Part shown: piece by piece, positions 1 through 64,000 of the stretch
Numbering within the stretch: the first letter of the stretch is position 1
Layout: the number at the start of each line of letters is the position of its first letter
From: a virus
DNA length: 64,000 nucleotides
Direction: 5' to 3' (one strand)
Virus record (IMG/VR): IMGVR_UViG_3300029893_000004
Coordinates: 18,096 to 82,095 of that record
The notes under the pieces: model-generated
The model's input: only the letters and a program-made list of their open reading frames with translations
Told to the model about the DNA's origin: nothing
Databases searched by the model: none
Made by a program: the position numbers and the translations under genes

Positions 1-1409
1 GGGCCGCCGTTGATGCTCACGTCGCCGCCGTCGGTCGCAGCACTGCCCGCCGAGCCGTCGCCGCCCCGTCCGCCCGAGATCGAGATCGCGCCGGCGTCCG
101 TGCCGGCCGTGGCACCGTCAGCCGCTCCGCCGTCGCCCGACGACAGGAACAGGCCGCCCGCGGTGCTGGCAGGCGTGGCGCCGGACGCGGCTGCCGCGTC
201 GCCCGCCCACAGGCGCAGTGCGTCGCCGTTGACGCCCGTCGAGCCGTTGGCGCCCTGGATGGTGAGCGTGGTTCCCGTGCCGTTGTTGATGGTGCGGGCG
301 TACAGCGTCGCGGCCGCGGCCGTCGTGCTGCCGATGGCCCGGGCGTTGTCCGTGCTCCACAGGATGTTGCCGGTCATCGTGCCGCCGGCCAGGTCGAGGT
401 AGGTGCTGTGCGTGTGCAGCGCCGCGGCGTCCGAGCCGTCCGTGAGGGTCGTGAGGTTGGCGGCCGTGACCGAAGCGCCGATGCCGTCGAGCGCTTGGTT
501 GATCTCGGTGGCCGTCGCCGTGAGCTGCGTGGCGTTGATGAACACGTTGCCGACCAAGTAGACGCTGCCTGCCGCGCGGCCGATGTTGGTCTTGCTCGCG
601 AGCGTGGCGCCGATGTTGATCGTGCCCGCGCTGGCTGCGTCCAGGCCTAGGTTGCCCGTCGAGCCGATGGTTCGCGCGTAGATCGCGCTCCACGCCGCGG
701 ACGTCGTGCCGAAGTCAAACTGGTCGTCAAGGCTCACGAGCACGTCGCCCGCCAGCGTGCCGCCCGCCAGCGGCAGGTAGGGGCCGGTGGTGGTCAGGAC
801 GGTGTCGAGGTAGGTCAGGGCCTCCTCGACATTGTCGGCGTTGTTCAGGTTGGTCTTCGTGTCGGTGCCGACCATGAGCGCGCCCTCGGACGTCGCGGTC
901 GTGTCCGCGAGGTCCGTGATCAGCGTGTCGTGCTCGCCGCGCAGCGCGTCGAGAGCGTCGGCCCAGGCGTTGACCAAGTCCCAGGTGTTGCGCTGGCCCT
1001 TCGCGGGCTTCACGAGCGCCTCGTGCTCGGTCGTGACCATGACGTTCGTGCAGGCCGCGGTGGGCTGCGCGATGAACGTGGTGCCGTTGGTCTCGGCGTC
1101 GGAGTCGGTCACCTGCAAGCAGAAGCGGTAGGTGCCCGGCAGGTCGGCCGTGAACGTGGGCGACGCGACGTTGCTGGCGCTGAGCGTGGCCGTCGAGCTG
1201 GGCGGTACGTCGACCGTCGTCCACGAGTAGGCCGTGATCGAGCCGCCGTCCGGGTCACTGCCCGAGCCCGAGAGCGTCACGAGCGCCGGGAGGCTTCCGT
1301 ACGCGATCGTCTGGTCGGCGCCCGCGTTGGCGGTCGGGTTCGCGGCGCTCGCGAAGGCCGGCGCGAGGCAGATCGCGACGACGGCCGCTGCGCGGAGGGT
1401 GGTGTTCAT
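1..1409 (-). CDS. Secreted PKD-domain, tail-fibre-like protein (3' end outside window)
   Basis: The frame is open from an ATG at 1409 to the window edge, so the C-terminus is missing (at least 469 codons). Residues 1 to about 22 form a clear Sec signal peptide: a short basic start, an Ala/Val/Ile core and an ASAA cleavage region. Residues about 23-105 resemble a PKD/Ig fold (NAGADQTI, SGSGSDPDGG, YSWTT). The rest carries the LPLAGGTLAGDV / LDLAGGTMTGNI repeats common in phage tail fibres, then a Gly/Ala/Ser-rich stretch. The position beyond the baseplate genes suits a receptor-binding or appendage protein. An N-terminal export signal is unusual for a virion fibre, so a secreted or surface protein is the alternative. 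Own promoter at 1459-1488. Confidence 0.72.
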   Translation of the reverse strand, partial: MNTTLRAAAVVAICLAPAFASAANPTANAGADQTIAYGSLPALVTLSGSGSDPDGGSITAYSWTTVDVPPSSTATLSASNVASPTFTADLPGTYRFCLQVTDSDAETNGTTFIAQPTAACTNVMVTTEHEALVKPAKGQRNTWDLVNAWADALDALRGEHDTLITDLADTTATSEGALMVGTDTKTNLNNADNVEEALTYLDTVLTTTGPYLPLAGGTLAGDVLVSLDDQFDFGTTSAAWSAIYARTIGSTGNLGLDAASAGTINIGATLASKTNIGRAAGSVYLVGNVFINATQLTATATEINQALDGIGASVTAANLTTLTDGSDAAALHTHSTYLDLAGGTMTGNILWSTDNARAIGSTTAAAATLYARTINNGTGTTLTIQGANGSTGVNGDALRLWAGDAAAASGATPASTAGGLFLSSGDGGAADGATAGTDAGAISISGGRGGDGSAGSAATDGGDVSINGG

Positions 1410-1458
1410 GGTGGTGTCGCAGGGTGGTCGGTGGGCGTAGAGGTGGATTCTACTCGCG

Positions 1459-1488
1459 AGTGTAGCGCATCCGAACGGGTGGGGTCAA
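1459..1488 (-). promoter_or_regulatory. Promoter for the fibre-like gene, with CGTTCGGAT spacer element
   Basis: Read on the minus strand: TTGACC (-35), 18 bp, TACACT (-10). The 9-mer CGTTCGGAT (1469-1477) sits in the spacer. The same 9-mer lies between the -35 and -10 boxes at 28.58 and 56.37 kb, which suggests a shared phage-specific element. Confidence 0.5.
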
Positions 1489-1740
1489 GCGGAGGCCCGC
1501 CCGCAACCGAAATCGCGGGCGGGCCCGTGCCAAGCCATGCCTTGCGCTGCCACGCCATTCGTTGCAACGCCAGACCTTGCCGCGCCGAACCATGCGGCCT
1601 CGGGCTCACCACCGAAGTCGTGAACTCGATACGGCGTCAAGAAAAAAGTACATGCGCCGGCAAATCAAAACGGCCGTCAGAACCGACTATACAGGTGACG
1701 ACCGACGGTGTAACATGACCGACAGGCAAGGAGGCCAACG
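1489..1740. other. Intergenic region between two divergent genes
   Basis: No gene is supported here. Between 1525 and 1600 the DNA has a run of similar short words (gccatgcc, gccacgcc, gcaacgcc) without a strict period. A purine-rich GGAGG lies just before the ATG at 1741 and is the ribosome-binding site of the plus-strand lipoprotein. I could not define that gene's promoter with confidence. Confidence 0.5.
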
Positions 1741-2337
1741 ATGAAGACGACGATCAGGATGATGGCGCTGGCGCTGGCGCTGGCGCTGGCTGGCTGCGAG
1801 CAGGACGAACGCACCGCGGGCTTCGCGGGGCCGCTGAGCGGCGACGGCGAGAGCTGCGAGCGCACCGCCGACTGCGCGGCGGGGCTCGTGTGCGTGGAGC
1901 AGGTGTGCGAGCACGACGGGGCGCCGGGCGAGCCGGACGGGCTCGGGGGCGCGGATGCGGGGGCGGAGGGGGACGCGGGGGCGGAGCAGGACGTGCAGGG
2001 GGAGGACGGGGGCGCGGGGGATGCCGGGGCGGGGGATGCGACGGCCGAGGATGCCGGCGACGCGGCGGCCGAGGACGCGGGCGAGCAGGACGCGGGGGGC
2101 ATGGACTGCGCGCCGATGGTTGACTGGGTGTGCGTCCACCCGAAGGGGTGCGCGTGTCTGCCGCCAGGCTCGTACAAGCACACGGAGGAGGAGGCGGAGG
2201 CTGTTTGTGTCGGGGGGTGGGGGTGCAGCGGCGACGACATGTGCTACTGCGACAGCGATCTTGCGTGGGGCCTGACGCAGGAGGAGGCCGAGGAGCAGTG
2301 CGTCTACTACGTTGGCCCCGACTGCGACGCCGACTAG
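1741..2337 (+). CDS. Myxococcota-style Cys-rich lipoprotein (lysogenic-conversion candidate)
   Basis: 198 aa on the plus strand, opposite to nearly everything else. It begins with a lipoprotein signal ending in the lipobox LALAGC, so it should be lipidated at Cys20 and exported. Residues about 38-58 form a small Cys module (CERTADCAAGLVCVEQVC), followed by an Asp/Ala/Gly/Glu-rich linker and a second Cys-rich domain. Such proteins are typical of Myxococcota and relatives. The strong GGAGG site upstream supports the start. As a surface protein carried by a phage it may alter the host surface or exclude other phages; that is inference. Its TAG stop is shared, on opposite strands, with the next gene. 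Confidence 0.75.
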   Translation: MKTTIRMMALALALALAGCEQDERTAGFAGPLSGDGESCERTADCAAGLVCVEQVCEHDGAPGEPDGLGGADAGAEGDAGAEQDVQGEDGGAGDAGAGDATAEDAGDAAAEDAGEQDAGGMDCAPMVDWVCVHPKGCACLPPGSYKHTEEEAEAVCVGGWGCSGDDMCYCDSDLAWGLTQEEAEEQCVYYVGPDCDAD

Positions 2338-3455
2338 GCCCGCTGCATCGACACCTTGCCCAGGCGCACGGTGAGCATCCCGGCCGCCGCGTTGGTCACT
2401 TCGATCCGAACCTCATAGCGCTTGTCCGAGTCGACGGTGTGCGCCGGGGTTGGCATCCAGATCTTGTTGCCGTTGAAGTTCGCGTGCACTGTGGTCGTAA
2501 ACAGCGTGGTCGCGGTCGCGCTGTTGTCCACCTCCGAGATCGTGATCGTCCCGCCGGAGGCCGCGTTGGCGATGATTTGCATCGACATCCGCGTGATCTT
2601 GTGCCCGCCGCGCAGGTCCAGCCCCAGGTAGTACGTGCCCGTCGTCGCACCGGCGCCGTCGCCGATGAACGTGACGCCGCTCGTTGCCCGGCTGATCGTC
2701 CCGCCGCTGGCCGTGGCGTTGCCGTTCATGATCGGCAGGGTCTGGGTGTACGTCTCCTCCTCCTCGAGCGTCGTCACCCGCGTGTGCAGCCCCTCCAGGT
2801 CGTCCGACGGTACATCGTCCCAATCGCTGGTGCCCTTGGCCTCCAGGATGGCCTGCGCGAGCAGCGAGAGCGTGAGCAGCACGCCGCCCACGGACGTCGG
2901 CGCGATGGTTGCGCCGAGCGCCAGGGCGTTGTTGGCCGTGAGGGTCGGCACGTTCGGGCTGCCGCCGTCCCAGGCCGTGACCGTCGCAACCGTGAAGTAG
3001 TTGGCCGTGGGGTTGCTCAGGGGCGCGGGCGCGCTCGCCGCGAACTGCAGATCGACGAGATCCACGCGCTGCGTATTCGCCGAAAACGCCGTTTCACCGC
3101 TTCCGACGTCCTTGACGCGGTTCAGCGCGTTGGTTTCAGTGGTGCCGACCTGAATCGCGCCATACAGCCGGATTCCGACCGTGCCGATGAGCGCGGGCGG
3201 GATGACGGCAGACGTCACGCTGGCCGCGGTGGTCGTGATGTTGCCCGCGGCGTCGACGAGCATGGTTCCGGCCGGGATGGTCGCCCTCTGCGTCGATGTC
3301 GAGTACACGATCGAACTCGGCAGGACGAGAATGCCCGCCCCACCGTTGAACAGCGCGGTCCCGAGCGTACGTGCGAGATCCTCCACGCCGTCAAGCAGCA
3401 GCTCGTTGTGCACCCGGTCGTACCGCTCGCCCGCTACGACATTCAGCCTCTTCAC
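2334..3455 (-). CDS. Tail-appendage / baseplate-associated structural protein
   Basis: 373 aa. It starts MKRLNVVAGERYDRVHNELL and has an N-terminal region like phage proteins that attach fibres to the baseplate (a long Thr/Val/Ala beta-rich middle). A short coiled stretch follows at about residues 225-240 (LEGLHTRVTTLEEEE), then a C-terminal beta-sandwich-like region with a jelly-roll feel (YYLGLDLRGGHKITRMSM). It directly follows the baseplate J gene, the usual place for tail-fibre connector or fibre genes. No family is recognised with confidence. The stop codon shares the CTAG with the convergent lipoprotein gene. Confidence 0.65.
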   Translation of the reverse strand: MKRLNVVAGERYDRVHNELLLDGVEDLARTLGTALFNGGAGILVLPSSIVYSTSTQRATIPAGTMLVDAAGNITTTAASVTSAVIPPALIGTVGIRLYGAIQVGTTETNALNRVKDVGSGETAFSANTQRVDLVDLQFAASAPAPLSNPTANYFTVATVTAWDGGSPNVPTLTANNALALGATIAPTSVGGVLLTLSLLAQAILEAKGTSDWDDVPSDDLEGLHTRVTTLEEEETYTQTLPIMNGNATASGGTISRATSGVTFIGDGAGATTGTYYLGLDLRGGHKITRMSMQIIANAASGGTITISEVDNSATATTLFTTTVHANFNGNKIWMPTPAHTVDSDKRYEVRIEVTNAAAGMLTVRLGKVSMQRA

Positions 3456-3465
3456 GACGTGCCTC

Positions 3466-4824
3466 CTACGAGAGTGCCAGCGTCACGTCATCGGACGTGA
3501 TGCGGATGACCTTGTTCTGCCCGGGCGTCTGGTCTGCGGTCGGGCTGGTCAAGTCGAAGTCCAGCGCGCCGTCCACGTTCATGGCGGCCCGCACGATCTG
3601 CCCCGTGTAGAGCGTCTCGCCGATGTCCAGGCTGTTGACGAGCGCCACGATCGCCGTCGTGACGTCGTCCTGCACGGTGCTCGACGTGTAGCCCTTCCGC
3701 ACGCGCAGGGTCGCGCTGATGGTCACGGTCTGGCTGACGGCGCCCTGGACGAGAATGCTCGCGCCGTCCGCCACCTTCGGCGGGTAGGTCACGAGGTCGG
3801 CGGGGTCGCCGTAGATGAGCCGGTGCGCCTCCGCGACGAGCCCGGTCCAGTACGAGTAACCGTCATCCAGCGTGTACGCGCTGGCAGCCGTCGCGGCGCT
3901 CGCCAGGATGAAGGCGCCCGTCGCCCGGTCGCAGCGGTAGTCGGTGCCGTTCGTGAGCGCGACGCCGTCCTTGTACAGCACGGGCACCGCCACGATCGGC
4001 GCGAACTGCGTGTAGAAGACGGTCTCCGTCCCGAGCGCCGAGCCGATCAACGTCTCGCTCGCGACCACCGCCACCTTGCCGGACAGTAGACCCGTGCCGT
4101 CGTCGACGTAGAGGATGGACTGCCCGGCCTCGCTGCCCGGGAAGCTCTTCGCGAACTTCACGCGCTCGCCCGTGTCGAGCTCCGCCTCGCGCGCCCGTGT
4201 CTCGAGCGCCGTGCGGTTGCACCCGCTGAGGCTCCGGAGGTAGGCGACGATGCGCGCCCGGAACTCGTCATCCGTCTCGCGATCGGTGCCGCCCGTGGCT
4301 GCGGTCGTGTTGGCAAACGACAGGCCGGCCGGCGACGTGCTCACGACGCGCAGGATGGACCCCACCGCGCCGTTGGCGCTCGTACCCACCTGCTGCGCGA
4401 TGACCTGCACCGCGGCGCTGGTCGAAGACCCGTCGCTGATGGTGGTGGACGCGACGCTCTGATAGCTCACGCCGTCGGAGCGCGCCACGACGTGCCCGGC
4501 CGGGATGGTCTGGGCGCCCGTGGTGCCCGAGCGGCTGAAGGTGCCGTAGGCCGTCGCTCGGGTGCCGGCGCGCCGCTGCTGGCCGTCGGGTAGCACCTCC
4601 AGCGCGAAGGCGTCGAGGTCCTCGCCGGTCAGGCGCCCGAGGATGCGCTGGTTGCGCAGCGTGAGCACGCCCTGGGCGATCTCGTGCAGGGCCTGGGCGA
4701 AGGCTCCGAGGAGCTGCGCGAGCTCTCCCGCTTCGTGCAGGTCGGTCAGCTCGGTCCGCGCGACGACGCGGGCCGCCAGGCGCCGGAAGATGTCCCGGGC
4801 CGTCGGGGGCGTGTAGGCTGCCAT
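3466..4824 (-). CDS. Baseplate J / Mu gp47-like baseplate wedge protein
   Basis: 452 aa. The sequence has the baseplate-J signature: an N-terminal helical region, a middle beta domain with IPAGHVVARSDGVSYQSV, then GGTDRETDDEFRARIVAYL at about residues 190-210 and a C-terminal helical-beta region (VRKGYTSSTVQDDV). In P2 and Mu this protein forms the wedge around the central hub of a contractile tail. It sits between the LysM hub gene and the fibre-like gene, as expected. Length is normal for the family. Confidence 0.9.
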   Translation of the reverse strand: MAAYTPPTARDIFRRLAARVVARTELTDLHEAGELAQLLGAFAQALHEIAQGVLTLRNQRILGRLTGEDLDAFALEVLPDGQQRRAGTRATAYGTFSRSGTTGAQTIPAGHVVARSDGVSYQSVASTTISDGSSTSAAVQVIAQQVGTSANGAVGSILRVVSTSPAGLSFANTTAATGGTDRETDDEFRARIVAYLRSLSGCNRTALETRAREAELDTGERVKFAKSFPGSEAGQSILYVDDGTGLLSGKVAVVASETLIGSALGTETVFYTQFAPIVAVPVLYKDGVALTNGTDYRCDRATGAFILASAATAASAYTLDDGYSYWTGLVAEAHRLIYGDPADLVTYPPKVADGASILVQGAVSQTVTISATLRVRKGYTSSTVQDDVTTAIVALVNSLDIGETLYTGQIVRAAMNVDGALDFDLTSPTADQTPGQNKVIRITSDDVTLALS

Positions 4825-4833
4825 GGTCTCCCG

Positions 4834-6603
4834 CTACAGGTTGGGGGTGCTGGCGAGGGTGATGGCGGGCGTGGCGCGGTTGCCGCGGAGCTTGACGCGC
4901 ACGGCCAGCTCGACGGACGTCCCGCCGTCGACGCCGCTCGGGTCCTCGACGCCCTCGACGCGGTCGTCGGCGGCCGCCTGCTCGGTGAGGTACGCGAGCA
5001 GCACGGCAGATGTGCCTGCCTCGTTGGGCTCGCCCACAGCGCGAGGAAGGCCCACGCGCGGGAACACGGGGTTCGCGCCGCGCACGGTGGCGAAGCGCGC
5101 GTTCAGGCCCTGCTCGGCCGCCGGCTGCCCACGCACGAGGCGCACGTCGTCGCCCGACGCGTCGATCTCCCACTCGCCGGTCTGCTCGCTGCGGTAGACG
5201 TCGACGCCGAACAGGCGCTCCTCGACCGTGTGGTCGACCACGGGGAAGACGTCGACCACGGCGGGCGGCACGCTGGCGGCCGGCAGGATGATGTCGTCGC
5301 CGGGCCCGAGGGTGCCGGCGATCTTCACCGGGCTGATGAACGGCCAGACGAGGTTGTTCGCCGCGGCGATGGCCGGCGCCTCGGACTCGAAGCCGTAGTA
5401 CAGGAGCGCGATGCTGGCCAGCGTGTCGCCGCGCTTGATCCGGTGCACGCCGTCGCGCTTGCTCTCCTGCAGCGTCGAGACGACGTAGGCCAGCGCCACG
5501 GAGTCGCGCGCGTTGCGGATCGCCGCGTGCGTGTCCTCGAACCACCCGGCGCTCCCGCGCTGGATGCCGAGGTCCTCGAGCGTGCGCTCCAGCGTGTAGA
5601 TGGCGTTGTCGGCGAGGTCGAAGATGCTGCCGATGGTCTGCTTGACGAGCGCCCGGCCGTTGGCGATCTCGCCCGTCAGGTCCTGCACGCTTTCGAGCAC
5701 GCGGTCGAGCGCCTCGATGGGCTCCAGGATGGCGGCCGTGACGTTCAGCGCGTCGGCCACGTTGGCGCGCGCGATCTGAAGCCACAGGCTGGCCGTGTCG
5801 ATGTAGTCGGCCACGTCCCGAGCGCCGTTGATGGCGTCGCCCAGCGCGCCCTGCAGGAGCGACGCGGGCTCCTCCTTGACCTCCTGGTACGCCTGCAGCC
5901 GGAACTCGAAGGACGGCGTCACCTTGTTCCGGTCGTCGAACTCCCAGCGGTACGGGTCGAGCTTGACGAGCTGGTGCATCTTCTGCCCGAAGTCGCGCCA
6001 GATCAGCTCGTACTTTGGCTGCCCCGCCGTGGCGTTGTTCGTGAGCACGAACTTGATGAACTCGCGGAGCTCGTAGAACAGCCGCGGGCTATCCCAGAAG
6101 CGCGGGGCGCCGTTGCGGTCGGTGCCGAGGCGGTACTTCAGCCCGACCTTGCCGCCCACGGTCACGTTGACGAGCCGCTGGCCCTTGTCCTCGACGACGG
6201 CCGCGTCCTGCGTGAACGTGAGCACGGACGCCGGGACCGGCTCGTAGCGCACCATCTCGGGCGGAATGGGCAGTGCGTAGACGATCTGCGGCGGGGCGCC
6301 GGCTTGACCGACGGCGATGGGGTCGAACTTGGGGCGCGGGTCTTCGGGGCGAAGAGCGCTGTTGCCCGTGATGGGCCCGCGGTTGATGAAGACTCCAGCG
6401 CCCGGCCCGTCGACGGAGTCGAAGCCCTGCGCGTAGATCTCGCTCGGCTCCAGCACGACGAACAGGCGGCCTTCGGGCGGAACGTCGCCGACTGCCGCGT
6501 TCGCCAGATCGGCCTCTGCGATGGCCGCCTTGAACGGGTCGCTGGCCGGGACAGCGCGCCGCGCCTCGAGCACGTGCGTGAGCGGGAACGGCTGCAGTGC
6601 CAT
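4834..6603 (-). CDS. LysM-containing baseplate hub/wedge protein
   Basis: 589 aa. The N-terminal ~230 residues resemble a tail or baseplate component. A LysM-type motif, HRIKRGDTLASIALLYYG, lies near residues 385-402, as in phage proteins that link tail tube and baseplate. The C-terminal ~150 residues (DDVRLVRGQPAAEQGLNARF, PRAVGEPNEAGTSAVLLAYL) look like a gp25/W-type wedge domain with its conserved acidic start, so the gene may be a fusion of two normally separate baseplate proteins. It lies between the spike gene and the baseplate J gene. Function is assigned by domain and position. Confidence 0.75.
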   Translation of the reverse strand: MALQPFPLTHVLEARRAVPASDPFKAAIAEADLANAAVGDVPPEGRLFVVLEPSEIYAQGFDSVDGPGAGVFINRGPITGNSALRPEDPRPKFDPIAVGQAGAPPQIVYALPIPPEMVRYEPVPASVLTFTQDAAVVEDKGQRLVNVTVGGKVGLKYRLGTDRNGAPRFWDSPRLFYELREFIKFVLTNNATAGQPKYELIWRDFGQKMHQLVKLDPYRWEFDDRNKVTPSFEFRLQAYQEVKEEPASLLQGALGDAINGARDVADYIDTASLWLQIARANVADALNVTAAILEPIEALDRVLESVQDLTGEIANGRALVKQTIGSIFDLADNAIYTLERTLEDLGIQRGSAGWFEDTHAAIRNARDSVALAYVVSTLQESKRDGVHRIKRGDTLASIALLYYGFESEAPAIAAANNLVWPFISPVKIAGTLGPGDDIILPAASVPPAVVDVFPVVDHTVEERLFGVDVYRSEQTGEWEIDASGDDVRLVRGQPAAEQGLNARFATVRGANPVFPRVGLPRAVGEPNEAGTSAVLLAYLTEQAAADDRVEGVEDPSGVDGGTSVELAVRVKLRGNRATPAITLASTPNL

Positions 6604-6606
6604 GGT

Positions 6607-7383
6607 CTACCCTGCCTTGACGGTCTCGGATGCGGCGGTGATGGCGCCCTTGATGGGCGTCGTCGGCTGCACGATGGTCGGGTCGATGGTCTTGGCTGCG
6701 GCGCCCACCTTCGCGACCCACGCCGCCCACGTCGTGTTGAGCGCCGCGTCGAGCGGGTCGACCTGCACCTCGTCGTCAAGCCGCGCCACGCCCTTGCCGT
6801 CGTCGTCGGTGTTGATCAGCACGGTCTCGCCGTGCACCTCGACACTGTCCGTGACCTTGACGCGCACGGCGCCCGCCTGCGAGACGAGCACCTGTTCGCC
6901 GTTCGCGAATCGCAAATGCGCAACGACGGACGTGCCGTCCTCGGGCTTCCACTGCGCGCGCGGGTGCGGGCGGGAGCCGCGGATGATCGGGTCGTCCACG
7001 TTGCCGTCGAAGAAGTCGATGACCACGTGGTCGCCGTCCATGTCCGCGAGCAGCGTGGTCTCGACCCAGCGCGGGATCTCGGTGTTGGGCGCGTAGGTCA
7101 GCGCCTCGCCCGTGTTCAGGCTGCGCGTCGTCGGCCGGGGCACCCACAGCGCGAGGCTCGCGTAGCCGCCGCGCTGCTCGACAGGCACGTGCCGCAGCAC
7201 GCGACGGCCGCGGTAGAGCACCACGTCGCACTCGACGCCCACGTCGGCGCGGTTGCCCGTGGCGTTGACGAGGTACGTGGCGAGCACCACGCCCTTCGTC
7301 GGCCCCGGGGCATGGCGCGGAGCGGTTGGGCGCACGGACAGTGGCACGCTCGCGCTGTGCATCGTGCCGTCGGGGTGCTTCAC
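6607..7383 (-). CDS. Baseplate spike protein (gpV/gp5-like OB-fold)
   Basis: 258 aa. An OB-fold typical of tail spike proteins is suggested by DMDGDHVVIDFFDGNVDDPI at about residues 115-135 followed by IRGSRPHPRAQW. The next part (VRVKVTDSVEVHGETVLI) looks like the start of a short beta-helix. The spike sits under the hub and pierces the outer membrane. The gene start overlaps the hub stop by four bases (ATGA), and it is followed by the LysM gene. The protein is shorter than T4 gp5 and has no lysozyme domain; an M15 peptidase in the neighbouring hub protein may take that role. Confidence 0.78.
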   Translation of the reverse strand: MKHPDGTMHSASVPLSVRPTAPRHAPGPTKGVVLATYLVNATGNRADVGVECDVVLYRGRRVLRHVPVEQRGGYASLALWVPRPTTRSLNTGEALTYAPNTEIPRWVETTLLADMDGDHVVIDFFDGNVDDPIIRGSRPHPRAQWKPEDGTSVVAHLRFANGEQVLVSQAGAVRVKVTDSVEVHGETVLINTDDDGKGVARLDDEVQVDPLDAALNTTWAAWVAKVGAAAKTIDPTIVQPTTPIKGAITAASETVKAG

Positions 7384-9569
7384 TTCCAGCTCTCCGGCTC
7401 GGGCGCGAGGTACGACGCCAGCGGCTGCAGGCGCGTGACCATGATCTGCGTCTGGGCGTTGGCGACGGCGCCGGTCGCGGGGTCGATCTGGAACGCCTTG
7501 ACGACGCCCTCGATGTAGCCGTGGCTCGGCGGATCACCGTCGTCGCTCGTGTCGGTGAGCAGCAGCTTGTGGCCGACCAGCGCCCGGGCGTCGAGCCACG
7601 GGACCGTGACGGAGCCGCCGAACATGCGCGGGAGCGGGTGGTTCCAGCGAAAGAGCGTCTCGTTGAAGTCGCGCACCTGCTCGGCGTAGCCGCCGCCGGT
7701 GAGGTCCTCGATCTCCTCCTCGGTCAGCGTCTGGTCGTCGAGCGCGCCCACGAACTCGGGCGAGAACAGGAAGCGCGCCTCGACGTCCATGCTGCGCAGG
7801 CCGTGCGGGTAGATGCGCGGCGCGTCGATGGCCGGGATGCGCCCTGCCCCGCCGCCGACCATCTCGTCCCAGATGGGCCCCGTGACTTCGCTCGTGGCCG
7901 GCGGCCGCGCGAAGAAGTAGTTGAAGCGCTCGGTTCCTCCGCGGCCGAGGTCCTCGGCGAGCAGGTCGCCCCAGCGCAGCGTGCAGGCCGGGAGCGCGTC
8001 CCAGTCGGCCTTGTCCAGCGGGCGGCGCCGGAACACGACGACGGGCGCCCAGCCGCCGGTCAGGCGCGCCAGCTTGCTCGCGCTGCCGTTCGCCACGCGC
8101 CGCGTGTCGTAGAACAGCTCGCAGAAGACCGGATCGGCCTGCCCGCGCACGAACGCGTCGACCGTGGACTTGCCCATCTGGTAGAGCGTCGATAGCTGCC
8201 ACCAGCGGCCGCGGATGCCGTTGCTCGGGTCGTTGTACGTGGCCAGGTCCAGGACGTCGAGCCAGTCCCAGCGCGGCATGTTGCCGAGCGGGCGGCCGGC
8301 CGCGGTCGTCGTCGGCCGGTTCGTCGCCAGCGCGCGCGCCGCAAGCGGTCCGGGCACGGCGAACGCACCGTCGCCCGACTGCCCGGGGACCGCCTCGACG
8401 GCCTCGGGCTTCGACAGGTCGGGGGCGGCCTCTGCCTCGATGGCGTCGTCGGTCGTCGGCGCGTCGTCGGTCGACGTCTCGACGGTGCCGGCGCCAGGCA
8501 CGGGCTTCAGCGCGAGGAACGCCGCAACGTCCGCTGCGCTCGGGACCAGCGCCGGGTTGGTCGGCTTGCCCTTGGCCCAGATCGGCCGCGTGTCTCCGCC
8601 GTCTCCCGTCTCGCCGATGTCGTAGTGCACGAACGTGGCGTAGAAGATGACGCCGAAGCTGGCCGGCAGGTCGCCGGCGGCGATGGCGTCGCTGATCTTC
8701 TCCGCGACCTGCAGCGGCGTGAGCCCGGCCACGCGGATGTCGGCGGCCTTGCCCAGCAGATGGCGCGAGCGGGGCGCGCTCGGATTGATCTTCTGCTGCG
8801 CCCTCTTGCTGCGGAAGCCGCCGGCGGGCGTGATGGTCACGGCCGCGTTGTTGAAGTAGTTGTCGCGCAGCGTCTGCAGGTGCCCGGCGAGCGTCGCGAG
8901 GTTCGCCTTCTGCGTGGCGTCCGGCGGGTCGTCGCCCGGAATCAGGAACTCCCGGATGTGGAAGTTCGTCGTCAACTGCCCCTCTTTCAGGGGCGACGGC
9001 GCGGGCGGCTTCTGCGGGATGGCCGGGGCCTGCGGCGGGGTGGGCTCGTTCGGCAGCGGCGTAGCCTTGATGATGCGCCGCGGACGGAAGACCTCCTCGA
9101 ACAAGTGGCGCAGGATGTCGCGCGGCGCGTACTCGGACGGCGTGAGCACGCGCGCGACTGTCTCCATGTTCGCGCTGAGCATGCCCGGGAGCGTCGGCAG
9201 GTTCGCGTCGAAGCGGAACTCGTGCACCTCGAACGGCTTGCCGACGTGACGGGCAACGATCGTGTACGCGCGCTGCACGGCGCCCGAACGGTCGACGCGC
9301 TTGGAGCGGGTCACGGAGTCGACCAGCGCCACATGCACGCGCTCGCCGTACGGGCCTTGCTCGCGCACGATGAGCCAGTCGTCGTCAGCGATGATCCGCC
9401 GCGGGTCGGGCCGGTCGGCCGGCCACTTGAACTGGACGGCGAGCGGCCAGGAGACGCGCGCCATGTGCTCCTGGATCTGGTAGCCGGTCAGATACGGCGT
9501 GAGCTCGTGGACGGAGCCCGCGTGCGTATAGACGGTCGCCAGGACGCGTGAGTCGGGAAACATCGTCAC
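7380..9569 (-). CDS. Baseplate hub protein with inserted M15-type peptidase
   Basis: 729 aa. Residues 1-180 and about 400-729 look like a gpD-type hub or late-control protein (C-terminal MVTRLQPLASYLAP). Between them, after a Pro-rich linker, residues about 195-330 form a peptidase M15A domain: SRHLLGKAADIR supplies His270 and Asp277, and FVHYDIG supplies His315, the expected zinc ligands. Such enzymes cut peptidoglycan cross-links, so the virion would carry its own cell-wall hydrolase for DNA entry. A second low-complexity acidic linker (about residues 350-410) follows. The gene overlaps both neighbours by four bases. Domain call is strong; hub assignment rests on position. Confidence 0.82.
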   Translation of the reverse strand: MTMFPDSRVLATVYTHAGSVHELTPYLTGYQIQEHMARVSWPLAVQFKWPADRPDPRRIIADDDWLIVREQGPYGERVHVALVDSVTRSKRVDRSGAVQRAYTIVARHVGKPFEVHEFRFDANLPTLPGMLSANMETVARVLTPSEYAPRDILRHLFEEVFRPRRIIKATPLPNEPTPPQAPAIPQKPPAPSPLKEGQLTTNFHIREFLIPGDDPPDATQKANLATLAGHLQTLRDNYFNNAAVTITPAGGFRSKRAQQKINPSAPRSRHLLGKAADIRVAGLTPLQVAEKISDAIAAGDLPASFGVIFYATFVHYDIGETGDGGDTRPIWAKGKPTNPALVPSAADVAAFLALKPVPGAGTVETSTDDAPTTDDAIEAEAAPDLSKPEAVEAVPGQSGDGAFAVPGPLAARALATNRPTTTAAGRPLGNMPRWDWLDVLDLATYNDPSNGIRGRWWQLSTLYQMGKSTVDAFVRGQADPVFCELFYDTRRVANGSASKLARLTGGWAPVVVFRRRPLDKADWDALPACTLRWGDLLAEDLGRGGTERFNYFFARPPATSEVTGPIWDEMVGGGAGRIPAIDAPRIYPHGLRSMDVEARFLFSPEFVGALDDQTLTEEEIEDLTGGGYAEQVRDFNETLFRWNHPLPRMFGGSVTVPWLDARALVGHKLLLTDTSDDGDPPSHGYIEGVVKAFQIDPATGAVANAQTQIMVTRLQPLASYLAPEPESWK

Positions 9570-11311
9570 GACGCACCCACCATGACGTCAGGCGCTACCG
9601 GCAGGCCCGTGATGGTGCCGCGCTCGTCGCGGATGACGATCGCGATGACCTGCTGGCCGGGGCGAACGCCGTCGAAGGAACTGAGCGGGCCGCGAAACTT
9701 CAGGCCGCCCGAGCCCATCGGCCCATCGGTCGACGGCGGGGGCGGGCCCTCCAGCACCTTCTGGATTGCTCCTCGGGCTGCGCCAACGGCGCCGCGAACG
9801 CCGCGGATGATCACCGCGGGCGCGCGCGCCGCGCCGCCCTTGAAGCTCTCCTTCGCGCGCTCCAGCGCCTCCATCTCGGGCAGGTACTTTTCGCCCGTGC
9901 CGATGCGCGCACCCTCGATCTCGGCGCGCGTGCGCAGGACGCGCAGCGCCTCGTTCAGCAGCGGGCTCGCGTCTTCCAGTGGCGCGTCGGCCACGCCGCG
10001 ACGGCCACCGTAGCCGAGCAGGTCGAGCGCGGAGCGCATGGACAAGCGCCCGGGCGACTGCCCGAGCAGCGCGAACGCTGCCATGCTTGGCGAGCCCGGG
10101 AACATGCCGCGCGCGCCGCCGACGAAGCGGTCGAGGATCGTGCCGTCGGCCTGGTCGCGGTCGATGGCGAGCATTGCGCGCACCGGGTTGCCCTCGGCCT
10201 CGCGCAGATAGCGCGCGAGAACCAAGTCCTGCAGCGCCTGCGGGGGGATGACGCCAGCGATGCGGCCGCGTAGGCCCTCGCCCACGTCCTGGAAGGTCTG
10301 GATGGCGTCGAGCGCGCGCGTGCCCTCGAAGCGCGCGCTGCCCGTGGCTCGCAGGCCCGCCTGGACGGCGAGCAGGCGCAGCGGGTCGACGTCCATGCCG
10401 CGCGCCGCGAAGCGCGTGGTGAGGTCGGCGACGCGCGCAAGGTAGTCGGGCAGCTTGGCGTTCTTCAGGCCCTGCGCGAGCCCCTCGCCGATGGACGCCC
10501 GGAAGAACTTCGCGGTCTCCTCGGGGTTGCGCCCGCCGATGCCGCCGGCGCCTGCCCCGAAGATGGCCGCAGCGCCGCCCGACACTTCCGCGCTGATGCC
10601 TCGGGTGCGCTCGAGGGCCAGCACGTCCATGATTCCGAGGCCGCGGTCCTCGAGTCCGGACGACCGCACGAAGCCCGCGAAGCGCCGCAGGGCGTCGGTC
10701 GGCCCGTAGCCGAGCCGCGTGCTGCCCCAGAGCCCCATGAGCAGGCCGGCCTGTCCGGCGAGCCCGCGCGCTCCGAACGGGGCGACGCCGGCTATCGCCT
10801 CGCGATAGCCGGTGACGGCGCTGTAGCCCTCGTCGAAGCCCTGCTTGGCCGCCATGAGGCCCGCGCCGCCAATCGCCAGACCGGCGAGCGCGTAGGGGTT
10901 CATGGTGAGCGCCGACAGGCCACCCAGGATGCCACCCGGGCTGCCCGACGCCATGGCGTTGATCGTGCCCGCGCCGAGTTGCCCGGCGCCAAGCACGCGC
11001 TGCTGGCCCATGGCGACGGCGCGCGCCTCCTCGCGCTGCTGCCGGCGCTGGGCGTCGTCGGACTGCCGCGCGGCGAGACTCTCGCGCTTCTGCTTCTCCA
11101 GCTCGATGCGCTGCGCCAACTCCTGGTTGCGCATCTCCTGCGACTTGAGCATCTCCTCGGGAGACGCCGCCCGGCCGCCGGTCTTCTCGAAGCTCTCGCG
11201 CACGTCCGCGGCGGTCTTCGCCAGCTTGTCGAGACGCTTCTCGATGGCGTCGATGCCGCTCAGGTCGCCGGCGGAAATGTCGATGACCGTCTGCTTGTGC
11301 TGCTGCGTCAT
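9566..11311 (-). CDS. Tail tape measure protein
   Basis: 581 aa. An N-terminal coiled coil (residues about 20-110, rich in Arg/Glu/Gln) is followed by a Gly/Ala-rich hydrophobic segment (GGILGGLSALTMNPYALAGL) and long helices. It lies directly after the two overlapping tail-chaperone genes and before the hub, the standard place for the tape measure, which sets tail length and is ejected ahead of DNA. It is short for a tape measure, implying a short tail of roughly 85-90 nm by the usual 1.5 angstrom per residue rule. Confidence 0.75.
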   Translation of the reverse strand: MTQQHKQTVIDISAGDLSGIDAIEKRLDKLAKTAADVRESFEKTGGRAASPEEMLKSQEMRNQELAQRIELEKQKRESLAARQSDDAQRRQQREEARAVAMGQQRVLGAGQLGAGTINAMASGSPGGILGGLSALTMNPYALAGLAIGGAGLMAAKQGFDEGYSAVTGYREAIAGVAPFGARGLAGQAGLLMGLWGSTRLGYGPTDALRRFAGFVRSSGLEDRGLGIMDVLALERTRGISAEVSGGAAAIFGAGAGGIGGRNPEETAKFFRASIGEGLAQGLKNAKLPDYLARVADLTTRFAARGMDVDPLRLLAVQAGLRATGSARFEGTRALDAIQTFQDVGEGLRGRIAGVIPPQALQDLVLARYLREAEGNPVRAMLAIDRDQADGTILDRFVGGARGMFPGSPSMAAFALLGQSPGRLSMRSALDLLGYGGRRGVADAPLEDASPLLNEALRVLRTRAEIEGARIGTGEKYLPEMEALERAKESFKGGAARAPAVIIRGVRGAVGAARGAIQKVLEGPPPPSTDGPMGSGGLKFRGPLSSFDGVRPGQQVIAIVIRDERGTITGLPVAPDVMVGAS

Positions 11312-11314
11312 CGG

Positions 11315-11605
11315 TCAGTCTCCGCCGAAGGCCCGCTTCACGCGCTCGTGCGCCTCGCGCTCTGCGCGCATGGCGTCGAGCTCCGCCCGCTCGCGCTCCG
11401 GGTCGTCCATCCAGTCGCCGGTCGCGCTGCGCGCGTCCGCGTCGCCGATGTCGAGCGCGGCGAGCGCCGCCTGATACTCGTCGTCAGGGAGAAGCGCGAT
11501 CCGCGCCTCGATCATCTCGCTCTGGCTCAGGTCGCGGACGTCAATCCCCCGTGCGCGCAACCACCACTCGGCCTGCCAAGCCGCGTCGGAACGCTTCCAC
11601 GACAC
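11315..11605 (-). CDS. Tail assembly chaperone, downstream frame
   Basis: 96 aa if started at the GTG at 11605; its frame is open further upstream. It is Trp-rich at the start (SWKRSDAAWQAEWWLRARG) and ends charged. It overlaps the previous gene by 65 bases in the frame reached by a +1 or -2 shift, just before the tape measure gene. In lambda, P2 and Mu the second chaperone is made by ribosomal frameshifting at this place. A run of five G (11546-11550 on the plus-strand scale) right before the upstream stop is the likely slip site. Independent initiation at the GTG is the alternative. Confidence 0.65.
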   Translation of the reverse strand: MSWKRSDAAWQAEWWLRARGIDVRDLSQSEMIEARIALLPDDEYQAALAALDIGDADARSATGDWMDDPERERAELDAMRAEREAHERVKRAFGGD

Positions 11606-11957
11606 TCGCGCCCGCGTGCTGGCGAAAGTAGCGGTCGGAGTGCTTCCGAGCCTCCGCAGCGAGCAGCGAGTTGACGGTCGGGTCCCATCCGAGCATGCCC
11701 GCCGGATTCAGCGGGTACCACCCGGGCGCCTCAACGCACGCCGTGAGCAGCGTGGCGATGGACTCGAAGTTGTACCGCGCCAGCGGGTCGAGGGAGTCCC
11801 ACGCCGCGCCGTGCGCCAGATTGGCCCGGCGGATGGAAATCGTGGCCTCGTCCTCCGGCTCGATGGCACGGAAGACGAAGACCCCCTCCAGCACTTGGCC
11901 GCCCTCGCCCTGCAGGCGAATGGGGTAGCCCTGCTGTCTCTGGACGATGTCGCTCAT
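11541..11957 (-). CDS. Tail assembly chaperone, upstream frame
   Basis: 138 aa. It lies between the tail tube and tape measure genes. The sequence (AIEPEDEATISIRRANLAHG, YNFESIATLLTACVEAPGWY) fits the small chaperones that coat the tape measure during tail assembly. The last codons read ACG GGG GAT TGA, so a five-G run touches the stop, and the next gene continues in another frame across it. The pair therefore resembles the lambda G/GT and Mu arrangements. Confidence 0.65.
   Translation of the reverse strand: MSDIVQRQQGYPIRLQGEGGQVLEGVFVFRAIEPEDEATISIRRANLAHGAAWDSLDPLARYNFESIATLLTACVEAPGWYPLNPAGMLGWDPTVNSLLAAEARKHSDRYFRQHAGASVVEAFRRGLAGRVVVARTGD
11546..11550 (-). promoter_or_regulatory. Candidate ribosomal frameshift site
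   Basis: Five consecutive G residues on the minus strand lie two codons before the stop of the upstream chaperone gene, inside its overlap with the downstream frame. Reaching that frame needs a +1 or a -2 shift. Known tail-chaperone shifts are mostly -1, with -2 in Mu-type phages. Confidence 0.4.
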
Positions 11958-11985
11958 GCCTCCTCCTTACGCGCCGCGAGCGGCC

Positions 11986-12423
11986 TTACAGCTCGTCGCG
12001 GCCCAGGTAGTTGCGCGCCGTGAAGCTCAGGTTCTCCTCGAAGCGACCGTTGGGCGAAATGCTGCCGCCCTCCCCGGTGACGTGGAAGCCCACGACCTTG
12101 CCGATCATGACGTCCTCGTCGATGTCGTAGATGTCGATGTCCTTGCCGTTGAACGCGACGGACGCCCGCACCTGCTGCTCGACGGTCCCCGCCATGGACG
12201 GCGCGATTCCTTCTCCGGACGGCGACTGCCCCGACCCGACGCGCTTGACGCGGCCGATGCTGCCGGAGACGGTGACGCCGGTGATGACGATCTCGTCGGC
12301 GATGAGCTGGCCCACGGGCTGCACGGGCTGCGTCGCCGTGTTCTTGTTGTACGAGAACGATTCCGCGAAGAATCGCTGGCCGTCGACGAACAGACGGCAC
12401 CTCGCGTGCGTACCGGTTGCCAT
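11986..12423 (-). CDS. Tail tube protein
   Basis: 145 aa. It directly follows the large sheath gene and precedes the chaperones. The sequence (ATGTHARCRLFVDGQRFF, GSIGRVKRVGSGQ, VEQQVRASVAFNGKDIDIYD) has the alternating beta pattern of myophage tube proteins, which stack as hexameric rings inside the sheath. Length matches the family (about 140-170 aa). Confidence 0.78.
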   Translation of the reverse strand: MATGTHARCRLFVDGQRFFAESFSYNKNTATQPVQPVGQLIADEIVITGVTVSGSIGRVKRVGSGQSPSGEGIAPSMAGTVEQQVRASVAFNGKDIDIYDIDEDVMIGKVVGFHVTGEGGSISPNGRFEENLSFTARNYLGRDEL

Positions 12424-12457
12424 GGGGAGTCTCCTGTGCGCTCAGGGGTGGGATGAA

Positions 12458-14539
12458 TCAGAGGATGGTGACCGTCCGGCTGTACTCCGGGCGGATGTAG
12501 ACGAAGTCGATGGGCTCGACCGGGTTCAGGTTGTTCGCGTCGAACGTGTAGGTGACGCCCGCGTCGGTCAGGCTCAGGTTCCCGGCGGTGAACGACTTCA
12601 GCCACCGGAACTCGTTGACCTGCCGGCTCAGGCGGTTCTTGAGCGCGGCGAGCACCGCGGCGCCCGGGCTGCTGACCGCGTCGCCGCCCACGAACGTGGC
12701 CGCGAAGCGGCGCAGGTCCATCGTCGACGCGTTCATGGCGCGGACGGTGCTCGCCTGCGTGCGCAGCACGTCCGGGCCGCGGAACGTCGTGATCCAGCGC
12801 ACGACCTTGAACCCGCCGCGGTCGACGTCTTTGGCGAGCAGGCACAGCCCGGCCTTGACCAGTTCCTCGGCGTCCGCCGCGTAGCTCCAGTTGCTGCCGC
12901 CGTGGCGCACGTCCTCGACGTCCAGCCGCTTGTTCGTGAGGTTCATCCCGAGCCGCGCGAGGCCCGCCGCGGCGCAGCACACGCGCAGCGCCGTGTACTT
13001 CGGCGCCCACCAGCGCGAGGTGCCGTTGCGGTCGCGGTACTTGGTCTCGTTGGCGTAGACCGTCGCGTAGTCGCGGTTGATGTTGACGACCGTCGCCTTC
13101 GCGATGGTCTTCGTCGGCTGCGCGCTGGTCGCCAGATGCAAGTGCGTCTCGCGCCCGCCTTGGCCGTGCCGGTAGTCGAGCTCGACCTTGACCCGCGCCA
13201 GCACGCCCTCTCCCGTGGCGTCACCGTCGGTGACGTCCTGGTCGATCCACATCTCGGCGACGTCGTACTCGCGCAGCGCCTGCAGCGCTTGGTCCCAGGT
13301 GCCGCCGACGCTGTAGGTCGCCGAGCCAGCCGTGCCGCCCGCCAGATAGGTCGTGCTCGTGATGTTCGTGGGCGTGCCGGTGGCGCTCGCGTCGCGCGTG
13401 GCGATGATCAGCCCGCTCGGGTGGATGGGCAGGGTCGGCGTGTCCGCCTCGTCGTCGCCGAACGCCTGCATGAGAAAGTCGAGGTCGGCCTTGAAGTAGG
13501 CGATCGCCGTCTTGATGTCGGACGCCGTGGTCGTGTCCATCTTCGACACGAGCCGCGTGGACGCGTCGCCGAACTGATCGGTCGCGCTGAAGCCCGCCGC
13601 GCTCTTGGCGTTGACGGCGTCCATCACGTCCTGGATGGTGTCGTAGGTCGCCAGCGGCAGGTTGAACGCCAGGCCGCTGATCGCGACGCTCGCCGTGTTG
13701 CCCCAGCCGTCCGGGTTCGTGCGCGCGATGGTCGTGACGCTCGACCACGACTTCGACGAGGTGACCGCCGTGTTCCCCGCCGTCAGAATCACGACCTCGG
13801 TGTCCGCGGCGCCCGTGGCCTTGTTCACGCCCGTGATCGTGAAGTCCAGGTCGACGCTCGTGGGGTCGGCGTTGGCCGTGAACGTGATCGTGCCGTCGAA
13901 CGCCATGTTGTCGGGCGTGTACGAGTCGGTCGCGGGCGAAGCGAGCGCGCCGGTCTTCGTGTAGTTGACCGTGACGCCGCTCGTGGGGTCGACCGTGGCC
14001 GTCATGGTCGACGCCTCGGTCTCGCTGTAGCGCAGGCCGAGGATGTTGTCGCCGCCGATGTCGTCGGTCACCCACTCGTCCGATTCGAAGCTGACGGTGA
14101 GCTTCTTGCCCTTGCTCGTGCCGGTCTCGATCTTGAACCCGATCTTGTTCGAGTCGAGCCCGTAGATGCGCGCCTTGAGCACGGCCACCGTACCGTCGCC
14201 GTTCGTGACGGTGTACGTCCCGCGCGTGCTGGACGCGGCGTTGACCACGTACACGCCGCTCGGGCGGCCCAGGTCGGGCTCGTTGGCGTCGCCGGGCGAC
14301 CAGATGGCCCCCGCGTGGTCGGCGCCGAACACGGGCAGCAGCGCCTTGAGCGCGGCCTCGCTCGAGGCGAGCGTCGGGGTGTACGGCTTGACGCGCGTGA
14401 AGTCGCTCGGGCTGACGAGCGCCACGATGCCCTGCGAGGCGCCCGGACCGCTCGGCGTCGCCGTGCTGCGGTCGGAGTACGCGCCGGGGATCGCCGTCTC
14501 GTACTTGCGGGTGCGGAGAGTCTCGATGATCTGCGCCAT
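12458..14539 (-). CDS. Contractile tail sheath protein
   Basis: 693 aa. It begins MAQIIETLRTRKYETAIPGA, with the sheath-like GIVALVSPSDFTRVKPYTPT soon after. The C-terminal domain (FKVVRWITTFRGPDVLRTQA, NAINEFRWLKSFTAG-like part, and a final beta strand) is the conserved sheath core that wraps the tube. The large middle insertion (residues about 150-400, Thr/Asp/Gly rich) is probably a surface domain. Sheath and tube together show this is a myovirus. The position between connector genes and tube gene is standard. Confidence 0.85.
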   Translation of the reverse strand: MAQIIETLRTRKYETAIPGAYSDRSTATPSGPGASQGIVALVSPSDFTRVKPYTPTLASSEAALKALLPVFGADHAGAIWSPGDANEPDLGRPSGVYVVNAASSTRGTYTVTNGDGTVAVLKARIYGLDSNKIGFKIETGTSKGKKLTVSFESDEWVTDDIGGDNILGLRYSETEASTMTATVDPTSGVTVNYTKTGALASPATDSYTPDNMAFDGTITFTANADPTSVDLDFTITGVNKATGAADTEVVILTAGNTAVTSSKSWSSVTTIARTNPDGWGNTASVAISGLAFNLPLATYDTIQDVMDAVNAKSAAGFSATDQFGDASTRLVSKMDTTTASDIKTAIAYFKADLDFLMQAFGDDEADTPTLPIHPSGLIIATRDASATGTPTNITSTTYLAGGTAGSATYSVGGTWDQALQALREYDVAEMWIDQDVTDGDATGEGVLARVKVELDYRHGQGGRETHLHLATSAQPTKTIAKATVVNINRDYATVYANETKYRDRNGTSRWWAPKYTALRVCCAAAGLARLGMNLTNKRLDVEDVRHGGSNWSYAADAEELVKAGLCLLAKDVDRGGFKVVRWITTFRGPDVLRTQASTVRAMNASTMDLRRFAATFVGGDAVSSPGAAVLAALKNRLSRQVNEFRWLKSFTAGNLSLTDAGVTYTFDANNLNPVEPIDFVYIRPEYSRTVTIL

Positions 14540-14604
14540 GGGCGGTGCTCCTTGCGACGGCCGGCGCCGTCTCGGGAAGGGTCAGGGGTGGGAAGGCGGG
14601 GGAA

Positions 14605-15270
14605 TCAGTCGTCGGCGCGGTCGTAGCCCACGGTGCCGTCGATGTCGGTGCCCTCGACGGTGGTCGTGTAGCCCTCGCGCACGATGGTCAGCGAGTCGAT
14701 GAGGCCCGTCGGGTCGAGCGCCGTCGGCACGGCCGTTGCCGGCAGACTCAGCGTCTCCTTGACCTCGAAGTTCAGCATGCGCGTGTAGAGCAGCTCCGGC
14801 CCGCCGCCCGGGGCGCCCTCGATCTCGACCGGGATGGTCTCGGTGCTGCCGCGGTAGTGGACTCCGCCGCAGCCGACCCGCGCCCGCAGGATGGCCTCGT
14901 TGCTCACGAGCACGCACGCGCGCGCGAACTGGCCGAGCAGCGCGACGTCGTCGGGCGTCTTGCCCACGACCGCCACCGAAACCATGTTGCCGAGCGTGTA
15001 GTAGTGGTCGGTGTCCACGCCGCCGGCCGGAGCGCCTTCGGTGTTGTCCTGCGGGGCGTAGACGAGGAACAGCGGCACCTTGACCGGACGCCGCGTGTAC
15101 TCCATGCGCACGGCCGGGCGCTGGTCCGCGCTCTGGTAGTCCGACCACAGCGCGTCAATCTCGGCGGTCGGCCAGCCCTGGAACACGGCGCGAAACGCCG
15201 TCTCGTCTGCGGCGTACGCGTCGATAGCGGCCTTGAGCGCCGCGGCGATGATGCGGTCTGCCGGTAGCAC
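14605..15270 (-). CDS. Tail terminator / neck-type protein
   Basis: 221 aa. It opens with a helix (MLPADRIIAAALKAAIDAYA) followed by a mixed alpha-beta body (VKVPLFLVYAPQDN, GNMVSVAVVGKTPDDVALLG). It lies between two connector-like genes and the sheath, where the tail terminator or tail completion protein is usually found. No signature motif was recognised; the role is assigned by position and fold impression. Confidence 0.55.
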   Translation of the reverse strand: MLPADRIIAAALKAAIDAYAADETAFRAVFQGWPTAEIDALWSDYQSADQRPAVRMEYTRRPVKVPLFLVYAPQDNTEGAPAGGVDTDHYYTLGNMVSVAVVGKTPDDVALLGQFARACVLVSNEAILRARVGCGGVHYRGSTETIPVEIEGAPGGGPELLYTRMLNFEVKETLSLPATAVPTALDPTGLIDSLTIVREGYTTTVEGTDIDGTVGYDRADD

Positions 15271-15271
15271 G

Positions 15272-16195
15272 TCAGGCCCCCATCTCGTCGGGGATGATGC
15301 GCGACTGCAGTCGGTTCATGACGCGCTCGGCGAGATTGAGCGGCTTGAACCCGGGGTGCATCCAGTTGGCGGTCCCGCGGCCGAGCAATGCGGGCTTGCC
15401 CTGCTCGTCTCGCCGCGTGCTGGGGTTCGTGCTGATGGTGCGGAAGGTCAGGCCGTACGACTGCTTCGCCTTCGCGTACAGCTTGCCCATGCGGTACATG
15501 CCCGCGTAGATGTCCGTCGCGTGGTGCGCCTTGAGCTTCGGCGCAAGACCCGCCGCCATGGTGCCGCGCTTCTTCGGCTCGACGAAGGCCGAGCCGCCCC
15601 ACAGCGTGTCGCGCGACGACTCGCGCAGCCGGGCCTCTTCGCGCGCGCCCGCCTCGGGGTCGGCCTGCTTGAGCTTGTTGACCGTGGCCTGGGCGTCGAC
15701 GCCGCTCTCGGTGGTGCGCAGCCGCTTGTAGGCAGCCTCGACGGCGCGTGCGATGTTCGCGCGGTCTGCCGCCGGGTACTGCGAGCCGATGGGCTTGCCC
15801 GCGTCGCCGCGCGTGTCCGCGCCCGCGTGCCGGAAGGGGATGGACAGGTACAGGTGCCCGTCCTTGCTGCGCTTGGCCTTCGGGCTCTTCAGCACTGTCT
15901 CGCGCAAGTCCCAGGGCGGCGCGCCCTGCTCCCACATGTTCGGGAGCGAGCCGAGCAGACCGATGCGGATGGACAGCTTGTCGGTCGCGGCGCTGAGGAT
16001 CTGGACGTTGCGCCCGTACTCCAGGGCCGAGCGCTCGCTCAGGTGGCCCGCCGGCAGGCTGCGCCAGTAGTCAACGGCGACGTCCGCGATGACCATGAGC
16101 TTGCGTGCCAGGTCGGCGCGGGTCATGCCCACGGCGTCGACTGCCAGGGACCGCGCCTCCTCGAGTCGGCGGGCCCCGGGCTGCGCGCTCATCAC
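15272..16195 (-). CDS. Head-tail joining / neck protein (HK97 gp10-like)
   Basis: 307 aa. The C-terminal part includes NWMHPGFKPLNLAERVM; the W-x-HPG motif recurs in phage neck and tail-completion proteins of the gp10 type. The middle is rich in charged helices. The start shown uses MMSAQ; the preceding gene stop overlaps by four bases, supporting coupling. It is longer than a typical gp10, so extra domains are likely. Confidence 0.55.
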   Translation of the reverse strand: MMSAQPGARRLEEARSLAVDAVGMTRADLARKLMVIADVAVDYWRSLPAGHLSERSALEYGRNVQILSAATDKLSIRIGLLGSLPNMWEQGAPPWDLRETVLKSPKAKRSKDGHLYLSIPFRHAGADTRGDAGKPIGSQYPAADRANIARAVEAAYKRLRTTESGVDAQATVNKLKQADPEAGAREEARLRESSRDTLWGGSAFVEPKKRGTMAAGLAPKLKAHHATDIYAGMYRMGKLYAKAKQSYGLTFRTISTNPSTRRDEQGKPALLGRGTANWMHPGFKPLNLAERVMNRLQSRIIPDEMGA

Positions 16196-16989
16196 GGCAC
16201 CTCGATCGTGCGGTTGTCGAGTCGGGCGAAGACCTGCGTGGGCATGACCGCGCGCGTCTGCGCGGCCCGGGCGAGCTTGACCTCTGCCATGCGCACGACG
16301 TGCGGCGCACGCTCGACCACGTACCGCGGCTTCGCGTAGTACGTGATCGAGTAGGCGCCGCCTGCGGCCGGAGCCGTGCCGCGCGCGACGCCGAGCGTCC
16401 AGTCGATGGCGCCCGCGTCCGTCACGGCGAAGTCCGTGCCCTCGACGAGCACGTCGCCGCCGAGCCCGGTCGCCGTGGCCTTGCGCACGTACATGACGCC
16501 GGACGTGGCCGTATCAGCGGCCGTCGGACCCACGATGAGCCCGCTCGGCACGATGATCGGGTCGCGCAGCGTGTCGGTCGTGCCCGATGCCGCCCGCTGG
16601 CGGATGCGCTGCAGCACGACGAACGCGTCGGTCAGGATGATGTAGCTGTGGTCGGGCAGCGCGTACTCGCCGCGCAGCGTGAAGCTGCCCGTGCCGATGA
16701 ACAGGTCGCCGTGCTTCGCCTGCAGGTCGCGGTCGCGGCCGAGGTCCTGGAAGATGGCGCGAGCGCTCACGCGCAGGCCCGCCGGATACTCGAAGCGCTT
16801 GCCGTCGCAGACCGTGCAGTCGCGCCGGGGCTGGTCCGTCTCACTGCTGATGTAGCACGGGCACTCGACGGCCGGCCACAGGTCGACGCGCGTGCCCTGC
16901 GTGGACAGCAGATCGTAGAACTTCCGGGGGTCGAACTCGGCGCCGCGGAAGACGAGCGACGAATCGGGCGGGCTCGGGAATCCCATCAC
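16192..16989 (-). CDS. Neck-region structural protein with Cys cluster
   Basis: 265 aa. A Cys-rich cluster at residues about 43-62 (CPCYISSETDQPRRDCTVC) resembles a zinc knuckle of the kind found in some phage connector-region proteins. The remainder is beta-rich (GDLFIGTGSFTLRGEYALPD, YVVERAPHVVRMAEVKL). It overlaps its neighbours by four bases on both sides in the connector block. Family not identified. Confidence 0.6.
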   Translation of the reverse strand: MMGFPSPPDSSLVFRGAEFDPRKFYDLLSTQGTRVDLWPAVECPCYISSETDQPRRDCTVCDGKRFEYPAGLRVSARAIFQDLGRDRDLQAKHGDLFIGTGSFTLRGEYALPDHSYIILTDAFVVLQRIRQRAASGTTDTLRDPIIVPSGLIVGPTAADTATSGVMYVRKATATGLGGDVLVEGTDFAVTDAGAIDWTLGVARGTAPAAGGAYSITYYAKPRYVVERAPHVVRMAEVKLARAAQTRAVMPTQVFARLDNRTIEVP

Positions 16990-17711
16990 GCCACCGCGAA
17001 GACCGGCCCGCGCTCCGAATCGCGCAGCACCTTGTAGCGGTCCTTGAGCGCCTTCTGGAGCTCGATGATGCTCGCGCCGAAGCCGTTGTTGGTCGCGCTC
17101 GACGTCGTGCCGATCGACGTGCTCATGCCGTCGACGCCGATGGACTGGCTCGCGATGCCCGCGCCGAGGATGAGCTCGCCCGCCACCCGGAGAATCGGGA
17201 TCGCCGCCTCCATGGCGACGATCTCCTTGATGCTCTCGGGGACGTCGCTCGACTTGTAGCCGGCGGTGTACGTGAAGCGGAACACGCCGTTCAGCCGGAA
17301 GGGGCCCCAGAGCGCCGCGTAGACGCGGGTGAACTCCCAGGCGATGTTGCCGGTGGTCGGCACGAGCTGCACGAGACCCGTCTTCGGGTCGACGACGTTG
17401 AACCAGTCGGTCGGAATCGCGCCGATCGTGTCGGTGCCGTAGGCCATCTGCACCTGCGTGATGGCGCGCACCGGGCCGTTCTGCAAGTAGAACTGATACG
17501 TGCGCCCGATCTCGTGATCGTGCTGCTCGTCCGTGAACGTCACGTAGTCTGCGTCGCCCAGCGGAATGCCGAGGCGCCGGCTGGCGCGGTCCTGCGCGGA
17601 CTCGATCGACCGCGTGAAGAACGCGTCGGGGAAGGCGTTGTTGTCACTGTCGGTCAGCCGCACGCCGAAAAGCTGCGTGTCGGTCAGGTAGTCCTTGTCG
17701 ATGACCGCCAT
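16986..17711 (-). CDS. Head-tail connector / head completion protein
   Basis: 241 aa. An N-terminal helical segment (AVIDKDYLTDTQLFGVRLTD; FTRSIESAQDRASRRLGIPL) followed by a beta region and a C-terminal helix bundle (VPESIKEIVAMEAAIPILRV) fits head-completion proteins of the gp6/gp15 kind that bind the portal. It follows the capsid block and precedes the neck genes. Confidence 0.6.
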   Translation of the reverse strand: MAVIDKDYLTDTQLFGVRLTDSDNNAFPDAFFTRSIESAQDRASRRLGIPLGDADYVTFTDEQHDHEIGRTYQFYLQNGPVRAITQVQMAYGTDTIGAIPTDWFNVVDPKTGLVQLVPTTGNIAWEFTRVYAALWGPFRLNGVFRFTYTAGYKSSDVPESIKEIVAMEAAIPILRVAGELILGAGIASQSIGVDGMSTSIGTTSSATNNGFGASIIELQKALKDRYKVLRDSERGPVFAVA

Positions 17712-17714
17712 GGC

Positions 17715-18239
17715 TCATCCGAGCGTGGCGCGCAGGACGGCGTCCGCGCTGCCCGCGACGTACGACGCGATGCGGAAGTAGACCTCCCGCTGCCCGATGG
17801 CGCTGCGGTACTCGCGATGCGACGTCACCGCCGCGTACGAGTCGACCAGAACCCAGATCCAGTCACCGGCGAGCGTGCCGTCGGTGTGCACGTCCGTGCG
17901 GGCCCAGACCTCGACGCCGACCGCGCCGCCCTTGGTGTCGACGTGCCAGATCACCTCGTCGCCGTCGCGGGCGGCGGGGAAGCTGGCGGGCGTCGTCGTC
18001 GGGCCCGGCTGGTCGGTGTTCGGGTCGTTGGTGTCCGCGGCGCTGATCGTGCGCGTGAAGAACAGCGGGCCGTCCGCCTCGCGCTCGCCCGTGAGCGTGG
18101 CGCGGTAGCGCACGGCCGGGCCCACGTTGCGCGTGACGAGCGCCCTGGTCGGGATGTCGAAGGACTGCGCGACGACGCGCGCCGGACTCGGGCGGTGGTC
18201 CGTCTGCTTGTCGCGGCCCACGGGGCGCTTGTCGGCCAT
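17715..18239 (-). CDS. Structural protein, capsid-to-neck block
   Basis: 174 aa, starting MADKRPVGRDKQTDHRPSP. It is beta-rich with a Trp pair (VIWHVDTKGGAVGVEVWART; GDWIWVLVDSY), which suggests a compact decoration or fibre-like fold. No family recognised. It lies three bases from the connector gene and belongs to the virion operon by position and codon use. Confidence 0.55.
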   Translation of the reverse strand: MADKRPVGRDKQTDHRPSPARVVAQSFDIPTRALVTRNVGPAVRYRATLTGEREADGPLFFTRTISAADTNDPNTDQPGPTTTPASFPAARDGDEVIWHVDTKGGAVGVEVWARTDVHTDGTLAGDWIWVLVDSYAAVTSHREYRSAIGQREVYFRIASYVAGSADAVLRATLG

Positions 18240-18328
18240 GGCGTGTCCTCGGGATGGGTGGGAAGGGGCCCGGGGCGCAGCGCGACGCCAGGAGGCGGAG
18301 GCGGCGCGCTACGCCCGGGCTATCGGTC

Positions 18329-19525
18329 TCAGCTCAGAGTGATGTTGCTGTCGCCGATGAGCGCGATCTTCGGGATGAAGCCGAGCTCGACGCTCACGCC
18401 GGCCGGCACCGTGACCGTGGCCTTCAGCGCGCCGCCCGAGTGGAACTCGGTGGTCGTGGCGAGCGTGGCCGCCTTGACCGTGCCGCTGTCGGCGCTGGTG
18501 ATGGTCAGGGTGCTGATCGCCGCCGTGCCCGCGACCGCGGCGGCGACCGTCACGTCGCCCGTGCCGCTCACGAGGTCGCAGGCCACGTCCAGGCCGAGCA
18601 TCTGGTAGCCCGCGTCGAGGTCGAGCACCGTCACGACGTAGGAGCCCGCGCCCGTGCGCTGGATCTCGAGCAGCGCCGCCACGGACACGTTGGCGCCCGC
18701 GGCCGCCGTGAGCGTGGCCTTCGGGATGGCGCCGGCCGCGAGCGCCCCGGTCGCGGCGATGGTGCCCGCCTTGACGGTGGCGTTGTCGGCCATGTCGATC
18801 GTGATGCTGTTCGCGATCGCCGCGTCGGCGTCGGCCGCGTTGACGATGGCGAGCGTGCTGCCGTCGGCCCCGGCCGCGGACTGCACGAGCGCCGAGGCGC
18901 GGATCGCCTTGCTCGCCAGCGCCGAGTAGCCGAACCACTTCGACGTGACGCTCGTGGCGGTCGCCGTGAGGCTCGCGAGCGGCGCGGCGCCCACGGCCAC
19001 GGCCGTCTCGGCGCCCGTCGCCGTGCCGTAGGCCGCGCTGACCAGCGTGCCAGCCACGCCCCGGTTCAGCTCGTCGCGCACGTTCTCGACGGTCGACGTG
19101 ATGGAGCCTCCGCCGTTGGTGGCGAGGCTGATCACGATGGCAGCCACGCCCGTCGCCGCGTTGAACGTCACGGTCTGGCTGAGCGGCTGGCTGTTGGCAG
19201 CGGGGTCGACGAGCGCCACGGTGTGCGCCTTGTTGTCGACGTTGCGCCCGGTGACGACCAGCGTGGCGCCCGCGCCGTCGGCGTCGATGGTCAGCGTGCC
19301 CGCCTTGTAGCGGTTGTCGATGGCGATGACCTCCGACACGAACGTCTTGGAGTCGCCGACCTGGTCGACGGCCAGACGCGCGGCCGAGGGCTGCTTCGAC
19401 TCGTTCAGCAGCAGCCGCTCGAGGACGTGCAGCTCCTGGAGGTGCTGCTGCGAGCGGCGGTGCTTGCTCAGGAGTTGCTTACCGGTCGTGGAGCCGAGCC
19501 GGTACGGGAGCTTCAGGGTTGCCAT
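18329..19525 (-). CDS. Ala/Thr/Val-rich virion protein (possible capsid decoration)
   Basis: 398 aa. The first 50 residues are helical and basic (KQLLSKHRRSQQHLQELHVL). The rest is highly repetitive beta sequence (SVTSKWFGYSALASKAIRAS; TLTITSADSGTVKAATLATT), with two similar halves around ATVKAGTIAATGALAAGAIP and GTVKAATLATTTEFHSGGAL. That looks like tandem Ig-like or beta-solenoid domains. It lies two genes after the capsid. A decoration role is inference; no family was recognised. Confidence 0.5.
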   Translation of the reverse strand: MATLKLPYRLGSTTGKQLLSKHRRSQQHLQELHVLERLLLNESKQPSAARLAVDQVGDSKTFVSEVIAIDNRYKAGTLTIDADGAGATLVVTGRNVDNKAHTVALVDPAANSQPLSQTVTFNAATGVAAIVISLATNGGGSITSTVENVRDELNRGVAGTLVSAAYGTATGAETAVAVGAAPLASLTATATSVTSKWFGYSALASKAIRASALVQSAAGADGSTLAIVNAADADAAIANSITIDMADNATVKAGTIAATGALAAGAIPKATLTAAAGANVSVAALLEIQRTGAGSYVVTVLDLDAGYQMLGLDVACDLVSGTGDVTVAAAVAGTAAISTLTITSADSGTVKAATLATTTEFHSGGALKATVTVPAGVSVELGFIPKIALIGDSNITLS

Positions 19526-19528
19526 GGG

Positions 19529-20038
19529 TTACTCCGTGTTCCGGCGGCGGCGGCCGCGCCGGCTCTGCGTGGGGGCGCCCTCGGAGACCTCCTCCGAAGG
19601 CTGGTCCGCCTCGACCGGCTCGCCTGCGGGCGCGTCGGTCTGCTCCGCGGGCGCGTCCTGCTCGGGCTCGGCGGGGGCGTCCAGCGCCGGCTCGGAGACC
19701 TCCTCCGGGGCGGGCTGGGAGTCGTCCGGCGCCTCGTCGGCGGGCTCGTCGACCACGGGCGGCAGGGGCTCGGGCTGGGGGGCGACACACGGCTCGACGA
19801 CGAACGTGCCGGGCACGCGCTCGAAGTGCGCCACGAGGTGCTGGTCCACCACGATGGGCAGCCTCGGGCCTTCGGACGCCAGATGCCCCTCGGAGACGAG
19901 TGCGGCGAACGCGTCGAACTGCGGGTGATCGCCGTCGGGAGCGCACAGCAGGCCCCCGGCGTCGACCCAGTACGGCACACTGCCGTAGACGTTCACGACC
20001 TCGCGCGAGGCCGGTCGAAAGCGGACTCGGAACTGCAT
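19529..20038 (-). CDS. Small head-region protein with acidic Pro/Glu tail
   Basis: 169 aa. Residues 1-90 form a small globular domain (MQFRVRFRPASREVVNVYGS). The last 75 residues are Pro/Glu/Ala-rich and disordered, ending in a basic RRGRRRRNTE. It sits between capsid and the Ala-rich protein. Acidic-tail proteins in this position may be head-stabilising or assembly factors, but the role is unknown. Confidence 0.5.
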   Translation of the reverse strand: MQFRVRFRPASREVVNVYGSVPYWVDAGGLLCAPDGDHPQFDAFAALVSEGHLASEGPRLPIVVDQHLVAHFERVPGTFVVEPCVAPQPEPLPPVVDEPADEAPDDSQPAPEEVSEPALDAPAEPEQDAPAEQTDAPAGEPVEADQPSEEVSEGAPTQSRRGRRRRNTE

Positions 20039-20108
20039 CAGGGATCTCCTCGGATGGCAGACGCCGCCGCGCCCGCTCAGGGCGCTGCGCGGAGGCGGTC
20101 AGCGGTCA

Positions 20109-21620
20109 TCAGACGAGCTGCGGGCTCGCCAGCGTGCCGACGTTCTTGAACATGACCAGTCGGCGGTTGAGCCGCGCGAACGGCGCGCCGAACAGGAACA
20201 TGCCGAACTGCTGGCTGTAGTTGGTCAGCCCGAAGTTGACGGCGTTCATCGTCACGCCGCCGCCCGGGATCTGCGCCGGCGCCGACGTCGGCCCGACCTG
20301 CCCCGCGCGGTACTGCGCGAAGGCGAAGTGCGTCGGGTCGGCCTTGAGCATGAAGGCCCGCGAGGTGCCCGGGATGTCCGCGTTCAGGTCCACGATCGAG
20401 GTGTTGCCCGCGGCGGCCTTCTTCGTGCGGCCGAGGTACTTCACGGTCGACGCCGCGTCGCCGGGGTTGACCGTGCGCCAGACGTGGTAGTAGGTCACGC
20501 CCGAGACGCCCGAGTCGGTGAGCGTGATGGTGTTCTTCTCGCCGACCGCGATCGTGTACTGCGCCGAGGTGGTCGCGGACGAGTAGCCCGCCGGGCCCAC
20601 GGCCACGATCTTGTAGTAGTGGGCGCCCGCGTAGGTCGCGTCGAACCGACTCGCCGCGTCGGACGCCTGGGCCGCCGTGTCGATGGTCGGGGCGTCGGGC
20701 GCGCTGGTGCTGCTCTCCGCGCTCGGCACGCGGAAGTGGTTGTTCGACAGGAACTTGTCCGCGTACGGCACGATCGTCGAGCCGGTCGCCGCGAGGATGC
20801 CGCGCACGGGGTTGCCGCCGAGCAGGATGTTCGTGCCGTTGCCGCCCGGGATGCGCTGCATGGCCTGCGCCTCGCGCTTGAGGCTGTCGGCGATGGTAGG
20901 CGCGCAGAGCAGCGAGTCGTGCTCGCCGAAGACCTGCTCGGAGACCTCCGTCGAGACCGCCGAGACGAAGTCCGCGGACAGCGGCTTGCCGCGCAGGTCG
21001 CGCACCTGCAGGCCGGCCGTGTCGAACGCCGCGTCGGCGTCGGCGACGATCTTCCACACGCCGTCGAACTCGTTCGCGCTGATGGTCGAGTCGCCCCAGT
21101 ACAGGTCGCGCGTCAGCGCGCCGGCCAGACGCATCGCCACGAGCATGCGCTCGGTGTCACCCGCGCGCCAGCCCTCCGGCGCGCCCTCGGGCCGGATCAC
21201 GTTGCCGACCGCGTCGATCGCGAACTCGTACGAGCCCACCGCGTTCAGCATCTTGATCTGGGTGTAGTACCGGACGATGTCCGCCGACAGCTCGGGGGCC
21301 TTGTCCGTGTTGCCCACGGCCGCCGGGAGCAGCGGGTCGTAGGTCTTGTTGATGTTCGACCACTGGTGCACGATGGCGTTCGCCGTCGCGAACATGCCCT
21401 TGTTGAGCATGAGGCGCAGCAGCATGAGGTCGTCGTCGGAGTACGAGGCGTTCTTCAGGTACGGCTCGAGGCTCTCGACCTGGATGGCGGCGCCAGCGCC
21501 GGACGCCGTGTTGGGCGTGGGCGCGACGGCGGTGATCGACTTGAGGACCGCGGCGGCCTGCTGGGGATCGGTCGCCCCCAGCATTCCACCCGTCCAGAAG
21601 GTGAAATCGTTCTGCATCAT
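20109..21620 (-). CDS. Major capsid protein with Ig/Fn3-like insertion
   Basis: 503 aa, following the scaffold gene. The N-terminal ~50 residues look like a removable arm: AVAPTPNTA followed by GAGAAIQVES, nearly identical to a stretch near the end of the prohead protease. The core (LLRLMLNKGMFATANAIVHQ; YEFAIDAVGNVIRP; FGEHDSLLCAPTIADSLKRE) fits an HK97-fold capsid of the large-myophage type. Around residues 320-430 a beta-sandwich insert (GAHYYKIVAVGPAGYSSATT; GVTYYHVWRTV) resembles an Fn3/Ig domain exposed on the shell. The C-terminus ends FARLNRRLVMFKNVGTL. Confidence 0.78.
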   Translation of the reverse strand: MMQNDFTFWTGGMLGATDPQQAAAVLKSITAVAPTPNTASGAGAAIQVESLEPYLKNASYSDDDLMLLRLMLNKGMFATANAIVHQWSNINKTYDPLLPAAVGNTDKAPELSADIVRYYTQIKMLNAVGSYEFAIDAVGNVIRPEGAPEGWRAGDTERMLVAMRLAGALTRDLYWGDSTISANEFDGVWKIVADADAAFDTAGLQVRDLRGKPLSADFVSAVSTEVSEQVFGEHDSLLCAPTIADSLKREAQAMQRIPGGNGTNILLGGNPVRGILAATGSTIVPYADKFLSNNHFRVPSAESSTSAPDAPTIDTAAQASDAASRFDATYAGAHYYKIVAVGPAGYSSATTSAQYTIAVGEKNTITLTDSGVSGVTYYHVWRTVNPGDAASTVKYLGRTKKAAAGNTSIVDLNADIPGTSRAFMLKADPTHFAFAQYRAGQVGPTSAPAQIPGGGVTMNAVNFGLTNYSQQFGMFLFGAPFARLNRRLVMFKNVGTLASPQLV

Positions 21621-21666
21621 GGCGGGAATCTCCTTGAAGGCTCGTGTTGGTGGGCTTGCTGGGGGG

Positions 21667-22461
21667 TCAGATGATGTTCAGGGACTTGGCGAGGTTGGCC
21701 CGGAGCGTGCCGCGCGACGCGGGCAGGATCAGGCCGCGGATCGTGTTGGCGCGCAGCGCGTCGCCCTTCGCGTCGGCCTCCGCCAGCGCCTTGGCCAGCG
21801 CGGGCTCGGCCACGTGCGCCGGCAGGAACTCGCCGTTGGCGTTCTCGCGGGCGTCGGCCGGGGTCGGGACCACGTCCGCCGCGGTCGTGGTCACGCGCGA
21901 CGGCACGGGCAGGCGCAGCGCCGTGGCGATGGCGTCCATGCTCTTCTGCAGGGCGTCGCCCTGCGCCTTGATGGCGGCCATCTCGGCCTTGAGCGCGGCG
22001 CTGCCGGCCTGCGACTTCACGAGGCTCTTGGAGACGGCATCGAGCCGCATGGCAAGCGCGACCACGCCCTTGCGCGCGATGGCGCTGTTGGCGTTGGCCG
22101 TGCCCAGCGCGGCCTCCAGCGACTTCAGGATCGGCGCCGCGTCGAGCGGCTCGTCGCCCTCGGGGTCGACGCCCTCGAAGTCGTCACCCAGCGCGAGCAG
22201 CGTGCCGGCGGTCAGGTCGACCGGCTCGGGCTCGGGGTCCTCGGCCGGGTCCATCGACTTGACGAACGCCGCGAGCGCGTCCGCGTCGAAGCGCGACTCG
22301 GTCTCGCCCGTGAGCGACTTCTCGACGGACTCCTCGTCCATCTCGTCCATGGCCTTCAGGAGCGCCGACTTCTCGTCGCCGTCCTCCATCTTGCCGGCCA
22401 TCTTCCTGAGCGCCTTCCGGTCCTCGGCGCCCGCGGAGTTGTACATCTTCTTCAGGTCCAT
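21667..22461 (-). CDS. Capsid assembly scaffold protein
   Basis: 264 aa, almost entirely helical and charged (MDLKKMYNSAGAEDRKALRK; ARKGVVALAMRLDAVSKSLV), with a likely coiled coil at residues 130-180. It is placed between protease and capsid genes, where the scaffold is usually encoded. The C-terminal part (GLILPASRGTLRANLAKSLN) may bind the capsid protein. No catalytic motif is present. Confidence 0.65.
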   Translation of the reverse strand: MDLKKMYNSAGAEDRKALRKMAGKMEDGDEKSALLKAMDEMDEESVEKSLTGETESRFDADALAAFVKSMDPAEDPEPEPVDLTAGTLLALGDDFEGVDPEGDEPLDAAPILKSLEAALGTANANSAIARKGVVALAMRLDAVSKSLVKSQAGSAALKAEMAAIKAQGDALQKSMDAIATALRLPVPSRVTTTAADVVPTPADARENANGEFLPAHVAEPALAKALAEADAKGDALRANTIRGLILPASRGTLRANLAKSLNII

Positions 22462-22485
22462 GATGTCTCCTGGGGGAATGGGCGC

Positions 22486-23370
22486 TCAGGCCCGGGGAAA
22501 GTGGGCGAGCGCGAGTCTCGCCTGCTTCGGGGGGATCTTGTTCTCGGTGAGGTACGCGAAGGCTTCGTCGTAGGTGAGGAGCTTGCGCTTCTTCTTCGGC
22601 TTGCTGCCGCCCCCGTCGAGAGACTCGGTCTGAATGGCGGCGCCCGCGCCCTCCGCCGTGTTCGGCGTGGGAGCGACGGCCGTCATGGACTTGCGCAGGA
22701 ACGCCCAGACTTCCGCGGCGCCTGCGGGATTGACCCGCGCCAGGTCGTGCAGGGCGCCGGTGATGACCGGATCGACGTGCAGCGACTTGAGCAGCTCGAT
22801 GTAGGCGTTCGGGTGCACCGGCAGGTTGGTGACCGCCACGTTGTAGACGGTCGCGCGCGTGATGCGCCGGTGATTCTGCGGGTCGCGCTCGGGCGGCGGG
22901 CCCTCGATGCTGAATCCGAGGCTGCGGTCGGTGCCGACCAGCGACTTCCCGAACTCCACGATCTCGCGTCCGCGCCCGTCGGGCGTGTCGAGGATTGGGC
23001 CCTCGACCCACAGCCCGCGGCCATGCTCGGGGTGTTCGCGAATCTCGGCCAGAGTCGGGTAGCCGATGGCCTTGCACGTGTCCTTGGAGTGGTTGTCGTT
23101 GAACCACCCGCGCTTGAGAAACACGCGCCGGAACTCCAGGCCGTCGGGCTCGACGATCTCGTCTTGGTCGTCGACCGTGCCGAAACTCGCCCAGCCGGCC
23201 ACGTAGCCGGCGAACACGTCGTCTGCGCTGCGGCGGGCCTCGGCCGGGATGTCCGCAGCCTTCTCCAGCCCGTAGACGTGCAGTCCACCCCACAAGCCGC
23301 CGATGCGAACGGGCGCACCCGTCCCTTCCGTGGCCGCGGGGCTCACGGTGGCGTTGCTGGTGTCGGTCAT
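22486..23370 (-). CDS. Prohead maturation protease (HK97/S78-like)
   Basis: 294 aa. Protease motifs are visible: His94 in FNDNHSK, a central acidic strand (GRGLWVEGPILDTPDGRGRE), Ser154 in SLGFSIEGP, and the downstream ITRATVYNVAVTNLPVHPNA. The enzyme cleaves scaffold and capsid arms during head maturation. Residues 227-250 repeat the capsid arm sequence (AVAPTPNTA, GAGAAIQTES), a probable self-cleavage or docking site. The basic end (KPKKKRKLL) may bind DNA. It overlaps nothing and is followed by the scaffold. Confidence 0.82.
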   Translation of the reverse strand: MTDTSNATVSPAATEGTGAPVRIGGLWGGLHVYGLEKAADIPAEARRSADDVFAGYVAGWASFGTVDDQDEIVEPDGLEFRRVFLKRGWFNDNHSKDTCKAIGYPTLAEIREHPEHGRGLWVEGPILDTPDGRGREIVEFGKSLVGTDRSLGFSIEGPPPERDPQNHRRITRATVYNVAVTNLPVHPNAYIELLKSLHVDPVITGALHDLARVNPAGAAEVWAFLRKSMTAVAPTPNTAEGAGAAIQTESLDGGGSKPKKKRKLLTYDEAFAYLTENKIPPKQARLALAHFPRA

Positions 23371-23373
23371 GGT

Positions 23374-23565
23374 CTACCGGGAGCAGGAGGTGCAGACGAC
23401 GCGCCCGCCGCCCACGTAGGTCGTGGCGCGGCGGCCGCAGCCGTTGTCGCAGGGCAGGTCAGGAGCGGGCTTCGATGGCGGGCTCTTCGGCCGGGGCGTC
23501 TTCTGGGGCGTCTTCTCGGGCTGGGAACTCGACTCGGACCACGTTGCCTTCGTCGTCGAATCCAT
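23374..23565 (-). CDS. Small zinc-ribbon protein
   Basis: 63 aa, starting at an ATG (23565) just after a GGAGGG ribosome-binding site. The first 107 bases overlap the end of the MuF-like gene in another frame. Residues 1-37 are Ser/Lys/Pro-rich; the end holds CDNGC and VVCTSC with about 14 residues between, a likely zinc ribbon. It ends four bases before the protease start. The Cys spacing and site placement support a real gene, but the overlap keeps confidence moderate. Confidence 0.5.
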   Translation of the reverse strand: MDSTTKATWSESSSQPEKTPQKTPRPKSPPSKPAPDLPCDNGCGRRATTYVGGGRVVCTSCSR

Positions 23566-24448
23566 AGCCCTCCGGGAGCACGGACAGCGAACACGAGCAC
23601 CACGGGTGCATGGCGTCGAGCACCGGCAGCCAGTCGGCCTTCTTGCGGCCGAAGTTCGTGCCGTTGCGCACGAGCTCGGACAGCAGGAACACCCGCGGCT
23701 GCCCGTTGCCGTCGATGTATGCCTTCTCGCAGGCGTCGCAGCAGCGCGGCGAGACGCGCTTGAAGACGCGCGCGTCGCCGCCGTAGCGGGCCGCGATGTC
23801 GGCCGCCTTGCCGCGCTCGTGGACGTTCTGCGCCTCGGTCTCTGCGATGCGTCGCAGGTCGCGGGCGCCGTCGTTGGTGGCGTCCAGGATGCGCGAGGCG
23901 ATCCAGCGGCCGCCCTTGCGACGCGCGACGCCCTCCTGCACGGCCTCGCCGATGGCCTCGAGCGCCTCGTCGCGGACATCCTGGTCGCCCAGGAGCACTT
24001 CGCGGCGCTGCTCGTCGAGGACCTCGATCACGAGGTTGCCGACCTGGTCGGCCAGCTTGTTGCCGAGCCCCTGGATGTACAGGCCCACGTCGCGCCGGCT
24101 CGCGTCCAGGATGGCGCGCTCTTCGGTCGACAGGGCGATCGGCCGCTTGTCGATGGCCTCGTGCCAGCGCTTGGCGTCCCAATCGGCCGCGTCCTCGCCC
24201 TCTTCGGCGAGTCGCTGGAACAGCAGGCCGGTGACGAACGCGTCGCCGACAAGGTCGGGCGCGTCGCCGCTCTCGATGGCGGCTTGCGTGTCGGGGGCCA
24301 GGATGCCGCGGTCAACGAGCCGCTGGATCGTCACCGGGTCCAGCGCTTCGATTCCGCCGGCCTCGACGGCCGCGATCACCCACCAGTCGGTCAGGTCCCG
24401 TAGGCGCTGCAGCAGGCCCGATAGCTCGTCCGGGGTCAGCGCTGCCAT
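23459..24448 (-). CDS. MuF / SPP1 gp7-like minor head protein
   Basis: 329 aa. The C-terminal half holds the MuF pattern: a helix RRIAETEAQNVHERGKAADI, a pair of Cys in SPRCCDACEKAY, and MHPWCSCSLSVLP near residues 275-287. MuF-family proteins are packaged near the portal and may be ejected into the host. It lies beside the portal as expected. The N-terminal 180 residues are helical and unassigned. Start at ATG 24448. Confidence 0.75.
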   Translation of the reverse strand: MAALTPDELSGLLQRLRDLTDWWVIAAVEAGGIEALDPVTIQRLVDRGILAPDTQAAIESGDAPDLVGDAFVTGLLFQRLAEEGEDAADWDAKRWHEAIDKRPIALSTEERAILDASRRDVGLYIQGLGNKLADQVGNLVIEVLDEQRREVLLGDQDVRDEALEAIGEAVQEGVARRKGGRWIASRILDATNDGARDLRRIAETEAQNVHERGKAADIAARYGGDARVFKRVSPRCCDACEKAYIDGNGQPRVFLLSELVRNGTNFGRKKADWLPVLDAMHPWCSCSLSVLPEGYGFDDEGNVVRVEFPAREDAPEDAPAEEPAIEARS

Positions 24449-24551
24449 GGTCGGGCCTCGGGAGCCGCGCGAAGCGCAGCGCGCCGTCGTCCGTGCGGCG
24501 GAGCACCTCGCCGGTTGCGGGGTCGATGTCGATCGTGTACTTGCGGACCAT
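24312..24551 (-). CDS. Small open frame overlapping the MuF-like gene start
   Basis: 79 codons from ATG 24551. The first 30 residues look like protein (MVRKYTIDIDPATGEVLRRT), and the ATG follows the stop of the upstream gene by four bases. The last 45 residues are a Pro/Gly/Arg shadow of the MuF-like gene. Either a short protein with a long overlap or a frame broken by an indel. Confidence 0.35.
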   Translation of the reverse strand: MVRKYTIDIDPATGEVLRRTDDGALRFARLPRPDHGSADPGRAIGPAAAPTGPDRLVGDRGRRGRRNRSAGPGDDPAAR

Positions 24552-24555
24552 GGCG

Positions 24556-24810
24556 TCAGTCGAGCAGACCGGACGCGCGGATCTCCGCGAGCACCTTGTC
24601 GCGGTAGATGCGGGCGATGCGGTCGAACCTCGATCCGAGCCTATCAGCCTGCTGCTCCAGCGCAAGCAGGTGGAAGCGCCGGGCCTTGCCGTCCGTGGGC
24701 AGCGTGGCGCCGGTGTCGCCCTTGCGCGGGGTCGCGCGGGCGAGCGACGCGGCGATGGCCTTCTGCAGTTCGGGCGACGGGTTCGTCAGGATGACGAAGC
24801 GCGTGCTCAT
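24556..24810 (-). CDS. Small basic helical protein
   Basis: 84 aa, starting MSTRFVILTNPSPELQKAIA. It is helix-rich and basic. The start codon overlaps the stop of the upstream 52-aa gene (ATGA), which indicates coupled translation. Located between portal and MuF-like genes. Family not recognised. Confidence 0.55.
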   Translation of the reverse strand: MSTRFVILTNPSPELQKAIAASLARATPRKGDTGATLPTDGKARRFHLLALEQQADRLGSRFDRIARIYRDKVLAEIRASGLLD

Positions 24811-24965
24811 GGCTCGCCGGGGGCTGCGTCCCGGAACGGCCCGATCGAATCCTGCGTAAGCAGGTCGTCGACAGTGTAGATCTCCGCCTCTTGCTTGCCG
24901 CTCTCATCGAACGCCTCGTGCTGTATCCACAGCGGGTGGCGCTCTTCGCCGGCCTCGCCTCCCAT
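24807..24965 (-). CDS. Small acidic protein after the portal gene
   Basis: 52 aa, ATG 24965, preceded by AAGGAGGAGG with good spacing. The sequence (HPLWIQHEAFDESGKQEAEI) is acidic and ends with FRDAAPGEP. It is coupled to the next gene by a four-base overlap. No family recognised; the ribosome-binding site and coupling make it real. Confidence 0.55.
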   Translation of the reverse strand: MGGEAGEERHPLWIQHEAFDESGKQEAEIYTVDDLLTQDSIGPFRDAAPGEP

Positions 24966-24985
24966 GGTTGCCTCCTCCTTAGTGC

Positions 24986-26647
24986 TCACGCCGCAACCTC
25001 CACCTCGACCACCTCGCCCCGGCGCTTGCCGGCCTCGATGGCCGCGAGCAAGCTCTTGACCACCGGCGAGCCGTCCCGCGCCTCGCGCTGCGCCTCGCTC
25101 ATGAACCGCTCGATGTCGAGCGGCTCCGCGCCTCCTGCCTGCTCGGGCGCCTCTTCGGAGGCGTCGTCGGGGCCGCCCTCGGGCTGGGCGGGCGCGAAGG
25201 TGCCCTTGGCCTGGTGCATGGCGAGCCACTGTTGCAGGTACGCCTGCGGCACGTTGGCCGGGTTCGTCTCGTTCTCCAGGTCGAGCTCCTTGTCGTCGCG
25301 CCCGGCGCGCACCTCGTTCAGCGTGCGGAACGTGAGCTCTTCCTTGTCCCGGGCGTTGCGATCCTGCGCGCTCTCTTCGTCCAGCCCGCCGCAGACGATC
25401 TCGAAGTCCGGGTACTTCGGCTGGATGTAGTAGCGGTCCAGGCCCTCGATGATGTGCTCGGCGATCGTCAGGATGCCCTTGCTCCGGCCGTAGTCGATCC
25501 GCTCCTTGCCGGAGCCCTGCGAAATCGTCGACTTCTGGCCCTCGTTGCCGAACTGGAACCCGATGAGCATCGGGTCGATCTTGTACAGCGCGCAGAACAC
25601 TTTGAGCAGGAAGTTCAAGAACGCCCCGAACTCCATGTCCTTCATGGTCGCGGCCGTGAAGGGGATCCACGTCGGCGGCTTCCCTTCGTAGCCGAGCACG
25701 CCCACGCGGCGGTTGTTCGCGGCGCCCATGAGGGTCGCCTGAATCATCCGCTTGAGCGACTGCACCTGCGCGGGTTTCGTCGAGCCCTCGAGCGCGATGA
25801 TGCCGGCCGCCGACAGGCCGTGGTCGAACCACTTGAAGTTGTGCTCCATGGCCTTCGCCAAGCCGTAGAGCACCTGCAGGCCCATCTCCAGCTCGCTCTG
25901 TCCGTAGCCGCTCCATTCGACGGTGGTCTGCGTGTTGCGGATGCCGACGTGGCAGCGGTGCGGCTGCCCGGGCTTCCACTCGGCGAGCGGCGAAAGGCTC
26001 GTCTTGCCGATGAACACCGGGTACAGGTAGCCGCTCTCGCGCTCCTTCGCGAAGCGCACGCGCGCGCCGTCGATGGCCTGGAAACGCGCCGGCTGCCCGA
26101 GTCGGTCGGGCATGTACTCGGTGGGGTTCAGGTCGAGCACCAGCGAGTCAATCGCGGCCTTGGCGAAGTACGTCCGCAGGTCGTCGCGATAGAACCGCTC
26201 GTCATCGTTCTTGAGCACGCCGCAGAAGTCCAGCTCGCGCTGGATGCGAAGGATCTCCTTCTGCTCGGCGTCGGTCGGCGGCTTCTTGCTGTCTCGCAGG
26301 CGGAGCTGATAGCCCGGGGCGTTCGGCCGCGCCTGCGGCATGGCGAAGCGCACGACCTCGGTCTTGATGGTCTGCAGCACGGCCGCGGCGATGAACATGC
26401 GGCTGACGGCGCGCAGCTCGAACGGGGTCGCCACGTAGCCGTAGGGGTCGTGGCGCTCCCGGATGCCGCCCATCATCACGCCCGGGTCGAACGCGAACGG
26501 GTCGCCGTCGAGCCCCCATGGCTCCTCGACGGGCGGCAGGACCTTGTCTTGCGTCTGCTCGCGCACCCGCCGCTGCGCCGCCTTGGCGAGCGCGGCGTAC
26601 TGCTCGCTACCCCACGACGGGGGCGGAGGGGTGCGTGGTCGGGTCAT
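24986..26647 (-). CDS. Portal protein
   Basis: 553 aa. Long portal-type sequence with a helical N-terminus, a mixed core (LVLDLNPTEYMPDRLGQPAR; GYGQSELEMGLQVLYGLAKA), the stem-like KIDPMLIGFQFGNEGQKSTI, and a disordered acidic C-terminus. The portal forms the dodecameric ring through which DNA is packaged and ejected. It sits between the accessory gene at 26.7 kb and the MuF-like gene, matching standard order, though TerL is 26 kb away. Confidence 0.82.
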   Translation of the reverse strand: MTRPRTPPPPSWGSEQYAALAKAAQRRVREQTQDKVLPPVEEPWGLDGDPFAFDPGVMMGGIRERHDPYGYVATPFELRAVSRMFIAAAVLQTIKTEVVRFAMPQARPNAPGYQLRLRDSKKPPTDAEQKEILRIQRELDFCGVLKNDDERFYRDDLRTYFAKAAIDSLVLDLNPTEYMPDRLGQPARFQAIDGARVRFAKERESGYLYPVFIGKTSLSPLAEWKPGQPHRCHVGIRNTQTTVEWSGYGQSELEMGLQVLYGLAKAMEHNFKWFDHGLSAAGIIALEGSTKPAQVQSLKRMIQATLMGAANNRRVGVLGYEGKPPTWIPFTAATMKDMEFGAFLNFLLKVFCALYKIDPMLIGFQFGNEGQKSTISQGSGKERIDYGRSKGILTIAEHIIEGLDRYYIQPKYPDFEIVCGGLDEESAQDRNARDKEELTFRTLNEVRAGRDDKELDLENETNPANVPQAYLQQWLAMHQAKGTFAPAQPEGGPDDASEEAPEQAGGAEPLDIERFMSEAQREARDGSPVVKSLLAAIEAGKRRGEVVEVEVAA

Positions 26648-26700
26648 GGTTCACCGGGTTCGGCATGGGCCGGAGGGCCCGGTTCAGGCGGCGCGGCGGC

Positions 26701-26953
26701 GGTGCAGGACGAGGCGGAGGGACTTCTAGACCGCGCCGATCTCGTTCGCCACGGCGTCGAGCTTGTCGGCTGGGATGGTCCAGCGCCTGAAGTCGGCGTC
26801 CCACCGGCCGCCCGCGGCGCGGATGGCGTCCTTGTGCGCGAACGTGTCGCCGGACAGGCCGATGCGATCGCCCTGCTTCCTGGCGACGATTCCGGCCCTG
26901 ACGAGCTTGCCGAGCGCGTCCGTTCCGTCGCTCTCGACCGTCACCTTGCCGCT
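26701..26953. repeat. 253-bp duplicated segment, copy 1
   Basis: Ungapped direct repeat of 40382-40634 (constant offset 13,681). By eye roughly nine in ten bases match. It encodes the GGRWD C-terminal domain of this gene and of the polyvalent protein, and continues 25 bases past this gene's stop. Confidence 0.85.
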
Positions 26954-28387
26954 GCGCAGCCCCGGGAGAGCTTCGGTCGGCCACACCGTGCCACTTGCGG
27001 CGTCCATCCACTCGCCTCGCGGCGTCTTGTAGAACGTCCGCTCATCGTTGCGCAGGACGATGCGCACCGCGTGCCCGGGCGGAAGCTGCATCGCCTCCGC
27101 CGCGGTGACCGCCGCCCCCACGGGCTTGGCCTCGATCTTCGGCGGCGGCGCGACGGTCGGCGCTGGCGCGGCTGCGGTGTCCTGCGGCCCCTTGGCCGCG
27201 GCGTTCTGCGCCTCTTCTTCCGCTCGCTTCGCCGCGATCAAGCCGGCGTGTGCTGCGCGTAGCCGACCGGCGACAGCCGCTGACGTTGCGCGGTATGTGA
27301 TCGTGCGGTTGTCGCCTCCCACCCCCGGATGATGAACGACGGCTTGGTCACTCGTTGCGTAGACGTGGAATCCGTCCGTCAGTTCTGCCGGGAATGGGAG
27401 CGAATACACAGCCTTGCGTGCGCTCTTCGTCTGCCGATCGCCATTCTCCAGGCGCTCCCCCTTGGCCTTGACATCCGCGATCGCGTCCTTGACCTCCTGC
27501 TCAGCGGCGAGGCGCTTGGCCTTCGCATCCTGATCTGCCGGCTTGTCGTCGGCCTTCGCTGCGGCGTCCTTGCCCACCCCAAGCTTCCGCGCCTCCTCCT
27601 CGAGCCGCGCCACCTGCTTCTTGCTGCCCGCCTTCCGCGCCGCCTCCAGGTCGCGCTTCGCCTTGTCCGCCCGCGCCTTGATGGCGTCGGCGTGCTCGGC
27701 GTGCACGAGCTGCCGGAACTCCTCCCGGGTGAGCTTGATCGTGTCGCCCGTCTCGTCGTGCTCGACGTGGACGGTGTCGCCGTCGACCTTCCTGACGTGG
27801 AAGTGCCCGTCCTTGCCGCCGCGCTTCGCCTTGAACGCCGCGCCTTCGTGGATGGCGTCGCCATCGTGCGCCAGCCCGGCGCTCGTGACCTTGTACCAGT
27901 AGCGGTATCGCCCGTTCGGGAGCCGCTGCCGGCGAATGTACTTGTGCCCCGCGGCCTTGAGCAGCCACGTCGACTCTTCCGAGCACGGGCGCCACGTGCC
28001 GCCCTCCTGCGCGCTCAGGCTCTTCGCGAGGCTCACGAGCGCAGGACCGTCGTTCAGCGGGTCGCTCTGCGCCTCGATCTCGCCCTCGACCAGCGCGCGC
28101 AGTTCCTCGGAGCCGCCAAGCTTGCGGATGGCCTGGTGCAGCGGCGCCTCGTACTGGCGAGCGCGGATCATGTCTCCGACGATGTCGCCGGCAATGGCGC
28201 TGTGGTCGAGCCCGTTGGCCACCCCGAGCGGGCGCGGGCCGTCGAAGCCAGCAGGCGGGCCGGCAAGGGCCCAGCGCACGCGCTGCTGCACGGTGTAGAT
28301 CAGCACCTCCAGTGCTTCGGCGTCGGTCAGCGACGGCCGGCCCTGCGCGTCCACCGCGGCGCTCTTGCGGAAGAGTACGAGGCGCAT
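26726..28387 (-). CDS. Polyvalent-like accessory protein with HKYIRR module
   Basis: 553 aa from the ATG at 28387 (MRLVLFRKSAAVDAQGRPS). Residues about 140-270 hold a module seen again in the giant gene at 40.3 kb: GHKYIRRQRLPNGRYRYWYK, IHEGAAFKAKRGGKDGHFHV, then a Lys/Arg helix. A disordered Ala/Pro region follows. The last ~75 residues (FAHKDAIRAAGGRWDADFRR) match a small GGRWD domain found in polyvalent phage proteins. It stops at TAG, after which the same frame would read KSLRLVLHR, similar to the paralogue's tail. Its place next to portal and MuF suggests an ejected protein; that is inference. Confidence 0.6.
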   Translation of the reverse strand: MRLVLFRKSAAVDAQGRPSLTDAEALEVLIYTVQQRVRWALAGPPAGFDGPRPLGVANGLDHSAIAGDIVGDMIRARQYEAPLHQAIRKLGGSEELRALVEGEIEAQSDPLNDGPALVSLAKSLSAQEGGTWRPCSEESTWLLKAAGHKYIRRQRLPNGRYRYWYKVTSAGLAHDGDAIHEGAAFKAKRGGKDGHFHVRKVDGDTVHVEHDETGDTIKLTREEFRQLVHAEHADAIKARADKAKRDLEAARKAGSKKQVARLEEEARKLGVGKDAAAKADDKPADQDAKAKRLAAEQEVKDAIADVKAKGERLENGDRQTKSARKAVYSLPFPAELTDGFHVYATSDQAVVHHPGVGGDNRTITYRATSAAVAGRLRAAHAGLIAAKRAEEEAQNAAAKGPQDTAAAPAPTVAPPPKIEAKPVGAAVTAAEAMQLPPGHAVRIVLRNDERTFYKTPRGEWMDAASGTVWPTEALPGLRSGKVTVESDGTDALGKLVRAGIVARKQGDRIGLSGDTFAHKDAIRAAGGRWDADFRRWTIPADKLDAVANEIGAV

Positions 28388-28568
28388 CGGTTCTCCGGAT
28401 GACGGGACCGCCGGGCGCCAGAAGACGCCCGACGGCTGGCGGTGGAGTGGCTGTAGCGGGATGATGGTCCGGGCTCGGTGTGTCAAGCCGAAGAGATCCC
28501 CGGTCCGGAAGGCTGGTCAGGAGTAGGATGATGGCGTCCGCGAGGCGCAACTCTCACGGATACCACCA

Positions 28569-28597
28569 CCTATACACCATCCGAACGCCGGTGTCAA
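28569..28597 (-). promoter_or_regulatory. Strong promoter upstream of the structural operon
   Basis: Minus strand: TTGACA (-35, perfect consensus), 17 bp containing CGTTCGGAT (28579-28587), TATAGG (-10). It lies immediately after the ssb stop and before the 28387 gene, so it should drive portal, capsid and tail genes. The region 28388-28568 contains no other gene. Confidence 0.7.
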
Positions 28598-28603
28598 CTG
28601 CGC

Positions 28604-29002
28604 TCAGAACGGGATGTCGTCGTCGCTGAAGCTGCCCTGCTCGGGCTCGGGCGCGCTCTGCTGCCGGCCGCCGACCCCGCCGAGGAACGTGACGACGTCC
28701 GCGACCACCTCCGTGGTGTACCGATCGGCGCCGTCCTTGTCCTGCCACTTGCGCGTCTGCAGGCGGCCCTCGACGTAGACCTGCCGGCCCTTGCTCAGAT
28801 GCGCCTGGCAGACCTCCGCCAGCTTGCCCCAGACGACGACGGGGAACCACTCCGTGCGCTCCTGCTGCTCGCCGGCCTTGTCGCGCCACTTCTTGCTGAC
28901 GGCCACTCTGAAGTTGCAGACGCCGGTGCCGCTGTTCGTGTACCGTGTCTCCGGGTCGCGGCCCAGGTGGCCGATGATCTGCACCTTGTTCAGTCCTGCC
29001 AT
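28604..29002 (-). CDS. ssb: Single-stranded DNA-binding protein
   Basis: 132 aa from ATG 29002. Classic [23 protein letters not shown], then [45 protein letters not shown], and the acidic tip DDDIPF that recruits partners. It protects single-stranded phage DNA during replication. The frame is open upstream, but that extension is Arg-rich shadow sequence, so the ATG before AGLNKVQ is used. It is the last gene before the structural promoter. Confidence 0.95.
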
Positions 29003-29007
29003 GTCTC

Positions 29008-29241
29008 TCAGTCCTCCATGCCGACCACGGCGTCGCGCCAGCGGCGGAGCATTCGCTCCACGCGTGGGACGGCGCACTCGTCGGCGTGCTCGTGGTGTGC
29101 GTTGTTCGGTCTGCGGCACGCGCAGCACCGCGTCAGGTTGCCGCGCTCGCTGTAGTGGACCTGACTCTCGGCCCATTCGGTCAGGTGGTCGGCGAGCGTC
29201 TGTCCCGCCAGTTCGAGGCGGTCGATCGGGAGTCCGGTCAT
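29008..29241 (-). CDS. Small Cys/His protein
   Basis: 77 aa from ATG 29241 ([20 protein letters not shown]). Contains [18 protein letters not shown], a probable zinc site. It overlaps the upstream gene by ATGA and precedes ssb. Function unknown; likely nucleic-acid or protein binding. Confidence 0.6.
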
Positions 29242-29423
29242 GCGTCCGCGTCCTCCGGGGTTGTCATCTCCGCGGTGTCGTCCGCGCGGCGCTCGGCTGT
29301 GTGCGCCACCTTCGGCTCGTACGCCGCGCACGCCAGCGAGTCGTCCCGCACGCCGGCCTGGTAGACGCGGCAGACGCCGAGCCCGCGGGTGCCGTGGTAG
29401 TGGGCGCAGGTGGCGCAGGTCAT
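29238..29423 (-). CDS. Small zinc-binding protein
   Basis: 61 aa beginning [18 protein letters not shown]. Cys pairs (CATC, later C18 and C32) suggest a small zinc or Fe-S site of the kind common in phage proteins. Coupled to both neighbours by four-base overlaps. Confidence 0.6.
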
Positions 29424-29584
29424 AGGACGCCCAGCATGTCAGCGACGATGGCAGCGATGAGGACGCCGCCCATCAGGGCCCACAGCACCTTGGCGATAGC
29501 GACCGCGCCAAGAATGGCGGTCACCGCGGTCAGACCAGCCAGCACAGAGAGTATCACGGCCACGATGCGGCAGTACACGTTCAC
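29420..29584 (-). CDS. Small two-helix membrane protein
   Basis: 54 aa from a GTG at 29584. Almost wholly hydrophobic (VAVILSVLAGLTAVTAILGA, then LWALMGGVLIAAIVADML), so two membrane helices are expected. GTGA overlap with the upstream gene. A holin-like or host-takeover role is possible but unproven. Confidence 0.55.
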   Translation of the reverse strand: MNVYCRIVAVILSVLAGLTAVTAILGAVAIAKVLWALMGGVLIAAIVADMLGVL

Positions 29585-29793
29585 GGCGTCACCTCCCGCC
29601 CGTCCTTCACGATCGCCACCTCGACGTCGTAGTCGCCGATGCGCCCGGCGAGCTCGACGCCGAACGCCTCGATGACCGCCTGCGGCGACCCGCCCATGTG
29701 CTCGGCCAGCGCGCGCATCAGCTCGCTCGTGTTCATGCGCTTGGCGGCGCGCGCTGCGGCCGCGACGGCCAGCCAGCGCCACGTGGAGAGCAC
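29581..29793 (-). CDS. Small membrane-anchored protein, start obscured by a C-run
   Basis: 70 aa if begun at the GTG at 29793. The same frame codes upstream for a membrane helix (IIAGLLAGIVLTLAVLSTWR) with no start, up to the exonuclease stop. An ATG overlapping that stop (29845) is out of frame by one base across a six-C run at 29836-29841 (minus strand). Removing one C gives a clean gene starting MTPIIAGLL and coupled by ATGA. I think the longer form is real and the run is miscounted. Confidence 0.5.
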   Translation of the reverse strand: MLSTWRWLAVAAAARAAKRMNTSELMRALAEHMGGSPQAVIEAFGVELAGRIGDYDVEVAIVKDGREVTP

Positions 29794-29841
29794 GGCAAGG
29801 GTCAGGACGATGCCGGCGAGCAGGCCGGCGATGATGGGGGG

Positions 29842-30489
29842 TCATGCGGTCTCCTTCGGCTGCCTCGCCAGCCACTCCTCGAACTCCCGCTGCTGCACCT
29901 GCGCCTGGAACCACAGCACGCCGCTCATCTCGTACGCGTCCTCCCAGGTGCAGTAGTCGCGCAGCGCCCACAGCAGGCGCCCGGTCATGAGACAGTCCGC
30001 CGACGCCCGGTGCGCCTTGCCGGGCGCTTCGATGCCGAACCGCTCGCACACGGCCGTCAGCTTGTGCCGGCCCTTGCCCTTCCACCACCGCCCGACGTGG
30101 TCCATGCGCACGAGCGCGAGCGGGTCGATGAGCGGCTTGTCCGCCACCGCGTCGTCCCACGCTCTCCCGATCAGACGCGCGAGCACCGGGGCGTCGTAGT
30201 GGTAGAGGTTGTAGCCGACGATGATGTCGGCGGCCTGGACGTGCGTCAGGAAGCGCTCGGCGACGTCCTCGAGCCGCGGGGCGCTCGCCACGTGCGCGTC
30301 CGTGATCCCGTGGATGGCGCTCGCTTCCTCGGGGATCGGGCAGCCCGGGTTGATGAGCGTGCCCCTCCGCCGGACCGGCTGCCCGGCCTCGAAGCGGACG
30401 GCGCCCAGCTCGACCACGGCGCACGTCGCCGGGTCGGGGCCCGTGGTCTCGGTGTCGATGACGAGCCAGGAGGCGGTCCAGGGGTTCAC
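29842..30489 (-). CDS. DEDDh 3'-5' exonuclease (DnaQ-like)
   Basis: 215 aa from a GTG at 30489, preceded by GGAGG. Motif I is IDTETTG (Asp12, Glu14); the middle has GYNLYHYDAPVLARL; the last motif is HRASADC (His, Asp). The protein is a proofreading-type or RNase T-type exonuclease, probably acting in phage DNA replication or repair. It overlaps the upstream gene by GTGA. Confidence 0.88.
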   Translation of the reverse strand: MNPWTASWLVIDTETTGPDPATCAVVELGAVRFEAGQPVRRRGTLINPGCPIPEEASAIHGITDAHVASAPRLEDVAERFLTHVQAADIIVGYNLYHYDAPVLARLIGRAWDDAVADKPLIDPLALVRMDHVGRWWKGKGRHKLTAVCERFGIEAPGKAHRASADCLMTGRLLWALRDYCTWEDAYEMSGVLWFQAQVQQREFEEWLARQPKETA

Positions 30490-30869
30490 GCCCCACCTCC
30501 CCGTGCGGCCACGCCCAGCACGAACAGCTTGATGTCGCGGTGTATCTTCGTCCCATTGGGGTCGTCGCTGCGCGAAACCATGACCCCGAGCGGCCCGAAG
30601 AACAGCGCCGTGTCGTGCTCCCGCCGCTCGACGCGCGGGCGCTGCCACGGCGGCCCCCAGCCGATGTGCATGGATCTCCGCGGGCGGAAGATGCTCAGGC
30701 GGTAGTCCGTGCGCGCGTGCGGCCGGAGCGTGACCACCAGGTCGGTCGGCTCGTGAACCAGCGCGTGCATGACTCCGCCGTCCGCTCGCGTCGCCGTCGC
30801 GCGGTACACGTCGAGCGCCGGCAAGTGCAGCGGGCCGGGCAAGCGGTAGTGCTTGGTGATGATGCTCAT
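30486..30869 (-). CDS. Hypothetical protein in the accessory operon
   Basis: 127 aa from ATG 30869 (MSIITKHYRLPGPLHLPALD). Beta-rich with several Arg/His; ends VAARGGGA. Coupled to neighbours at both ends. Family not recognised. Confidence 0.6.
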   Translation of the reverse strand: MSIITKHYRLPGPLHLPALDVYRATATRADGGVMHALVHEPTDLVVTLRPHARTDYRLSIFRPRRSMHIGWGPPWQRPRVERREHDTALFFGPLGVMVSRSDDPNGTKIHRDIKLFVLGVAARGGGA

Positions 30870-31273
30870 TGCGTCTTCTCGTCCTCCATCGCCTGCACGA
30901 CTGCCTTGCCGGTGTCGGTCAAGTACGGATTGCCGAAGTTGCTGTAGGCGAGCCCACGCCGGTCGAGCGCCGCGACCACGCGCAACGGCGTCGTCGTCTC
31001 GCCGCGCCGGCGCCACACCTGCGCGAGCTCGCTCATGGCGGCGCAGTCGGCCACCGCCCGCAGCACCTCGCGCTGCAGCGGCGGCAGCTTCGCGAACGTC
31101 TTGCGTGCTGCAGCCATGGCCTCGGCCGCGCGCACCTGCGCCCAGTGGCGGGCCGCCTGCTGCCAGAGGCTGTGCGCGTCGTCGGACAGGCGGTGAGCGA
31201 TGCTGGCGATGAGCTTGAAGTCGGCTTCGCTCGCCAGCGGGTCGAAGATGAGCTTGGTGCCGTCGATGTTCAT
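30866..31273 (-). CDS. Hypothetical protein, winged-helix-like C-terminus
   Basis: 135 aa. Residues about 62-130 (LPPLQREVLRAVADCAAMSE, TTPLRVVAALDRRGLAYSNF, NPYLTDTGKAVVQ) look like a winged helix with the typical final wing and helix. The N-terminal half is helical. A small DNA-binding regulator is plausible. ATGA overlap downstream. Confidence 0.55.
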   Translation of the reverse strand: MNIDGTKLIFDPLASEADFKLIASIAHRLSDDAHSLWQQAARHWAQVRAAEAMAAARKTFAKLPPLQREVLRAVADCAAMSELAQVWRRRGETTTPLRVVAALDRRGLAYSNFGNPYLTDTGKAVVQAMEDEKTQ

Positions 31274-31297
31274 GGGGTCTCCTTGTTCACCTCGGTG

Positions 31298-31690
31298 TCA
31301 GTCATAGTCGAACACCACCAGCAGCCGACCCTCCGGCACGTCGACGCCGTTCGCCTTGCCCGCCTCGCGGAGCCGCTCCCAGGCATCGCGGGCGGCCTTG
31401 ATCTCGCCGGGGAACTCGCTGCTCAGCCACGCCTCGAAGTCGGACAGGGGCGTCACGTCGGGCGTCAGCAGGCCCGGCCCGTAGGCGTTCGCGTTGTCGG
31501 CGATGCGGAAGCCGACCCAGTGCGTCCACGACTCGTAGCTGTAGCCGAGCCGATGGTATCCCCCGGCAGACTCGACCACGGACTCCACCCACGGCGCACG
31601 ATCCCACGTCCCGTTTTCACACGGACTCTCTGTCCAGTGCGTATCCCCGATGGCGCCGAACACGACGCCCATGTAGTGTCCCTGTCCCAT
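31298..31690 (-). CDS. Hypothetical aromatic-rich protein
   Basis: 130 aa from ATG 31690, with AAGGGAG upstream. Trp/Tyr-rich (MGQGHYMGVVFGAIGDTHW; YSYESWTHWVGFRIADNANA) and acidic near the end (GRLLVVFDYD). No family recognised. Confidence 0.6.
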   Translation of the reverse strand: MGQGHYMGVVFGAIGDTHWTESPCENGTWDRAPWVESVVESAGGYHRLGYSYESWTHWVGFRIADNANAYGPGLLTPDVTPLSDFEAWLSSEFPGEIKAARDAWERLREAGKANGVDVPEGRLLVVFDYD

Positions 31691-31757
31691 GGATGGCTCC
31701 CTTGTTGATGGTGTACGGCCGCGCCAGAGCACCTGTGCCCAGCCGTAGGTTCTTACC

Positions 31758-32384
31758 TCACCCGCCTCGACATGTCGGAAAGAGCGTCGTCTGCCGTCCA
31801 CGTCGTCGGTCTGTCCTCGCCCATACCGCCTCGCCCTCCTTCCGGTCGTCCACGATCTCCACCGTCACAGTGCCGCCGCAGCGCGTGTCCACGACGTAGA
31901 CGGCGCGCACCACGCGCTCGGCGCGCTCGGCGAGGTGTAGGGGGTGGGACGGCGTCCAGCTGTTCAGCGCTGCCAGCGCGCCCGCCGCCGCCTCGCGCCC
32001 GCTCCCGATGGCGCAGTGACCTTGCTCGATCTCCCAGGCGACGCCGGAGGCATCCAGGCACCACAGCCGCCCGTCGACTACGGCGATGGCCTCCGCCTCG
32101 TAGTGGCGCGCCCCGCCCGGGGTGTCGTGCGGCTTGTCGGCCACCGCCTCGCAGGCGTGACGCAAGGCCACGGCCAGCCCCATGGCGCCGCGCTCCGCCG
32201 CGCCCTCCGCGCGCCAGAAGAAGCCCTCGCAGATCGCGTTCTGCCCCACGGCGCCGACCAGGACGTCGCCGAACCGGCGGACCTTGCGGTAGCTCTCGGC
32301 CAGGATGATGTTCCCGCTCGTCACGCGGCCGTCGCTCGCCATGGCCCACCTGTCCGCTTCGCGGAAGGCGATCACTACGCTCAT
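31758..32384 (-). CDS. Proteasome/HslV-like Ntn-hydrolase
   Basis: 208 aa from ATG 32384. The pattern follows HslV and proteasome beta subunits: MSVVIAFREADRWAMASDGR then SGNIILAESYRKVRRFGDVL, VGAVGQNAICEGFF, and AIGSGREAAAGALAAL at about residues 125-140. The usual catalytic Thr is replaced by Ser as the residue after Met, so Ser could be the nucleophile. A phage may use such a protein in proteolysis or as an inactive scaffold. Coupled by ATGA to the upstream split gene. Fold fairly sure, activity not. Confidence 0.62.
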   Translation of the reverse strand: MSVVIAFREADRWAMASDGRVTSGNIILAESYRKVRRFGDVLVGAVGQNAICEGFFWRAEGAAERGAMGLAVALRHACEAVADKPHDTPGGARHYEAEAIAVVDGRLWCLDASGVAWEIEQGHCAIGSGREAAAGALAALNSWTPSHPLHLAERAERVVRAVYVVDTRCGGTVTVEIVDDRKEGEAVWARTDRRRGRQTTLFPTCRGG

Positions 32385-32690
32385 GGTGCGTTGTCCTCCT
32401 TCCGTGCGCCCGCCCGCCTCGTCACCGCCACGAACCCGAACGCCCACCGCGTGCCGTCTGCGCTGTCCTTCCGCGTCGGCCGCTCGAACGGCGGCCCCAT
32501 GCTCACCTGCCAGCGCGGGCCGGTGAACACGATGTTGTCGGGGCTGATCGTGATGCCGCGCGCCCGACGTCCTTGCAAGGAACCGCGCCACGTAGGCGGC
32601 AACCGGGTCCGGGCGCGCGTCGTTCCGCCGGCGCTCCTCGTCGAGCTCGGCCTGCGTGAGCGTCACCTTGAGCGGTCTCCAAGCCATCAT
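32381..32690 (-). CDS. Small protein split by a one-base shift
   Basis: The start MAWRPLKVTLTQAELDEERR (ATG 32687/32690) and the end ARGITISPDNIVFTGPRW ... AGARKEDNAP lie in two frames. Removing one G from a GGG run near 32568 joins them into a protein of about 100 aa that ends with an ATGA overlap at the Ntn-hydrolase gene. The downstream frame also has its own ATG at 32602. Function unknown. Confidence 0.5.
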
Positions 32691-33017
32691 CGACCTTCCC
32701 TCCTCACCGTCCTCGCCGCCCGTCCGCGGCCGATGTCCTTGTGTGCCTGTCCGTGGTACTGCCCCCACGCATCGGGCACCTCGCCGGTCGCCGCGCTCGG
32801 CAGGGTGGCGCACCCGCGTCTCGCACCCGCCCCACGGCAGGCGCATCTCCTCGACGCACGCCTCGCCCTCGTACCGCCGCACGGTCACGCCCGCGACGTC
32901 GCACTCCAGCTCGCAGCCGTCCGCCCGCGCCGTCGTCGTCGTGGCCGTGCGCGCCGTGACCTCCGCGCGCAGGCCCCACAGGGCGGTGATCAGGCGGTGG
33001 TGGTGGGGGTTGATCAT
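32687..33017 (-). CDS. Small protein split by a one-base shift
   Basis: Starts MINPHHHRLITALWGLRAEV at ATG 33017 and ends, in another frame, ATLPSAATGEVPDAWGQYHG followed by a basic tail. Dropping one G from the GGG at about 32813 gives one ~110-aa protein whose TGA overlaps the next ATG. Contains CELEC and a Cys near the join. Function unknown. Confidence 0.45.
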
Positions 33018-33418
33018 CTCGCTCGCTCCCGCAGCACGGCTGTCCCCGCCTCGACCACCTCCGCCAGCGACGCGCGGGTCAACAGCAGGTCGCGGGGCCG
33101 CTCGCCGGTCATCCGCTCGTACGTGTCGCAGTACGCCTCCCATGCCGCCCGCTCCGCCTCCGTGCTCGGGCGCGTCAGCGGCCGGTGGCGCGTGGCCTCG
33201 ACCATGGCCGCGAGCATGGCGTGCCCGAGCTCCTCGACGGCCGCCAGAACCTCCGCCCGGTCGTGCTCGCCGACCGGCCGGTAGCTCACGACGCCCGGCT
33301 CGACCGCGACTACGAGCGTGCGCCCGCGCGGCAGGTCCGGGCACAGGGCGCCGGCCAGCTCGTAGCGCACGCGGCCGCCGGGGGTGGTGCGGCGGGTGTA
33401 GAGGTCGGTTGCGGTCAT
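33014..33418 (-). CDS. Hypothetical helical protein
   Basis: 134 aa from ATG 33418 (MTATDLYTRRTTPGGRVRYE). A beta N-terminus (TLVVAVEPGVVSYRPV) is followed by helices (AEVLAAVEELGHAMLAAMVE). Four-base overlaps on both sides. Family not recognised. Confidence 0.6.
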   Translation of the reverse strand: MTATDLYTRRTTPGGRVRYELAGALCPDLPRGRTLVVAVEPGVVSYRPVGEHDRAEVLAAVEELGHAMLAAMVEATRHRPLTRPSTEAERAAWEAYCDTYERMTGERPRDLLLTRASLAEVVEAGTAVLRERAR

Positions 33419-33579
33419 GGCGCGGGCACCTCCGCGCACCCCGGACAGAAGACCACCCCGTCCTCGCGCATGTCACACCGCAGATTGTCACGGCTCGTGA
33501 CAGCCAGAGCGATGCTGCCGCCAATGGATGCATCTGCCACGCGAAGCGCCTGCCGGACGATTTGGTCGTCCTTCTTCAT
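33415..33579 (-). CDS. Small protein with C-terminal Cys pair
   Basis: 54 aa from ATG 33579, preceded by a GGAGGG-type site. MKKDDQIVRQALRVADASIG opens a helix; FCPGC ends the protein and may bind zinc with an earlier Cys. Coupled to the next gene. Confidence 0.55.
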   Translation of the reverse strand: MKKDDQIVRQALRVADASIGGSIALAVTSRDNLRCDMREDGVVFCPGCAEVPAP

Positions 33580-33761
33580 CTCCCTACCCTCCTCCCCCTC
33601 GGCCTCAGCACCACCCCGACACTCAGCAGCCGATACCGCACGGCCTGCCACGTGTAGCCCGTCTCGGCCGCCAGCTCCGAGAGACTCGCGCCAGCCTCGT
33701 AGCGGGCAGCGAGCGCCTTGCTCAGTGTGCGGCTCTTGGGGCCGGTGAGGCGCTGGGTCAC
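33576..33761 (-). CDS. Helix-turn-helix protein
   Basis: 61 aa from a GTG at 33761. ARYEAGASLSELAAETGYTW then QAVRYRLLSVGV is a resolvase-type helix-turn-helix, ending basic (RPRGRRVGR). A small DNA-binding regulator. GTGA overlap with the upstream gene. Confidence 0.65.
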   Translation of the reverse strand: MTQRLTGPKSRTLSKALAARYEAGASLSELAAETGYTWQAVRYRLLSVGVVLRPRGRRVGR

Positions 33762-34081
33762 GTGATGACCTCGCGCATGGCCGCTGCCACGTCGCGCTTG
33801 AGCTGAATCACCCGGTCGTGCAGTTGCCGCGCCGCCTCCTCGGGCCTCGAGCACCACGACGTCTCGACGTGGAAGCCCGGCAGCGACGCGACGCCCTTCC
33901 AGCCGACCGCCTCGCCGTCGGCTGACTCGACGTCCAGCGTCACGCCCGGGCCGTCGTAGGTCCAGGCGTCGCAGTCGGCGTCGAACACGAGCTGTGCGCG
34001 CCCGACGCGCAGAACGTCCGGGTCGTCGGCCGGGCGGCCGTCGCGCAGATCCTTGACCTTGGGTCGCTTGGCGCTTGTCAC
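33758..34081 (-). CDS. Hypothetical protein
   Basis: 107 aa from a GTG at 34081 (TSAKRPKVKDLRDGRPADD). Middle is beta-rich (AQLVFDADCDAWTYDGPGVT), end helical (ARQLHDRVIQLKRDVAAAMR). Sits between two DNA-binding genes and is coupled to both. Family not recognised. Confidence 0.55.
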   Translation of the reverse strand: MTSAKRPKVKDLRDGRPADDPDVLRVGRAQLVFDADCDAWTYDGPGVTLDVESADGEAVGWKGVASLPGFHVETSWCSRPEEAARQLHDRVIQLKRDVAAAMREVIT

Positions 34082-34365
34082 AGTGCGTTCTTCCCGCGGT
34101 CGTGCCGCGTCGTGCCGAGCTTGCGCAGGCGCTGCGCGACGGCCGCCTGAGTCATGCCAGCCTCGTTCGCGATCTGCGGCTGAGTCGCGCCGTTCCGGTA
34201 CGCCTCCGCCATGGCCTCGCTCACCGCGCGGCTCTCGGGCGTCTCCGTCCGGCCCTTGCGCAGCCGGCCCGTGATGCGCGCCGGGTCGTCGCCGGTCAGC
34301 TTGGCGATCTTCTCGACAGTCAGGCCGCCAGCGATGGCGGCCCGGATGATGGGGGCTGGGATCAT
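34078..34365 (-). CDS. Double helix-turn-helix protein
   Basis: 95 aa from ATG 34365. Two HTH-like units are visible: AAIAGGLTVEKIAKLTGDDP then ARITGRLRKG, and RNGATQPQIANEAGMTQAAV then AQRLRKLG. Likely a small transcription factor or recombination accessory protein. It lies at the start of the 33.4-34.4 kb coupled group. Confidence 0.62.
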   Translation of the reverse strand: MIPAPIIRAAIAGGLTVEKIAKLTGDDPARITGRLRKGRTETPESRAVSEAMAEAYRNGATQPQIANEAGMTQAAVAQRLRKLGTTRHDRGKNAL

Positions 34366-34376
34366 GGGGGCCTCCT

Positions 34377-34664
34377 TCACCGTGCGTGGGCCTTGGGAAA
34401 CCGGCAGCCGTCCGCGAACGGCTGGACCCAGCCGGCGGAGCACTCGAGCGGCGGCGTGATGACCTCGCCCTTCGGCGTCTCCAACGACAGGTTGCAACTC
34501 GCGTAGCCGTCCCCGTCGCTGTCCGAGCCCTGGCACGCGACGTTGACGATCTTGTGCCCCGGGTAGTTGGCCGCGGCGTACTCCCGCGCCAGTCCCTCGG
34601 CCTTCTCGACGTTGGCGCAACCGGCCAGCGCGAGCGCCGCGATGATGAGCGTGATGTGTCTCAT
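34377..34664 (-). CDS. Small lipoprotein
   Basis: 95 aa. Signal and lipobox: MRHITLIIAALALAGC, so Cys16 should be lipidated. The mature part has four Cys (ACQGSDSDGDGYASC; LECSAGW; DGCRFP), implying two disulfides in the periplasm. It may be an outer-membrane spanin-like or superinfection-exclusion protein; neither is proven. Followed by a membrane-protein gene. Confidence 0.65.
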   Translation of the reverse strand: MRHITLIIAALALAGCANVEKAEGLAREYAAANYPGHKIVNVACQGSDSDGDGYASCNLSLETPKGEVITPPLECSAGWVQPFADGCRFPKAHAR

Positions 34665-34673
34665 GGGGTCCTC

Positions 34674-34868
34674 CTACCAGCGCCGCGCGGCGCCGAAGCC
34701 GACGAAGATGCCGATGATCAGCAGCACCACCGCGACGCTGATCCACAGCGGCGAGAGCACCCACCACCACGACCAGTCGATGACGCTGCCGAGCTTGAGC
34801 CCGATGAACAGGATCGTCAGCAGTCCCGCGAAACCCACGCCGCCGCTGCTCCCGCTGCTCTGTGCCAT
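34674..34868 (-). CDS. Two-helix membrane protein (Fragile-X-F-like)
   Basis: 64 aa with two membrane helices: FAGLLTILFIGLKLGSVIDW and LWISVAVVLLIIGIFVGFG, joined by SWWWVLSP. The IDWSWWWVLSPLW motif is typical of a widespread small phage membrane family annotated under that name. Role unknown; possibly lysis or membrane-associated. Confidence 0.65.
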   Translation of the reverse strand: MAQSSGSSGGVGFAGLLTILFIGLKLGSVIDWSWWWVLSPLWISVAVVLLIIGIFVGFGAARRW

Positions 34869-34963
34869 TGCCTACCTCCTCTCTTGAAGCTTCCCGCCCG
34901 ACTGACCCGCGTCCGTAAGACGGGCCCGCCGGACGGGCGCCCGCACCGCGCGGGCGTGACTGG

Positions 34964-35146
34964 TCAGCGCCCGCCGCGCTGGTAGCCGCGCACCTTGGCC
35001 GCCTGGCCGCGCGCGATGTCGAGGTCGTCGCGCTCCACAGCCACGGCGCGGGTGTGCGCAACAGCGATCTGGCGGCACTCGGTCTCGGTCAGCTTCCGAT
35101 CGCCGACGACACTCGGCGGAACGGGGCCGGTGATAAGGCGTCTCAT
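34964..35146 (-). CDS. Small basic protein
   Basis: 60 aa (MRRLITGPVPPSVVGDRKLT). Helical and basic, end GYQRGGR. Overlaps the upstream 52-aa gene by ATGA. The 95 bases after it, up to the membrane-protein gene, hold GC-rich inverted repeats without a T-run. No family recognised. Confidence 0.5.
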   Translation of the reverse strand: MRRLITGPVPPSVVGDRKLTETECRQIAVAHTRAVAVERDDLDIARGQAAKVRGYQRGGR

Positions 35147-35301
35147 GGCCCCACCTCCGCTCGCGCCGCGACTTCGCGCACCGTGGCGCTCAGGTCCCCA
35201 ATGTCGTTACCCAACGAACCCGCCTGAGATCCGTCCGCTGAGATCACGCGGGAGTGCCGTCGAACGCAGCCGGTCGCCGCTGTCCCTGTCCCCGTGCTCA
35301 T
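35143..35301 (-). CDS. Small protein, too short for most callers
   Basis: 52 aa from ATG 35301 (MSTGTGTAATGCVRRHSRVI), ending VREVAARAEVGP. Both ends overlap neighbouring genes by ATGA, the pattern seen throughout this operon, which is the main support. Function unknown. Confidence 0.5.
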   Translation of the reverse strand: MSTGTGTAATGCVRRHSRVISADGSQAGSLGNDIGDLSATVREVAARAEVGP

Positions 35302-35717
35302 GCCTCACTCCCTGCCGCCGGCGCAGCTCGCAGCCATGCGATGCGGTCACGCACCCAACGGTCCAGGTCCTCGCCGCTGTGCGGCAGGTACTGGAACTCG
35401 ATGGTCGTCCGCTCCATCGCGTCCCGCTGCCCCGTGGTGAGCCACACGCGGATGCCGATGTGGGGCAGCACCGCCTGCTTGCTCGCGTCCTTCTCGGCCC
35501 GGTAGTCGATGATGAAGCCGCCCATGAAACTCTCGCAGGAGAAGCCCGCACGGGTGAAGCGCCGCGTGACCTTGGCTGCGAGCAGCTTTCCCAGACGGTT
35601 GTGCTCGCGTCGCGCGTGGTCGAGCGCATCCTTCCGCCGCCGGTACGCCTCCTCGGCTTCGCGGGCCACGGGGACGGGCAGAGCCGCCAGCGCGGCGATG
35701 ATTTCGGCAGTGGTCAT
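35298..35717 (-). CDS. Hypothetical protein
   Basis: 139 aa from ATG 35717. Helical start (MTTAEIIAALAALPVPVARE; RRRKDALDHARREHNRLGKL), then a beta part (IIDYRAEKDASKQAVLPHIG; TIEFQYLPHSGEDLDRW). Coupled to both neighbours. Family not recognised. Confidence 0.6.
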   Translation of the reverse strand: MTTAEIIAALAALPVPVAREAEEAYRRRKDALDHARREHNRLGKLLAAKVTRRFTRAGFSCESFMGGFIIDYRAEKDASKQAVLPHIGIRVWLTTGQRDAMERTTIEFQYLPHSGEDLDRWVRDRIAWLRAAPAAGSEA

Positions 35718-35911
35718 GGCAACGGTCTCCTCTGCATTGGGCAAGGGATCTTGGAGTCGCACAGCCCGCCGCACCCGCAAACGGCGCACGTGGCGTCGCC
35801 GTAGCGGCACTTGTCGAGCGTGCGCTTGTGCGTTTCGCAGTAGATATCCTCGCGGTAGCGCCGGCGGCGGGCGTTGCGCTTACGATCCATCAGCTTGCCT
35901 ACCCAGGGCAT
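35714..35911 (-). CDS. Small Cys-rich basic protein
   Basis: 65 aa from ATG 35911, which overlaps the ATPase stop as TGATG. Basic start (MDRKRNARRRRYREDIYC), then CRYGDATCAVCGCGGLC and CPMQRRPLP. Likely zinc-binding. It returns to the phage's usual G+C after the lower-G+C ATPase gene, so it probably marks the edge of the inserted cargo. Confidence 0.55.
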   Translation of the reverse strand: MPWVGKLMDRKRNARRRRYREDIYCETHKRTLDKCRYGDATCAVCGCGGLCDSKIPCPMQRRPLP

Positions 35912-37380
35912 CAGGCCGTCCCCCACTCGTCTTCCGCGAGGATCTCCGAGCAGAGCACCGTCGCGGCCGTCAATTCCTCGTTCGCGCCACCCGCCTCGAT
36001 GTAGCCTTGGATGCGACGCACCTTCTCGGCGAGGCTTCGGGCGAACCGCCGGGCGTCTTCGAGCGGAGTTGAACCTGCCTCGGCCGCGCGGACCCTGACG
36101 TACGCTCCGTAGCTACCCTGGATCGCTCGGAGCTCGCTCGCTGTGGCTCGAACCTTCGGGGCGAGGGCTGCATCGATCTCTGCGGAGATCCCTTGGATCG
36201 CAGCGTCCATCTCCTTCAGAGTTGCTCCCAAGGCATGCTGCTCGGTGGACATCTGCTCCGCTGCGACACGAAGCTCCACCCGCAAGCGCTGAACCTTGGC
36301 CGCTTCTGCCTGGGCGGCTTCGAGGGTGGACTCGGGCGCGCGCACTTCGGCATGCCGCTGATGTTCGGGTTCAGCTCCACAGTAGTCGCACGATTTTTCG
36401 CCGTACATCTGCAGGAGATAGGCAGACTCCTTCATGGCATCGAGCCGAAGAAGGTCCGACTCATAGTGTGCGTCGAGCAAGGACGCGCGTGCGAGCATCG
36501 CGTCGAGTTCATCCAACCGCCCTCGATGCTCGCGTTGCTGGGTAAGGAACTTGGCCCTCTTGGACTCCGCGGCGCGAAGATCGCTCAACGCCGTGCTCGA
36601 CAGATCGCCCAGTTCACGCAGCTTGGCTTCGAGTTCAGACGCCAGCTCAGGCGTGATGTCCATGCTCTGGAGGAGCTCATCGAGCGCGGCCTGGTCACGC
36701 TCAAGCAGACCCTCGATCGCCTCCTTCCGCCCTGCCAACCGGCCCGCGGACGTTTTCGCATCCTCTGGCTGCACGATGGCGGAATCATCGACACCGGTGA
36801 GCAACATCCGGATCATACTTGCCGCGGCAGTGTTGCCGGTATTCTGGGAACCGTAGAGCGGAGAGCGCTTCGCGATGATTCGCTCTTCATCGACGATCAG
36901 GGCCTTGGACAGGACCCGGAAACTGGCCTCCTGAGTCGTCCCGCTATCGTTCTTGCGGACTCGCCTGCCATCAAGGCCGCACAGGCCAAGCAAGAAGCCG
37001 GAGACAGACTCCTTGGCGTTGGTGGTCTCGCCCAGAACCTCCCACTCGATGTCGGCTCCGAGTGCATCGTCGATCGGCCCGCGAAAGAGCCCGATCTTCC
37101 CACCAACGAGCGCACGCTTCAGGGTGTAGAACTGGCCGTCGGCCGCTTCGATGCACAGATAGGCGACGTCGTACGGTCTTGCCTGCGGGATCTCTTCGGG
37201 AGGGGTGCCGGCGCCCATCACGAAGTCGATGCAGCTCAAGGCGTAGGACTTCCCCGTATCCGACGCCCCCTCGATGACGTTGAGCCCCGACGCGAAGACG
37301 AGACTCCCGGCCACCTGACCAGGGCCACAGAGACGAAGCTCCCGAAGCTCGAAACCGCGGCGAGCGCTCTCGTCTGTCAT
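35911..37380 (-). CDS. Rad50-like ABC ATPase of ABC-3C type, C-terminal lobe missing
   Basis: 489 aa. The N-terminal ATP-binding lobe is intact: GLNVIEGASDTGKSYALSC with Walker A at residues 38-45, then DFVMGAGTPPEEIPQARPYD and ALIVDEERIIAKRSPLYGSQ, both typical of the ABC-3C ATPase family. A coiled coil with a zinc-hook-like CDYCG (residues 331-335) follows. The protein stops after ATVLCSEILAEDEW, before any signature motif, Walker B or switch region; intact relatives run about 130-150 residues longer. Base composition is visibly lower in G+C than neighbours, a sign of transfer. It is coupled by ATGA to the middle-component gene. ATPase activity is unlikely as it stands. Confidence 0.72.
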   Translation of the reverse strand: MTDESARRGFELRELRLCGPGQVAGSLVFASGLNVIEGASDTGKSYALSCIDFVMGAGTPPEEIPQARPYDVAYLCIEAADGQFYTLKRALVGGKIGLFRGPIDDALGADIEWEVLGETTNAKESVSGFLLGLCGLDGRRVRKNDSGTTQEASFRVLSKALIVDEERIIAKRSPLYGSQNTGNTAAASMIRMLLTGVDDSAIVQPEDAKTSAGRLAGRKEAIEGLLERDQAALDELLQSMDITPELASELEAKLRELGDLSSTALSDLRAAESKRAKFLTQQREHRGRLDELDAMLARASLLDAHYESDLLRLDAMKESAYLLQMYGEKSCDYCGAEPEHQRHAEVRAPESTLEAAQAEAAKVQRLRVELRVAAEQMSTEQHALGATLKEMDAAIQGISAEIDAALAPKVRATASELRAIQGSYGAYVRVRAAEAGSTPLEDARRFARSLAEKVRRIQGYIEAGGANEELTAATVLCSEILAEDEWGTA

Positions 37381-37877
37381 GTCGACCTCCCTGAGCCGCG
37401 GTACTCGGCGAACTGCCCACCCCAGCGATCGAGCTCTGTATTGACGTATCGGCTGATCTCGCTGGTCTCCAACTCTCCGAAGCTCGCTGCGATCCAGCTC
37501 GCGCGGCTCCGAAGGGCTTCGACATACTTGCTGCGGAGCGAGTCCAGGAAGCAGCCGCCTCGGTCGGTTGCGCCGTAGCTGAAACCGTTCGCGTCCATCG
37601 TCACGGAGACCAGACCGCGCCTGGCGTACAGGGCAAGGCCAGGCTCCAGCACGGCACGTCGGACGAGCACTTCGGCTCCGCGTTGTGGCACCGCAGGATG
37701 GAGACTCTCCGGGCCACCGTCCACGTCCGCCGAGTGGACCAGAAGGTAGTCGAGCAGAACGAGCCGCTGAAGGTCGTGGCGATGAGGATCGAGCTCGACG
37801 AGGATGCACAGCGAGCGGAGCCCAAGCTCGACTGGCGAGTTGAACACCCAGGATGTCGTGGCGTCCGGCGTGCCCAT
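37377..37877 (-). CDS. ABC-3C system middle component
   Basis: 166 aa from ATG 37877, which overlaps the previous stop as TGATG. The sequence follows ABC-three-component middle-component proteins closely: FNSPVELGLRSLCILVELDP, LQRLVLLDYLLVHSADVDGG, PESLHPAVPQRGAEVLVRRA, FSYGATDRGGCFLDSL, ALRSRASWIAASFG. In those systems this protein bridges the ATPase and an effector-carrying third protein in anti-phage defence. Here the ATPase gene follows at once, but no third component lies upstream. Full length for the family. Confidence 0.75.
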   Translation of the reverse strand: MGTPDATTSWVFNSPVELGLRSLCILVELDPHRHDLQRLVLLDYLLVHSADVDGGPESLHPAVPQRGAEVLVRRAVLEPGLALYARRGLVSVTMDANGFSYGATDRGGCFLDSLRSKYVEALRSRASWIAASFGELETSEISRYVNTELDRWGGQFAEYRGSGRST

Positions 37878-38068
37878 CACGGCACCCACTTGAGCCGAGC
37901 GTTGTCGGCGAGCTGGTGGCAGATGCCTGCCTTGTCCTTGACCCCGAGCACCTGACCGACGCCGCTGGTCCAGCGCACGCGCACGACGCCGCGCCCTGCC
38001 TCCGTCTTGTGCTTGTTCTTGCGCCGGCCCTCGGTGTGACTGCGGCGGCGCAGGATGTTCGTGTTCAC
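37877..38068 (-). CDS. Small basic protein
   Basis: 63 aa from a GTG at 38068 (NTNILRRRSHTEGRRKNKHK). Very basic N-terminus, then VVRVRWTSGVGQVLGVKDKA. May bind nucleic acid. GTGA overlap with the upstream gene and TGATG with the middle-component gene; no sign it is an ABC-3C effector. Confidence 0.5.
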   Translation of the reverse strand: MNTNILRRRSHTEGRRKNKHKTEAGRGVVRVRWTSGVGQVLGVKDKAGICHQLADNARLKWVP

Positions 38069-38214
38069 CGCCCCGCCTCCGCCGTCCGCGCCCCGTCCTG
38101 CAGCCCGCGCTCGTAGCCGTGCTGCCACGCCTCGCCGAGCGCCGCTGCGCTCATCCACACGACGAACCCAATCGCCGCAATCGCGCACGCGGCAGCGGTC
38201 AGGAGTCGGATCAT
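38065..38214 (-). CDS. Small single-helix membrane protein
   Basis: 49 aa from ATG 38214, preceded by GAGGTGACGC. One membrane helix (LLTAAACAIAAIGFVVWMSA) then a polar tail (EAWQHGYERGLQDGARTAEA). First gene after an AT-rich gap (38215-38290) that holds a TTACT...AGTAA inverted repeat and may contain a promoter. Confidence 0.55.
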   Translation of the reverse strand: MIRLLTAAACAIAAIGFVVWMSAAALGEAWQHGYERGLQDGARTAEAGR

Positions 38215-38290
38215 GCGTCACCTCGCTTTACTGACGATAAACTTGACTGGTAGTAATACAACGACCCACACGAACACGCAAGCGAAAAGC

Positions 38291-39655
38291 TCAGGCCGCC
38301 GCGCTTTCCGCAAAACGCCAGCCGGTATCGGCACTTAGCTCCGCCTCGCGCGCTTCACCCACAAGCAGGTTGCCACCAAACAGAGCGCGTCCGTCCTCGA
38401 ACGGCACGATCTGCGGCCAGACGGCGCCGTCGTCGCAGCGGGTGAGCACCATGGCGCCCTGCTGCCAGTCGACGCGCGGCGTCGCGGCCGGCACCACGCC
38501 GTCAATGCGGCAGAGCGTGCCCGGGCTCCCGCTGAAGATGCGCGTGCGGCGCCCGCCCGGGCCGTGCAGCGTGCGCCACGCGAGCTCGCAGCGGTGGATG
38601 TGCCCGTAGACCTCGGAGTGCGTGGCCTCGCCCAGCACGGCGGCGGCCGTCGCGCCCGCGCGCTTGCGTACCGTGTGCCCGTGGTGCACACGCACCTGGT
38701 CCCACAGCCACACCTCGGCGCCGTAGGGCCCGTGGTACTCGACGTCGAGCGCCGCGAGCCCGAGCAGGCGCGGGATGCTCAGGAGCGCCGGCCCGCGCGT
38801 GTCGTCGGCCGGTCGCAGGCCCTCGGCCTCGGGCAGCATGGCGACGATCGCCTTCTCGATCCGGTGCTCGTGGTTGCCCTCCAGGTAGACGATGCGCGCC
38901 CCGGGCGCCGCTGTGCGCAGGCGCCCGATGAACCAGTGCAACTCGATCAGGCTCGCCTGCGTCGTGTACCGGAGCGCGGCGCTGGCCGTGTACTTGGTCG
39001 ACCACGGCGCCAGGTCGAGCATGTCGCCCAGGAGCACGATGATCTCGGGCTGCAGGAGCTGCGCGAGCTGTACGGCCAAGTCGCAGGCGCGCCGGTCGTG
39101 CAGCGGGTCGAGCGTGCCGCGCTCCCGGTCGTGCCGGAACCCGTGCTGACTGTCGGGGACGATGAGCGCCTGTCGCAGCGCCCCGGGCTCGAGGGGCCGC
39201 GCCTCGCGCCGGAGGTGCGCGACCGGCTGCACCGGCTCGAGGCCGGGCGTGCGCTGTTGCAGATGCGCCGTCACCTGCCAGACGCGCCGGTCGCCGCTCA
39301 CCCAGCTATTCGCCTTCCAGCGCTCGACCGCCCAGCGCTCCCGGTCGACGTCCGCGTCGCGCATCAGGTCGTCGAGCGTGTAGGGGCCCTCATCCGTCGC
39401 AGCTCCGGCCGTCGCCCCGTCGTCGGTCTCGCGCAGGGCAGCGGGGGCCGGCGGGGGCGGCTCCTCGGCGTCCTGGGGCACGCGCGGCGGCTTGATGCGC
39501 GTCGTCATCGGGCGGCCGCTCTTCGCGGCCTCGATGCGCCCGCGCAGGGTCGAGCGCGAGACGCCCAGCGCGCGGGCGGCGCTGGCGACGCACCCGTGGT
39601 GCGGCTCGGAGTCGACGAAGCGCAGGAGCGCCTCGCCGGTCAGGGAGTCGGCCAT
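38291..39655 (-). CDS. HTH-calcineurin-like metallophosphoesterase
   Basis: 454 aa from ATG 39655. Residues 1-50 form a Fis-type helix-turn-helix (VASAARALGVSRSTLRGRIE). After a Pro-rich linker the metallophosphoesterase motifs appear in order: LIVPDSQHGFRHD, IIVLLGDMLDLAPW, IVYLEGNHEHR, VHHGH, YGHIHRCE. This fits phage HTH-phosphoesterases that act on DNA ends or nucleotides. Length is normal for the fused type. It sits apart from the replication block, after the polyvalent genes. Confidence 0.85.
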   Translation of the reverse strand: MADSLTGEALLRFVDSEPHHGCVASAARALGVSRSTLRGRIEAAKSGRPMTTRIKPPRVPQDAEEPPPPAPAALRETDDGATAGAATDEGPYTLDDLMRDADVDRERWAVERWKANSWVSGDRRVWQVTAHLQQRTPGLEPVQPVAHLRREARPLEPGALRQALIVPDSQHGFRHDRERGTLDPLHDRRACDLAVQLAQLLQPEIIVLLGDMLDLAPWSTKYTASAALRYTTQASLIELHWFIGRLRTAAPGARIVYLEGNHEHRIEKAIVAMLPEAEGLRPADDTRGPALLSIPRLLGLAALDVEYHGPYGAEVWLWDQVRVHHGHTVRKRAGATAAAVLGEATHSEVYGHIHRCELAWRTLHGPGGRRTRIFSGSPGTLCRIDGVVPAATPRVDWQQGAMVLTRCDDGAVWPQIVPFEDGRALFGGNLLVGEAREAELSADTGWRFAESAAA

Positions 39656-39687
39656 GGGGGGTGTCCTTTGTGGGAGAGGCGGGAGGG

Positions 39688-40248
39688 TCAGGCGGCCGAG
39701 CGCTCGATGCGCTTCAGCTTCTTGTAGTAGCTCGGATCTTCGGCCAGGTGGTCCATCGCGATCTCGCGCGCGATGGCCTCGTCGTCGGTGTGCTCGCGCT
39801 CGTGCGCGATGCCCTCGGCGAGCGCCTCGGGGTCGAAGTCCTCGGGGCACCGGCCGTCCGCCGTGCCGCCGCGGAGCTTCTCGCGCGGGCGCAGCGCCTT
39901 CTCCGTCGCCTTGTCCGCCCGCTCGACGATGGCCCGGGCCCACCGCCAGCCGGCGTCACCGCCCCAGAGGTGCCACGCCTGCCAGCCCTTGCCCTGCTCG
40001 TCCCACGTCTCGCCCTGCTTGTCGGGCTCGTGACGCGGGAAGTAGGCGGCGATGTGCCGGACCTTCGCCAGCGACACCGGGCGGCCGGACGCCAGCAGGC
40101 GAGCCGTTGCGAGGCCGACGGACGTGCCGCCGCGCTCGCTCGGGGGCTTGTCCTTGCGGACCTGCAAGGCGCGCCGGGCGGCGGCCTGGACGGCGAGGGG
40201 CGGGGTGTAGGAGTCGGTGGACTTGTGGAGGTGCAGGACGAGGCGCAT
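39688..40248 (-). CDS. MRLVLHL-type accessory protein with DUF5661-like end
   Basis: 186 aa from ATG 40248. It starts MRLVLHLHKSTDSYTPP, like the starts of the 26.7 and 43.8 kb genes. The middle has VSLAKVRHIAAYFPRHEPDK and WQAWHLWGGDAGWRWA; the end has EREHTDDEAIAREIAMDHLA then EDPSYYKKLKRIE, typical of DUF5661. Such pieces occur as domains of polyvalent proteins, so this may be a split-off domain. Function unknown. Confidence 0.6.
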   Translation of the reverse strand: MRLVLHLHKSTDSYTPPLAVQAAARRALQVRKDKPPSERGGTSVGLATARLLASGRPVSLAKVRHIAAYFPRHEPDKQGETWDEQGKGWQAWHLWGGDAGWRWARAIVERADKATEKALRPREKLRGGTADGRCPEDFDPEALAEGIAHEREHTDDEAIAREIAMDHLAEDPSYYKKLKRIERSAA

Positions 40249-40301
40249 CGGACGCGCGCTCAGCGCCTTCTCCGTGTTGGCCTCAGGGATCTTCGCGCCC
40301 G

Positions 40302-43300
40302 TCACCTGCTCCGCCGCGTAGCGCGCCGCGTTGTTGCGCTGGCGCTGCCAAGCTCCGATGCTCGGTGCCCAAAGGGGCGGAGGTGCAGCACGAGGCGGAG
40401 AGACTTCTTGACCGTGCCAATCTTGTCCGCCACGGCGTCGAGCTTGTCGGCTGGGATGGTCCAGCGCCTGAAGTCGGCGTCCCACCGGCCGCCCGCGGCG
40501 CGGATGGCGTCCTTGTGCGCGAACGTGTTGCCGGACAGGCCGATGCGATCGCCCAACTTCGTGACAACGATTCCGGCCCTCACGAGCTTGTCGAGCGCGT
40601 CCGCTCCGTCGCTCTCGACCGTCGCCTTGCCGCTGAGACCGCTCACGGGCGCAATCGCGGGCGCGGGCTTCTCCGCCTGCGCGATCAGCCTGTCCGCCAA
40701 GTCGAAGGCGTCCGTGCTCTTGTTGTCCAGCCACCAGCCGGCGCTGGTCTGGCGCTTGAACGCCTCGGCTGCGTCCGCAAGGTCGTCCGGAGACTCCGCG
40801 GCGATGATCTGGAGCTTGCGCTCGCGCACGGCCTCGGCCGCGCGCACCTGCGCCTCGCTGCCGGTCAGCACCGGCATGGGGCCGACGGCCTTGACCGCGT
40901 CGAGTATCGGCTTGAGCAGCGCCTCGCCGCGCTCTCGCACGGCCTGCAGCGCTTCCTCGTTCACGCCGCGTTGTGCGAGGATCTTGAGGTTCTCCGCGAA
41001 GACGTCGGCCCTCCCCTCCTTCGCGTTGCGCAGCGCCAAGTCGGCGAACTGGCCCTGCGCAAACGGCAGGGCCTTGATCGGGTCGGCGGGCTGGGCCTTG
41101 ACGCCGACCTTCCGCGCCTCGCGCTCCCGGGCCGCCACCTGCTTCGGCGTGCCGTGCTTGCGCGCGGCCTCCAGGTCGCGCTTGGCCTTCTCGCGCGCCT
41201 TGCCGATGGCCTCCGCATGCTCCCGGTGCAGCATCGCGACGAACGCCGAGCGCTTGACCGTCTCGGTGTGCCCGCTCTCGTCGTGCCGGATGGTGACGTC
41301 GTCGCCGTCGACCTTCGTGACGTGGAAGTGCCCCTCCTTGCCCGCGTGCTTCACGCGGAACGCGGCGCCCTCGTGGATCGTGTCCTCGTGGCCGATGCCC
41401 TTGCCGGCGGTGACCGTGTAGTAGTACCTCCAGGGCCGCTTCGGGTTGCCCGTGCGCTCGCGCCGGATGTACTTGTGGCCGGCGCCCTTCGTGACGAGCT
41501 GGCTCAGGAACAGCAGGCGGCCGATCTGCTCGGGCAGTTCGTGCTCGATCGGGTGGGTGTGCATGCTCAGGCTCCGGAAAAGGCCCATCTGCCCGCGGCG
41601 GTCGCCCTGCTGGCCAGATGCCAGGTCGAGCAGGTCATCGGTGGACCGGCTGCCGCCCGCAAGGTCGCCCTGGCCGGCCGGGTTGCGCTTGGCGTGCGTC
41701 GCGAAGTCGCGGACGAACGCCGCCATCTGCACGGGCTTGTCGAGACGGTCGACCAGTACCTGCAGCAGTCGTTGCGACGTGCCGTCCAGCTTCGGCTTGC
41801 TCTCGAAGCCCTCGACGCCAAGCGCCGCGAAGCCGCCCGAGTCGCGGTCGTACTCGGAGACGCTCGTCAGGTTGCGCCGGCGCATGTAGGCGTGCGCCTC
41901 GAGCGCCGTGCGCAGCGGCTTCTGCAGGTCGTGGCCGTTGCGAGCGGCCCGGACGAGGTGCGGCACGACGCCCGAGATCGCGGCCACGTGCTTCGGGAGC
42001 ATGTCCGACAGGAGATCCGGATCGGGCAGGTAGTGCCCGACCAGCACCCGCTCGACGAACGTCTTGCCGTCCTCGTTCAGCTTGCCGTCCTTGCCGACGT
42101 ACTGGCTGCGGTTGCGCCGATCGATGATGGCCTTGCCCTCGCGCGCGGACTGCAAGTCGCGCACGAAGCGAGCGCCTTCGCTGGACGACAGGAACGCGTT
42201 GAGCGTGGGGTGCAAGGGCTCGCCAGTCTCCTTCGTGCGGTCCATGGCCGTCGCCAGCCCGTCAAGCATGGCCTCGGTCACCATGCGGCCGCGCGCGACC
42301 TGGTCAACGCGTGGGTCCATGCCCTGGGTGAACGACTCGTTGTAGCGCCGAACGAGCACGCCCATCTGGGCACGGTCGGCGTCCGGGACGTCCACCTCGC
42401 GCACGAGGATGGGCGCCTTCATCGCGTCGACGTCGCCGTGCGCAAAGCCGAACTCGTGCGCGTGCTCTCTCAGGTAGTCCTTGTACGCCTGCGCCTTGTC
42501 CGGCGCCTCGGCGTAGGCGAGCTGCAGGCTCATCGTGCGGCTGTTGCCGCCGAGCACCACGCCGCCGGCCGTCATGACGGGCGGGCCGTTGACCGCGTCC
42601 GGGTTCGTGTTCACGACGTAGGCCGGCTGCAGCTTGCGGGCGTTGGTGCGGACCTTGTCCTGCTCGGCCTTGTCCCGGTGGTAGGAGCGCTCCTGCACGC
42701 CCTCTGGGTAGTCCTCGCGCTGCTTGAATCCCTTGGTCGGGTCGTGGCTGGCCACGGCGTCCCCGGCCTCCACGAGCCGATAGCGGGCGCGCTGCGGCGT
42801 CGGGTTGCCCTCGGCGTCTGCGACGAACACGGTCGTTGCCGCGCCCTGGATGCCGCGCGCGTCCGGCTTGCGGGCGCCTGCTCGCTCTGCCCGCAGCGCG
42901 TCCCATCGTGCCTGCAGATCGTGCGCCTTGCCGACTTCCGGCACGTCGCGCAGGCCGGGGTACGCGTGCGCGAGCCGCTCGAGGCTCATGGACACGCGCG
43001 CGCCTAGCATGGCGGTCGCGTAGTCGATCATTGCCCGCCGCGCTGCCTCGTTGGAGCCGGCCGCCTCGATGGCGCCGAGCAGCGCCTCCGCCTTGCCCAG
43101 CTCCTCGGCCGCGTCGCGCCGCATCTCGACCAGCCGCTCGTCGAAGTCGGCCTTCGGCAGTCGCAGCGTTGCGGCCTCGACCACGTGCGCGGCCCGCACC
43201 TTCGGCGCGCCGTCCGCGCCGCGCAGGTTCTCCGCGCCCTTGGTGATCTGCCGCGCGTTCGCGCTCACGCGCCGGCCGATCGTCGCGTCCGACGCCATGG

Positions 43301-43838
43301 CCAACAGGGCGCGCTTGGCGTCCTGCTCCCAGCCGGGCCGCGCCGCCAGGAAGCTCACGATGCGCTGGGCGTGCTCCGGGGGCACCTTGGCCGCCGCGAA
43401 GCGCTGTGCGTACGCCTTCGACGTCGCCTGCGCGTCGTCGTGGTTGACACGCTCCGCCTCCCGCACGAACCGGCGCAGCATGCGCTCGGCGCCCGCCTCG
43501 AAGCGCGAGCGGTACACGGCCGCCATCTTCGCGTGCAGGTCGGCGTGCGTCAGCTCCTGCTCCTGGCCCGTCTCGCGGTGGCGCACGCGCACCTTCTCAT
43601 GGTCCGCGTGCACGACGTCGAGCACGCCGCCGGCGCGCGTGTTGATGCTCTCGCCCTCGACCGCGTGGCGCGCCGTCGACGCATCGCTGTAGTAGTAGCG
43701 GTAGCCGCCGCCCGGCTTCGGGACGCGCCGGATGTACTTGTGGCCGGTGGCCTTGCCGAGCGCCTGCAGCGCAAACAGGCGGGCGCCTTCGGCCTCGGGC
43801 AGCTCGACCCATCTGGGCCTGGCGAGAGTGAGCCTCAC
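40302..43838 (-). CDS. Polyvalent protein with DdrB-like ParB domain
   Basis: 1178 aa from a GTG at 43838, preceded by GGAGGTGG. Order: an HKYIRR module (residues ~30-120), a helical region, then a DdrB-like ParB-superfamily domain around residues 340-560 (YRLVEAGDAVASHDPTKGFK; PAYVVNTNPDAVNGPPVMTA; VLGGNSRTMSLQLAYAEAPD). A long helical region and a second HKYIRR module (~760-880) follow, and the GGRWD domain is at the end. Polyvalent proteins are carried by phages and conjugative elements and are thought to enter the recipient cell with DNA, where they counter host defences. The C-terminus is a 253-bp duplicate of the gene at 26.7 kb. Confidence 0.7.
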   Translation of the reverse strand: MRLTLARPRWVELPEAEGARLFALQALGKATGHKYIRRVPKPGGGYRYYYSDASTARHAVEGESINTRAGGVLDVVHADHEKVRVRHRETGQEQELTHADLHAKMAAVYRSRFEAGAERMLRRFVREAERVNHDDAQATSKAYAQRFAAAKVPPEHAQRIVSFLAARPGWEQDAKRALLAMASDATIGRRVSANARQITKGAENLRGADGAPKVRAAHVVEAATLRLPKADFDERLVEMRRDAAEELGKAEALLGAIEAAGSNEAARRAMIDYATAMLGARVSMSLERLAHAYPGLRDVPEVGKAHDLQARWDALRAERAGARKPDARGIQGAATTVFVADAEGNPTPQRARYRLVEAGDAVASHDPTKGFKQREDYPEGVQERSYHRDKAEQDKVRTNARKLQPAYVVNTNPDAVNGPPVMTAGGVVLGGNSRTMSLQLAYAEAPDKAQAYKDYLREHAHEFGFAHGDVDAMKAPILVREVDVPDADRAQMGVLVRRYNESFTQGMDPRVDQVARGRMVTEAMLDGLATAMDRTKETGEPLHPTLNAFLSSSEGARFVRDLQSAREGKAIIDRRNRSQYVGKDGKLNEDGKTFVERVLVGHYLPDPDLLSDMLPKHVAAISGVVPHLVRAARNGHDLQKPLRTALEAHAYMRRRNLTSVSEYDRDSGGFAALGVEGFESKPKLDGTSQRLLQVLVDRLDKPVQMAAFVRDFATHAKRNPAGQGDLAGGSRSTDDLLDLASGQQGDRRGQMGLFRSLSMHTHPIEHELPEQIGRLLFLSQLVTKGAGHKYIRRERTGNPKRPWRYYYTVTAGKGIGHEDTIHEGAAFRVKHAGKEGHFHVTKVDGDDVTIRHDESGHTETVKRSAFVAMLHREHAEAIGKAREKAKRDLEAARKHGTPKQVAAREREARKVGVKAQPADPIKALPFAQGQFADLALRNAKEGRADVFAENLKILAQRGVNEEALQAVRERGEALLKPILDAVKAVGPMPVLTGSEAQVRAAEAVRERKLQIIAAESPDDLADAAEAFKRQTSAGWWLDNKSTDAFDLADRLIAQAEKPAPAIAPVSGLSGKATVESDGADALDKLVRAGIVVTKLGDRIGLSGNTFAHKDAIRAAGGRWDADFRRWTIPADKLDAVADKIGTVKKSLRLVLHLRPFGHRASELGSASATTRRATRRSR
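40382..40634. repeat. 253-bp duplicated segment, copy 2
   Basis: Ungapped match to 26701-26953. Here the reading frame continues past the position of the TAG that ends the other gene, into KKSLRLVLHLRPFGHRAS. Confidence 0.85.
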
Positions 43839-44020
43839 GGCACCACCTCCACGGCGCCCGCGTCCGGCGCGCACTGGACCACGTCGGGCGCCGGGCGCTC
43901 GGCGGGCGGCTCGTAGCTGCCGAAAATGTCGTCGAGCGGCACGCCCAGCGCGAGCCCGACGGCTGCGGCAAGGAGCGCGATCGCGGTGCCAATCTGCTTG
44001 GCGCGGATGCGGTTGGTCAT
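43835..44020 (-). CDS. Small membrane protein upstream of the polyvalent gene
   Basis: 61 aa. Basic start (MTNRIRAKQIGTA), one membrane helix (IALLAAAVGLALGVPL) and an acidic Pro-rich tail. Its TGA overlaps the GTG of the polyvalent gene, so the two are translated together. The next 200 bases upstream (44021-44220) contain no supported gene. Confidence 0.55.
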   Translation of the reverse strand: MTNRIRAKQIGTAIALLAAAVGLALGVPLDDIFGSYEPPAERPAPDVVQCAPDAGAVEVVP

Positions 44021-44220
44021 GGCGGGCTCCGAAACGCGGCGAGGCGCCTCGACGGGATGCCGGGCGCCTCGGTGCGTGGGGTGTCATGCTCGCGCGCGAA
44101 CGGCGCAAGCGGGGCTGCTCGGGAGTTTAGCAGGAGTAGAGCGCGGAGTCGAGTGCAGGAGGGGTCAGCGGGAGGCCAGCGCGTCCGTCAGCGCCCGGTG
44201 CCCCGGGCCTCGTCAGTGGG

Positions 44221-45033
44221 CTAGTCGGCGATGAGCGCCAGCGCCCGGGCTCCGCGCATGGTCACGCCCCAGCCGTCCATGCGCTGCCCATCGCGGTACG
44301 CCTGCCAGTAACCGTCGCCGTCGTACCGCATGGTGACGACGGCTCCGTGCGGCACGCCCTCGGGCCTGTCGTCGCTGTACAGGTCCGCCAGCTCGCCCAT
44401 GGTCGTCGCGAACCTGGGCGCGGGGCACCGCGTCGCGATGATGTCGTCGGCAGCATCGTCGTCGGGCTCGCAGCCGCCCTCGGTCAGCATGAGCCGGATC
44501 GCGTCGCCGGCCGTCTCGCCCTCGTACACGCCCAGCACGAATCCGCTCGTGGTGTTCTCGATCAGGTAGTGCGCCTTGGCGGCCGGAAGGTCGCGGCTTT
44601 CGCCCTCCTCCGCCTCCGTGCTGACCGCCTCGCCGATGCTCTCGCACCAGATGACGTAGGCGTCGGCGTCGTCCGCCTCGTACAGCGGAACGTCGCCGCT
44701 GTAGCAACGCCAGACGCCGCCCTGGACGTACTCGAACCGCACCGTCCCCTCCACCAGGCTCCCATCGGTCGGCATGCGGAGCGGTCTGTTGGCCACGGCG
44801 CGACGCATCTCCTGCAGCAGGGACGCCTCCACCTCGAACGTCGCCGGAGCGCAGCGCATCGCAGAGATGTTGTCGGTGACGCCGAGGGCGATCGCCTGGC
44901 TCTCCGCCTTGTCGAGCGCCTCCGCCGCGCTCCCCGCCTCGATGACCATGAGAGTCGGACCGAACGTCTTGCTGATCAGGTAGTGCTTGCTCGCCATCGT
45001 CGTCTCCATCTGGTTGGTGCCGCCGTCGTTCAT
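44221..45033 (-). CDS. Hypothetical protein under local repressor control
   Basis: 270 aa from ATG 45033. Two repeat-like units share an HYLI core: KHYLISKTFGPTLMVIEAGS and AHYLIENTTSGFVLGVYEGE, each followed by a D-rich segment. No family recognised. The promoter at 45040-45068 would start transcription at or next to the A of the ATG, so the mRNA is probably leaderless; there is no ribosome-binding site. Internal starts at METTMASK or MASKHYL are possible. Confidence 0.6.
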   Translation of the reverse strand: MNDGGTNQMETTMASKHYLISKTFGPTLMVIEAGSAAEALDKAESQAIALGVTDNISAMRCAPATFEVEASLLQEMRRAVANRPLRMPTDGSLVEGTVRFEYVQGGVWRCYSGDVPLYEADDADAYVIWCESIGEAVSTEAEEGESRDLPAAKAHYLIENTTSGFVLGVYEGETAGDAIRLMLTEGGCEPDDDAADDIIATRCPAPRFATTMGELADLYSDDRPEGVPHGAVVTMRYDGDGYWQAYRDGQRMDGWGVTMRGARALALIAD

Positions 45034-45039
45034 GACCCA

Positions 45040-45068
45040 ACAATACACCACAGGTGAATCGGCGTCAA
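45040..45068 (-). promoter_or_regulatory. Promoter with operator in the spacer
   Basis: Minus strand TTGACG (45068-45063), 17 bp, TATTGT (45045-45040). The 13-bp operator CACCACAGGTGAA (plus strand, 45046-45058) fills most of the spacer, so a bound regulator would block it. The first coding base lies 7 bases after the -10 box. Confidence 0.6.
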
Positions 45069-45360
45069 GGGCAAAGTTAACCAGAGGTGAATTTTTCTTC
45101 CGCGGCCCGGGCCGCGTCCACCGCCCCCGGCACCTCGGCGAGCACGTGGGCGAGGATGAACAGCCACTTCGGCGGCTGGTAGGGCTGCCCCGCCTCGGGG
45201 CCCGACTCGGCACGCGTGCCCCGCAGGGCGCGCGACATGGACGGCCGCGCCATCCCGACCAGGTCTGCTGCCTCGCTCGGTCCGAGCCCGGCCCGCTTCA
45301 GGGCGGCCCGGATCTCGGCCGCGGTCTTGATCGAGTCGCTCAAGGTGTTCACCTCCGGTG
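45046..45360. promoter_or_regulatory. Three operators around the 45-kb regulator
   Basis: Sites: CACCACAGGTGAA (45046-45058), AACCAGAGGTGAA (45079-45091), and on the other strand CACCGGAGGTGAA (45348-45360). The shared part is ACC-two bases-AGGTGAA. The second overlaps the end of the regulator gene and the third overlaps its ribosome-binding site, which suggests autoregulation. Confidence 0.55.
45077..45343 (-). CDS. Small HTH repressor
   Basis: 88 aa if started at the TTG at 45343, six bases after GGAGGTG; a GTG at 45352 is also possible but too close to that site. Residues about 9-38 form a lambda-type helix-turn-helix (IRAALKRAGLGPSEAADLVG, then MARPSMSRALRG). The rest is Trp/Pro-containing and helical (PKWLFILAHVLAEVPGAV). 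It is flanked by three matching operators, so it probably represses itself and the 44.2-45.0 kb gene. Confidence 0.65.
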   Translation of the reverse strand: MSDSIKTAAEIRAALKRAGLGPSEAADLVGMARPSMSRALRGTRAESGPEAGQPYQPPKWLFILAHVLAEVPGAVDAARAAEEKFTSG

Positions 45361-45416
45361 CATCAGTGTCGCGTGGGCCTTGGTCGCCGTCAAGCCGCCG
45401 CGGACCGCCGAGGGGC

Positions 45417-45445
45417 TTGACCCCGTTCATCAGCCGATCCACCAT
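45417..45445 (+). promoter_or_regulatory. Plus-strand promoter, leaderless
   Basis: TTGACC (45417-45422), 17 bp, CACCAT (45440-45445), then seven bases to the ATG at 45453. The -10 box is weak, but the spacing to the start codon matches the leaderless arrangement of the opposite-strand promoter nearby. Confidence 0.4.
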
Positions 45446-45452
45446 CGCGGCC

Positions 45453-46031
45453 ATGAGCAGCAACCGCACCAAGCAGGACCGCAACCGGGCCCGGCGCCTC
45501 GACCGCCAGCGCGCGCGCCAGGGCGCCGCGGAGGAAGCCGGCGACGGGCCCTCGCTGTACCACCTCACGGTCAACACCGCCCACAGCCGGATCTCGCCGC
45601 GCTCCGAGGTGCGCGACGACGTCGTGGCGATGCTACGGCAGCGGATCGCGGAGGCGGACCTGGGCCATGTCCCCCTCGACGACGTCGAGCCGGGGGCCTT
45701 CGCGCGCCTGAGCGTCGAGCCCGACATCAGCGCCTACGGCGTCGAGCTCGGGCTGACCTTCGGCGGCGAGCGGCTGCCCGTGGTCATGTCGGTGCTGTGC
45801 GTCGACCCTGAGCACACCGCGGCCGTGTGGCGCCACGCCCAGCGCTCCTGGGCGAAGATCATGCGCGAGCTGCCACCCGTGCAGATGCCGCCGGCGGACC
45901 GGCCGTGGCTCGCCGCCATGGTCCTCCCGTCGGCCCTTGCCCGCCAGGACGCGCTCTTCTGGATGGGCGATGCGGAGCGTTGCCTCGCCTGGGCGCTCAT
46001 CGAGTCACGGGAGTGGCTCGAAGTCGAGTGA
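45453..46031 (+). CDS. Hypothetical protein, plus strand
   Basis: 192 aa from ATG 45453 (MSSNRTKQDRNRARRLDRQR), divergent from the repressor. Basic start, then a mixed body (SLYHLTVNTAHSRISPRSEV; ISAYGVELGLTFGGERLPVV) and a Trp-rich end (QDALFWMGDAERCLAWALIE). No family recognised. With the repressor it forms a small switch-like unit; it could be an early or immunity-type gene. Its 3' end overlaps the next minus-strand gene by 27 bases. Confidence 0.6.
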   Translation: MSSNRTKQDRNRARRLDRQRARQGAAEEAGDGPSLYHLTVNTAHSRISPRSEVRDDVVAMLRQRIAEADLGHVPLDDVEPGAFARLSVEPDISAYGVELGLTFGGERLPVVMSVLCVDPEHTAAVWRHAQRSWAKIMRELPPVQMPPADRPWLAAMVLPSALARQDALFWMGDAERCLAWALIESREWLEVE

Positions 46032-46342
46032 GCCGGGGGCGGCCGGCGGAGCTCCCCCTTGTCCCAGCACCTCCGCCTCGAGGCGGCGCAGCCGGACGAG
46101 AAGCCGGCCGGCGTGCTCCTCGAGGAGCCCGGGCACGGACGTAGACGGCGTGGTGGCCGCTCGGGCCGACAGTAGATCCCCCGCCGGATCAACCACTGCG
46201 CGAGCGCGGCCGTGTCGAGCTGGTTGATCGGCACGAATGCGACCGGCAAATGAAGCGGGATCCTGGACAACAGGTCTCGCGGGTAGGTGTCCGGGAACCG
46301 AAGCTGTCCCGCTTCGAGCGCCTCTTCCAGCCATCGAGCCAT
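46005..46342 (-). CDS. Small protein split by a one-base shift
   Basis: Begins MARWLEEALEAGQLRFPDTY at ATG 46342 (TGATG overlap upstream) and reads in frame to WLIRRGIYC. The likely C-terminus, RAATTPSTSVPGLLEEHAGR to LDFEPLP, is in another frame. Adding one C to the CCC at about 46166 joins them into ~112 aa. The longer first frame to 45734 is a shadow of the plus-strand gene. Function unknown. Confidence 0.45.
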
Positions 46343-46710
46343 CACTGCGAGTCCTCCGAATCCTCGCGGTCGTGGGCAGCCATCAGGAGCTCGCGGTCGC
46401 CCGCATCGTGGTGCGGCGCCGCGAGTGCCGCTACCGCATCAGCGCGGCGGATGAGGGCTGCCAGCCGGTGTGCCTCGAGTCCGAAGCGCTGGGCGACGCG
46501 CGCGACGTCGTCGGCGAAGCGGTCCTCCGACGGCGCACGGCAGAGAGAGAGCCAGCGGAGCGTCTCAGACGCGCAGCCGAGCTCGTTGGCGATATCGTCG
46601 TCGGAGAGGCCTTCGAGCTCGCAGCATCGGGAAAGGACCCGGCCCAGGGTCCAGGGTTCCGTTCGGGCACGCTCGGCGGCGAGGCCAAGCCAGCTACGTT
46701 CCTTCCTCAT
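46342..46710 (-). CDS. HTH-like DNA-binding protein
   Basis: 122 aa from ATG 46710 with GAGG upstream. The segment EGLSDDDIANELGCASETLR resembles a helix-turn-helix, followed by VAQRFGLEAHRLAALIRRAD. The acidic tail (HDREDSEDSQ) is polar. Coupled to the genes on each side. Probably a regulator with the preceding gene. Confidence 0.5.
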   Translation of the reverse strand: MRKERSWLGLAAERARTEPWTLGRVLSRCCELEGLSDDDIANELGCASETLRWLSLCRAPSEDRFADDVARVAQRFGLEAHRLAALIRRADAVAALAAPHHDAGDRELLMAAHDREDSEDSQ

Positions 46711-46942
46711 CGCGCAACCTCGCTCCAAGGCGCTCGAGCACTTTGACGAGGCGGTCGCGATGGCGCTTCACCTCGCGCTGGCGCTCGAGCTGCGGAAGCC
46801 CCTGGAGCCCCAGCGCCTCTGCCAGGGCCTCCGTCGAGCGCTCCCCATCGAGGATCAGCGCCAACGCCGCGCGATCGCGTTCGTCCTGTAGTGCTCGTTC
46901 GACCTTCTGCCATAGCTCTCGGGCCTCCACGACCCGCTCCAT
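46694..46942 (-). CDS. Sigma-region-4-like small protein
   Basis: 82 aa from ATG 46942. ERALQDERDRAALALILDGE, STEALAEALGLQGLPQ and REVKRHRDRLVKVLERLG read like sigma factor region 4 or a related HTH. The same frame is open upstream (VVVELRAPAPKER, CVLCG) but no start was found there, so a longer, start-less ancestor is possible. Confidence 0.5.
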   Translation of the reverse strand: MERVVEARELWQKVERALQDERDRAALALILDGERSTEALAEALGLQGLPQLERQREVKRHRDRLVKVLERLGARLRDEEGT

Positions 46943-47201
46943 CCTTTCCTTCGGAGCCGGAGCACGAAGTTCGACAACGACACCGAACTCCTGCTCCCGT
47001 AAGGTGGGACCGGAACTCCCACAGAGTACGCAACTGTTCAGGACAGATATTGATGGCAGCTGTGTGGAGTATGCAAAGACCGAGACGCTTCGGTATTTCT
47101 CCGTCGGTGAGGAGATCGAGCCAGGGGACTTCGTTGAAGGAAAGAGGGTCGTTTCCGACTAGGTAACTCGACGCTGCGCAACACACGGCGTTTCCGACCA
47201 T
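46707..47201 (-). CDS. Doubtful open frame
   Basis: 164 codons from ATG 47201. The first ~65 residues look protein-like (MVGNAVCCAASSYLVGNDPL; FNEVPWLDLLTDGEIPKRLG), but the rest overlaps the sigma-like gene in another frame and is Arg/Gly-rich. A weak ribosome-binding site is present. May be a truncated or frameshifted gene. Confidence 0.3.
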   Translation of the reverse strand: MVGNAVCCAASSYLVGNDPLSFNEVPWLDLLTDGEIPKRLGLCILHTAAINICPEQLRTLWEFRSHLTGAGVRCRCRTSCSGSEGKDGAGRGGPRAMAEGRTSTTGRTRSRGVGADPRWGALDGGPGRGAGAPGASAARAPARGEAPSRPPRQSARAPWSEVAR

Positions 47202-47203
47202 CT

Positions 47204-47411
47204 TCACGCGGCGTCCGTCAGTCCCCTCAGCGCCCCCGCATGCCCCGCCTCCACCGCCCAGAGCTTCTGTCGCCCGCGCACGCCCCGGATGGGCTCGCCG
47301 AGCGGCCGCACCTGGTCGAGGTGCCACAGCACAGGCCCGAAGGCCCACGGGGACACGCTTTGGATCGCGCAACCGCGCGCGATCGTTGTGAAAGTGCCTA
47401 TCCTGGGCCCT
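47204..47411 (-). pseudogene. ASCH-domain remnant
   Basis: The frame ending at 47204 reads SVSPWAFGPVLWHLDQVRPL, GEPIRGVRGRQKLWAVEAG and then stops. This matches the C-terminal third of phage ASCH-domain proteins, which bind RNA or nucleotides. The N-terminal part is absent; only a GTG at 47356 could start a 50-aa product. A GATCGCGC inverted repeat at about 47363-47383 interrupts the region. Confidence 0.4.
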
Positions 47412-47840
47412 TCAACCCCGCTCGTAGATCCGCCGCACCGTGATCACCTCCACCAGCCGCGGCTTGCGCTCGGGCTCGCGCGGCGGCACGGGGTCGCTCT
47501 GCCGCTCCATCATCCGTCGCCTGCGACGCGCGGGCTGTTCCTCGCGCGCGTTGCCGGGCTGCGCCGGGGGCTGCCAGCCGTCGTGCGGCGGACGAACGGT
47601 GATGAGCTGCGGGAGCAACCCCTCCTCCGACGGCACCGCCACGATGAAGCGCCAGCGCGGGCCCGTGCCTCGGTGGACGTACAGCAGCGCGCCCGAGTCG
47701 AGCTGCTTGCGCAGGTCTGCCGTCTGCGACGCCGAGATCAGGCGGGTAAGCGCCCCCTCGTAGCTCATGCCGCCGCCCGTCAGCTCGATGAAGCGCTCGA
47801 CGGCGTGCGGGGTGATGAACCAGCGGCCGGATGCGGTCAT
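47412..47840 (-). CDS. Small protein coupled to the csf operon
   Basis: 142 aa from ATG 47840, overlapping the radical-SAM stop by ATGA. The first 90 residues form a compact domain (RWFITPHAVERFIELTGGGM; ALLYVHRGTGPRWRFIVAVP) with a weak likeness to DUF4258-type small domains; the end is Arg/Pro-rich. Last gene of the csf operon by coupling. Role unknown; it could be a regulator or an RNA-binding partner. Confidence 0.55.
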   Translation of the reverse strand: MTASGRWFITPHAVERFIELTGGGMSYEGALTRLISASQTADLRKQLDSGALLYVHRGTGPRWRFIVAVPSEEGLLPQLITVRPPHDGWQPPAQPGNAREEQPARRRRRMMERQSDPVPPREPERKPRLVEVITVRRIYERG

Positions 47841-49300
47841 GGGGTCCTCCGTTCGTTGGCGCGGCGCCAGATAGCCGCCTCTGCCTTCGCGAGCAACGCC
47901 GAACGCACGCTACGGACGCGCGACCATGGCACCTCTGCGTCGAGCGGGATGTCCGCGATCACGTCGCGGTCGTAGTCGATGCCGGCCGTCATGGCCCACG
48001 CGCGGACGCGCTCCCATCGGCGATCGGGCGATCCTTCCGCGGCCACGTCTCCACGCGGCCGCGCTGCGAGGTAGGCGAGCCCGTCGCCCCGTCTCATACG
48101 CTTCCACACGTCGGCCTCAGTCGTGTGCTGGTCGACCATGACCGACCGCCACAGCGGCTCGCTCTTCTGCATCGCCGTGCGTAGCCGTCTGTACTCGCGC
48201 GCAGCCGTGATAGACGGCCCGACCCCGAAGCGCTGGAGCGGCGTCAGCGGCTGCGGCGACAGCGGCGTGATCTTGACGTCGCACGCCTTCCAGTGCCGGA
48301 ATCCGGCGCGGCGGATGATCGACAGCAGATCGCCGGCGTGCCTGCGGTCGCTGGCTGTTTCGGTCGGCAGTCCCGCGATGAGGAACATGCGCCCCATGCG
48401 GTAGCCCTCCTCCTGACTGCGGGCGAGCGCCGCCGCGATGTCTCCGTCCGTCATCGGCTTGCCGATCATCGTCCGGAGCCGCTCCGTCACGCCCTCGACG
48501 CCGAACCGAATGCGGCCCTTGTCGGCCCGGCTCGGGCGGCTCTTCAGGTACGGGCGGATCCGCGTGCTGCGCCAGCGCGGCGTGTAGGTTCCGTCCGCCA
48601 CGATTTCATCGAACCAGTCGATCCCGTCGGTGTCGGGTGCCGACAGCACGGCGCGGCCCTTGCCGTAGGTGGCCTCGATCTGGCGCAAGTGCGCCTCGGC
48701 GTCCTCCCGGCTGCGCTGCCAGTACGTGTACGCCCACCCGATCTCGCAGAACGTGCAGGACGAACGGCACCCGCGGGCCACCTCCAGATAGACGGTCTCG
48801 CCCACGCCCTCCTTGCTGCCCTGCGAGTAGTGCGCCCGGCGCTGGCTCGGGTCGGTCGCGAGCCGGAACGTCACCTCGCGTGCATCGCCGGTGTCGATCC
48901 CCTCGACCGAGGCGAGGCGGTCCCGGTCAGGCGCGGCCCCGATGATCTCGCCCATCGCGTCATCAGCTTCGCCAACGAAACACGCGTCAAAGACGTCGAG
49001 GAACGGCGACGTGTTGACGACCGCGTGCCCTCCGAGGATGTAGCACGTCCGCCCACCACGCGCCGTGCGCTCCATCGACTCGCCGACAGCCTCAAAGAAG
49101 TCGCGGATGCGCCATGCGTTGCCGGCGTACGGCAGCGAGACGAGCCACACGTCAGGCCGCGGACGCGGGGTCGTGTCGCCGAGAGGAACGTAGGTCACCG
49201 CATGCCCCGCCCTCTCAGCGCCGTCCATGACGATGCGGATTCCCCACCCGGCGAGTTGATCGGCGTCTCCCGCGAGCTCCGTTGCGTAGACCGTCTTCAT
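47837..49300 (-). CDS. Radical-SAM enzyme of the csf operon
   Basis: 487 aa from ATG 49300. Residues 1-130 look like a cobalamin-binding-type Rossmann domain (MKTVYATELAGDADQLAGWG). The radical-SAM cluster motif CRSSCTFC has Cys178, Cys182 and Cys185, followed by a TIM-barrel-like core (IRPYLKSRPSRADKGRIRFG; FLIAGLPTETASDRR). Such enzymes often modify nucleic acids or cofactors. The ATG overlaps the csf3 stop, so it is translated with the Csf proteins. In type IV-B systems a CysH-like gene occupies a comparable spot; here a different Fe-S enzyme may play a parallel part. Substrate unknown. Confidence 0.82.
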   Translation of the reverse strand: MKTVYATELAGDADQLAGWGIRIVMDGAERAGHAVTYVPLGDTTPRPRPDVWLVSLPYAGNAWRIRDFFEAVGESMERTARGGRTCYILGGHAVVNTSPFLDVFDACFVGEADDAMGEIIGAAPDRDRLASVEGIDTGDAREVTFRLATDPSQRRAHYSQGSKEGVGETVYLEVARGCRSSCTFCEIGWAYTYWQRSREDAEAHLRQIEATYGKGRAVLSAPDTDGIDWFDEIVADGTYTPRWRSTRIRPYLKSRPSRADKGRIRFGVEGVTERLRTMIGKPMTDGDIAAALARSQEEGYRMGRMFLIAGLPTETASDRRHAGDLLSIIRRAGFRHWKACDVKITPLSPQPLTPLQRFGVGPSITAAREYRRLRTAMQKSEPLWRSVMVDQHTTEADVWKRMRRGDGLAYLAARPRGDVAAEGSPDRRWERVRAWAMTAGIDYDRDVIADIPLDAEVPWSRVRSVRSALLAKAEAAIWRRANERRTP

Positions 49301-50025
49301 GCGGCGCCTCCGTCGGGAAGGAAGACCGGACACCGGCGCGAGGGGTGCCAGTACGGAGCGCGGAGCCCGGCCAGCCGCACGTGCCCGCGAACGCCCGGCC
49401 ACGATGTCGGCAAGGCGCGCACTGGGCGACCTTGCCAGACGCAGGATCGATCATCGTCGATCGGCTCCACCGTCCACTCGAGCACCTCGCCGGACCCGTG
49501 GTTGCGCACGCGTCCAAGGTGGTGGACGTCACCGAGCAGATCGCGCACGGCGTCGATGTCGCCGAGCGCGTACCACTCGATCGACTCCGCGAGCCGAGCA
49601 GGAAGAGCGATGTCCACCGCCTTGCGGGGCCCCGCTGCGATGTTCTCCGTCCCTCCGTCCGTGTAGCGGGCGTAGGCATCCATCGGCGGACGTCGGCGCA
49701 CCGCTCGCGTCTCCTCTGCCGTCCATCTCGCGTGCATGCTCGACCCGCACCATCCCCACACGAGTCCGTCGTCGTCGAGCAGGGCGGCACTTGCGCCCGC
49801 CGGCGCCGCACATGCCCATCGCGCGAGAGGCACGTCGACGTCGATCGGGCGCGCCGTGTGTTGTGGCAGCGGCAGTGCGTCCCGCTCGTCTCGCGGCAGG
49901 CGCCCAAAGGCAGCAGCGGCAAGGATCCCGTCGATGTGCGAGATCCCGTCCGTCGTCACGACGCTGTTCGCCATGCGCGCGGTGATGCGCATGGGCACAT
50001 GCCCCACCTCCCGCCGGACAATCAC
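49297..50025 (-). CDS. csf3: Csf3-like (Cas5 family) protein
   Basis: 242 aa from a GTG at 50025 (GTGA overlap with csf2). Starting at about residue 15: MRITARMANSVVTTDGISHI then DGILAAAAFGRLP, the typical Csf3/Cas5 opening. Later IEWYALGDIDAVRDLLGDVH, HLGRVRNHGSGEVLEWTV (a Gly-rich RAMP loop) and APYWHPSRRCPVFLP, as in type IV Csf3. Cas5-family proteins cap the 5' end of the guide RNA in the effector complex. No CRISPR array or Cas6 was found in this window. Confidence 0.75.
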   Translation of the reverse strand: MIVRREVGHVPMRITARMANSVVTTDGISHIDGILAAAAFGRLPRDERDALPLPQHTARPIDVDVPLARWACAAPAGASAALLDDDGLVWGWCGSSMHARWTAEETRAVRRRPPMDAYARYTDGGTENIAAGPRKAVDIALPARLAESIEWYALGDIDAVRDLLGDVHHLGRVRNHGSGEVLEWTVEPIDDDRSCVWQGRPVRALPTSWPGVRGHVRLAGLRAPYWHPSRRCPVFLPDGGAA

Positions 50026-51404
50026 GACAACCTCCCGAGCGCCCCAAGGATGTCCCGCCGGTGCTCGCGCAGGTGCGTCTCGTATCTCGCGTGCATAGCC
50101 CGCGCAGCGCCGTCGTTCTCGCCGAGTTCCGGCGGAAGCTCCGCCCGGCGCCACTCGGGATAGCGCAGCGCGATCGGCTCGCTCGCCTGAATGGTCAGCG
50201 CAGCCTCACCGTTGCCGACCGCCTTGCCGGCGCCGATGAACGGCAGGCGCATCCACTCGTTGACCGCCGCCCACAGCGCGGCCTCTTCGATCTCGGTGAG
50301 GTCCTTCGTGTAGACGCGGCAGACGAGCTGCGTCCCCGCAGCCAGCACCTGGCGCTCGTAGATCATCTGTTGCGAGTCGCCCTTGTCGGTGTGCTCTTTG
50401 GCCTCGCGCTTGGCGAGGGCCTCGCGCTTGCCGTCCTCCAGCAACCGCATCTCGCCGGCCGTCAGGTAGCGCTGCACCTCCTGCTGCCGCAGCGGGTCGT
50501 GCCGCGTGCCCATCTGCACGTCGTACAGGTGGCCCACCGGGACGCGCAACAGCCGACTGTCGATCGCGTCGCTCGGATCGATGCGATCGGCGTGCTCGGC
50601 GCACACGGGGCGCGCGTCGCCGACGGAGATCCGGCTCTCGGCCATGAAGTTGCCGAGTGCGCCTCCGCACAGGCTCAGGACCGGGATGTGCTCACAGATC
50701 GCCCGGTAGGCGCCCAGGTCGATCGCGCTGCCCTTCGTCGTCAGGGCCCCTCCCGACCACAGCAAGTGCACGGCCGCCTTGCTCAGAGACCCGTCGGGCA
50801 CCTCCAGCACGCGCAGCATGTGCCGCACGCCGGGCTCGCGGATGACGACGTGCTTGATGGCGTTGCCCGTCACGTAGGGCACGTCCTGCGGCTCACCGTC
50901 GACGATGAAGCGCCCGGTGCGGAACAGCGAGACGTTGCCCTCGGTGCCCTGCCCGTGGTGCAGGGCGGAGAGCATCGTGAAGGTGAACTGACAGCGGAGA
51001 GACCGACGGGTGGTCGGCGCGGGTGCGCTCGGCGTGTCGAGCTCGACGAACAGGGCGGCGTCGGAGTCGCGTTGCCTGGCTAACTGCCGATCAAGCCACT
51101 CCCGGTGCCGATCATCCCATTCCGCAAGCGGGACGAATACGTACTTGTCCCGCGGCTCGCAGCCACCCCACCGCGGATTGACCTTGCCGGTCCCTGGATC
51201 GGCCATCCATCCGCCGATGGATCGGGCGAGCCGATGCGCTCGCGCAACGCACGACTCGCCAGTCTCCGCTCCATGGCGCCCCGACTCGTATACGATGTGC
51301 TCCACGTCCGCGAGCCATCCCGCGCAATTGTCGTGCGAATACTCCTCCATCGCGTCGAGGATCATGCGTTCGATGTCTTCACGACTAATGTCGATGCTGC
51401 TCAC
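50022..51404 (-). CDS. csf2: Csf2-like (Cas7 family) protein with N-terminal extension
   Basis: 460 aa. Residues about 135-460 follow a Cas7/Csf2 RAMP: RCQFTFTMLSALHHGQGTEG, VPYVTGNAIKHVVI, LLWSGGALTTKGSA, VGHLYDVQMGTRHD, QQMIYERQVLAAGTQLV, and the Gly-rich loop FIGAGKAVGNGEAAL near the end. This subunit would form the backbone along the guide RNA. The first ~130 residues (SREDIERMILDAMEEYSHDN; GRHGAETGESCVARAHRLAR) are an extra domain not usual in Csf2. ATGA coupling upstream, GTGA downstream. Confidence 0.75.
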   Translation of the reverse strand: MSSIDISREDIERMILDAMEEYSHDNCAGWLADVEHIVYESGRHGAETGESCVARAHRLARSIGGWMADPGTGKVNPRWGGCEPRDKYVFVPLAEWDDRHREWLDRQLARQRDSDAALFVELDTPSAPAPTTRRSLRCQFTFTMLSALHHGQGTEGNVSLFRTGRFIVDGEPQDVPYVTGNAIKHVVIREPGVRHMLRVLEVPDGSLSKAAVHLLWSGGALTTKGSAIDLGAYRAICEHIPVLSLCGGALGNFMAESRISVGDARPVCAEHADRIDPSDAIDSRLLRVPVGHLYDVQMGTRHDPLRQQEVQRYLTAGEMRLLEDGKREALAKREAKEHTDKGDSQQMIYERQVLAAGTQLVCRVYTKDLTEIEEAALWAAVNEWMRLPFIGAGKAVGNGEAALTIQASEPIALRYPEWRRAELPPELGENDGAARAMHARYETHLREHRRDILGALGRLS

Positions 51405-51790
51405 AGGGCACCTCCTTTCTGCGCCCGTGCCTCATCGCGGGCCGCGCGCACTTGGACTGCGATGTAGGCCGCCTCGTCCTTCACGAGCCGGCAGAAGCGG
51501 CGGAAGGCCGCGGGATCATAAAGGTCTTCACCAATCGAAGAGATTGAGTTGCTCGCTCCCTCGAAGAACTGCGGGATTTGCAACGCCCGGCGCAGACCCT
51601 CCACCATCTGGCCGTAGGTGGTCGCCATCATCGCCCGCGCCTTGAACGCCGCCGGCATGCGCTCCCAGTACGTCCGCGGGCTCACTTTGTCCCAGTCCAC
51701 GGACTTGTGCACGGCTGTCATCAGCCGCACGGCCAGCGCGCGCAGGTCGTCGTCCGTCAAGGACTGCGGCACACTCGTCTCTCCACTCAT
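51401..51790 (-). CDS. Small helical protein in Cas11 position
   Basis: 129 aa from ATG 51790. All-helical in appearance (TDDDLRALAVRLMTAVHKSV; FKARAMMATTYGQMVEGLRR; AAFRRFCRLVKDEAAYIAVQ). In type IV systems a Cas11-like small subunit is encoded between or beside csf1 and csf2, exactly where this gene lies. There is no sequence proof, so the assignment is by context and fold impression. Coupled to csf2 by ATGA. Confidence 0.5.
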   Translation of the reverse strand: MSGETSVPQSLTDDDLRALAVRLMTAVHKSVDWDKVSPRTYWERMPAAFKARAMMATTYGQMVEGLRRALQIPQFFEGASNSISSIGEDLYDPAAFRRFCRLVKDEAAYIAVQVRAARDEARAQKGGAL

Positions 51791-52463
51791 CGGTTCCTTC
51801 CTTCCGCAGCAGGCTCGCCGCGAGGCGCAGAACGGGACCGCCCCGGACTGCGCGCAGGTGTTGATCGTGCTCGCGCCAGACGTCGACGCCGGCCCGGTGC
51901 AGCGCATTGACGTCGGGCTGGCCCGTCAAGATGTGCTCACGGGTGTAGCCCGCGACGTAAAGCGCAGCGGCGCGGTAGGCCACACGCGCGAAGTGCAGCG
52001 GCTCCGCCGCCACCGTCTCCCGCTCCATCCGAATCTGCCACGCGCCCGTGCCCTCGTTGACGGGCGTGAACGGCAGCAGGTGGATCTGCCCCGAGTCCGC
52101 CAGCGCGAGGAACCACCGGCAGTCCGGCGGGTCGAGCAGGTAGCGCCACGCCGGCGCCGTCTCGCTCTTGTTGAAGCGGTGCCACCCGTCCCGCTCGCTC
52201 CACGCGTGGCTGAACATGCGCTGCGGCGGGTTGTCCTTGCTGGGCTTGCCCGCCATCACGGCGAGACACCCGGCGCACACCCACTCCGACCACGGCGCCC
52301 GGGCCTCGGCCTGCGACGTGAAGCTGGGCCCGATCGCCTTGCCCGTCGCCTGGCCGGACGTGCACGCGCCGCCGCACGTGTAGCAGAGGGCGTCGCAGCG
52401 CACGCAGCCCGGCGGGGGCGGGAGGGGGCAAGCGGCCGCGACGATCTGAGGCGCTGTCAGCAT
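51528..52463 (-). CDS. csf1: Csf1-like (type IV large subunit) protein
   Basis: 311 codons, of which about the first 224 are Csf1. It begins MLTAPQIVAAACPLPPPPGC; a zinc site is formed by CVRCDALCYTCGGAC and WVCAGC. Then RYLLDPPDCRWFLALADSGQ, IHLLPFTPVNEGTGAWQI, and VAGYTREHILTGQPDV follow the type IV Csf1 order. After LRLAASLLRKEG the frame runs on for ~85 codons over the Cas11-position gene; one missing base would create the usual ATGA stop at 51790. The start has GGAGG six bases upstream and overlaps a 36-codon leader ORF. Csf1 acts as the large subunit of the effector. Confidence 0.72.
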   Translation of the reverse strand: MLTAPQIVAAACPLPPPPGCVRCDALCYTCGGACTSGQATGKAIGPSFTSQAEARAPWSEWVCAGCLAVMAGKPSKDNPPQRMFSHAWSERDGWHRFNKSETAPAWRYLLDPPDCRWFLALADSGQIHLLPFTPVNEGTGAWQIRMERETVAAEPLHFARVAYRAAALYVAGYTREHILTGQPDVNALHRAGVDVWREHDQHLRAVRGGPVLRLAASLLRKEGTDEWRDECAAVLDGRRPARAGRAADDSRAQVRGLGQSEPADVLGAHAGGVQGAGDDGDHLRPDGGGSAPGVANPAVLRGSEQLNLFDW

Positions 52464-52567
52464 CTACCACCTCCCCGCCACCAAGTTGATGAGCTCCGTT
52501 CGGTCGTCGACGTGATCAGAGTCATCGTCTTGTCTCCTCGGTTGCCGTTGCTGCCGTCCGTCTTCAT
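52457..52567 (-). CDS. Leader peptide of the csf operon
   Basis: 36 codons, MKTDGSNGNRGDKTMTLITS then TTERSSSTWWRGGGRC. The ATG is seven bases past the -10 box, so the message would be leaderless. The stop overlaps csf1's second codon (TGC TGA over ATG CTG), a layout suited to coupled re-initiation. Too short for ordinary gene calls; a regulatory peptide or simply a re-initiation device. Confidence 0.4.
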   Translation of the reverse strand: MKTDGSNGNRGDKTMTLITSTTERSSSTWWRGGGRC

Positions 52568-52573
52568 GCTCCC

Positions 52574-52602
52574 AATGTAGCGCCGCGTTACCTGCCGATC
52601 AA
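52574..52602 (-). promoter_or_regulatory. Promoter of the csf operon
   Basis: Minus strand TTGATC (52602-52597), 17 bp, TACATT (52579-52574). The operator GTAACGCGGCGCTAC (52577-52591 on the other strand) covers half of the spacer and part of the -10 box, so the XRE protein should repress it. Confidence 0.6.
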
Positions 52603-52869
52603 GCGAAAAAGTAACGTGGCGCTACTTTTCTTGGAACGCCCGCAGGATCGCGGGGTTGTCGGCCAGCACGCGTGCCATGTGCATGGCCCACTCGGGCACC
52701 GGATGCGTGCCGAGCTCCCACCGCGTCACGCTTTGCCGGTGTACGCGCATGGCGTCGGCGAGCTCGTGCTGCTTCAGGCCCATGCGCTCGCGGAGCTGGC
52801 GGAACACGTCCGCTTGATTCTCTTCCATGGGGTTCACCTCCTGCCCCCCCCATGGTAACGCGGCGCTAC
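52577..52869. promoter_or_regulatory. Three 15-bp operators of the XRE regulator
   Basis: Sites at 52577-52591 (reverse orientation), 52611-52625 and 52855-52869. The first and third are identical, GTAACGCGGCGCTAC; the second differs at one base. Each is an imperfect palindrome, GTA-R-CGC-N-GCG-Y-TAC. Two lie between the regulator and csf1, and one sits in the regulator's own promoter. Confidence 0.75.
52622..52828 (-). CDS. XRE-family transcription regulator of the csf operon
   Basis: 68 aa from ATG 52828. Classic HTH: FRQLRERMGLKQHELADAMR then VHRQSVTRWELGTHPVPEWA. GGAGG lies upstream with good spacing. It is flanked by three copies of one operator, with two copies at the csf promoter. So the protein most likely represses itself and the csf genes, and a signal (infection, damage or entry of another phage) would release them. 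Confidence 0.8.
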   Translation of the reverse strand: MEENQADVFRQLRERMGLKQHELADAMRVHRQSVTRWELGTHPVPEWAMHMARVLADNPAILRAFQEK

Positions 52870-52881
52870 GTCCGCCGTCAA
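52852..52881 (-). promoter_or_regulatory. Promoter of the XRE gene
   Basis: Minus strand TTGACG (52881-52876), 18 bp, TACCAT (52857-52852), with the third operator copy (52855-52869) across spacer and -10 box. It overlaps the end of the small zinc gene. Confidence 0.5.
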
Positions 52882-53078
52882 CCCCGCTCGGCATCCTCCC
52901 GCGCCTTGCACACGGCGCACGGCTCGCCGTCGGGGTCGACGCCCCGCCGGCAGCACACCCGGGCGCGCTTGTCGGGCTCGCGCCGAACGGTCTCGTAGGT
53001 GTCGGTCTGAAAGGTCTTCCGCAGCGGCCGGGGCCCGTAGAAGGGGCACGGGAACACGCTCTTGTTGTCGTCGGTCAT
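52878..53078 (-). CDS. Small Cys-rich protein after TerL
   Basis: 66 aa from ATG 53078 (MTDDNKSVFPCPFYGPRPLR). Cys residues in FPCPFYG, ARVCCRRGVD and EPCAVCKARED make a zinc site likely. It directly follows the large terminase gene. Function unknown. Confidence 0.6.
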   Translation of the reverse strand: MTDDNKSVFPCPFYGPRPLRKTFQTDTYETVRREPDKRARVCCRRGVDPDGEPCAVCKAREDAERG

Positions 53079-53080
53079 GA

Positions 53081-54628
53081 TCACACCTCGTCCCATGTGG
53101 TGTCTGCCTCGATGCTGCCGAACCCGCCGCCGCCCAACTGCGCCTGCGCCCGCTCCCAGACGTCCGCCATGCCGCGCACGGGGCCCCGCGCGCGCACTTC
53201 GTCGGCCAGGAACGGGTCTTGCTCGGCCAGCTCGCGCAGGTTGCGCGGGCTGTTGCCCAGGTCCTCGAAAAACCCCCGGTGCTCCTGCGCGGCGCACAGC
53301 GCCATGAGCATGAGCGCAGTGGCCCGGTCGGCGTGGCCGTCGTCGGTGCGGTCGACCGTGTAGCTGATCTGCGCGGTCTTCGTCACGACGCGGCGGATGG
53401 CGTTCAGCTCGCCGATGGTGTCGCGGTCGTCCGGGTCGAGCCCGAGCCGCCGCTGCTCGAGGAGCATCTTCGTCGTCTCGACGAGCTCGCGCTTGAACCC
53501 CTGCTTGCTGAAGTTCGCGGGGTAGACGGTCCCCGGGAAGCGGCGCCGCAAGTTCTCCGCGAGGTGCATCCCGAGGCCGGTCTCGTCGACGAGCACGCGC
53601 GAGGGGCGCCGACCGATGAACGAGCCTGCGAGCCACTCCTCCTGGTCGTCGAACGCCATCTTCTGCTGGACGTCGACGCGCTCCTGCAGGATGCGCCCCT
53701 TGCTGGTCCGCCCGCCGTAGCACAGGCCCGTCAGGTCGTGCCGCCGGCCGATGTCCACGCCGGCGAACCACTCCATGACGAGCTCCTGCTCGCGCTCGAT
53801 GGCCGCCTCGATCTGCGCGTAGGTCGCCTGACCGGCCTCGAGCAGCTCGCGCGGGAAGTACGACGCGGCGTCGGACAGGAACGCGCACTCGTACTCCTGC
53901 GCGAAAGCGTCCGCCGTGCGCTCGGCGCGCAGCTTGGCGATCGGCAGGTCCTGGCCGTCGCGCACCGCCTCGTGGACGGTCACCGTGTGGTGTGACCAGT
54001 CCTTGCCCAGCGGGCCGCGGGCGTAGTCGTAGAACAGCCCGCGATCGCCGAGCGGCGTGCTGGCGAGGATCTTCCGGTAGTGCGCGAGCGAGGCAATGCC
54101 GAACGCGGCGTCGCGCATCTCGTCCGCGCTCGGCAGGAAGGCCGCCTCGTCGATCATGACGTCGCCCGTGTAGCCGCGGGCGCTGTCCGGGCTGCTCGGG
54201 AGACTCCGGATCTCGCTGTCGTTGCAGAGCGTGATGCAGCTCTTGTTGTTCTCGCCGGACTTGTTCAGCAGGTCGCCGCGGCCCAGCACCTTGCCGATCC
54301 AGCGGACCCACTTCTTGCACTTGGCCATGAGGCTGTCGGCCTGCTTCTGGGACTTGCTGATCAGGTACTGGTGCCGCTCGGGCTCCGACAGGCCCTGCAG
54401 GACGGCGCGCAGAGCGAGCAAGAAGCTCTTGCCCACCTGGCGGCTGGTCGTGATCGTGATGTTCGGCGCGTCGTCGAACAGGATGCGGAGCTGGTACGCG
54501 TGCAAGAAGGCGCACAGTGCGAGCAACAGCGCGGGCGGCAGATTGCCGGCGATGGCGCTGCGCTGCGCCCAGTGCTTCGCCCGCTCGTGCACGTCGTCGG
54601 GCACGAGGAGGCCGTCGAGGTCTTTCAT
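53081..54628 (-). CDS. terL: Terminase large subunit
   Basis: 515 aa. Walker-A-like SRQVGKS at residues 62-68, Walker B VMIDEAAF with Asp160-Glu161, then a C-terminal RNase-H-like nuclease with GVDIGRRHDLTGLCYGG, VLVDETGLGMHL and DGHADRATALML. It is the ATP-driven motor and nuclease that packages phage DNA into the portal. It lies after TerS, with one small split gene between. Length is normal. Confidence 0.9.
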   Translation of the reverse strand: MKDLDGLLVPDDVHERAKHWAQRSAIAGNLPPALLLALCAFLHAYQLRILFDDAPNITITTSRQVGKSFLLALRAVLQGLSEPERHQYLISKSQKQADSLMAKCKKWVRWIGKVLGRGDLLNKSGENNKSCITLCNDSEIRSLPSSPDSARGYTGDVMIDEAAFLPSADEMRDAAFGIASLAHYRKILASTPLGDRGLFYDYARGPLGKDWSHHTVTVHEAVRDGQDLPIAKLRAERTADAFAQEYECAFLSDAASYFPRELLEAGQATYAQIEAAIEREQELVMEWFAGVDIGRRHDLTGLCYGGRTSKGRILQERVDVQQKMAFDDQEEWLAGSFIGRRPSRVLVDETGLGMHLAENLRRRFPGTVYPANFSKQGFKRELVETTKMLLEQRRLGLDPDDRDTIGELNAIRRVVTKTAQISYTVDRTDDGHADRATALMLMALCAAQEHRGFFEDLGNSPRNLRELAEQDPFLADEVRARGPVRGMADVWERAQAQLGGGGFGSIEADTTWDEV

Positions 54629-54687
54629 GGTGGTGACTTCGGGAAGGGGATGTTGGGGGATCGGAGGAGCGGACGGGCGCGGTCAGG

Positions 54688-54896
54688 TCACCGGTCCGCG
54701 AACTCCCGCCACGGTGGCAGGTTCTTCGCGCTCGGATATGGCTCGTTCAGGGCGGCCCACAGGGCCTCGGGATCGGTCGTGCTGCCGATCGCGAGCGTGA
54801 CCGACGCGTCGAACGTCGCGCTCGACTCCAGTCGCCGCTCCAGTTCGTCCGCGCGCTTCCGCTGTTCGTCGGCCTCCGCCCGCAGTCGTCTTCCAT
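54688..54896 (-). CDS. Small helical protein, start frame broken
   Basis: A good ribosome-binding site (AGGAGGTGAGG) and ATG at 54896 give MEDD; the coding frame after that is off by one and reads LRAEADEQRKRADELERRLE, then SVTLAIGSTTDPEALWAALN to EFADR at 54688. One missing base near 54888 would restore a 69-aa protein. The sequence starts with a coiled coil, and the placement between TerS and TerL suggests a packaging accessory protein. Confidence 0.5.
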
Positions 54897-54988
54897 CGCC
54901 TCACCTCCTGTTGTCTCGCTCGCGCCCGTTGCGCGCCCCGTGCAACGCGGTGCGCCGGGGCAGCGGGCGGAAGTCTCGCAACAGGGCC

Positions 54989-55017
54989 ACCGTACACCCG
55001 CCCCGCTTTACTGTCAA
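54989..55017 (-). promoter_or_regulatory. Promoter candidate before the terminase genes
   Basis: Minus strand TTGACA (55017-55012), 17 bp, TACGGT (54994-54989). The perfect -35 box and AT-rich surround stand out in this sequence. It overlaps the end of terS and would serve the small gene and terL. Confidence 0.45.
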
Positions 55018-55721
55018 TCAATTTTCGGGACCGCGAACCCTCTCCCGCGCGTTGGCGGCGCGGGCGCGGGCTCGTCCGGCTCCGGCTCCACGTCGATGAC
55101 GTCGCCGGCCGGCGCCTCGATCTGCGCGGGCGTCGAGCGGTCCATCGCACGAGGCCCGAACACGTCCTTGCTCGCCTTGCCCACGAGCTCGGCGAGGCTT
55201 CCGGCGATGCGTTCGGCTGCCTCAGGGCTCAGATTCTCTTTCGTCAGCGCCACGACCGCGCCCGTGCACTGGACGAGGTCCTTCGCGGCGCCGCGGCGCA
55301 CGGCGGCCGGGATGGGCACCTCCACGACGCCCGAGCGCGGGTCGTAGCGATGGTCGGTCACGGCGCCCGTCGCGATGTCCTCGAGCACGCGCAGGCCAGC
55401 CTCGATGCGGCGCATGCTCTCGCCGACGGTCGAGCGCACGTGCTCGGCGACGGCTTGGCGGGCGCGCGCCTCTTCGCGTATGGCCTCGGCGGTTCGGGAG
55501 CGCGTCTCGGTGTCGCGCTCGACGGCCTCCACGTCGCGCGCCTCGCGCATCTCGCGGCGCTCGGTGTCGATCTGCCGGAAGTAGCGCCCGACCGCCGCAG
55601 CCGACAGGGCGATGTTGTGGTCGGCCTGCAGGCGGCGCGCGATCTGCACGTTGGTGTAGTGCCCGCGCCACTGCAGCACCTTCTCGCGCAGGCCGGCGAG
55701 GTCGATGACGGAAGTGCGCAT
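55014..55721 (-). CDS. Terminase small subunit-like HTH protein
   Basis: 235 aa. N-terminal HTH (GHYTNVQIARRLQADHNIAL, then AAVGRYFRQIDTERREM), long central coiled coil (RDVEAVERDTETRSRTAEAI) and a disordered acidic Pro-rich end. DNA recognition by a small terminase fits this layout and its place before terL. Length is on the long side. Confidence 0.7.
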   Translation of the reverse strand: MRTSVIDLAGLREKVLQWRGHYTNVQIARRLQADHNIALSAAAVGRYFRQIDTERREMREARDVEAVERDTETRSRTAEAIREEARARQAVAEHVRSTVGESMRRIEAGLRVLEDIATGAVTDHRYDPRSGVVEVPIPAAVRRGAAKDLVQCTGAVVALTKENLSPEAAERIAGSLAELVGKASKDVFGPRAMDRSTPAQIEAPAGDVIDVEPEPDEPAPAPPTRGRGFAVPKID

Positions 55722-55762
55722 GGTCTTCAGCCCGTCGCGAACAGGTCGAGTTGCGAGGCGCC

Positions 55763-56179
55763 CTACGTCGGGATGGGCGGGCGCGTCGTCGCCAGCGGCT
55801 CGGGACGCCGCTGCGCAAGCTCCACGACGGGCGCCACCGCAGCCGAACGCGCGCAGCGCTCACGGGACGCGGCGGCCCACTTCGGGTCGAGCTCTGACAG
55901 GATGACCGACCGGCCCAGCGTCAGCGCCGCCTCGCCGGTCGCGCCCGAGCCCGCGAAGACGTACAGCGAGCCGTTCGGCCTGAGCACCCGCTGCCACTGC
56001 TCGCAGAGCTGCCCGATCCACGCGACGAACGCCTCGGGCCGATCCCACTGCCGGTCCCACGCCTCGCCCTTCACCCGGTAGAACGGCGGGTCGGTCAGCA
56101 CGAGGTCGACGCTGTTGTCTGGCAGCGCGCGCAGCACGTCCAAGGCGTCGCGCTCGTGCACGGCGTAGGTGGTCCCCAT
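55763..56179 (-). pseudogene. Internally deleted DNA methyltransferase
   Basis: 138 codons. It starts like an N6/N4 methyltransferase: YAVHERDALDVLRALPDNSV then DLVLTDPPF (motif IV). LRPNGSLYVFAG is joined directly to SGATGEAALTLGRSVILSEL, the SAM-binding motif I region, so 100 or more residues between them are missing. The frame ends in TAG at 55763, but reading through would give GASQLDLFATG and TGA at 55727, a normal methyltransferase ending. It therefore carries both an internal deletion and a late amber. Activity is unlikely. Confidence 0.65.
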
Positions 56180-56215
56180 GGGTGCCCCGGTGGTCTAAGC
56201 GTTCGTTGCGCGCGG

Positions 56216-56415
56216 GCTAACGCTATCGCATTCCCGCGTAAGTTCCGGTACTTGGCGCGCGCGCGCGGTTCAGAGGATGCGCGGCTAACGTTATCCAGGC
56301 GCGCCCCTGACGTTTAGCGCCCGGATCGCGTGCATTTTGATGTCAGGATAACGTTAGGCTACACGTATCCGAACGAAATTGCAAGGGAACCGGATAACGT
56401 TAGCTAACGTTATCC
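56216..56415. repeat. Iteron cluster and 24-bp palindrome, possible origin or operator
   Basis: Copies of a GGATAACGTTAGC-type word: 56216-56227 (one mismatch), 56284-56296, 56346-56359 (inverse), and a perfect 24-bp palindrome at 56392-56415 made of two inverted copies. The palindrome contains the dnaB stop codon. The rest of the 230-bp gap (56180-56409) is lower in G+C and has no gene. It may be a replication origin or a regulator array. Confidence 0.6.
56356..56384 (-). promoter_or_regulatory. Promoter of the methyltransferase-terminase genes
   Basis: Minus strand TTGCAA (56384-56379), 17 bp with CGTTCGGAT (56367-56375), TAGCCT (56361-56356). One iteron copy overlaps its -10 side, so regulation by the iteron-binding protein is possible. 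Confidence 0.5.
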
Positions 56416-57747
56416 CTCCCGCTGCGTCAGGTTGTCGAACCGCGAGAACTCCCCCGTGAACCGCACCTTGACGGTCCCCGTTGGCCCGTTCCGGTGCTTC
56501 GCCACGATGATCTCCGCGATGCCCTTGTCGTCGCTGTCCGCGTGGTACACCTCATCGCGGTACACGAAGCAGATCACGTCCGCGTCCTGCTCGATGGCGC
56601 CCGACTCACGCAGGTCGCTCATCATCGGCCGCTTGTCGGCTCGCGACTCGAGGCCGCGGTTCAACTGCGAGAGCGCGATGACCGGGATGTTCAGCTCCTT
56701 CGCCAAGCCCTTGAGCCCCCGGCTGATCTCGCTGATCTCCTGCTCGCGCGTGCCGTTCTTTCGCGTGCTACTGGCCCGCATGAGCTGTAGGTAGTCGACC
56801 ACGATCAGGTCGAGCCCGCCGTCCATGGCGAGGCGGCGCGCCCGGGCCCGAACGTCCAGCACGGTCACCGCCGGGGTCTCCTCGATGTACACCGGAAGCT
56901 GCGTCAGCCGCTCGTATGCGCCCGTGAGCCGCGGCCACTCGCCGTCAGACAGCCACCCGGACCGAACGCGGTTCAGCTCGATCTTGGCCTCGCTGGCCGC
57001 GATGCGGTCGGCGAGCTGCAGGTCGCCCATCTCCAGCGACCACACGAGCGCCCGGGCGCCGGCAAGCCGCGCCGCGTTCATGGCGATGTTCACAGCGAAC
57101 GTGGTCTTGCCCATCGCAGGGCGCCCGGCGACGATGATCAGGTCCGAGGGCTGCAGGCCGAGCAGCATCTCGTCCAGGTCACTGAACCCCGTCGTCGTGC
57201 CCGTCACGCCCTGACCGCGCCGGTCGAAGCGCTCGCGCATGACCTGCCAGTGCCGACCCATGAGCGTCTTCAGGCTCTTCGCGCCCTTCGCCCGGCTGTC
57301 GACCGCCTCGAGCATGACGCGCTGCGCCTGATCGACGAACTCCTCGGTCGGCACCTGCTCGTCGTACCCGACGCGGATCGTCTCCTGCGCCGCGTGCAGG
57401 ATCTCCCGGCGCCGCGCCTTCTCGCGCACCTTGCGCGCGTAGGTCTCGACGGCAGACAGCGACGGACACTGTTCGAGCAGCAGGCTCACGTACGTGAGCC
57501 CGCCGCAGCGGTCGAGGTTGCCGTCCTGGCGGAGCTGCGCGGCGACCGTCAGCGGGTCGATCGGCTCACCGCGGCCCATGAGCGCGCACATGGCCTCGAA
57601 CACGAGCTGGTGCGACTGCCGATGGAAGTCACCGGCCTTGACGTGCTCCAGCGCCACGGGCAGCAGCTTCTCGTCGAGCAGGATGCCGCCGAGCACCGCT
57701 GCCTCCGCCTCCAGGTCCATCGGCGGCGTGCGGATTGACTCGCCCAT
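56410..57747 (-). CDS. dnaB: Replicative DNA helicase DnaB
   Basis: 445 aa from ATG 57747. N-terminal domain (MDLEAEAAVLGGILLDEKLL), then the RecA-like core: GRPAMGKTTFAVNIA (Walker A, residues 208-216), LIVVDYLQLM (Walker B) and KHRNGPTGTVKVRFTGEF at the end, all standard DnaB motifs. The hexamer unwinds DNA at the fork. A separate loader is encoded nearby. Normal length. Confidence 0.95.
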   Translation of the reverse strand: MGESIRTPPMDLEAEAAVLGGILLDEKLLPVALEHVKAGDFHRQSHQLVFEAMCALMGRGEPIDPLTVAAQLRQDGNLDRCGGLTYVSLLLEQCPSLSAVETYARKVREKARRREILHAAQETIRVGYDEQVPTEEFVDQAQRVMLEAVDSRAKGAKSLKTLMGRHWQVMRERFDRRGQGVTGTTTGFSDLDEMLLGLQPSDLIIVAGRPAMGKTTFAVNIAMNAARLAGARALVWSLEMGDLQLADRIAASEAKIELNRVRSGWLSDGEWPRLTGAYERLTQLPVYIEETPAVTVLDVRARARRLAMDGGLDLIVVDYLQLMRASSTRKNGTREQEISEISRGLKGLAKELNIPVIALSQLNRGLESRADKRPMMSDLRESGAIEQDADVICFVYRDEVYHADSDDKGIAEIIVAKHRNGPTGTVKVRFTGEFSRFDNLTQREG

Positions 57748-57748
57748 C

Positions 57749-58423
57749 TCACGCCTCCAGCAGCCCGCACTCCCGCATCGCCGTCCGCAGCTTGCCCCGG
57801 GCCCGCGCCAGCGTGCGCCCGACCTTGGTGTGGTTCGCGACCGGCTCACCGCCGGACGTGGTCATCCACCCGAGCCGCCGGGCCACCTCGCCGTAGGACA
57901 GCTCCCCGCGCCTGAGCCGCGCGCCGCTCGGGCTGCCGGCCCGCGTGCGGCGCTGGCGGCCGGGCGTGCTGCTGTCGCAGGCCCGCGTCTTGCCCTGCGC
58001 GTCGCGCGCCCCGCGCCGGTCCATGACCAGCTCCTCGCGCTCGTCGATGTACACGGGCACGCCGCCCCGCGACTCCCGCCGCTGGCCGATCTGGAGGCCG
58101 AACGTCGCGGCGAGCACGGTCTTCTCCTCGTCCGTCAGCGGCCCGTCCGAGCCGCCCACGTCGATGCAGCGCTTGATGTCGGCCACGATCAGCCGGGCGT
58201 CCTCGGCCATGGGCGAGGGCCCGCAGTCGATGAGCCGCATCTCCAGGTCCTCCTGGCTCGTGATGCCCGTGCTCTTGCACGCCTGGAGCTTCGGGCCCCA
58301 GGCGAAGAAGAAGACCAGCGCCGAGTCGACGGACCGGAAGCGGCGCTCCCCGGCGTCCTGATCCTGGCTGCGCTTGCGGAGCGTCGCGAGCGCCCCCCAG
58401 TGCGGATCTCGAACCATGCTCAC
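57749..58423 (-). CDS. HTH-containing replication-region protein
   Basis: 224 aa. N-terminal part (DPHWGALATLRKRSQDQDAG; FFFAWGPKLQACKSTGITSQ) is unassigned; the C-terminal ~70 residues (SYGEVARRLGWMTTSGGEPV then ANHTKVGRTLARARGKLRTA) form a sigma-region-4-like HTH. It overlaps the resolvase gene by ATGA and stops two bases before dnaB. Possibly a middle-gene regulator. Confidence 0.55.
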   Translation of the reverse strand: MSMVRDPHWGALATLRKRSQDQDAGERRFRSVDSALVFFFAWGPKLQACKSTGITSQEDLEMRLIDCGPSPMAEDARLIVADIKRCIDVGGSDGPLTDEEKTVLAATFGLQIGQRRESRGGVPVYIDEREELVMDRRGARDAQGKTRACDSSTPGRQRRTRAGSPSGARLRRGELSYGEVARRLGWMTTSGGEPVANHTKVGRTLARARGKLRTAMRECGLLEA

Positions 58424-58959
58424 GCCTCGCTCAGCAGCGCCAGGCCGTCGTCGACCCAGCTCGGTTGCTCGATGGCTTGCCGCGCACCGTAGCGCAGCAG
58501 GCCGATGGCCTCGGCCACGTGATGGCCGACGTGCAGCCCGTGCACGGCGGCCGCGTACTCACATGCGAGCGCCTTCCACCCGGCGTCGGCGCGCGGCATG
58601 CGGCGCCCCCGGAAGTGCTCGCGCAGAACGACCCGCCACTCGCTGGCCATGGGCGTGAGCACCAGCGCGCCGCGGTCGAGCGCCCGGGCCTTCCACCCGC
58701 CCATCGCCGCCGCTAGGCCCATGGCCGCCCTCGCGTCCTTGCCCAGAAACGGCGCCTCGACGACGACCACCACGCGCGTCGCTCGGTGCCGGGCGATGAG
58801 CCCGTCGAGCAGCAGCCCGCCCTGCTGCCACGGCGCGTCGGCGCCCGCGTATACCTCGGTCTCGACGACCGCCAGCGGCGCGTAAGTGGCCGCAACCACG
58901 GCGGTTGTGCCGCCGGCGCCCGCGCTGGGGTCGACGGCGATGAGCAGGGTGTCACCCAT
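58420..58959 (-). CDS. RuvC-like Holliday junction resolvase
   Basis: 179 aa. RNase-H fold with acidic residues at LIAVDPSAGAGGT (Asp10), VVVVEAPFLGKD (Glu68) and the final GHHVAEAIGLLRYG (Glu150). This pattern is that of phage RuvC-like resolvases that cut branched DNA before packaging. Length and place in the replication block agree. Confidence 0.8.
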   Translation of the reverse strand: MGDTLLIAVDPSAGAGGTTAVVAATYAPLAVVETEVYAGADAPWQQGGLLLDGLIARHRATRVVVVVEAPFLGKDARAAMGLAAAMGGWKARALDRGALVLTPMASEWRVVLREHFRGRRMPRADAGWKALACEYAAAVHGLHVGHHVAEAIGLLRYGARQAIEQPSWVDDGLALLSEA

Positions 58960-59521
58960 GCCGCACCTCCCGAGCGCCGTGCTGCCCTTCTGCGGGCCGC
59001 TCGGGGGTCACCCCCTCGCCGTTGCCCGGGTTCCGGTTACAATCCCGTCCTGCGGGCTGCTGGGTGCCTTCTCGTGGCGATTCGTGGTCGACCGTCGGGC
59101 GCGGTCTGCACGTCAGGCGCTCCACCGGGATCGCGGCAGCGACCGGCGACCGGTAGAACGCCGCGACCGACGCCCCGTGCCCGTTGATGCGCGACAGGGC
59201 GATGCGCCGGCCGTCGATGGCCGCGATCTTGTCGCCGTCGACGAGGGTCTGGCGCTTGCCGTCGACGTGCGTCCAAGGCGCGCGAACGAAGCACACGAGC
59301 CCCCAGGCGGGCCGGTAGCCGACGACGCTCCACAGCTCGCCGAGCGTCCAGCCGCGCTCGATGGCCACGCGCTCGATGCGGCGCACGGTCTCGATGGCGT
59401 AGCGGCTCACGCGCGGCTCCTCGGCGTGCGCAAAGCTCACGCCCTGGCAGCGGCAGCACACGAGCCGCCCGTCCCAGCGCGCCTCAAGCGGCGTCGTGCA
59501 CGTGGTGCAGTTCAGCGCCAT
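58952..59521 (-). CDS. Zinc-ribbon protein of the replication block
   Basis: 189 aa from ATG 59521. N-terminal zinc ribbon ALNCTTCTTPLEARWDGRLV then CCRCQG. The middle is beta-rich (AWGLVCFVRAPWTHVDGKRQ), and the end (residues ~155-189) is low complexity. It overlaps the helicase-loader gene by ten bases. Likely a replication or repair accessory factor; family not identified. Confidence 0.6.
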   Translation of the reverse strand: MALNCTTCTTPLEARWDGRLVCCRCQGVSFAHAEEPRVSRYAIETVRRIERVAIERGWTLGELWSVVGYRPAWGLVCFVRAPWTHVDGKRQTLVDGDKIAAIDGRRIALSRINGHGASVAAFYRSPVAAAIPVERLTCRPRPTVDHESPREGTQQPAGRDCNRNPGNGEGVTPERPAEGQHGAREVRHG

Positions 59522-60258
59522 CGCCCGTGCACCTCCTGCCCGCGGCCGGCCTTGGCGTACAGGCGCGAGGCCAGTCGGTCGCCAGCCCACGCCACGAGCT
59601 CGTCGTCGGTGCAGTTCGTGGTCACGATCAGCGCACGGCCAGCCTCGGAGCGCCGATACAGCAGGGTCTCGATCTGGTCACGGTCACGGTCGGTGCGCTC
59701 GCGAAGCTGACCCACGTCGTCGAGCGCGAGCAGCGGCACGCGGGTGAGCGTGGCCATGGCCTCGCGCGCGTCCCACTGCCGGGGGTTCTGGTAGCCGGTC
59801 AGGCGCACGAGGTCGACGAGGTCGGCCTCCGTGAGCACCGCGCACGCCGTGCCCTGCTCGCACAGGCGCTTGACCGTGTGCAGGGCCAAGAACGTCTTGC
59901 CGGCGCCTGGGGAGCCGCCGAGCACGACCGTCGACCGGCGCTCGGGCATCTCGCACAGCAGCGCCCAAGCGGCCTTGTTGCTGGCGCGGGCGTCGTCGCG
60001 GATGACCAGATCCTCGCGCAGCTTGCGCCGGTGCCGCTGTGCGACGTCCGGGTCGCAGTAGCGCAGGGCGGCCGTGATGAGCTGCCCGACGTCGACCTGC
60101 GCCCGACGTCGACCTGCGCACAGCGGGCAGGGCTCGGTGGACTCGTAGACGCCGCCCATGCGCGCCGTGAAGTACCGGGTCACGATGCGGCCCGGGCACG
60201 GACCGGCGTCCGTGGGCGCCTCGCACGCGACGGTGACGGGAGCGGGAAGCTCAGCCAT
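59512..60258 (-). CDS. DnaC-like helicase loader
   Basis: 248 aa. A Cys cluster at residues ~12-47 (GPCPGRIVTRY, EPCPLCAG) may bind zinc. The AAA+ core has GGSPGAGKT (residues 114-122), LLALDDVG (Walker B) and later TNCTDDELVAWAGDRLASRL with the sensor/arginine finger. It loads DnaB at the origin. It lies between initiator and dnaB, and is coupled to the initiator by an 8-base overlap. Confidence 0.85.
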   Translation of the reverse strand: MAELPAPVTVACEAPTDAGPCPGRIVTRYFTARMGGVYESTEPCPLCAGRRRAQVDVGQLITAALRYCDPDVAQRHRRKLREDLVIRDDARASNKAAWALLCEMPERRSTVVLGGSPGAGKTFLALHTVKRLCEQGTACAVLTEADLVDLVRLTGYQNPRQWDAREAMATLTRVPLLALDDVGQLRERTDRDRDQIETLLYRRSEAGRALIVTTNCTDDELVAWAGDRLASRLYAKAGRGQEVHGRWR

Positions 60259-61234
60259 TGTCGGCCTCCTCGAGCGGCGCGTAGGGGTCCATCGCCGCCA
60301 GCTCTTCGGGCGTAAAGTGCCAGTGCGGAATCCAGCGGTACGGCGACTGCTTCGGCTTCGGGTCCTCGCGCTTGATGAACCGGTGCGCGAAGCGCTGCAG
60401 GCTCGACTGGTAGCTCTTCACAGGCCCGAGCAGGACGCGCGGCTTGTTGCTCCCGGGCTTCGCTTGGTACGTCGCCCAGTCGCGGATCGCCCGGGTGTGG
60501 TCGGTCTCGGGGTAGCCGTCGCACACGTAGGCGAGCACGTTGCGGTCGGCGTCGTCGAGGGTGACCGTCCGGCCCGAACGGCGGATGACGTCGCAGGCCG
60601 CGACGAACGCATCCCAGACCGGATCGGGAGCGGTGTCGTCCTCGCGCGCGCGCGCGGGAGACTCTTCGGGATCTGCTACACCACTCTTGGGATCTGTCAT
60701 GGCATGGCATGGCATGGCCGCGCGCGCGCGCGCGGAAGGTTCTTGCAACCCCTCGTTCTGCAAAGACTCTGGCGTACCGGCGTTGTACGGCTGCGTACCA
60801 GAAATGTACGGGCGATGTACGGGCGATGTACCGCCAGCGTACGAGCGCGGTACAGCCGCGTACGAGCGCGTACCGTCGTCGGGGGTCTCGGGGGCGTCCT
60901 GCGACGGCTCGCGGTCCATGACGCTTCGCTCGCGAACCACCTTCGCTGAGACCGTCGCGCGCGGTCCGCTGGTGTTCTCTGTGAGCTTCAGGACGCCGTC
61001 GCGACGCTCGACCAAGCCGACCGCGACCATGTCCTCGATGGCCCTCTCGATGCGGCTCGGGCGCGCCTCGTTGCCCGTCATGGCCTTGACCGTCAGCACG
61101 TGGTCCGGCAGGCAGTCGTTCTCGTCCGCGCACAGCCACATCTCCAGGTAGAGGTTGCGTGCAGCGGCTGCCAGGTGCCGGTAGCCCGGGCTCCAGTGCA
61201 GACGGAAGGGAATGCTCTTGCGCTTCTGCTTCAC
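60251..61234 (-). CDS. Replication initiator with origin-like repeats inside the gene
   Basis: 327 aa from a GTG at 61234 (GTGA overlap). N-terminus (SIPFRLHWSPGYRHLAAAAR, RIERAIEDMVAVGLVERRDG) is a winged helix typical of phage replisome organisers. A variable linker follows, encoded by a run of GTAC and CATGG repeats, then a C-terminal domain (AFVAACDVIRRSGRTVTLDD; AIRDWATYQAKPGSNKPRVL) and FAHRFIKREDPKPKQSPYRW. It probably binds the origin and recruits the loader and DnaB. As in lambda O, the origin may lie within this gene. Confidence 0.75.
   Translation of the reverse strand: MKQKRKSIPFRLHWSPGYRHLAAAARNLYLEMWLCADENDCLPDHVLTVKAMTGNEARPSRIERAIEDMVAVGLVERRDGVLKLTENTSGPRATVSAKVVRERSVMDREPSQDAPETPDDGTRSYAAVPRSYAGGTSPVHRPYISGTQPYNAGTPESLQNEGLQEPSARARAAMPCHAMTDPKSGVADPEESPARAREDDTAPDPVWDAFVAACDVIRRSGRTVTLDDADRNVLAYVCDGYPETDHTRAIRDWATYQAKPGSNKPRVLLGPVKSYQSSLQRFAHRFIKREDPKPKQSPYRWIPHWHFTPEELAAMDPYAPLEEADNG
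60698..60717. repeat. Four tandem CATGG units
   Basis: CATGG is repeated four times with no gap, followed by an alternating CG run to about 60735. The 5-bp unit does not preserve the reading frame, so the repeat is kept at DNA level, next to the GTAC array. Confidence 0.6.
60774..60873. repeat. Ten GTAC sites spaced one helical turn apart
   Basis: GTAC begins at 60774, 60785, 60795, 60806, 60817, 60828, 60839, 60850, 60860 and 60870. Spacing is 10 or 11 bp throughout, so all lie on the same face of the helix. The spacing is not a multiple of three, although the region is coding, which argues for a DNA-binding role, most simply an origin. Confidence 0.8.
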
Positions 61235-61521
61235 GCGCTCGTCTCCTGTTTCGTGCCCATGTTGTCCGTGAACTCCGCCAACAGCTCGCCGCCCGGCGTC
61301 CACCAGAGCTCCATGAGCCCCGCATTGCGGTTCTCCTCGAGCGCCCGGTGCAGGGCGTGGGTGAACACGCCCATGTGCGCCAGACACGCGTCGTGCCAGC
61401 GCGCTTTGCCGTCCGGGTCTACGAGGGTGCGTAGCGCCAGGTGTACGAGCTGCGCGGTCGGCGACAGCGCGACGAAGCGCGGGTCGTGGATGAGGTGGTG
61501 CGGGATGGTGCAGTGCTTCAT
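61231..61521 (-). CDS. Helical hypothetical protein upstream of the initiator
   Basis: 96 aa from ATG 61521 (MKHCTIPHHLIHDPRFVALS). The helical pattern LSPTAQLVHLALRTLVDPDG and CLAHMGVFTHALHRALEENR resembles a winged-helix replication or regulatory protein. Coupled to both neighbours. Confidence 0.55.
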   Translation of the reverse strand: MKHCTIPHHLIHDPRFVALSPTAQLVHLALRTLVDPDGKARWHDACLAHMGVFTHALHRALEENRNAGLMELWWTPGGELLAEFTDNMGTKQETSA

Positions 61522-61880
61522 GCTGCGCCTCCTGTGATGCGCTCGACCATCGCGATCCGCTCCCCGACCCACCGCGCAACTGGCAGCGCCCATGCGTTGC
61601 CGATCGCCTTGTAGCGCAGGCCGGGCGGGCACTCGGCCGCCGGTTTGCCGTCCCACGGGATGCGCGTGTGGTCGTCGGGAATGCCCTGCCAGCGTTCGAA
61701 CTCGCGCGGGGTTGGCCTGCGGATGTAGGAGCGCTCGATCGCACCGCAGCGGCAGCCATGACCCATGTCGCAGTCGACGTCGTGCGCGGGCCCCTGCGTG
61801 ATGCGAATGCCCCTCTCGGTCATCTCGCCGGCGGTCGCGGTGACGCCGCTCGCTGTCTCCGCGACGCGGAATTGCAGCAC
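61518..61880 (-). pseudogene. C-terminal remnant of a C5-cytosine methyltransferase
   Basis: 120 codons. The end matches Dcm-type enzymes: RRPTPREFERWQGIPDDHTR, then LRYKAIGNAWALPVARWVGE (motifs IX-X). Motifs I to VIII, including SAM-binding and the Pro-Cys catalytic motif, are absent. A start at ATG 61880 exists, so a short protein may still be made. ATGA overlap with the next gene. Confidence 0.6.
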
Positions 61881-61913
61881 GGCGCCCTGGCCGGACTTCG
61901 GCGTTACGCTGTA

Positions 61914-63689
61914 TCATGGCGCCCCCTTCACACGCGCCGGCAGCCGCACCGCCCGGGGCCCTCCCGCGTGCAGTTGCCGCAGCATGGTCTCGACTTCGCC
62001 GTGCGTGAGGTCCGCGGCCTGCTCGGGCGTGATGCGCACGCCACGGCGCCGCAGCTCACCGACGGACGCCGCGCTCGCGTCGCGGCTCGCGCCCACGAGC
62101 GGCGTGCTGCGGCCGGCGTTGACGGCCTTCTCGGTGGCCGTGATGTCGCGCACGGCCTCGCCGACTTCCGCGGGAGACGCCGGGCCGATCTGGATACCTG
62201 ACCGCGGCGGGCTGAAGCGGCGCGCCTCCTGCTCGCACCGGCCGATCGCGTCGTCGGCGTGCTGGCGCTCGGCCAGCACGTGCCACCGCCACTTCCCGCG
62301 GCGCTGGTGCATGTGCACGATCTTCCACCGCCCGGCGGTCGCGGCGCCGTCTCGCTCGGGCGTGTGGCGGCGCACGACCAGCATCCCGGCCTCGGGGCGC
62401 CCGAGCGACAGGACGAGGCCCATCTCGTGCTCCAGCCACTGGTAGCGGCGCCCGCGCGGGATGCGCAGCAGATTGACCTCGCGCGCGGCCCGCGCCACGG
62501 CCGTGAAGCTCTCGAACGACTTGCCCCCGCGCTCGTCCTCGCGCACGACGCGCCGGACGGCCTCCTTCTGCGACTCGGACAGGTCCTCATCGTCGTCGTC
62601 GGGCAGGCCGCCGATCATGGGCAGCGACACGAGCGCGCCGTCCTCGAGCCGGCCGGTGACGTCCAGAACGAGGCACAGCGACTTGTCGGGGTGCGTCCGA
62701 AGCCCGCGGCCGACCATCTGCGTGAGCAGGCCCTTGCTCTGCGTCGGCCGCACGAGCAGCACGCACGACACGGACCGCTCGTCGAAGCCTTCGGTGAGGA
62801 TTCCGACGGACAGCAGCACGGACAGCGCGCCCGAGGCCAGGTCGGCGTACAGCCGCTGACGCTCCTCGCGGGGCGTGCCTTCGTCGACGTGCGCCGCGTG
62901 CACGCCCGCCGCGCGGAACGCCGCGGCCAGCTTGCGGGCGTGGTCCTTCGTGACACAGAAGCCGATGGTCTTCCGGTCCCGCGCGTGGCGTTTCCACGTC
63001 TCGACGGTCTGCGCGATGACCGACGGCTCGCTCATGATCTGCGCCAGCGGGCGCTCTGCGAAGTCAGCGGCGCCCGGCCGCACGCACGATGAGAGGTCGA
63101 GGTCGAGCGGCACGCTGATCGCCCGCCAGTCGCACAGGTAGCCGCGCTCGATGGCCTCTGCCATGTCGATCGGCTCGTGCCAGTAGTCGTACAGGTCGAG
63201 CCCGATGCCGTCGGCGCGGTTGGGCGTCGCGGTCAGGCCCACAACGAGCGTGTCCGGGCGGAACAGCGCGTGCAGCACCATGCCGTACTGGCTGTTCTCC
63301 GTGCCGTGGTGCGCCTCGTCCACGGCGATGTAGTTGTGGTCGGCGGCCGTGAGCCGCGCGAGGCGCTTGACCTGGGCCGCGCTCTGCACCATGGCCACCG
63401 ACACGTCGCGGCCGAACTGCGACCGGGCGCCCTGGATGCGGCCCACGTTGTCGGGGCCGACGAGCTGGGCGAACTCCCGGATCGCCTGATCGGCGAGCTC
63501 TTCGCGGTGCACCAGGAACAGCGCGCGCAGGCGGCCGTTGCGGCGCAGGACCTCCTCGGCGATGAGGAGGTTCGTGAACGTCTTGCCCGTGCCCGTGGGC
63601 ATGACCAGAAGGCCGCGGCGCTCGCCCGCGTCGTACTTCGCGAAGATGTGGTCGCGGGCGGCGAGCTGGTAGTCGTGGGGGGTCTTCAT
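61914..63689 (-). CDS. SF2 DEAH-box helicase
   Basis: 591 aa from ATG 63689. Motif I MPTGTGKTF (residues 31-37), motif II VDEAHH, motif III LTATPNRADG and motif VI QMVGRGLRTHPDK mark a superfamily 2 helicase, like the helicase part of type III restriction enzymes. The C-terminal third (RIPRGRRYQWLEHEMGLVLS; GKWRWHVLAERQHADDAIG) is a family-specific domain. Likely role: phage DNA replication or repair. It follows a methyltransferase remnant. Confidence 0.85.
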   Translation of the reverse strand: MKTPHDYQLAARDHIFAKYDAGERRGLLVMPTGTGKTFTNLLIAEEVLRRNGRLRALFLVHREELADQAIREFAQLVGPDNVGRIQGARSQFGRDVSVAMVQSAAQVKRLARLTAADHNYIAVDEAHHGTENSQYGMVLHALFRPDTLVVGLTATPNRADGIGLDLYDYWHEPIDMAEAIERGYLCDWRAISVPLDLDLSSCVRPGAADFAERPLAQIMSEPSVIAQTVETWKRHARDRKTIGFCVTKDHARKLAAAFRAAGVHAAHVDEGTPREERQRLYADLASGALSVLLSVGILTEGFDERSVSCVLLVRPTQSKGLLTQMVGRGLRTHPDKSLCLVLDVTGRLEDGALVSLPMIGGLPDDDDEDLSESQKEAVRRVVREDERGGKSFESFTAVARAAREVNLLRIPRGRRYQWLEHEMGLVLSLGRPEAGMLVVRRHTPERDGAATAGRWKIVHMHQRRGKWRWHVLAERQHADDAIGRCEQEARRFSPPRSGIQIGPASPAEVGEAVRDITATEKAVNAGRSTPLVGASRDASAASVGELRRRGVRITPEQAADLTHGEVETMLRQLHAGGPRAVRLPARVKGAP

Positions 63690-63995
63690 CGGGCGGACCC
63701 CGCAAAGAGATCGGCCTGCAACACGTCGTCACGCACGACAACGCCTCGCAGGCGCCCCTGAGCGATCGTCACGTACTCCGGATTGATCTCGCACCCCACG
63801 AACCGCCGGTTCAGTTGCATCGCCACGAGCGCGGGCGGCATGGTCGCGAAGTGGGCGCCTGGGAAGGGTTGCGTTGCGATGGTCCAGACGGTGCGCTTGT
63901 TGCGGCCATCGCCTCCCGGGGTCCACGGTTCCGCTCTCGATCTGCGCCAGCCCGTCGAGGACGTCGGCCGTGATGATGTGGGCGTTGTTGCTCAT
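63686..63995 (-). pseudogene. Shortened and frameshifted DNA methyltransferase
   Basis: MSNNAHIITADVLDGLAQIE from ATG 63995 is an N4/N6 methyltransferase start. One extra G at 63919-63922 breaks the frame; without it the reading continues GGDGRNKRTVWTIATQPFPG, HFATMPPALV, AMQLNRRFVGCEINPEYVTI. Two usual parts are missing: the DPPY motif IV region before GRNKRTVW, and the DPF-GSGTT motif I between PPALV and AMQLN. It ends with an ATGA overlap at the helicase start. Confidence 0.6.
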
Positions 63996-64000
63996 CGCCC

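Follow-up and report, generated by a model that had tools for sequence, protein, structure and literature searches.

We found ten GTAC palindromes arrayed at one per helical turn in the middle of a 327-aa open reading frame (ORF) of a viral genome, and we propose that the array is probably the initiator-binding core of a replication origin located within the gene for the very initiator that binds it. The array, its phasing, the constraint on its DNA letters, the gene neighborhood, and the recurrence of such arrays in known phage initiator genes can all be read from the sequence; we infer that the product of the ORF is the initiator, that it binds GTAC, and that replication starts at the array. 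The best explanation would be an origin of the lambda kind, but made from one-turn-phased palindromic half-sites instead of 18- to 19-bp iterons. The whole stretch of DNA that was analyzed (64,000 nucleotides, hereafter the window) corresponds to positions 18096 to 82095 of a record of 82 kb, in which the array lies at 78.9 kb. The array and its host gene are as follows.

60774 to 60873, no strand assigned: ten copies of the palindrome GTAC spaced 10/11 bp apart, proposed as half-sites for the initiator and as putative origin core.
60251 to 61234, minus strand: 327-aa ORF, proposed replication initiator, with a GTG start and AGGAG 8 bp upstream.
60953 to 61234, minus strand: N-terminal domain of the ORF (residues 1 to 94), proposed to bind DNA on the basis of a low-confidence AlphaFold model and weak profile similarity.

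A recount of the array matched exactly the ten copies and the spacings given in an earlier note on this DNA. The GTAC tetramers start at positions 60774, 60785, 60795, 60806, 60817, 60828, 60839, 60850, 60860, and 60870, with spacings of 11, 10, 11, 11, 11, 11, 11, 10, and 10 bp. The note's further statement, that the sites follow the helical repeat and not a multiple of three although the DNA is coding, also held, with a mean spacing of 10.67 bp and each of the three codon frames represented among the sites (1, 2, 0, 2, 1, 0, 2, 1, 2, and 1 along the gene). No other tetramer forms a 10/11-bp chain of more than four members in the 64-kb window, and in 40 genomes simulated from the 82-kb record with a third-order Markov model, such chains of the 16 palindromic tetramers reached at most three members in 35 genomes and four in the remaining 5. 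GTAC is frequent in the window as a whole (175 copies, versus 85 from dinucleotide shuffles), and the copies outside the array are scattered. The spacers are only ∼47% alike, which sets the array apart from a clean tandem repeat, and we found no conserved unit of 17 to 22 bp, or any unit larger than the tetramer, running across it.

We then asked how far the encoded peptide accounts for the array. In a synonymous resampling of the array peptide, with codon usage taken from the neighboring genes of the phage, 1.9 of the 10 sites were expected and the probability of obtaining all ten was 1.3e-10. Rare codons are used within the array: both valines are encoded by GTA (1% elsewhere) and four of the five glycines by GGT (8% elsewhere). 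When the codons of the linker were shuffled 50,000 times, the chain never exceeded three members. Because all three frames are used and the resampling probability is so low, the array is no mere side effect of the protein sequence, which supports the view that selection acts on the array DNA itself, beyond the peptide that it encodes.

The ORF consists of an N-terminal domain, a low-complexity linker of ∼115 aa, and a C-terminal domain, with the array located mid-ORF in the linker. A single-sequence AlphaFold model gave the N-terminal domain the order helix-strand-strand-helix-strand-strand at low confidence and the linker as a long coil, predicted to be disordered. The pLDDT was 40 for the whole ORF and 47 for the first 94 residues, too poor for a fold search, and at such confidence the winged helix that the earlier note had ascribed to the initiator is conjectural for this N terminus. 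Searches of Pfam and NCBIfam returned no match above the cutoff, PF04492 included, and the best PHROG match was subthreshold (phrog_1408, E = 0.16). The first ∼100 residues ranked 11 to 33 among 6001 fragments scored against profiles of Lin1244-type phage initiators, and the top-scoring fragments that we inspected were mostly initiators themselves. This ranking is suggestive only and may hint at kinship with initiators; when the ORF was compared by profile to the Lin1244 alignment, the probability was only 2%. Searches of IMG/VR, INPHARED, and GTDB genomes detected no relatives of the ORF, nor did a sequence search retrieve an O-type relative whose structure has been solved. As no homologue was found, it is from synteny and architecture that we infer a replication initiator. 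The earlier placement of the array in an initiator gene is thus partly borne out: the mid-ORF position beside a helicase loader and DnaB agrees with it, and the family searches gave the ORF no assignment.

The genes that define this neighborhood are the following.

59512 to 60258, minus strand: DnaC/IstB-like helicase loader, which overlaps the 327-aa ORF at its end (PF01695, 6e-10; phrog_50, 2.5e-24).
56410 to 57849, minus strand: DnaB-type replicative helicase (DnaB_C, 4.9e-105), with a real start probably at about 57744.
61914 to 63689, minus strand: phage DNA helicase of the replication/recombination module (ResIII, 2e-28; phrog_16, 3.7e-80).

In the sense of transcription, the order is ResIII-type helicase, 327-aa ORF, DnaC/IstB-like loader, and DnaB. 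The loader is homologous (E = 8e-5) to the IstB/DnaC-like loader that follows a CATG-array initiator in Vibrio phage 2.095.A, which ties the system of the window to that of this phage. Weak relatives of the loader were retrieved from named phages by tblastn and none from viral contigs by peptide patterns, and a loader of the lambda P type was not found at this locus.

To place the array in a wider context, 2.9 million IMG/VR viral contigs were scanned for at least five palindromic tetramers at 10/11 bp, which yielded 59 loci for GTAC, 51 for CATG, and at least 120 for TGCA. About half to three quarters of the raw pattern matches were near-identical tandem repeats, which were set aside (spacer identity of 0.6 or more). 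Diverged arrays made up 13 of the 47 unique GTAC arrays, 18/43 for CATG, and, among the matches listed, 33/77 for TGCA. The array of the window belongs to this class, with its ten copies inside an ORF and a spacer identity of ∼0.47. Many diverged arrays lie in the middle of ORFs of 200 to 400 aa. When 20 of these ORFs were scanned singly, 12 matched initiation-type PHROGs (E < 1e-3) bearing the names replication initiation, O-like, replisome organizer, primosomal, or DnaD-like, and L035, L049, L101, L209, L220, and L226 matched no family. The same initiator PHROG families recurred in the full GTAC, CATG, and TGCA sets, as tallies of members per family and not as a union count. One GTAC array (L036) lies in the gene of a true O protein (PF04492, E = 1.3e-25; TIGR01610, 1.5e-20). 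A prospective scan for ACGT again found arrays central in ORFs, which were mostly of initiator families; at least one array lay instead in a terminase small-subunit-like gene. We dismissed a special status of GTAC as such, as CATG, TGCA, and ACGT form the same arrays. As a control, we searched for GTAC at 13/14 bp, likewise not a multiple of three, and obtained 30 unique arrays, of which 3 were diverged; none of their host ORFs belonged to initiator families. This control supports the conclusion that the helical spacing matters.

Other arrangements were seen in the same survey. In L025 (positions 7936 to 9441; also in L029 and L040), GTAC arrays flank the central helix-turn-helix domain of a 501-aa ORF, which has weak matches to Phage_rep_O and DnaD_N. 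A-rich or simple-repeat tracts follow the array in L036, L003, and L171. L066 (4817 to 4864), L067, and L069, which were found without selecting for arrays, carry ACGC words at 11-bp steps and then a GGGAA homopurine repeat upstream of DnaB. The replication protein gene of Pseudomonas phage phi297 (L375, 5291 to 6313) contains a cluster of GTGAC/GTCAC, less regularly spaced, and then a GGGACA repeat tract.

We next examined conservation in eleven phages picked only by protein similarity to the initiator of L121 (Lin1244/DUF4373), blind to arrays. In ten of them, a CATG at 0 bp is joined by a second one at 11 bp and by further copies at 21, 22, or 32 bp. The steps are 11 bp throughout in Vibrio phages XM1 and 1.154.O and 11, 10, and 11 bp in Pantoea phage PdC23. 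At the same place, Vibrio phage 1.259.O (L380) has four copies of TCCGGA and one degenerate copy, at 11-bp steps. Among these relatives, the phase survives, and the number of sites, their frame, and the identity of the tetramer change. The earlier note had called for a comparison of relatives for sites kept while codons change; it found no material for the gene of the window and was made on other families, where ten of the eleven Lin1244-type phages keep CATG in phase. Lin1244/Lin1753-type (DUF4373) initiators (XM1, 2.095.A, and PdC23) resemble the window in carrying an in-gene palindromic tetramer at 10/11-bp steps. They differ in having three to five CATG sites instead of ten GTAC, generally followed by an A-rich AAGAT/TTAGA tract (AAGATAAGATTAGA and like), and the protein of the window shows no detectable homology to them beyond the weak signal described above.

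Half-sites at this spacing also occur in O-type genes, namely gene 15 of phi80, orf39 of SfV, and that of Paraburkholderia phage IPK, where contiguous half-sites lie about one turn apart (11, 10, 11, 10, 11, and 10 bp in phi80). Those half-sites are 6-mers of alternating orientation, whereas those of the window are self-palindromic tetramers. On balance, we lean towards the view that many unrelated phage initiator families share one design, in which a palindromic tetramer (GTAC, CATG, TGCA, ACGT, CCGG, and others) is placed once per turn in the initiator's own gene, the tetramer being exchangeable and the 10.5-bp geometry staying, with lambda-type iterons as a special case. To our knowledge, most phage origins are unmapped. 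If true, this design would provide a simple pattern for finding origins in large numbers of uncharacterized phages: a one-turn palindrome array within a gene is easily searched, and our scans pointed mostly to initiator genes, including families of "unknown function." It also suggests that the site specificity of an initiator can shift without loss of the origin, as one family has swapped CATG for CCGG and kept the geometry.

The earlier note had likened the array to the lambda origin in its placement within the gene, with a different site and spacing, and the arrays found centrally in phage initiator genes of unrelated families support this analogy. In lambda, as in the Stx phages P27 and 933W, repeated sites occupy the central part of the initiator gene with the loader directly downstream, and the DnaC/IstB-like gene that overlaps the end of the 327-aa ORF matches that position. 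Lambdoid origins lie mid gene O and comprise iterons and an AT-rich region, O binds as dimers, and the iterons are 19-bp imperfect inverted repeats (PMC7466680). The lambda annotation lists four 18-bp iterons with start-to-start distances of 20, 24, and 23 bp. The window has one tetramer per turn and no larger units instead of such 18- to 19-bp inverted repeats, its ORF lacks (in Pfam and NCBIfam) the PF04492 domain that lambda O carries, and its candidate opening region contains 53 to 57% GC, whereas that of lambda is AT-rich. Known plasmid iterons of the P1 and RK2 type measure ∼17 to 22 bp and lie outside the rep gene. Origins of this kind share helix phasing with the array, in which the 17- to 22-bp direct-repeat unit is absent. 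Their iterons are direct repeats bound by monomers, and disturbing the phase can inactivate the origin (PMC5043065). A full-text search of the open-access literature found no paper on GTAC repeats in phage replication origins and, for related origin repeats, lambda-type and plasmid iterons only.

We also analyzed the DNA beside the array, where we distinguished the following elements, none of them assigned to a strand.

60735 to 60773: lower-GC spacer adjoining the array, with the imperfect repeat TTGCAGAACGAGGGG / TTGCAAGAACCTTCC on the coding strand.
60719 to 60734: (CG)8 alternating tract, the longest of the window.
60657 to 60718: candidate duplex-unwinding element, 53 to 57% GC versus 70% GC for the genome.
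60698 to 60718: pentamer CATGG in about four copies.
60643 to 60656: (CG)7 alternating tract, beyond the candidate unwinding element as seen from the array.

The spacer, the (CG)8 tract, the unstable segment, and the (CG)7 tract are all on the C-terminal side of the array within the gene, and the two tracts are the two longest CG runs of the window. Positions 60660 to 60699 are among the least stable 0.2% of the 40-mers of the window, yet contain ∼53% GC. The candidate unwinding element is only mildly AT-rich, which counts against the origin reading. We speculate that 60657 to 60718 is the opening region and that the Z-DNA-prone CG tracts flanking it could absorb torsional stress. The cumulative GC skew of the record has its maximum at 43.0 kb and its minimum near 81 kb, about half a genome apart. 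The skew, which the earlier note had named as a check, would fit bidirectional replication that starts at the array (78.9 kb); it is too broad for proof, and gene orientation could also yield it.

We propose the following mechanism for such an origin. Each GTAC would be the half-site of one DNA-binding domain. With a site at every 10 to 11 bp, all ten would face the same side of the helix, so that initiator molecules could assemble side by side and polymerize cooperatively into a continuous complex, like the O-some of lambda. This complex would strain or open the weaker adjacent duplex, at 60657 to 60718 between the CG tracts and/or at 60735 to 60773, and the opened single-stranded DNA would pass to the DnaC-like loader and the DnaB helicase encoded immediately downstream.

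Among the alternatives, we weighed whether the array is an operator, bound by the ORF product or a phage repressor for transcription of the replication operon, with the origin elsewhere. An array of palindromes on one face would suit a cooperative repressor, and its location far inside a transcribed gene recalls silencers. Phased GTAC arrays also exist outside initiator genes: bacterial genomes carry them too, some between genes and some within genes that are not obviously initiators, and for this reason the array alone is no proof of an origin. We nevertheless consider an operator unlikely, as the arrays cluster at mid-gene in initiators of unrelated families, the known place of lambdoid origins (PMC7466680); moreover, binding for replication and autoregulation are not mutually exclusive.

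The array could instead be a neutral by-product of slippage that duplicated units of 11 and 21/22 bp in the linker, whose predicted disorder is in keeping with this. Tandem Repeats Finder (TRF) detects relics of 11- and 22-bp repeats in the array, and two spacers are identical (CGGGCGAT). However, the ten tetramers are intact in spite of spacers that have drifted to ∼47% identity, rare codons maintain GTAC, and the Lin1244-type relatives keep the phase despite changes in site number, frame, and tetramer. Slippage repeats as the sole explanation of the arrays were rejected by the codon test and the 13/14-bp control, whose arrays behave differently, and we regard a neutral origin of this array as improbable.

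A partition centromere of a plasmid-like prophage, similar to parC and bound by a ribbon-helix-helix adaptor, seems very improbable to us. parC of R1-type plasmids consists of short direct repeats with a period of ∼11 bp, like that of the array, and intergenic phased GTAC arrays (L325 and L296) could be such sites, but the array is inside a coding sequence beside a helicase loader, and the five neighboring proteins scanned included no ParM/ParR-like product (ribbon-helix-helix adaptor or motor). Just as remote is a cluster of modification or restriction sites kept for methylation. GTAC is palindromic (the RsaI site) and the window contains several methyltransferase-like fragments, but helical phasing is not expected of such a cluster, and other phages build arrays of this kind from CATG, TGCA, and ACGT.

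Several further observations were made in bacterial genomes and in the window. Long phased GTAC arrays of 10 to 13 copies, some of them intergenic, are present in L325 (3518 to 3616), L283 (2157 to 2291), L285 (315 to 439), and L296 (910 to 1094), and related loci of Streptomyces (L318, L336, and L337) contain phased GTAC arrays within larger ORFs. In L281 (1 to 1251) and L312 (1728 to 3185), Lachnospiraceae/Eubacterium proteins resembling AlbA-type ATP-binding regulators have repeated STDK/STEK peptides encoded by 10/11-bp GTAC array DNA, which in L312 lies just before a winged-helix-like C terminus; these two are possibly gene-embedded arrays of a regulator and not of a phage initiator. In the window, the short ORFs at 61518 to 61880, 55763 to 56179, and 63686 to 63998 resemble fragments of DNA methyltransferases (the C-terminal part of a C5-type enzyme and DPPF-type pieces). 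The loader gene contains a perfect 17-bp tandem duplication (GCCCGACGTCGACCTGC, 60084 to 60119), not a multiple of three, which is either a recent event or an assembly artifact.
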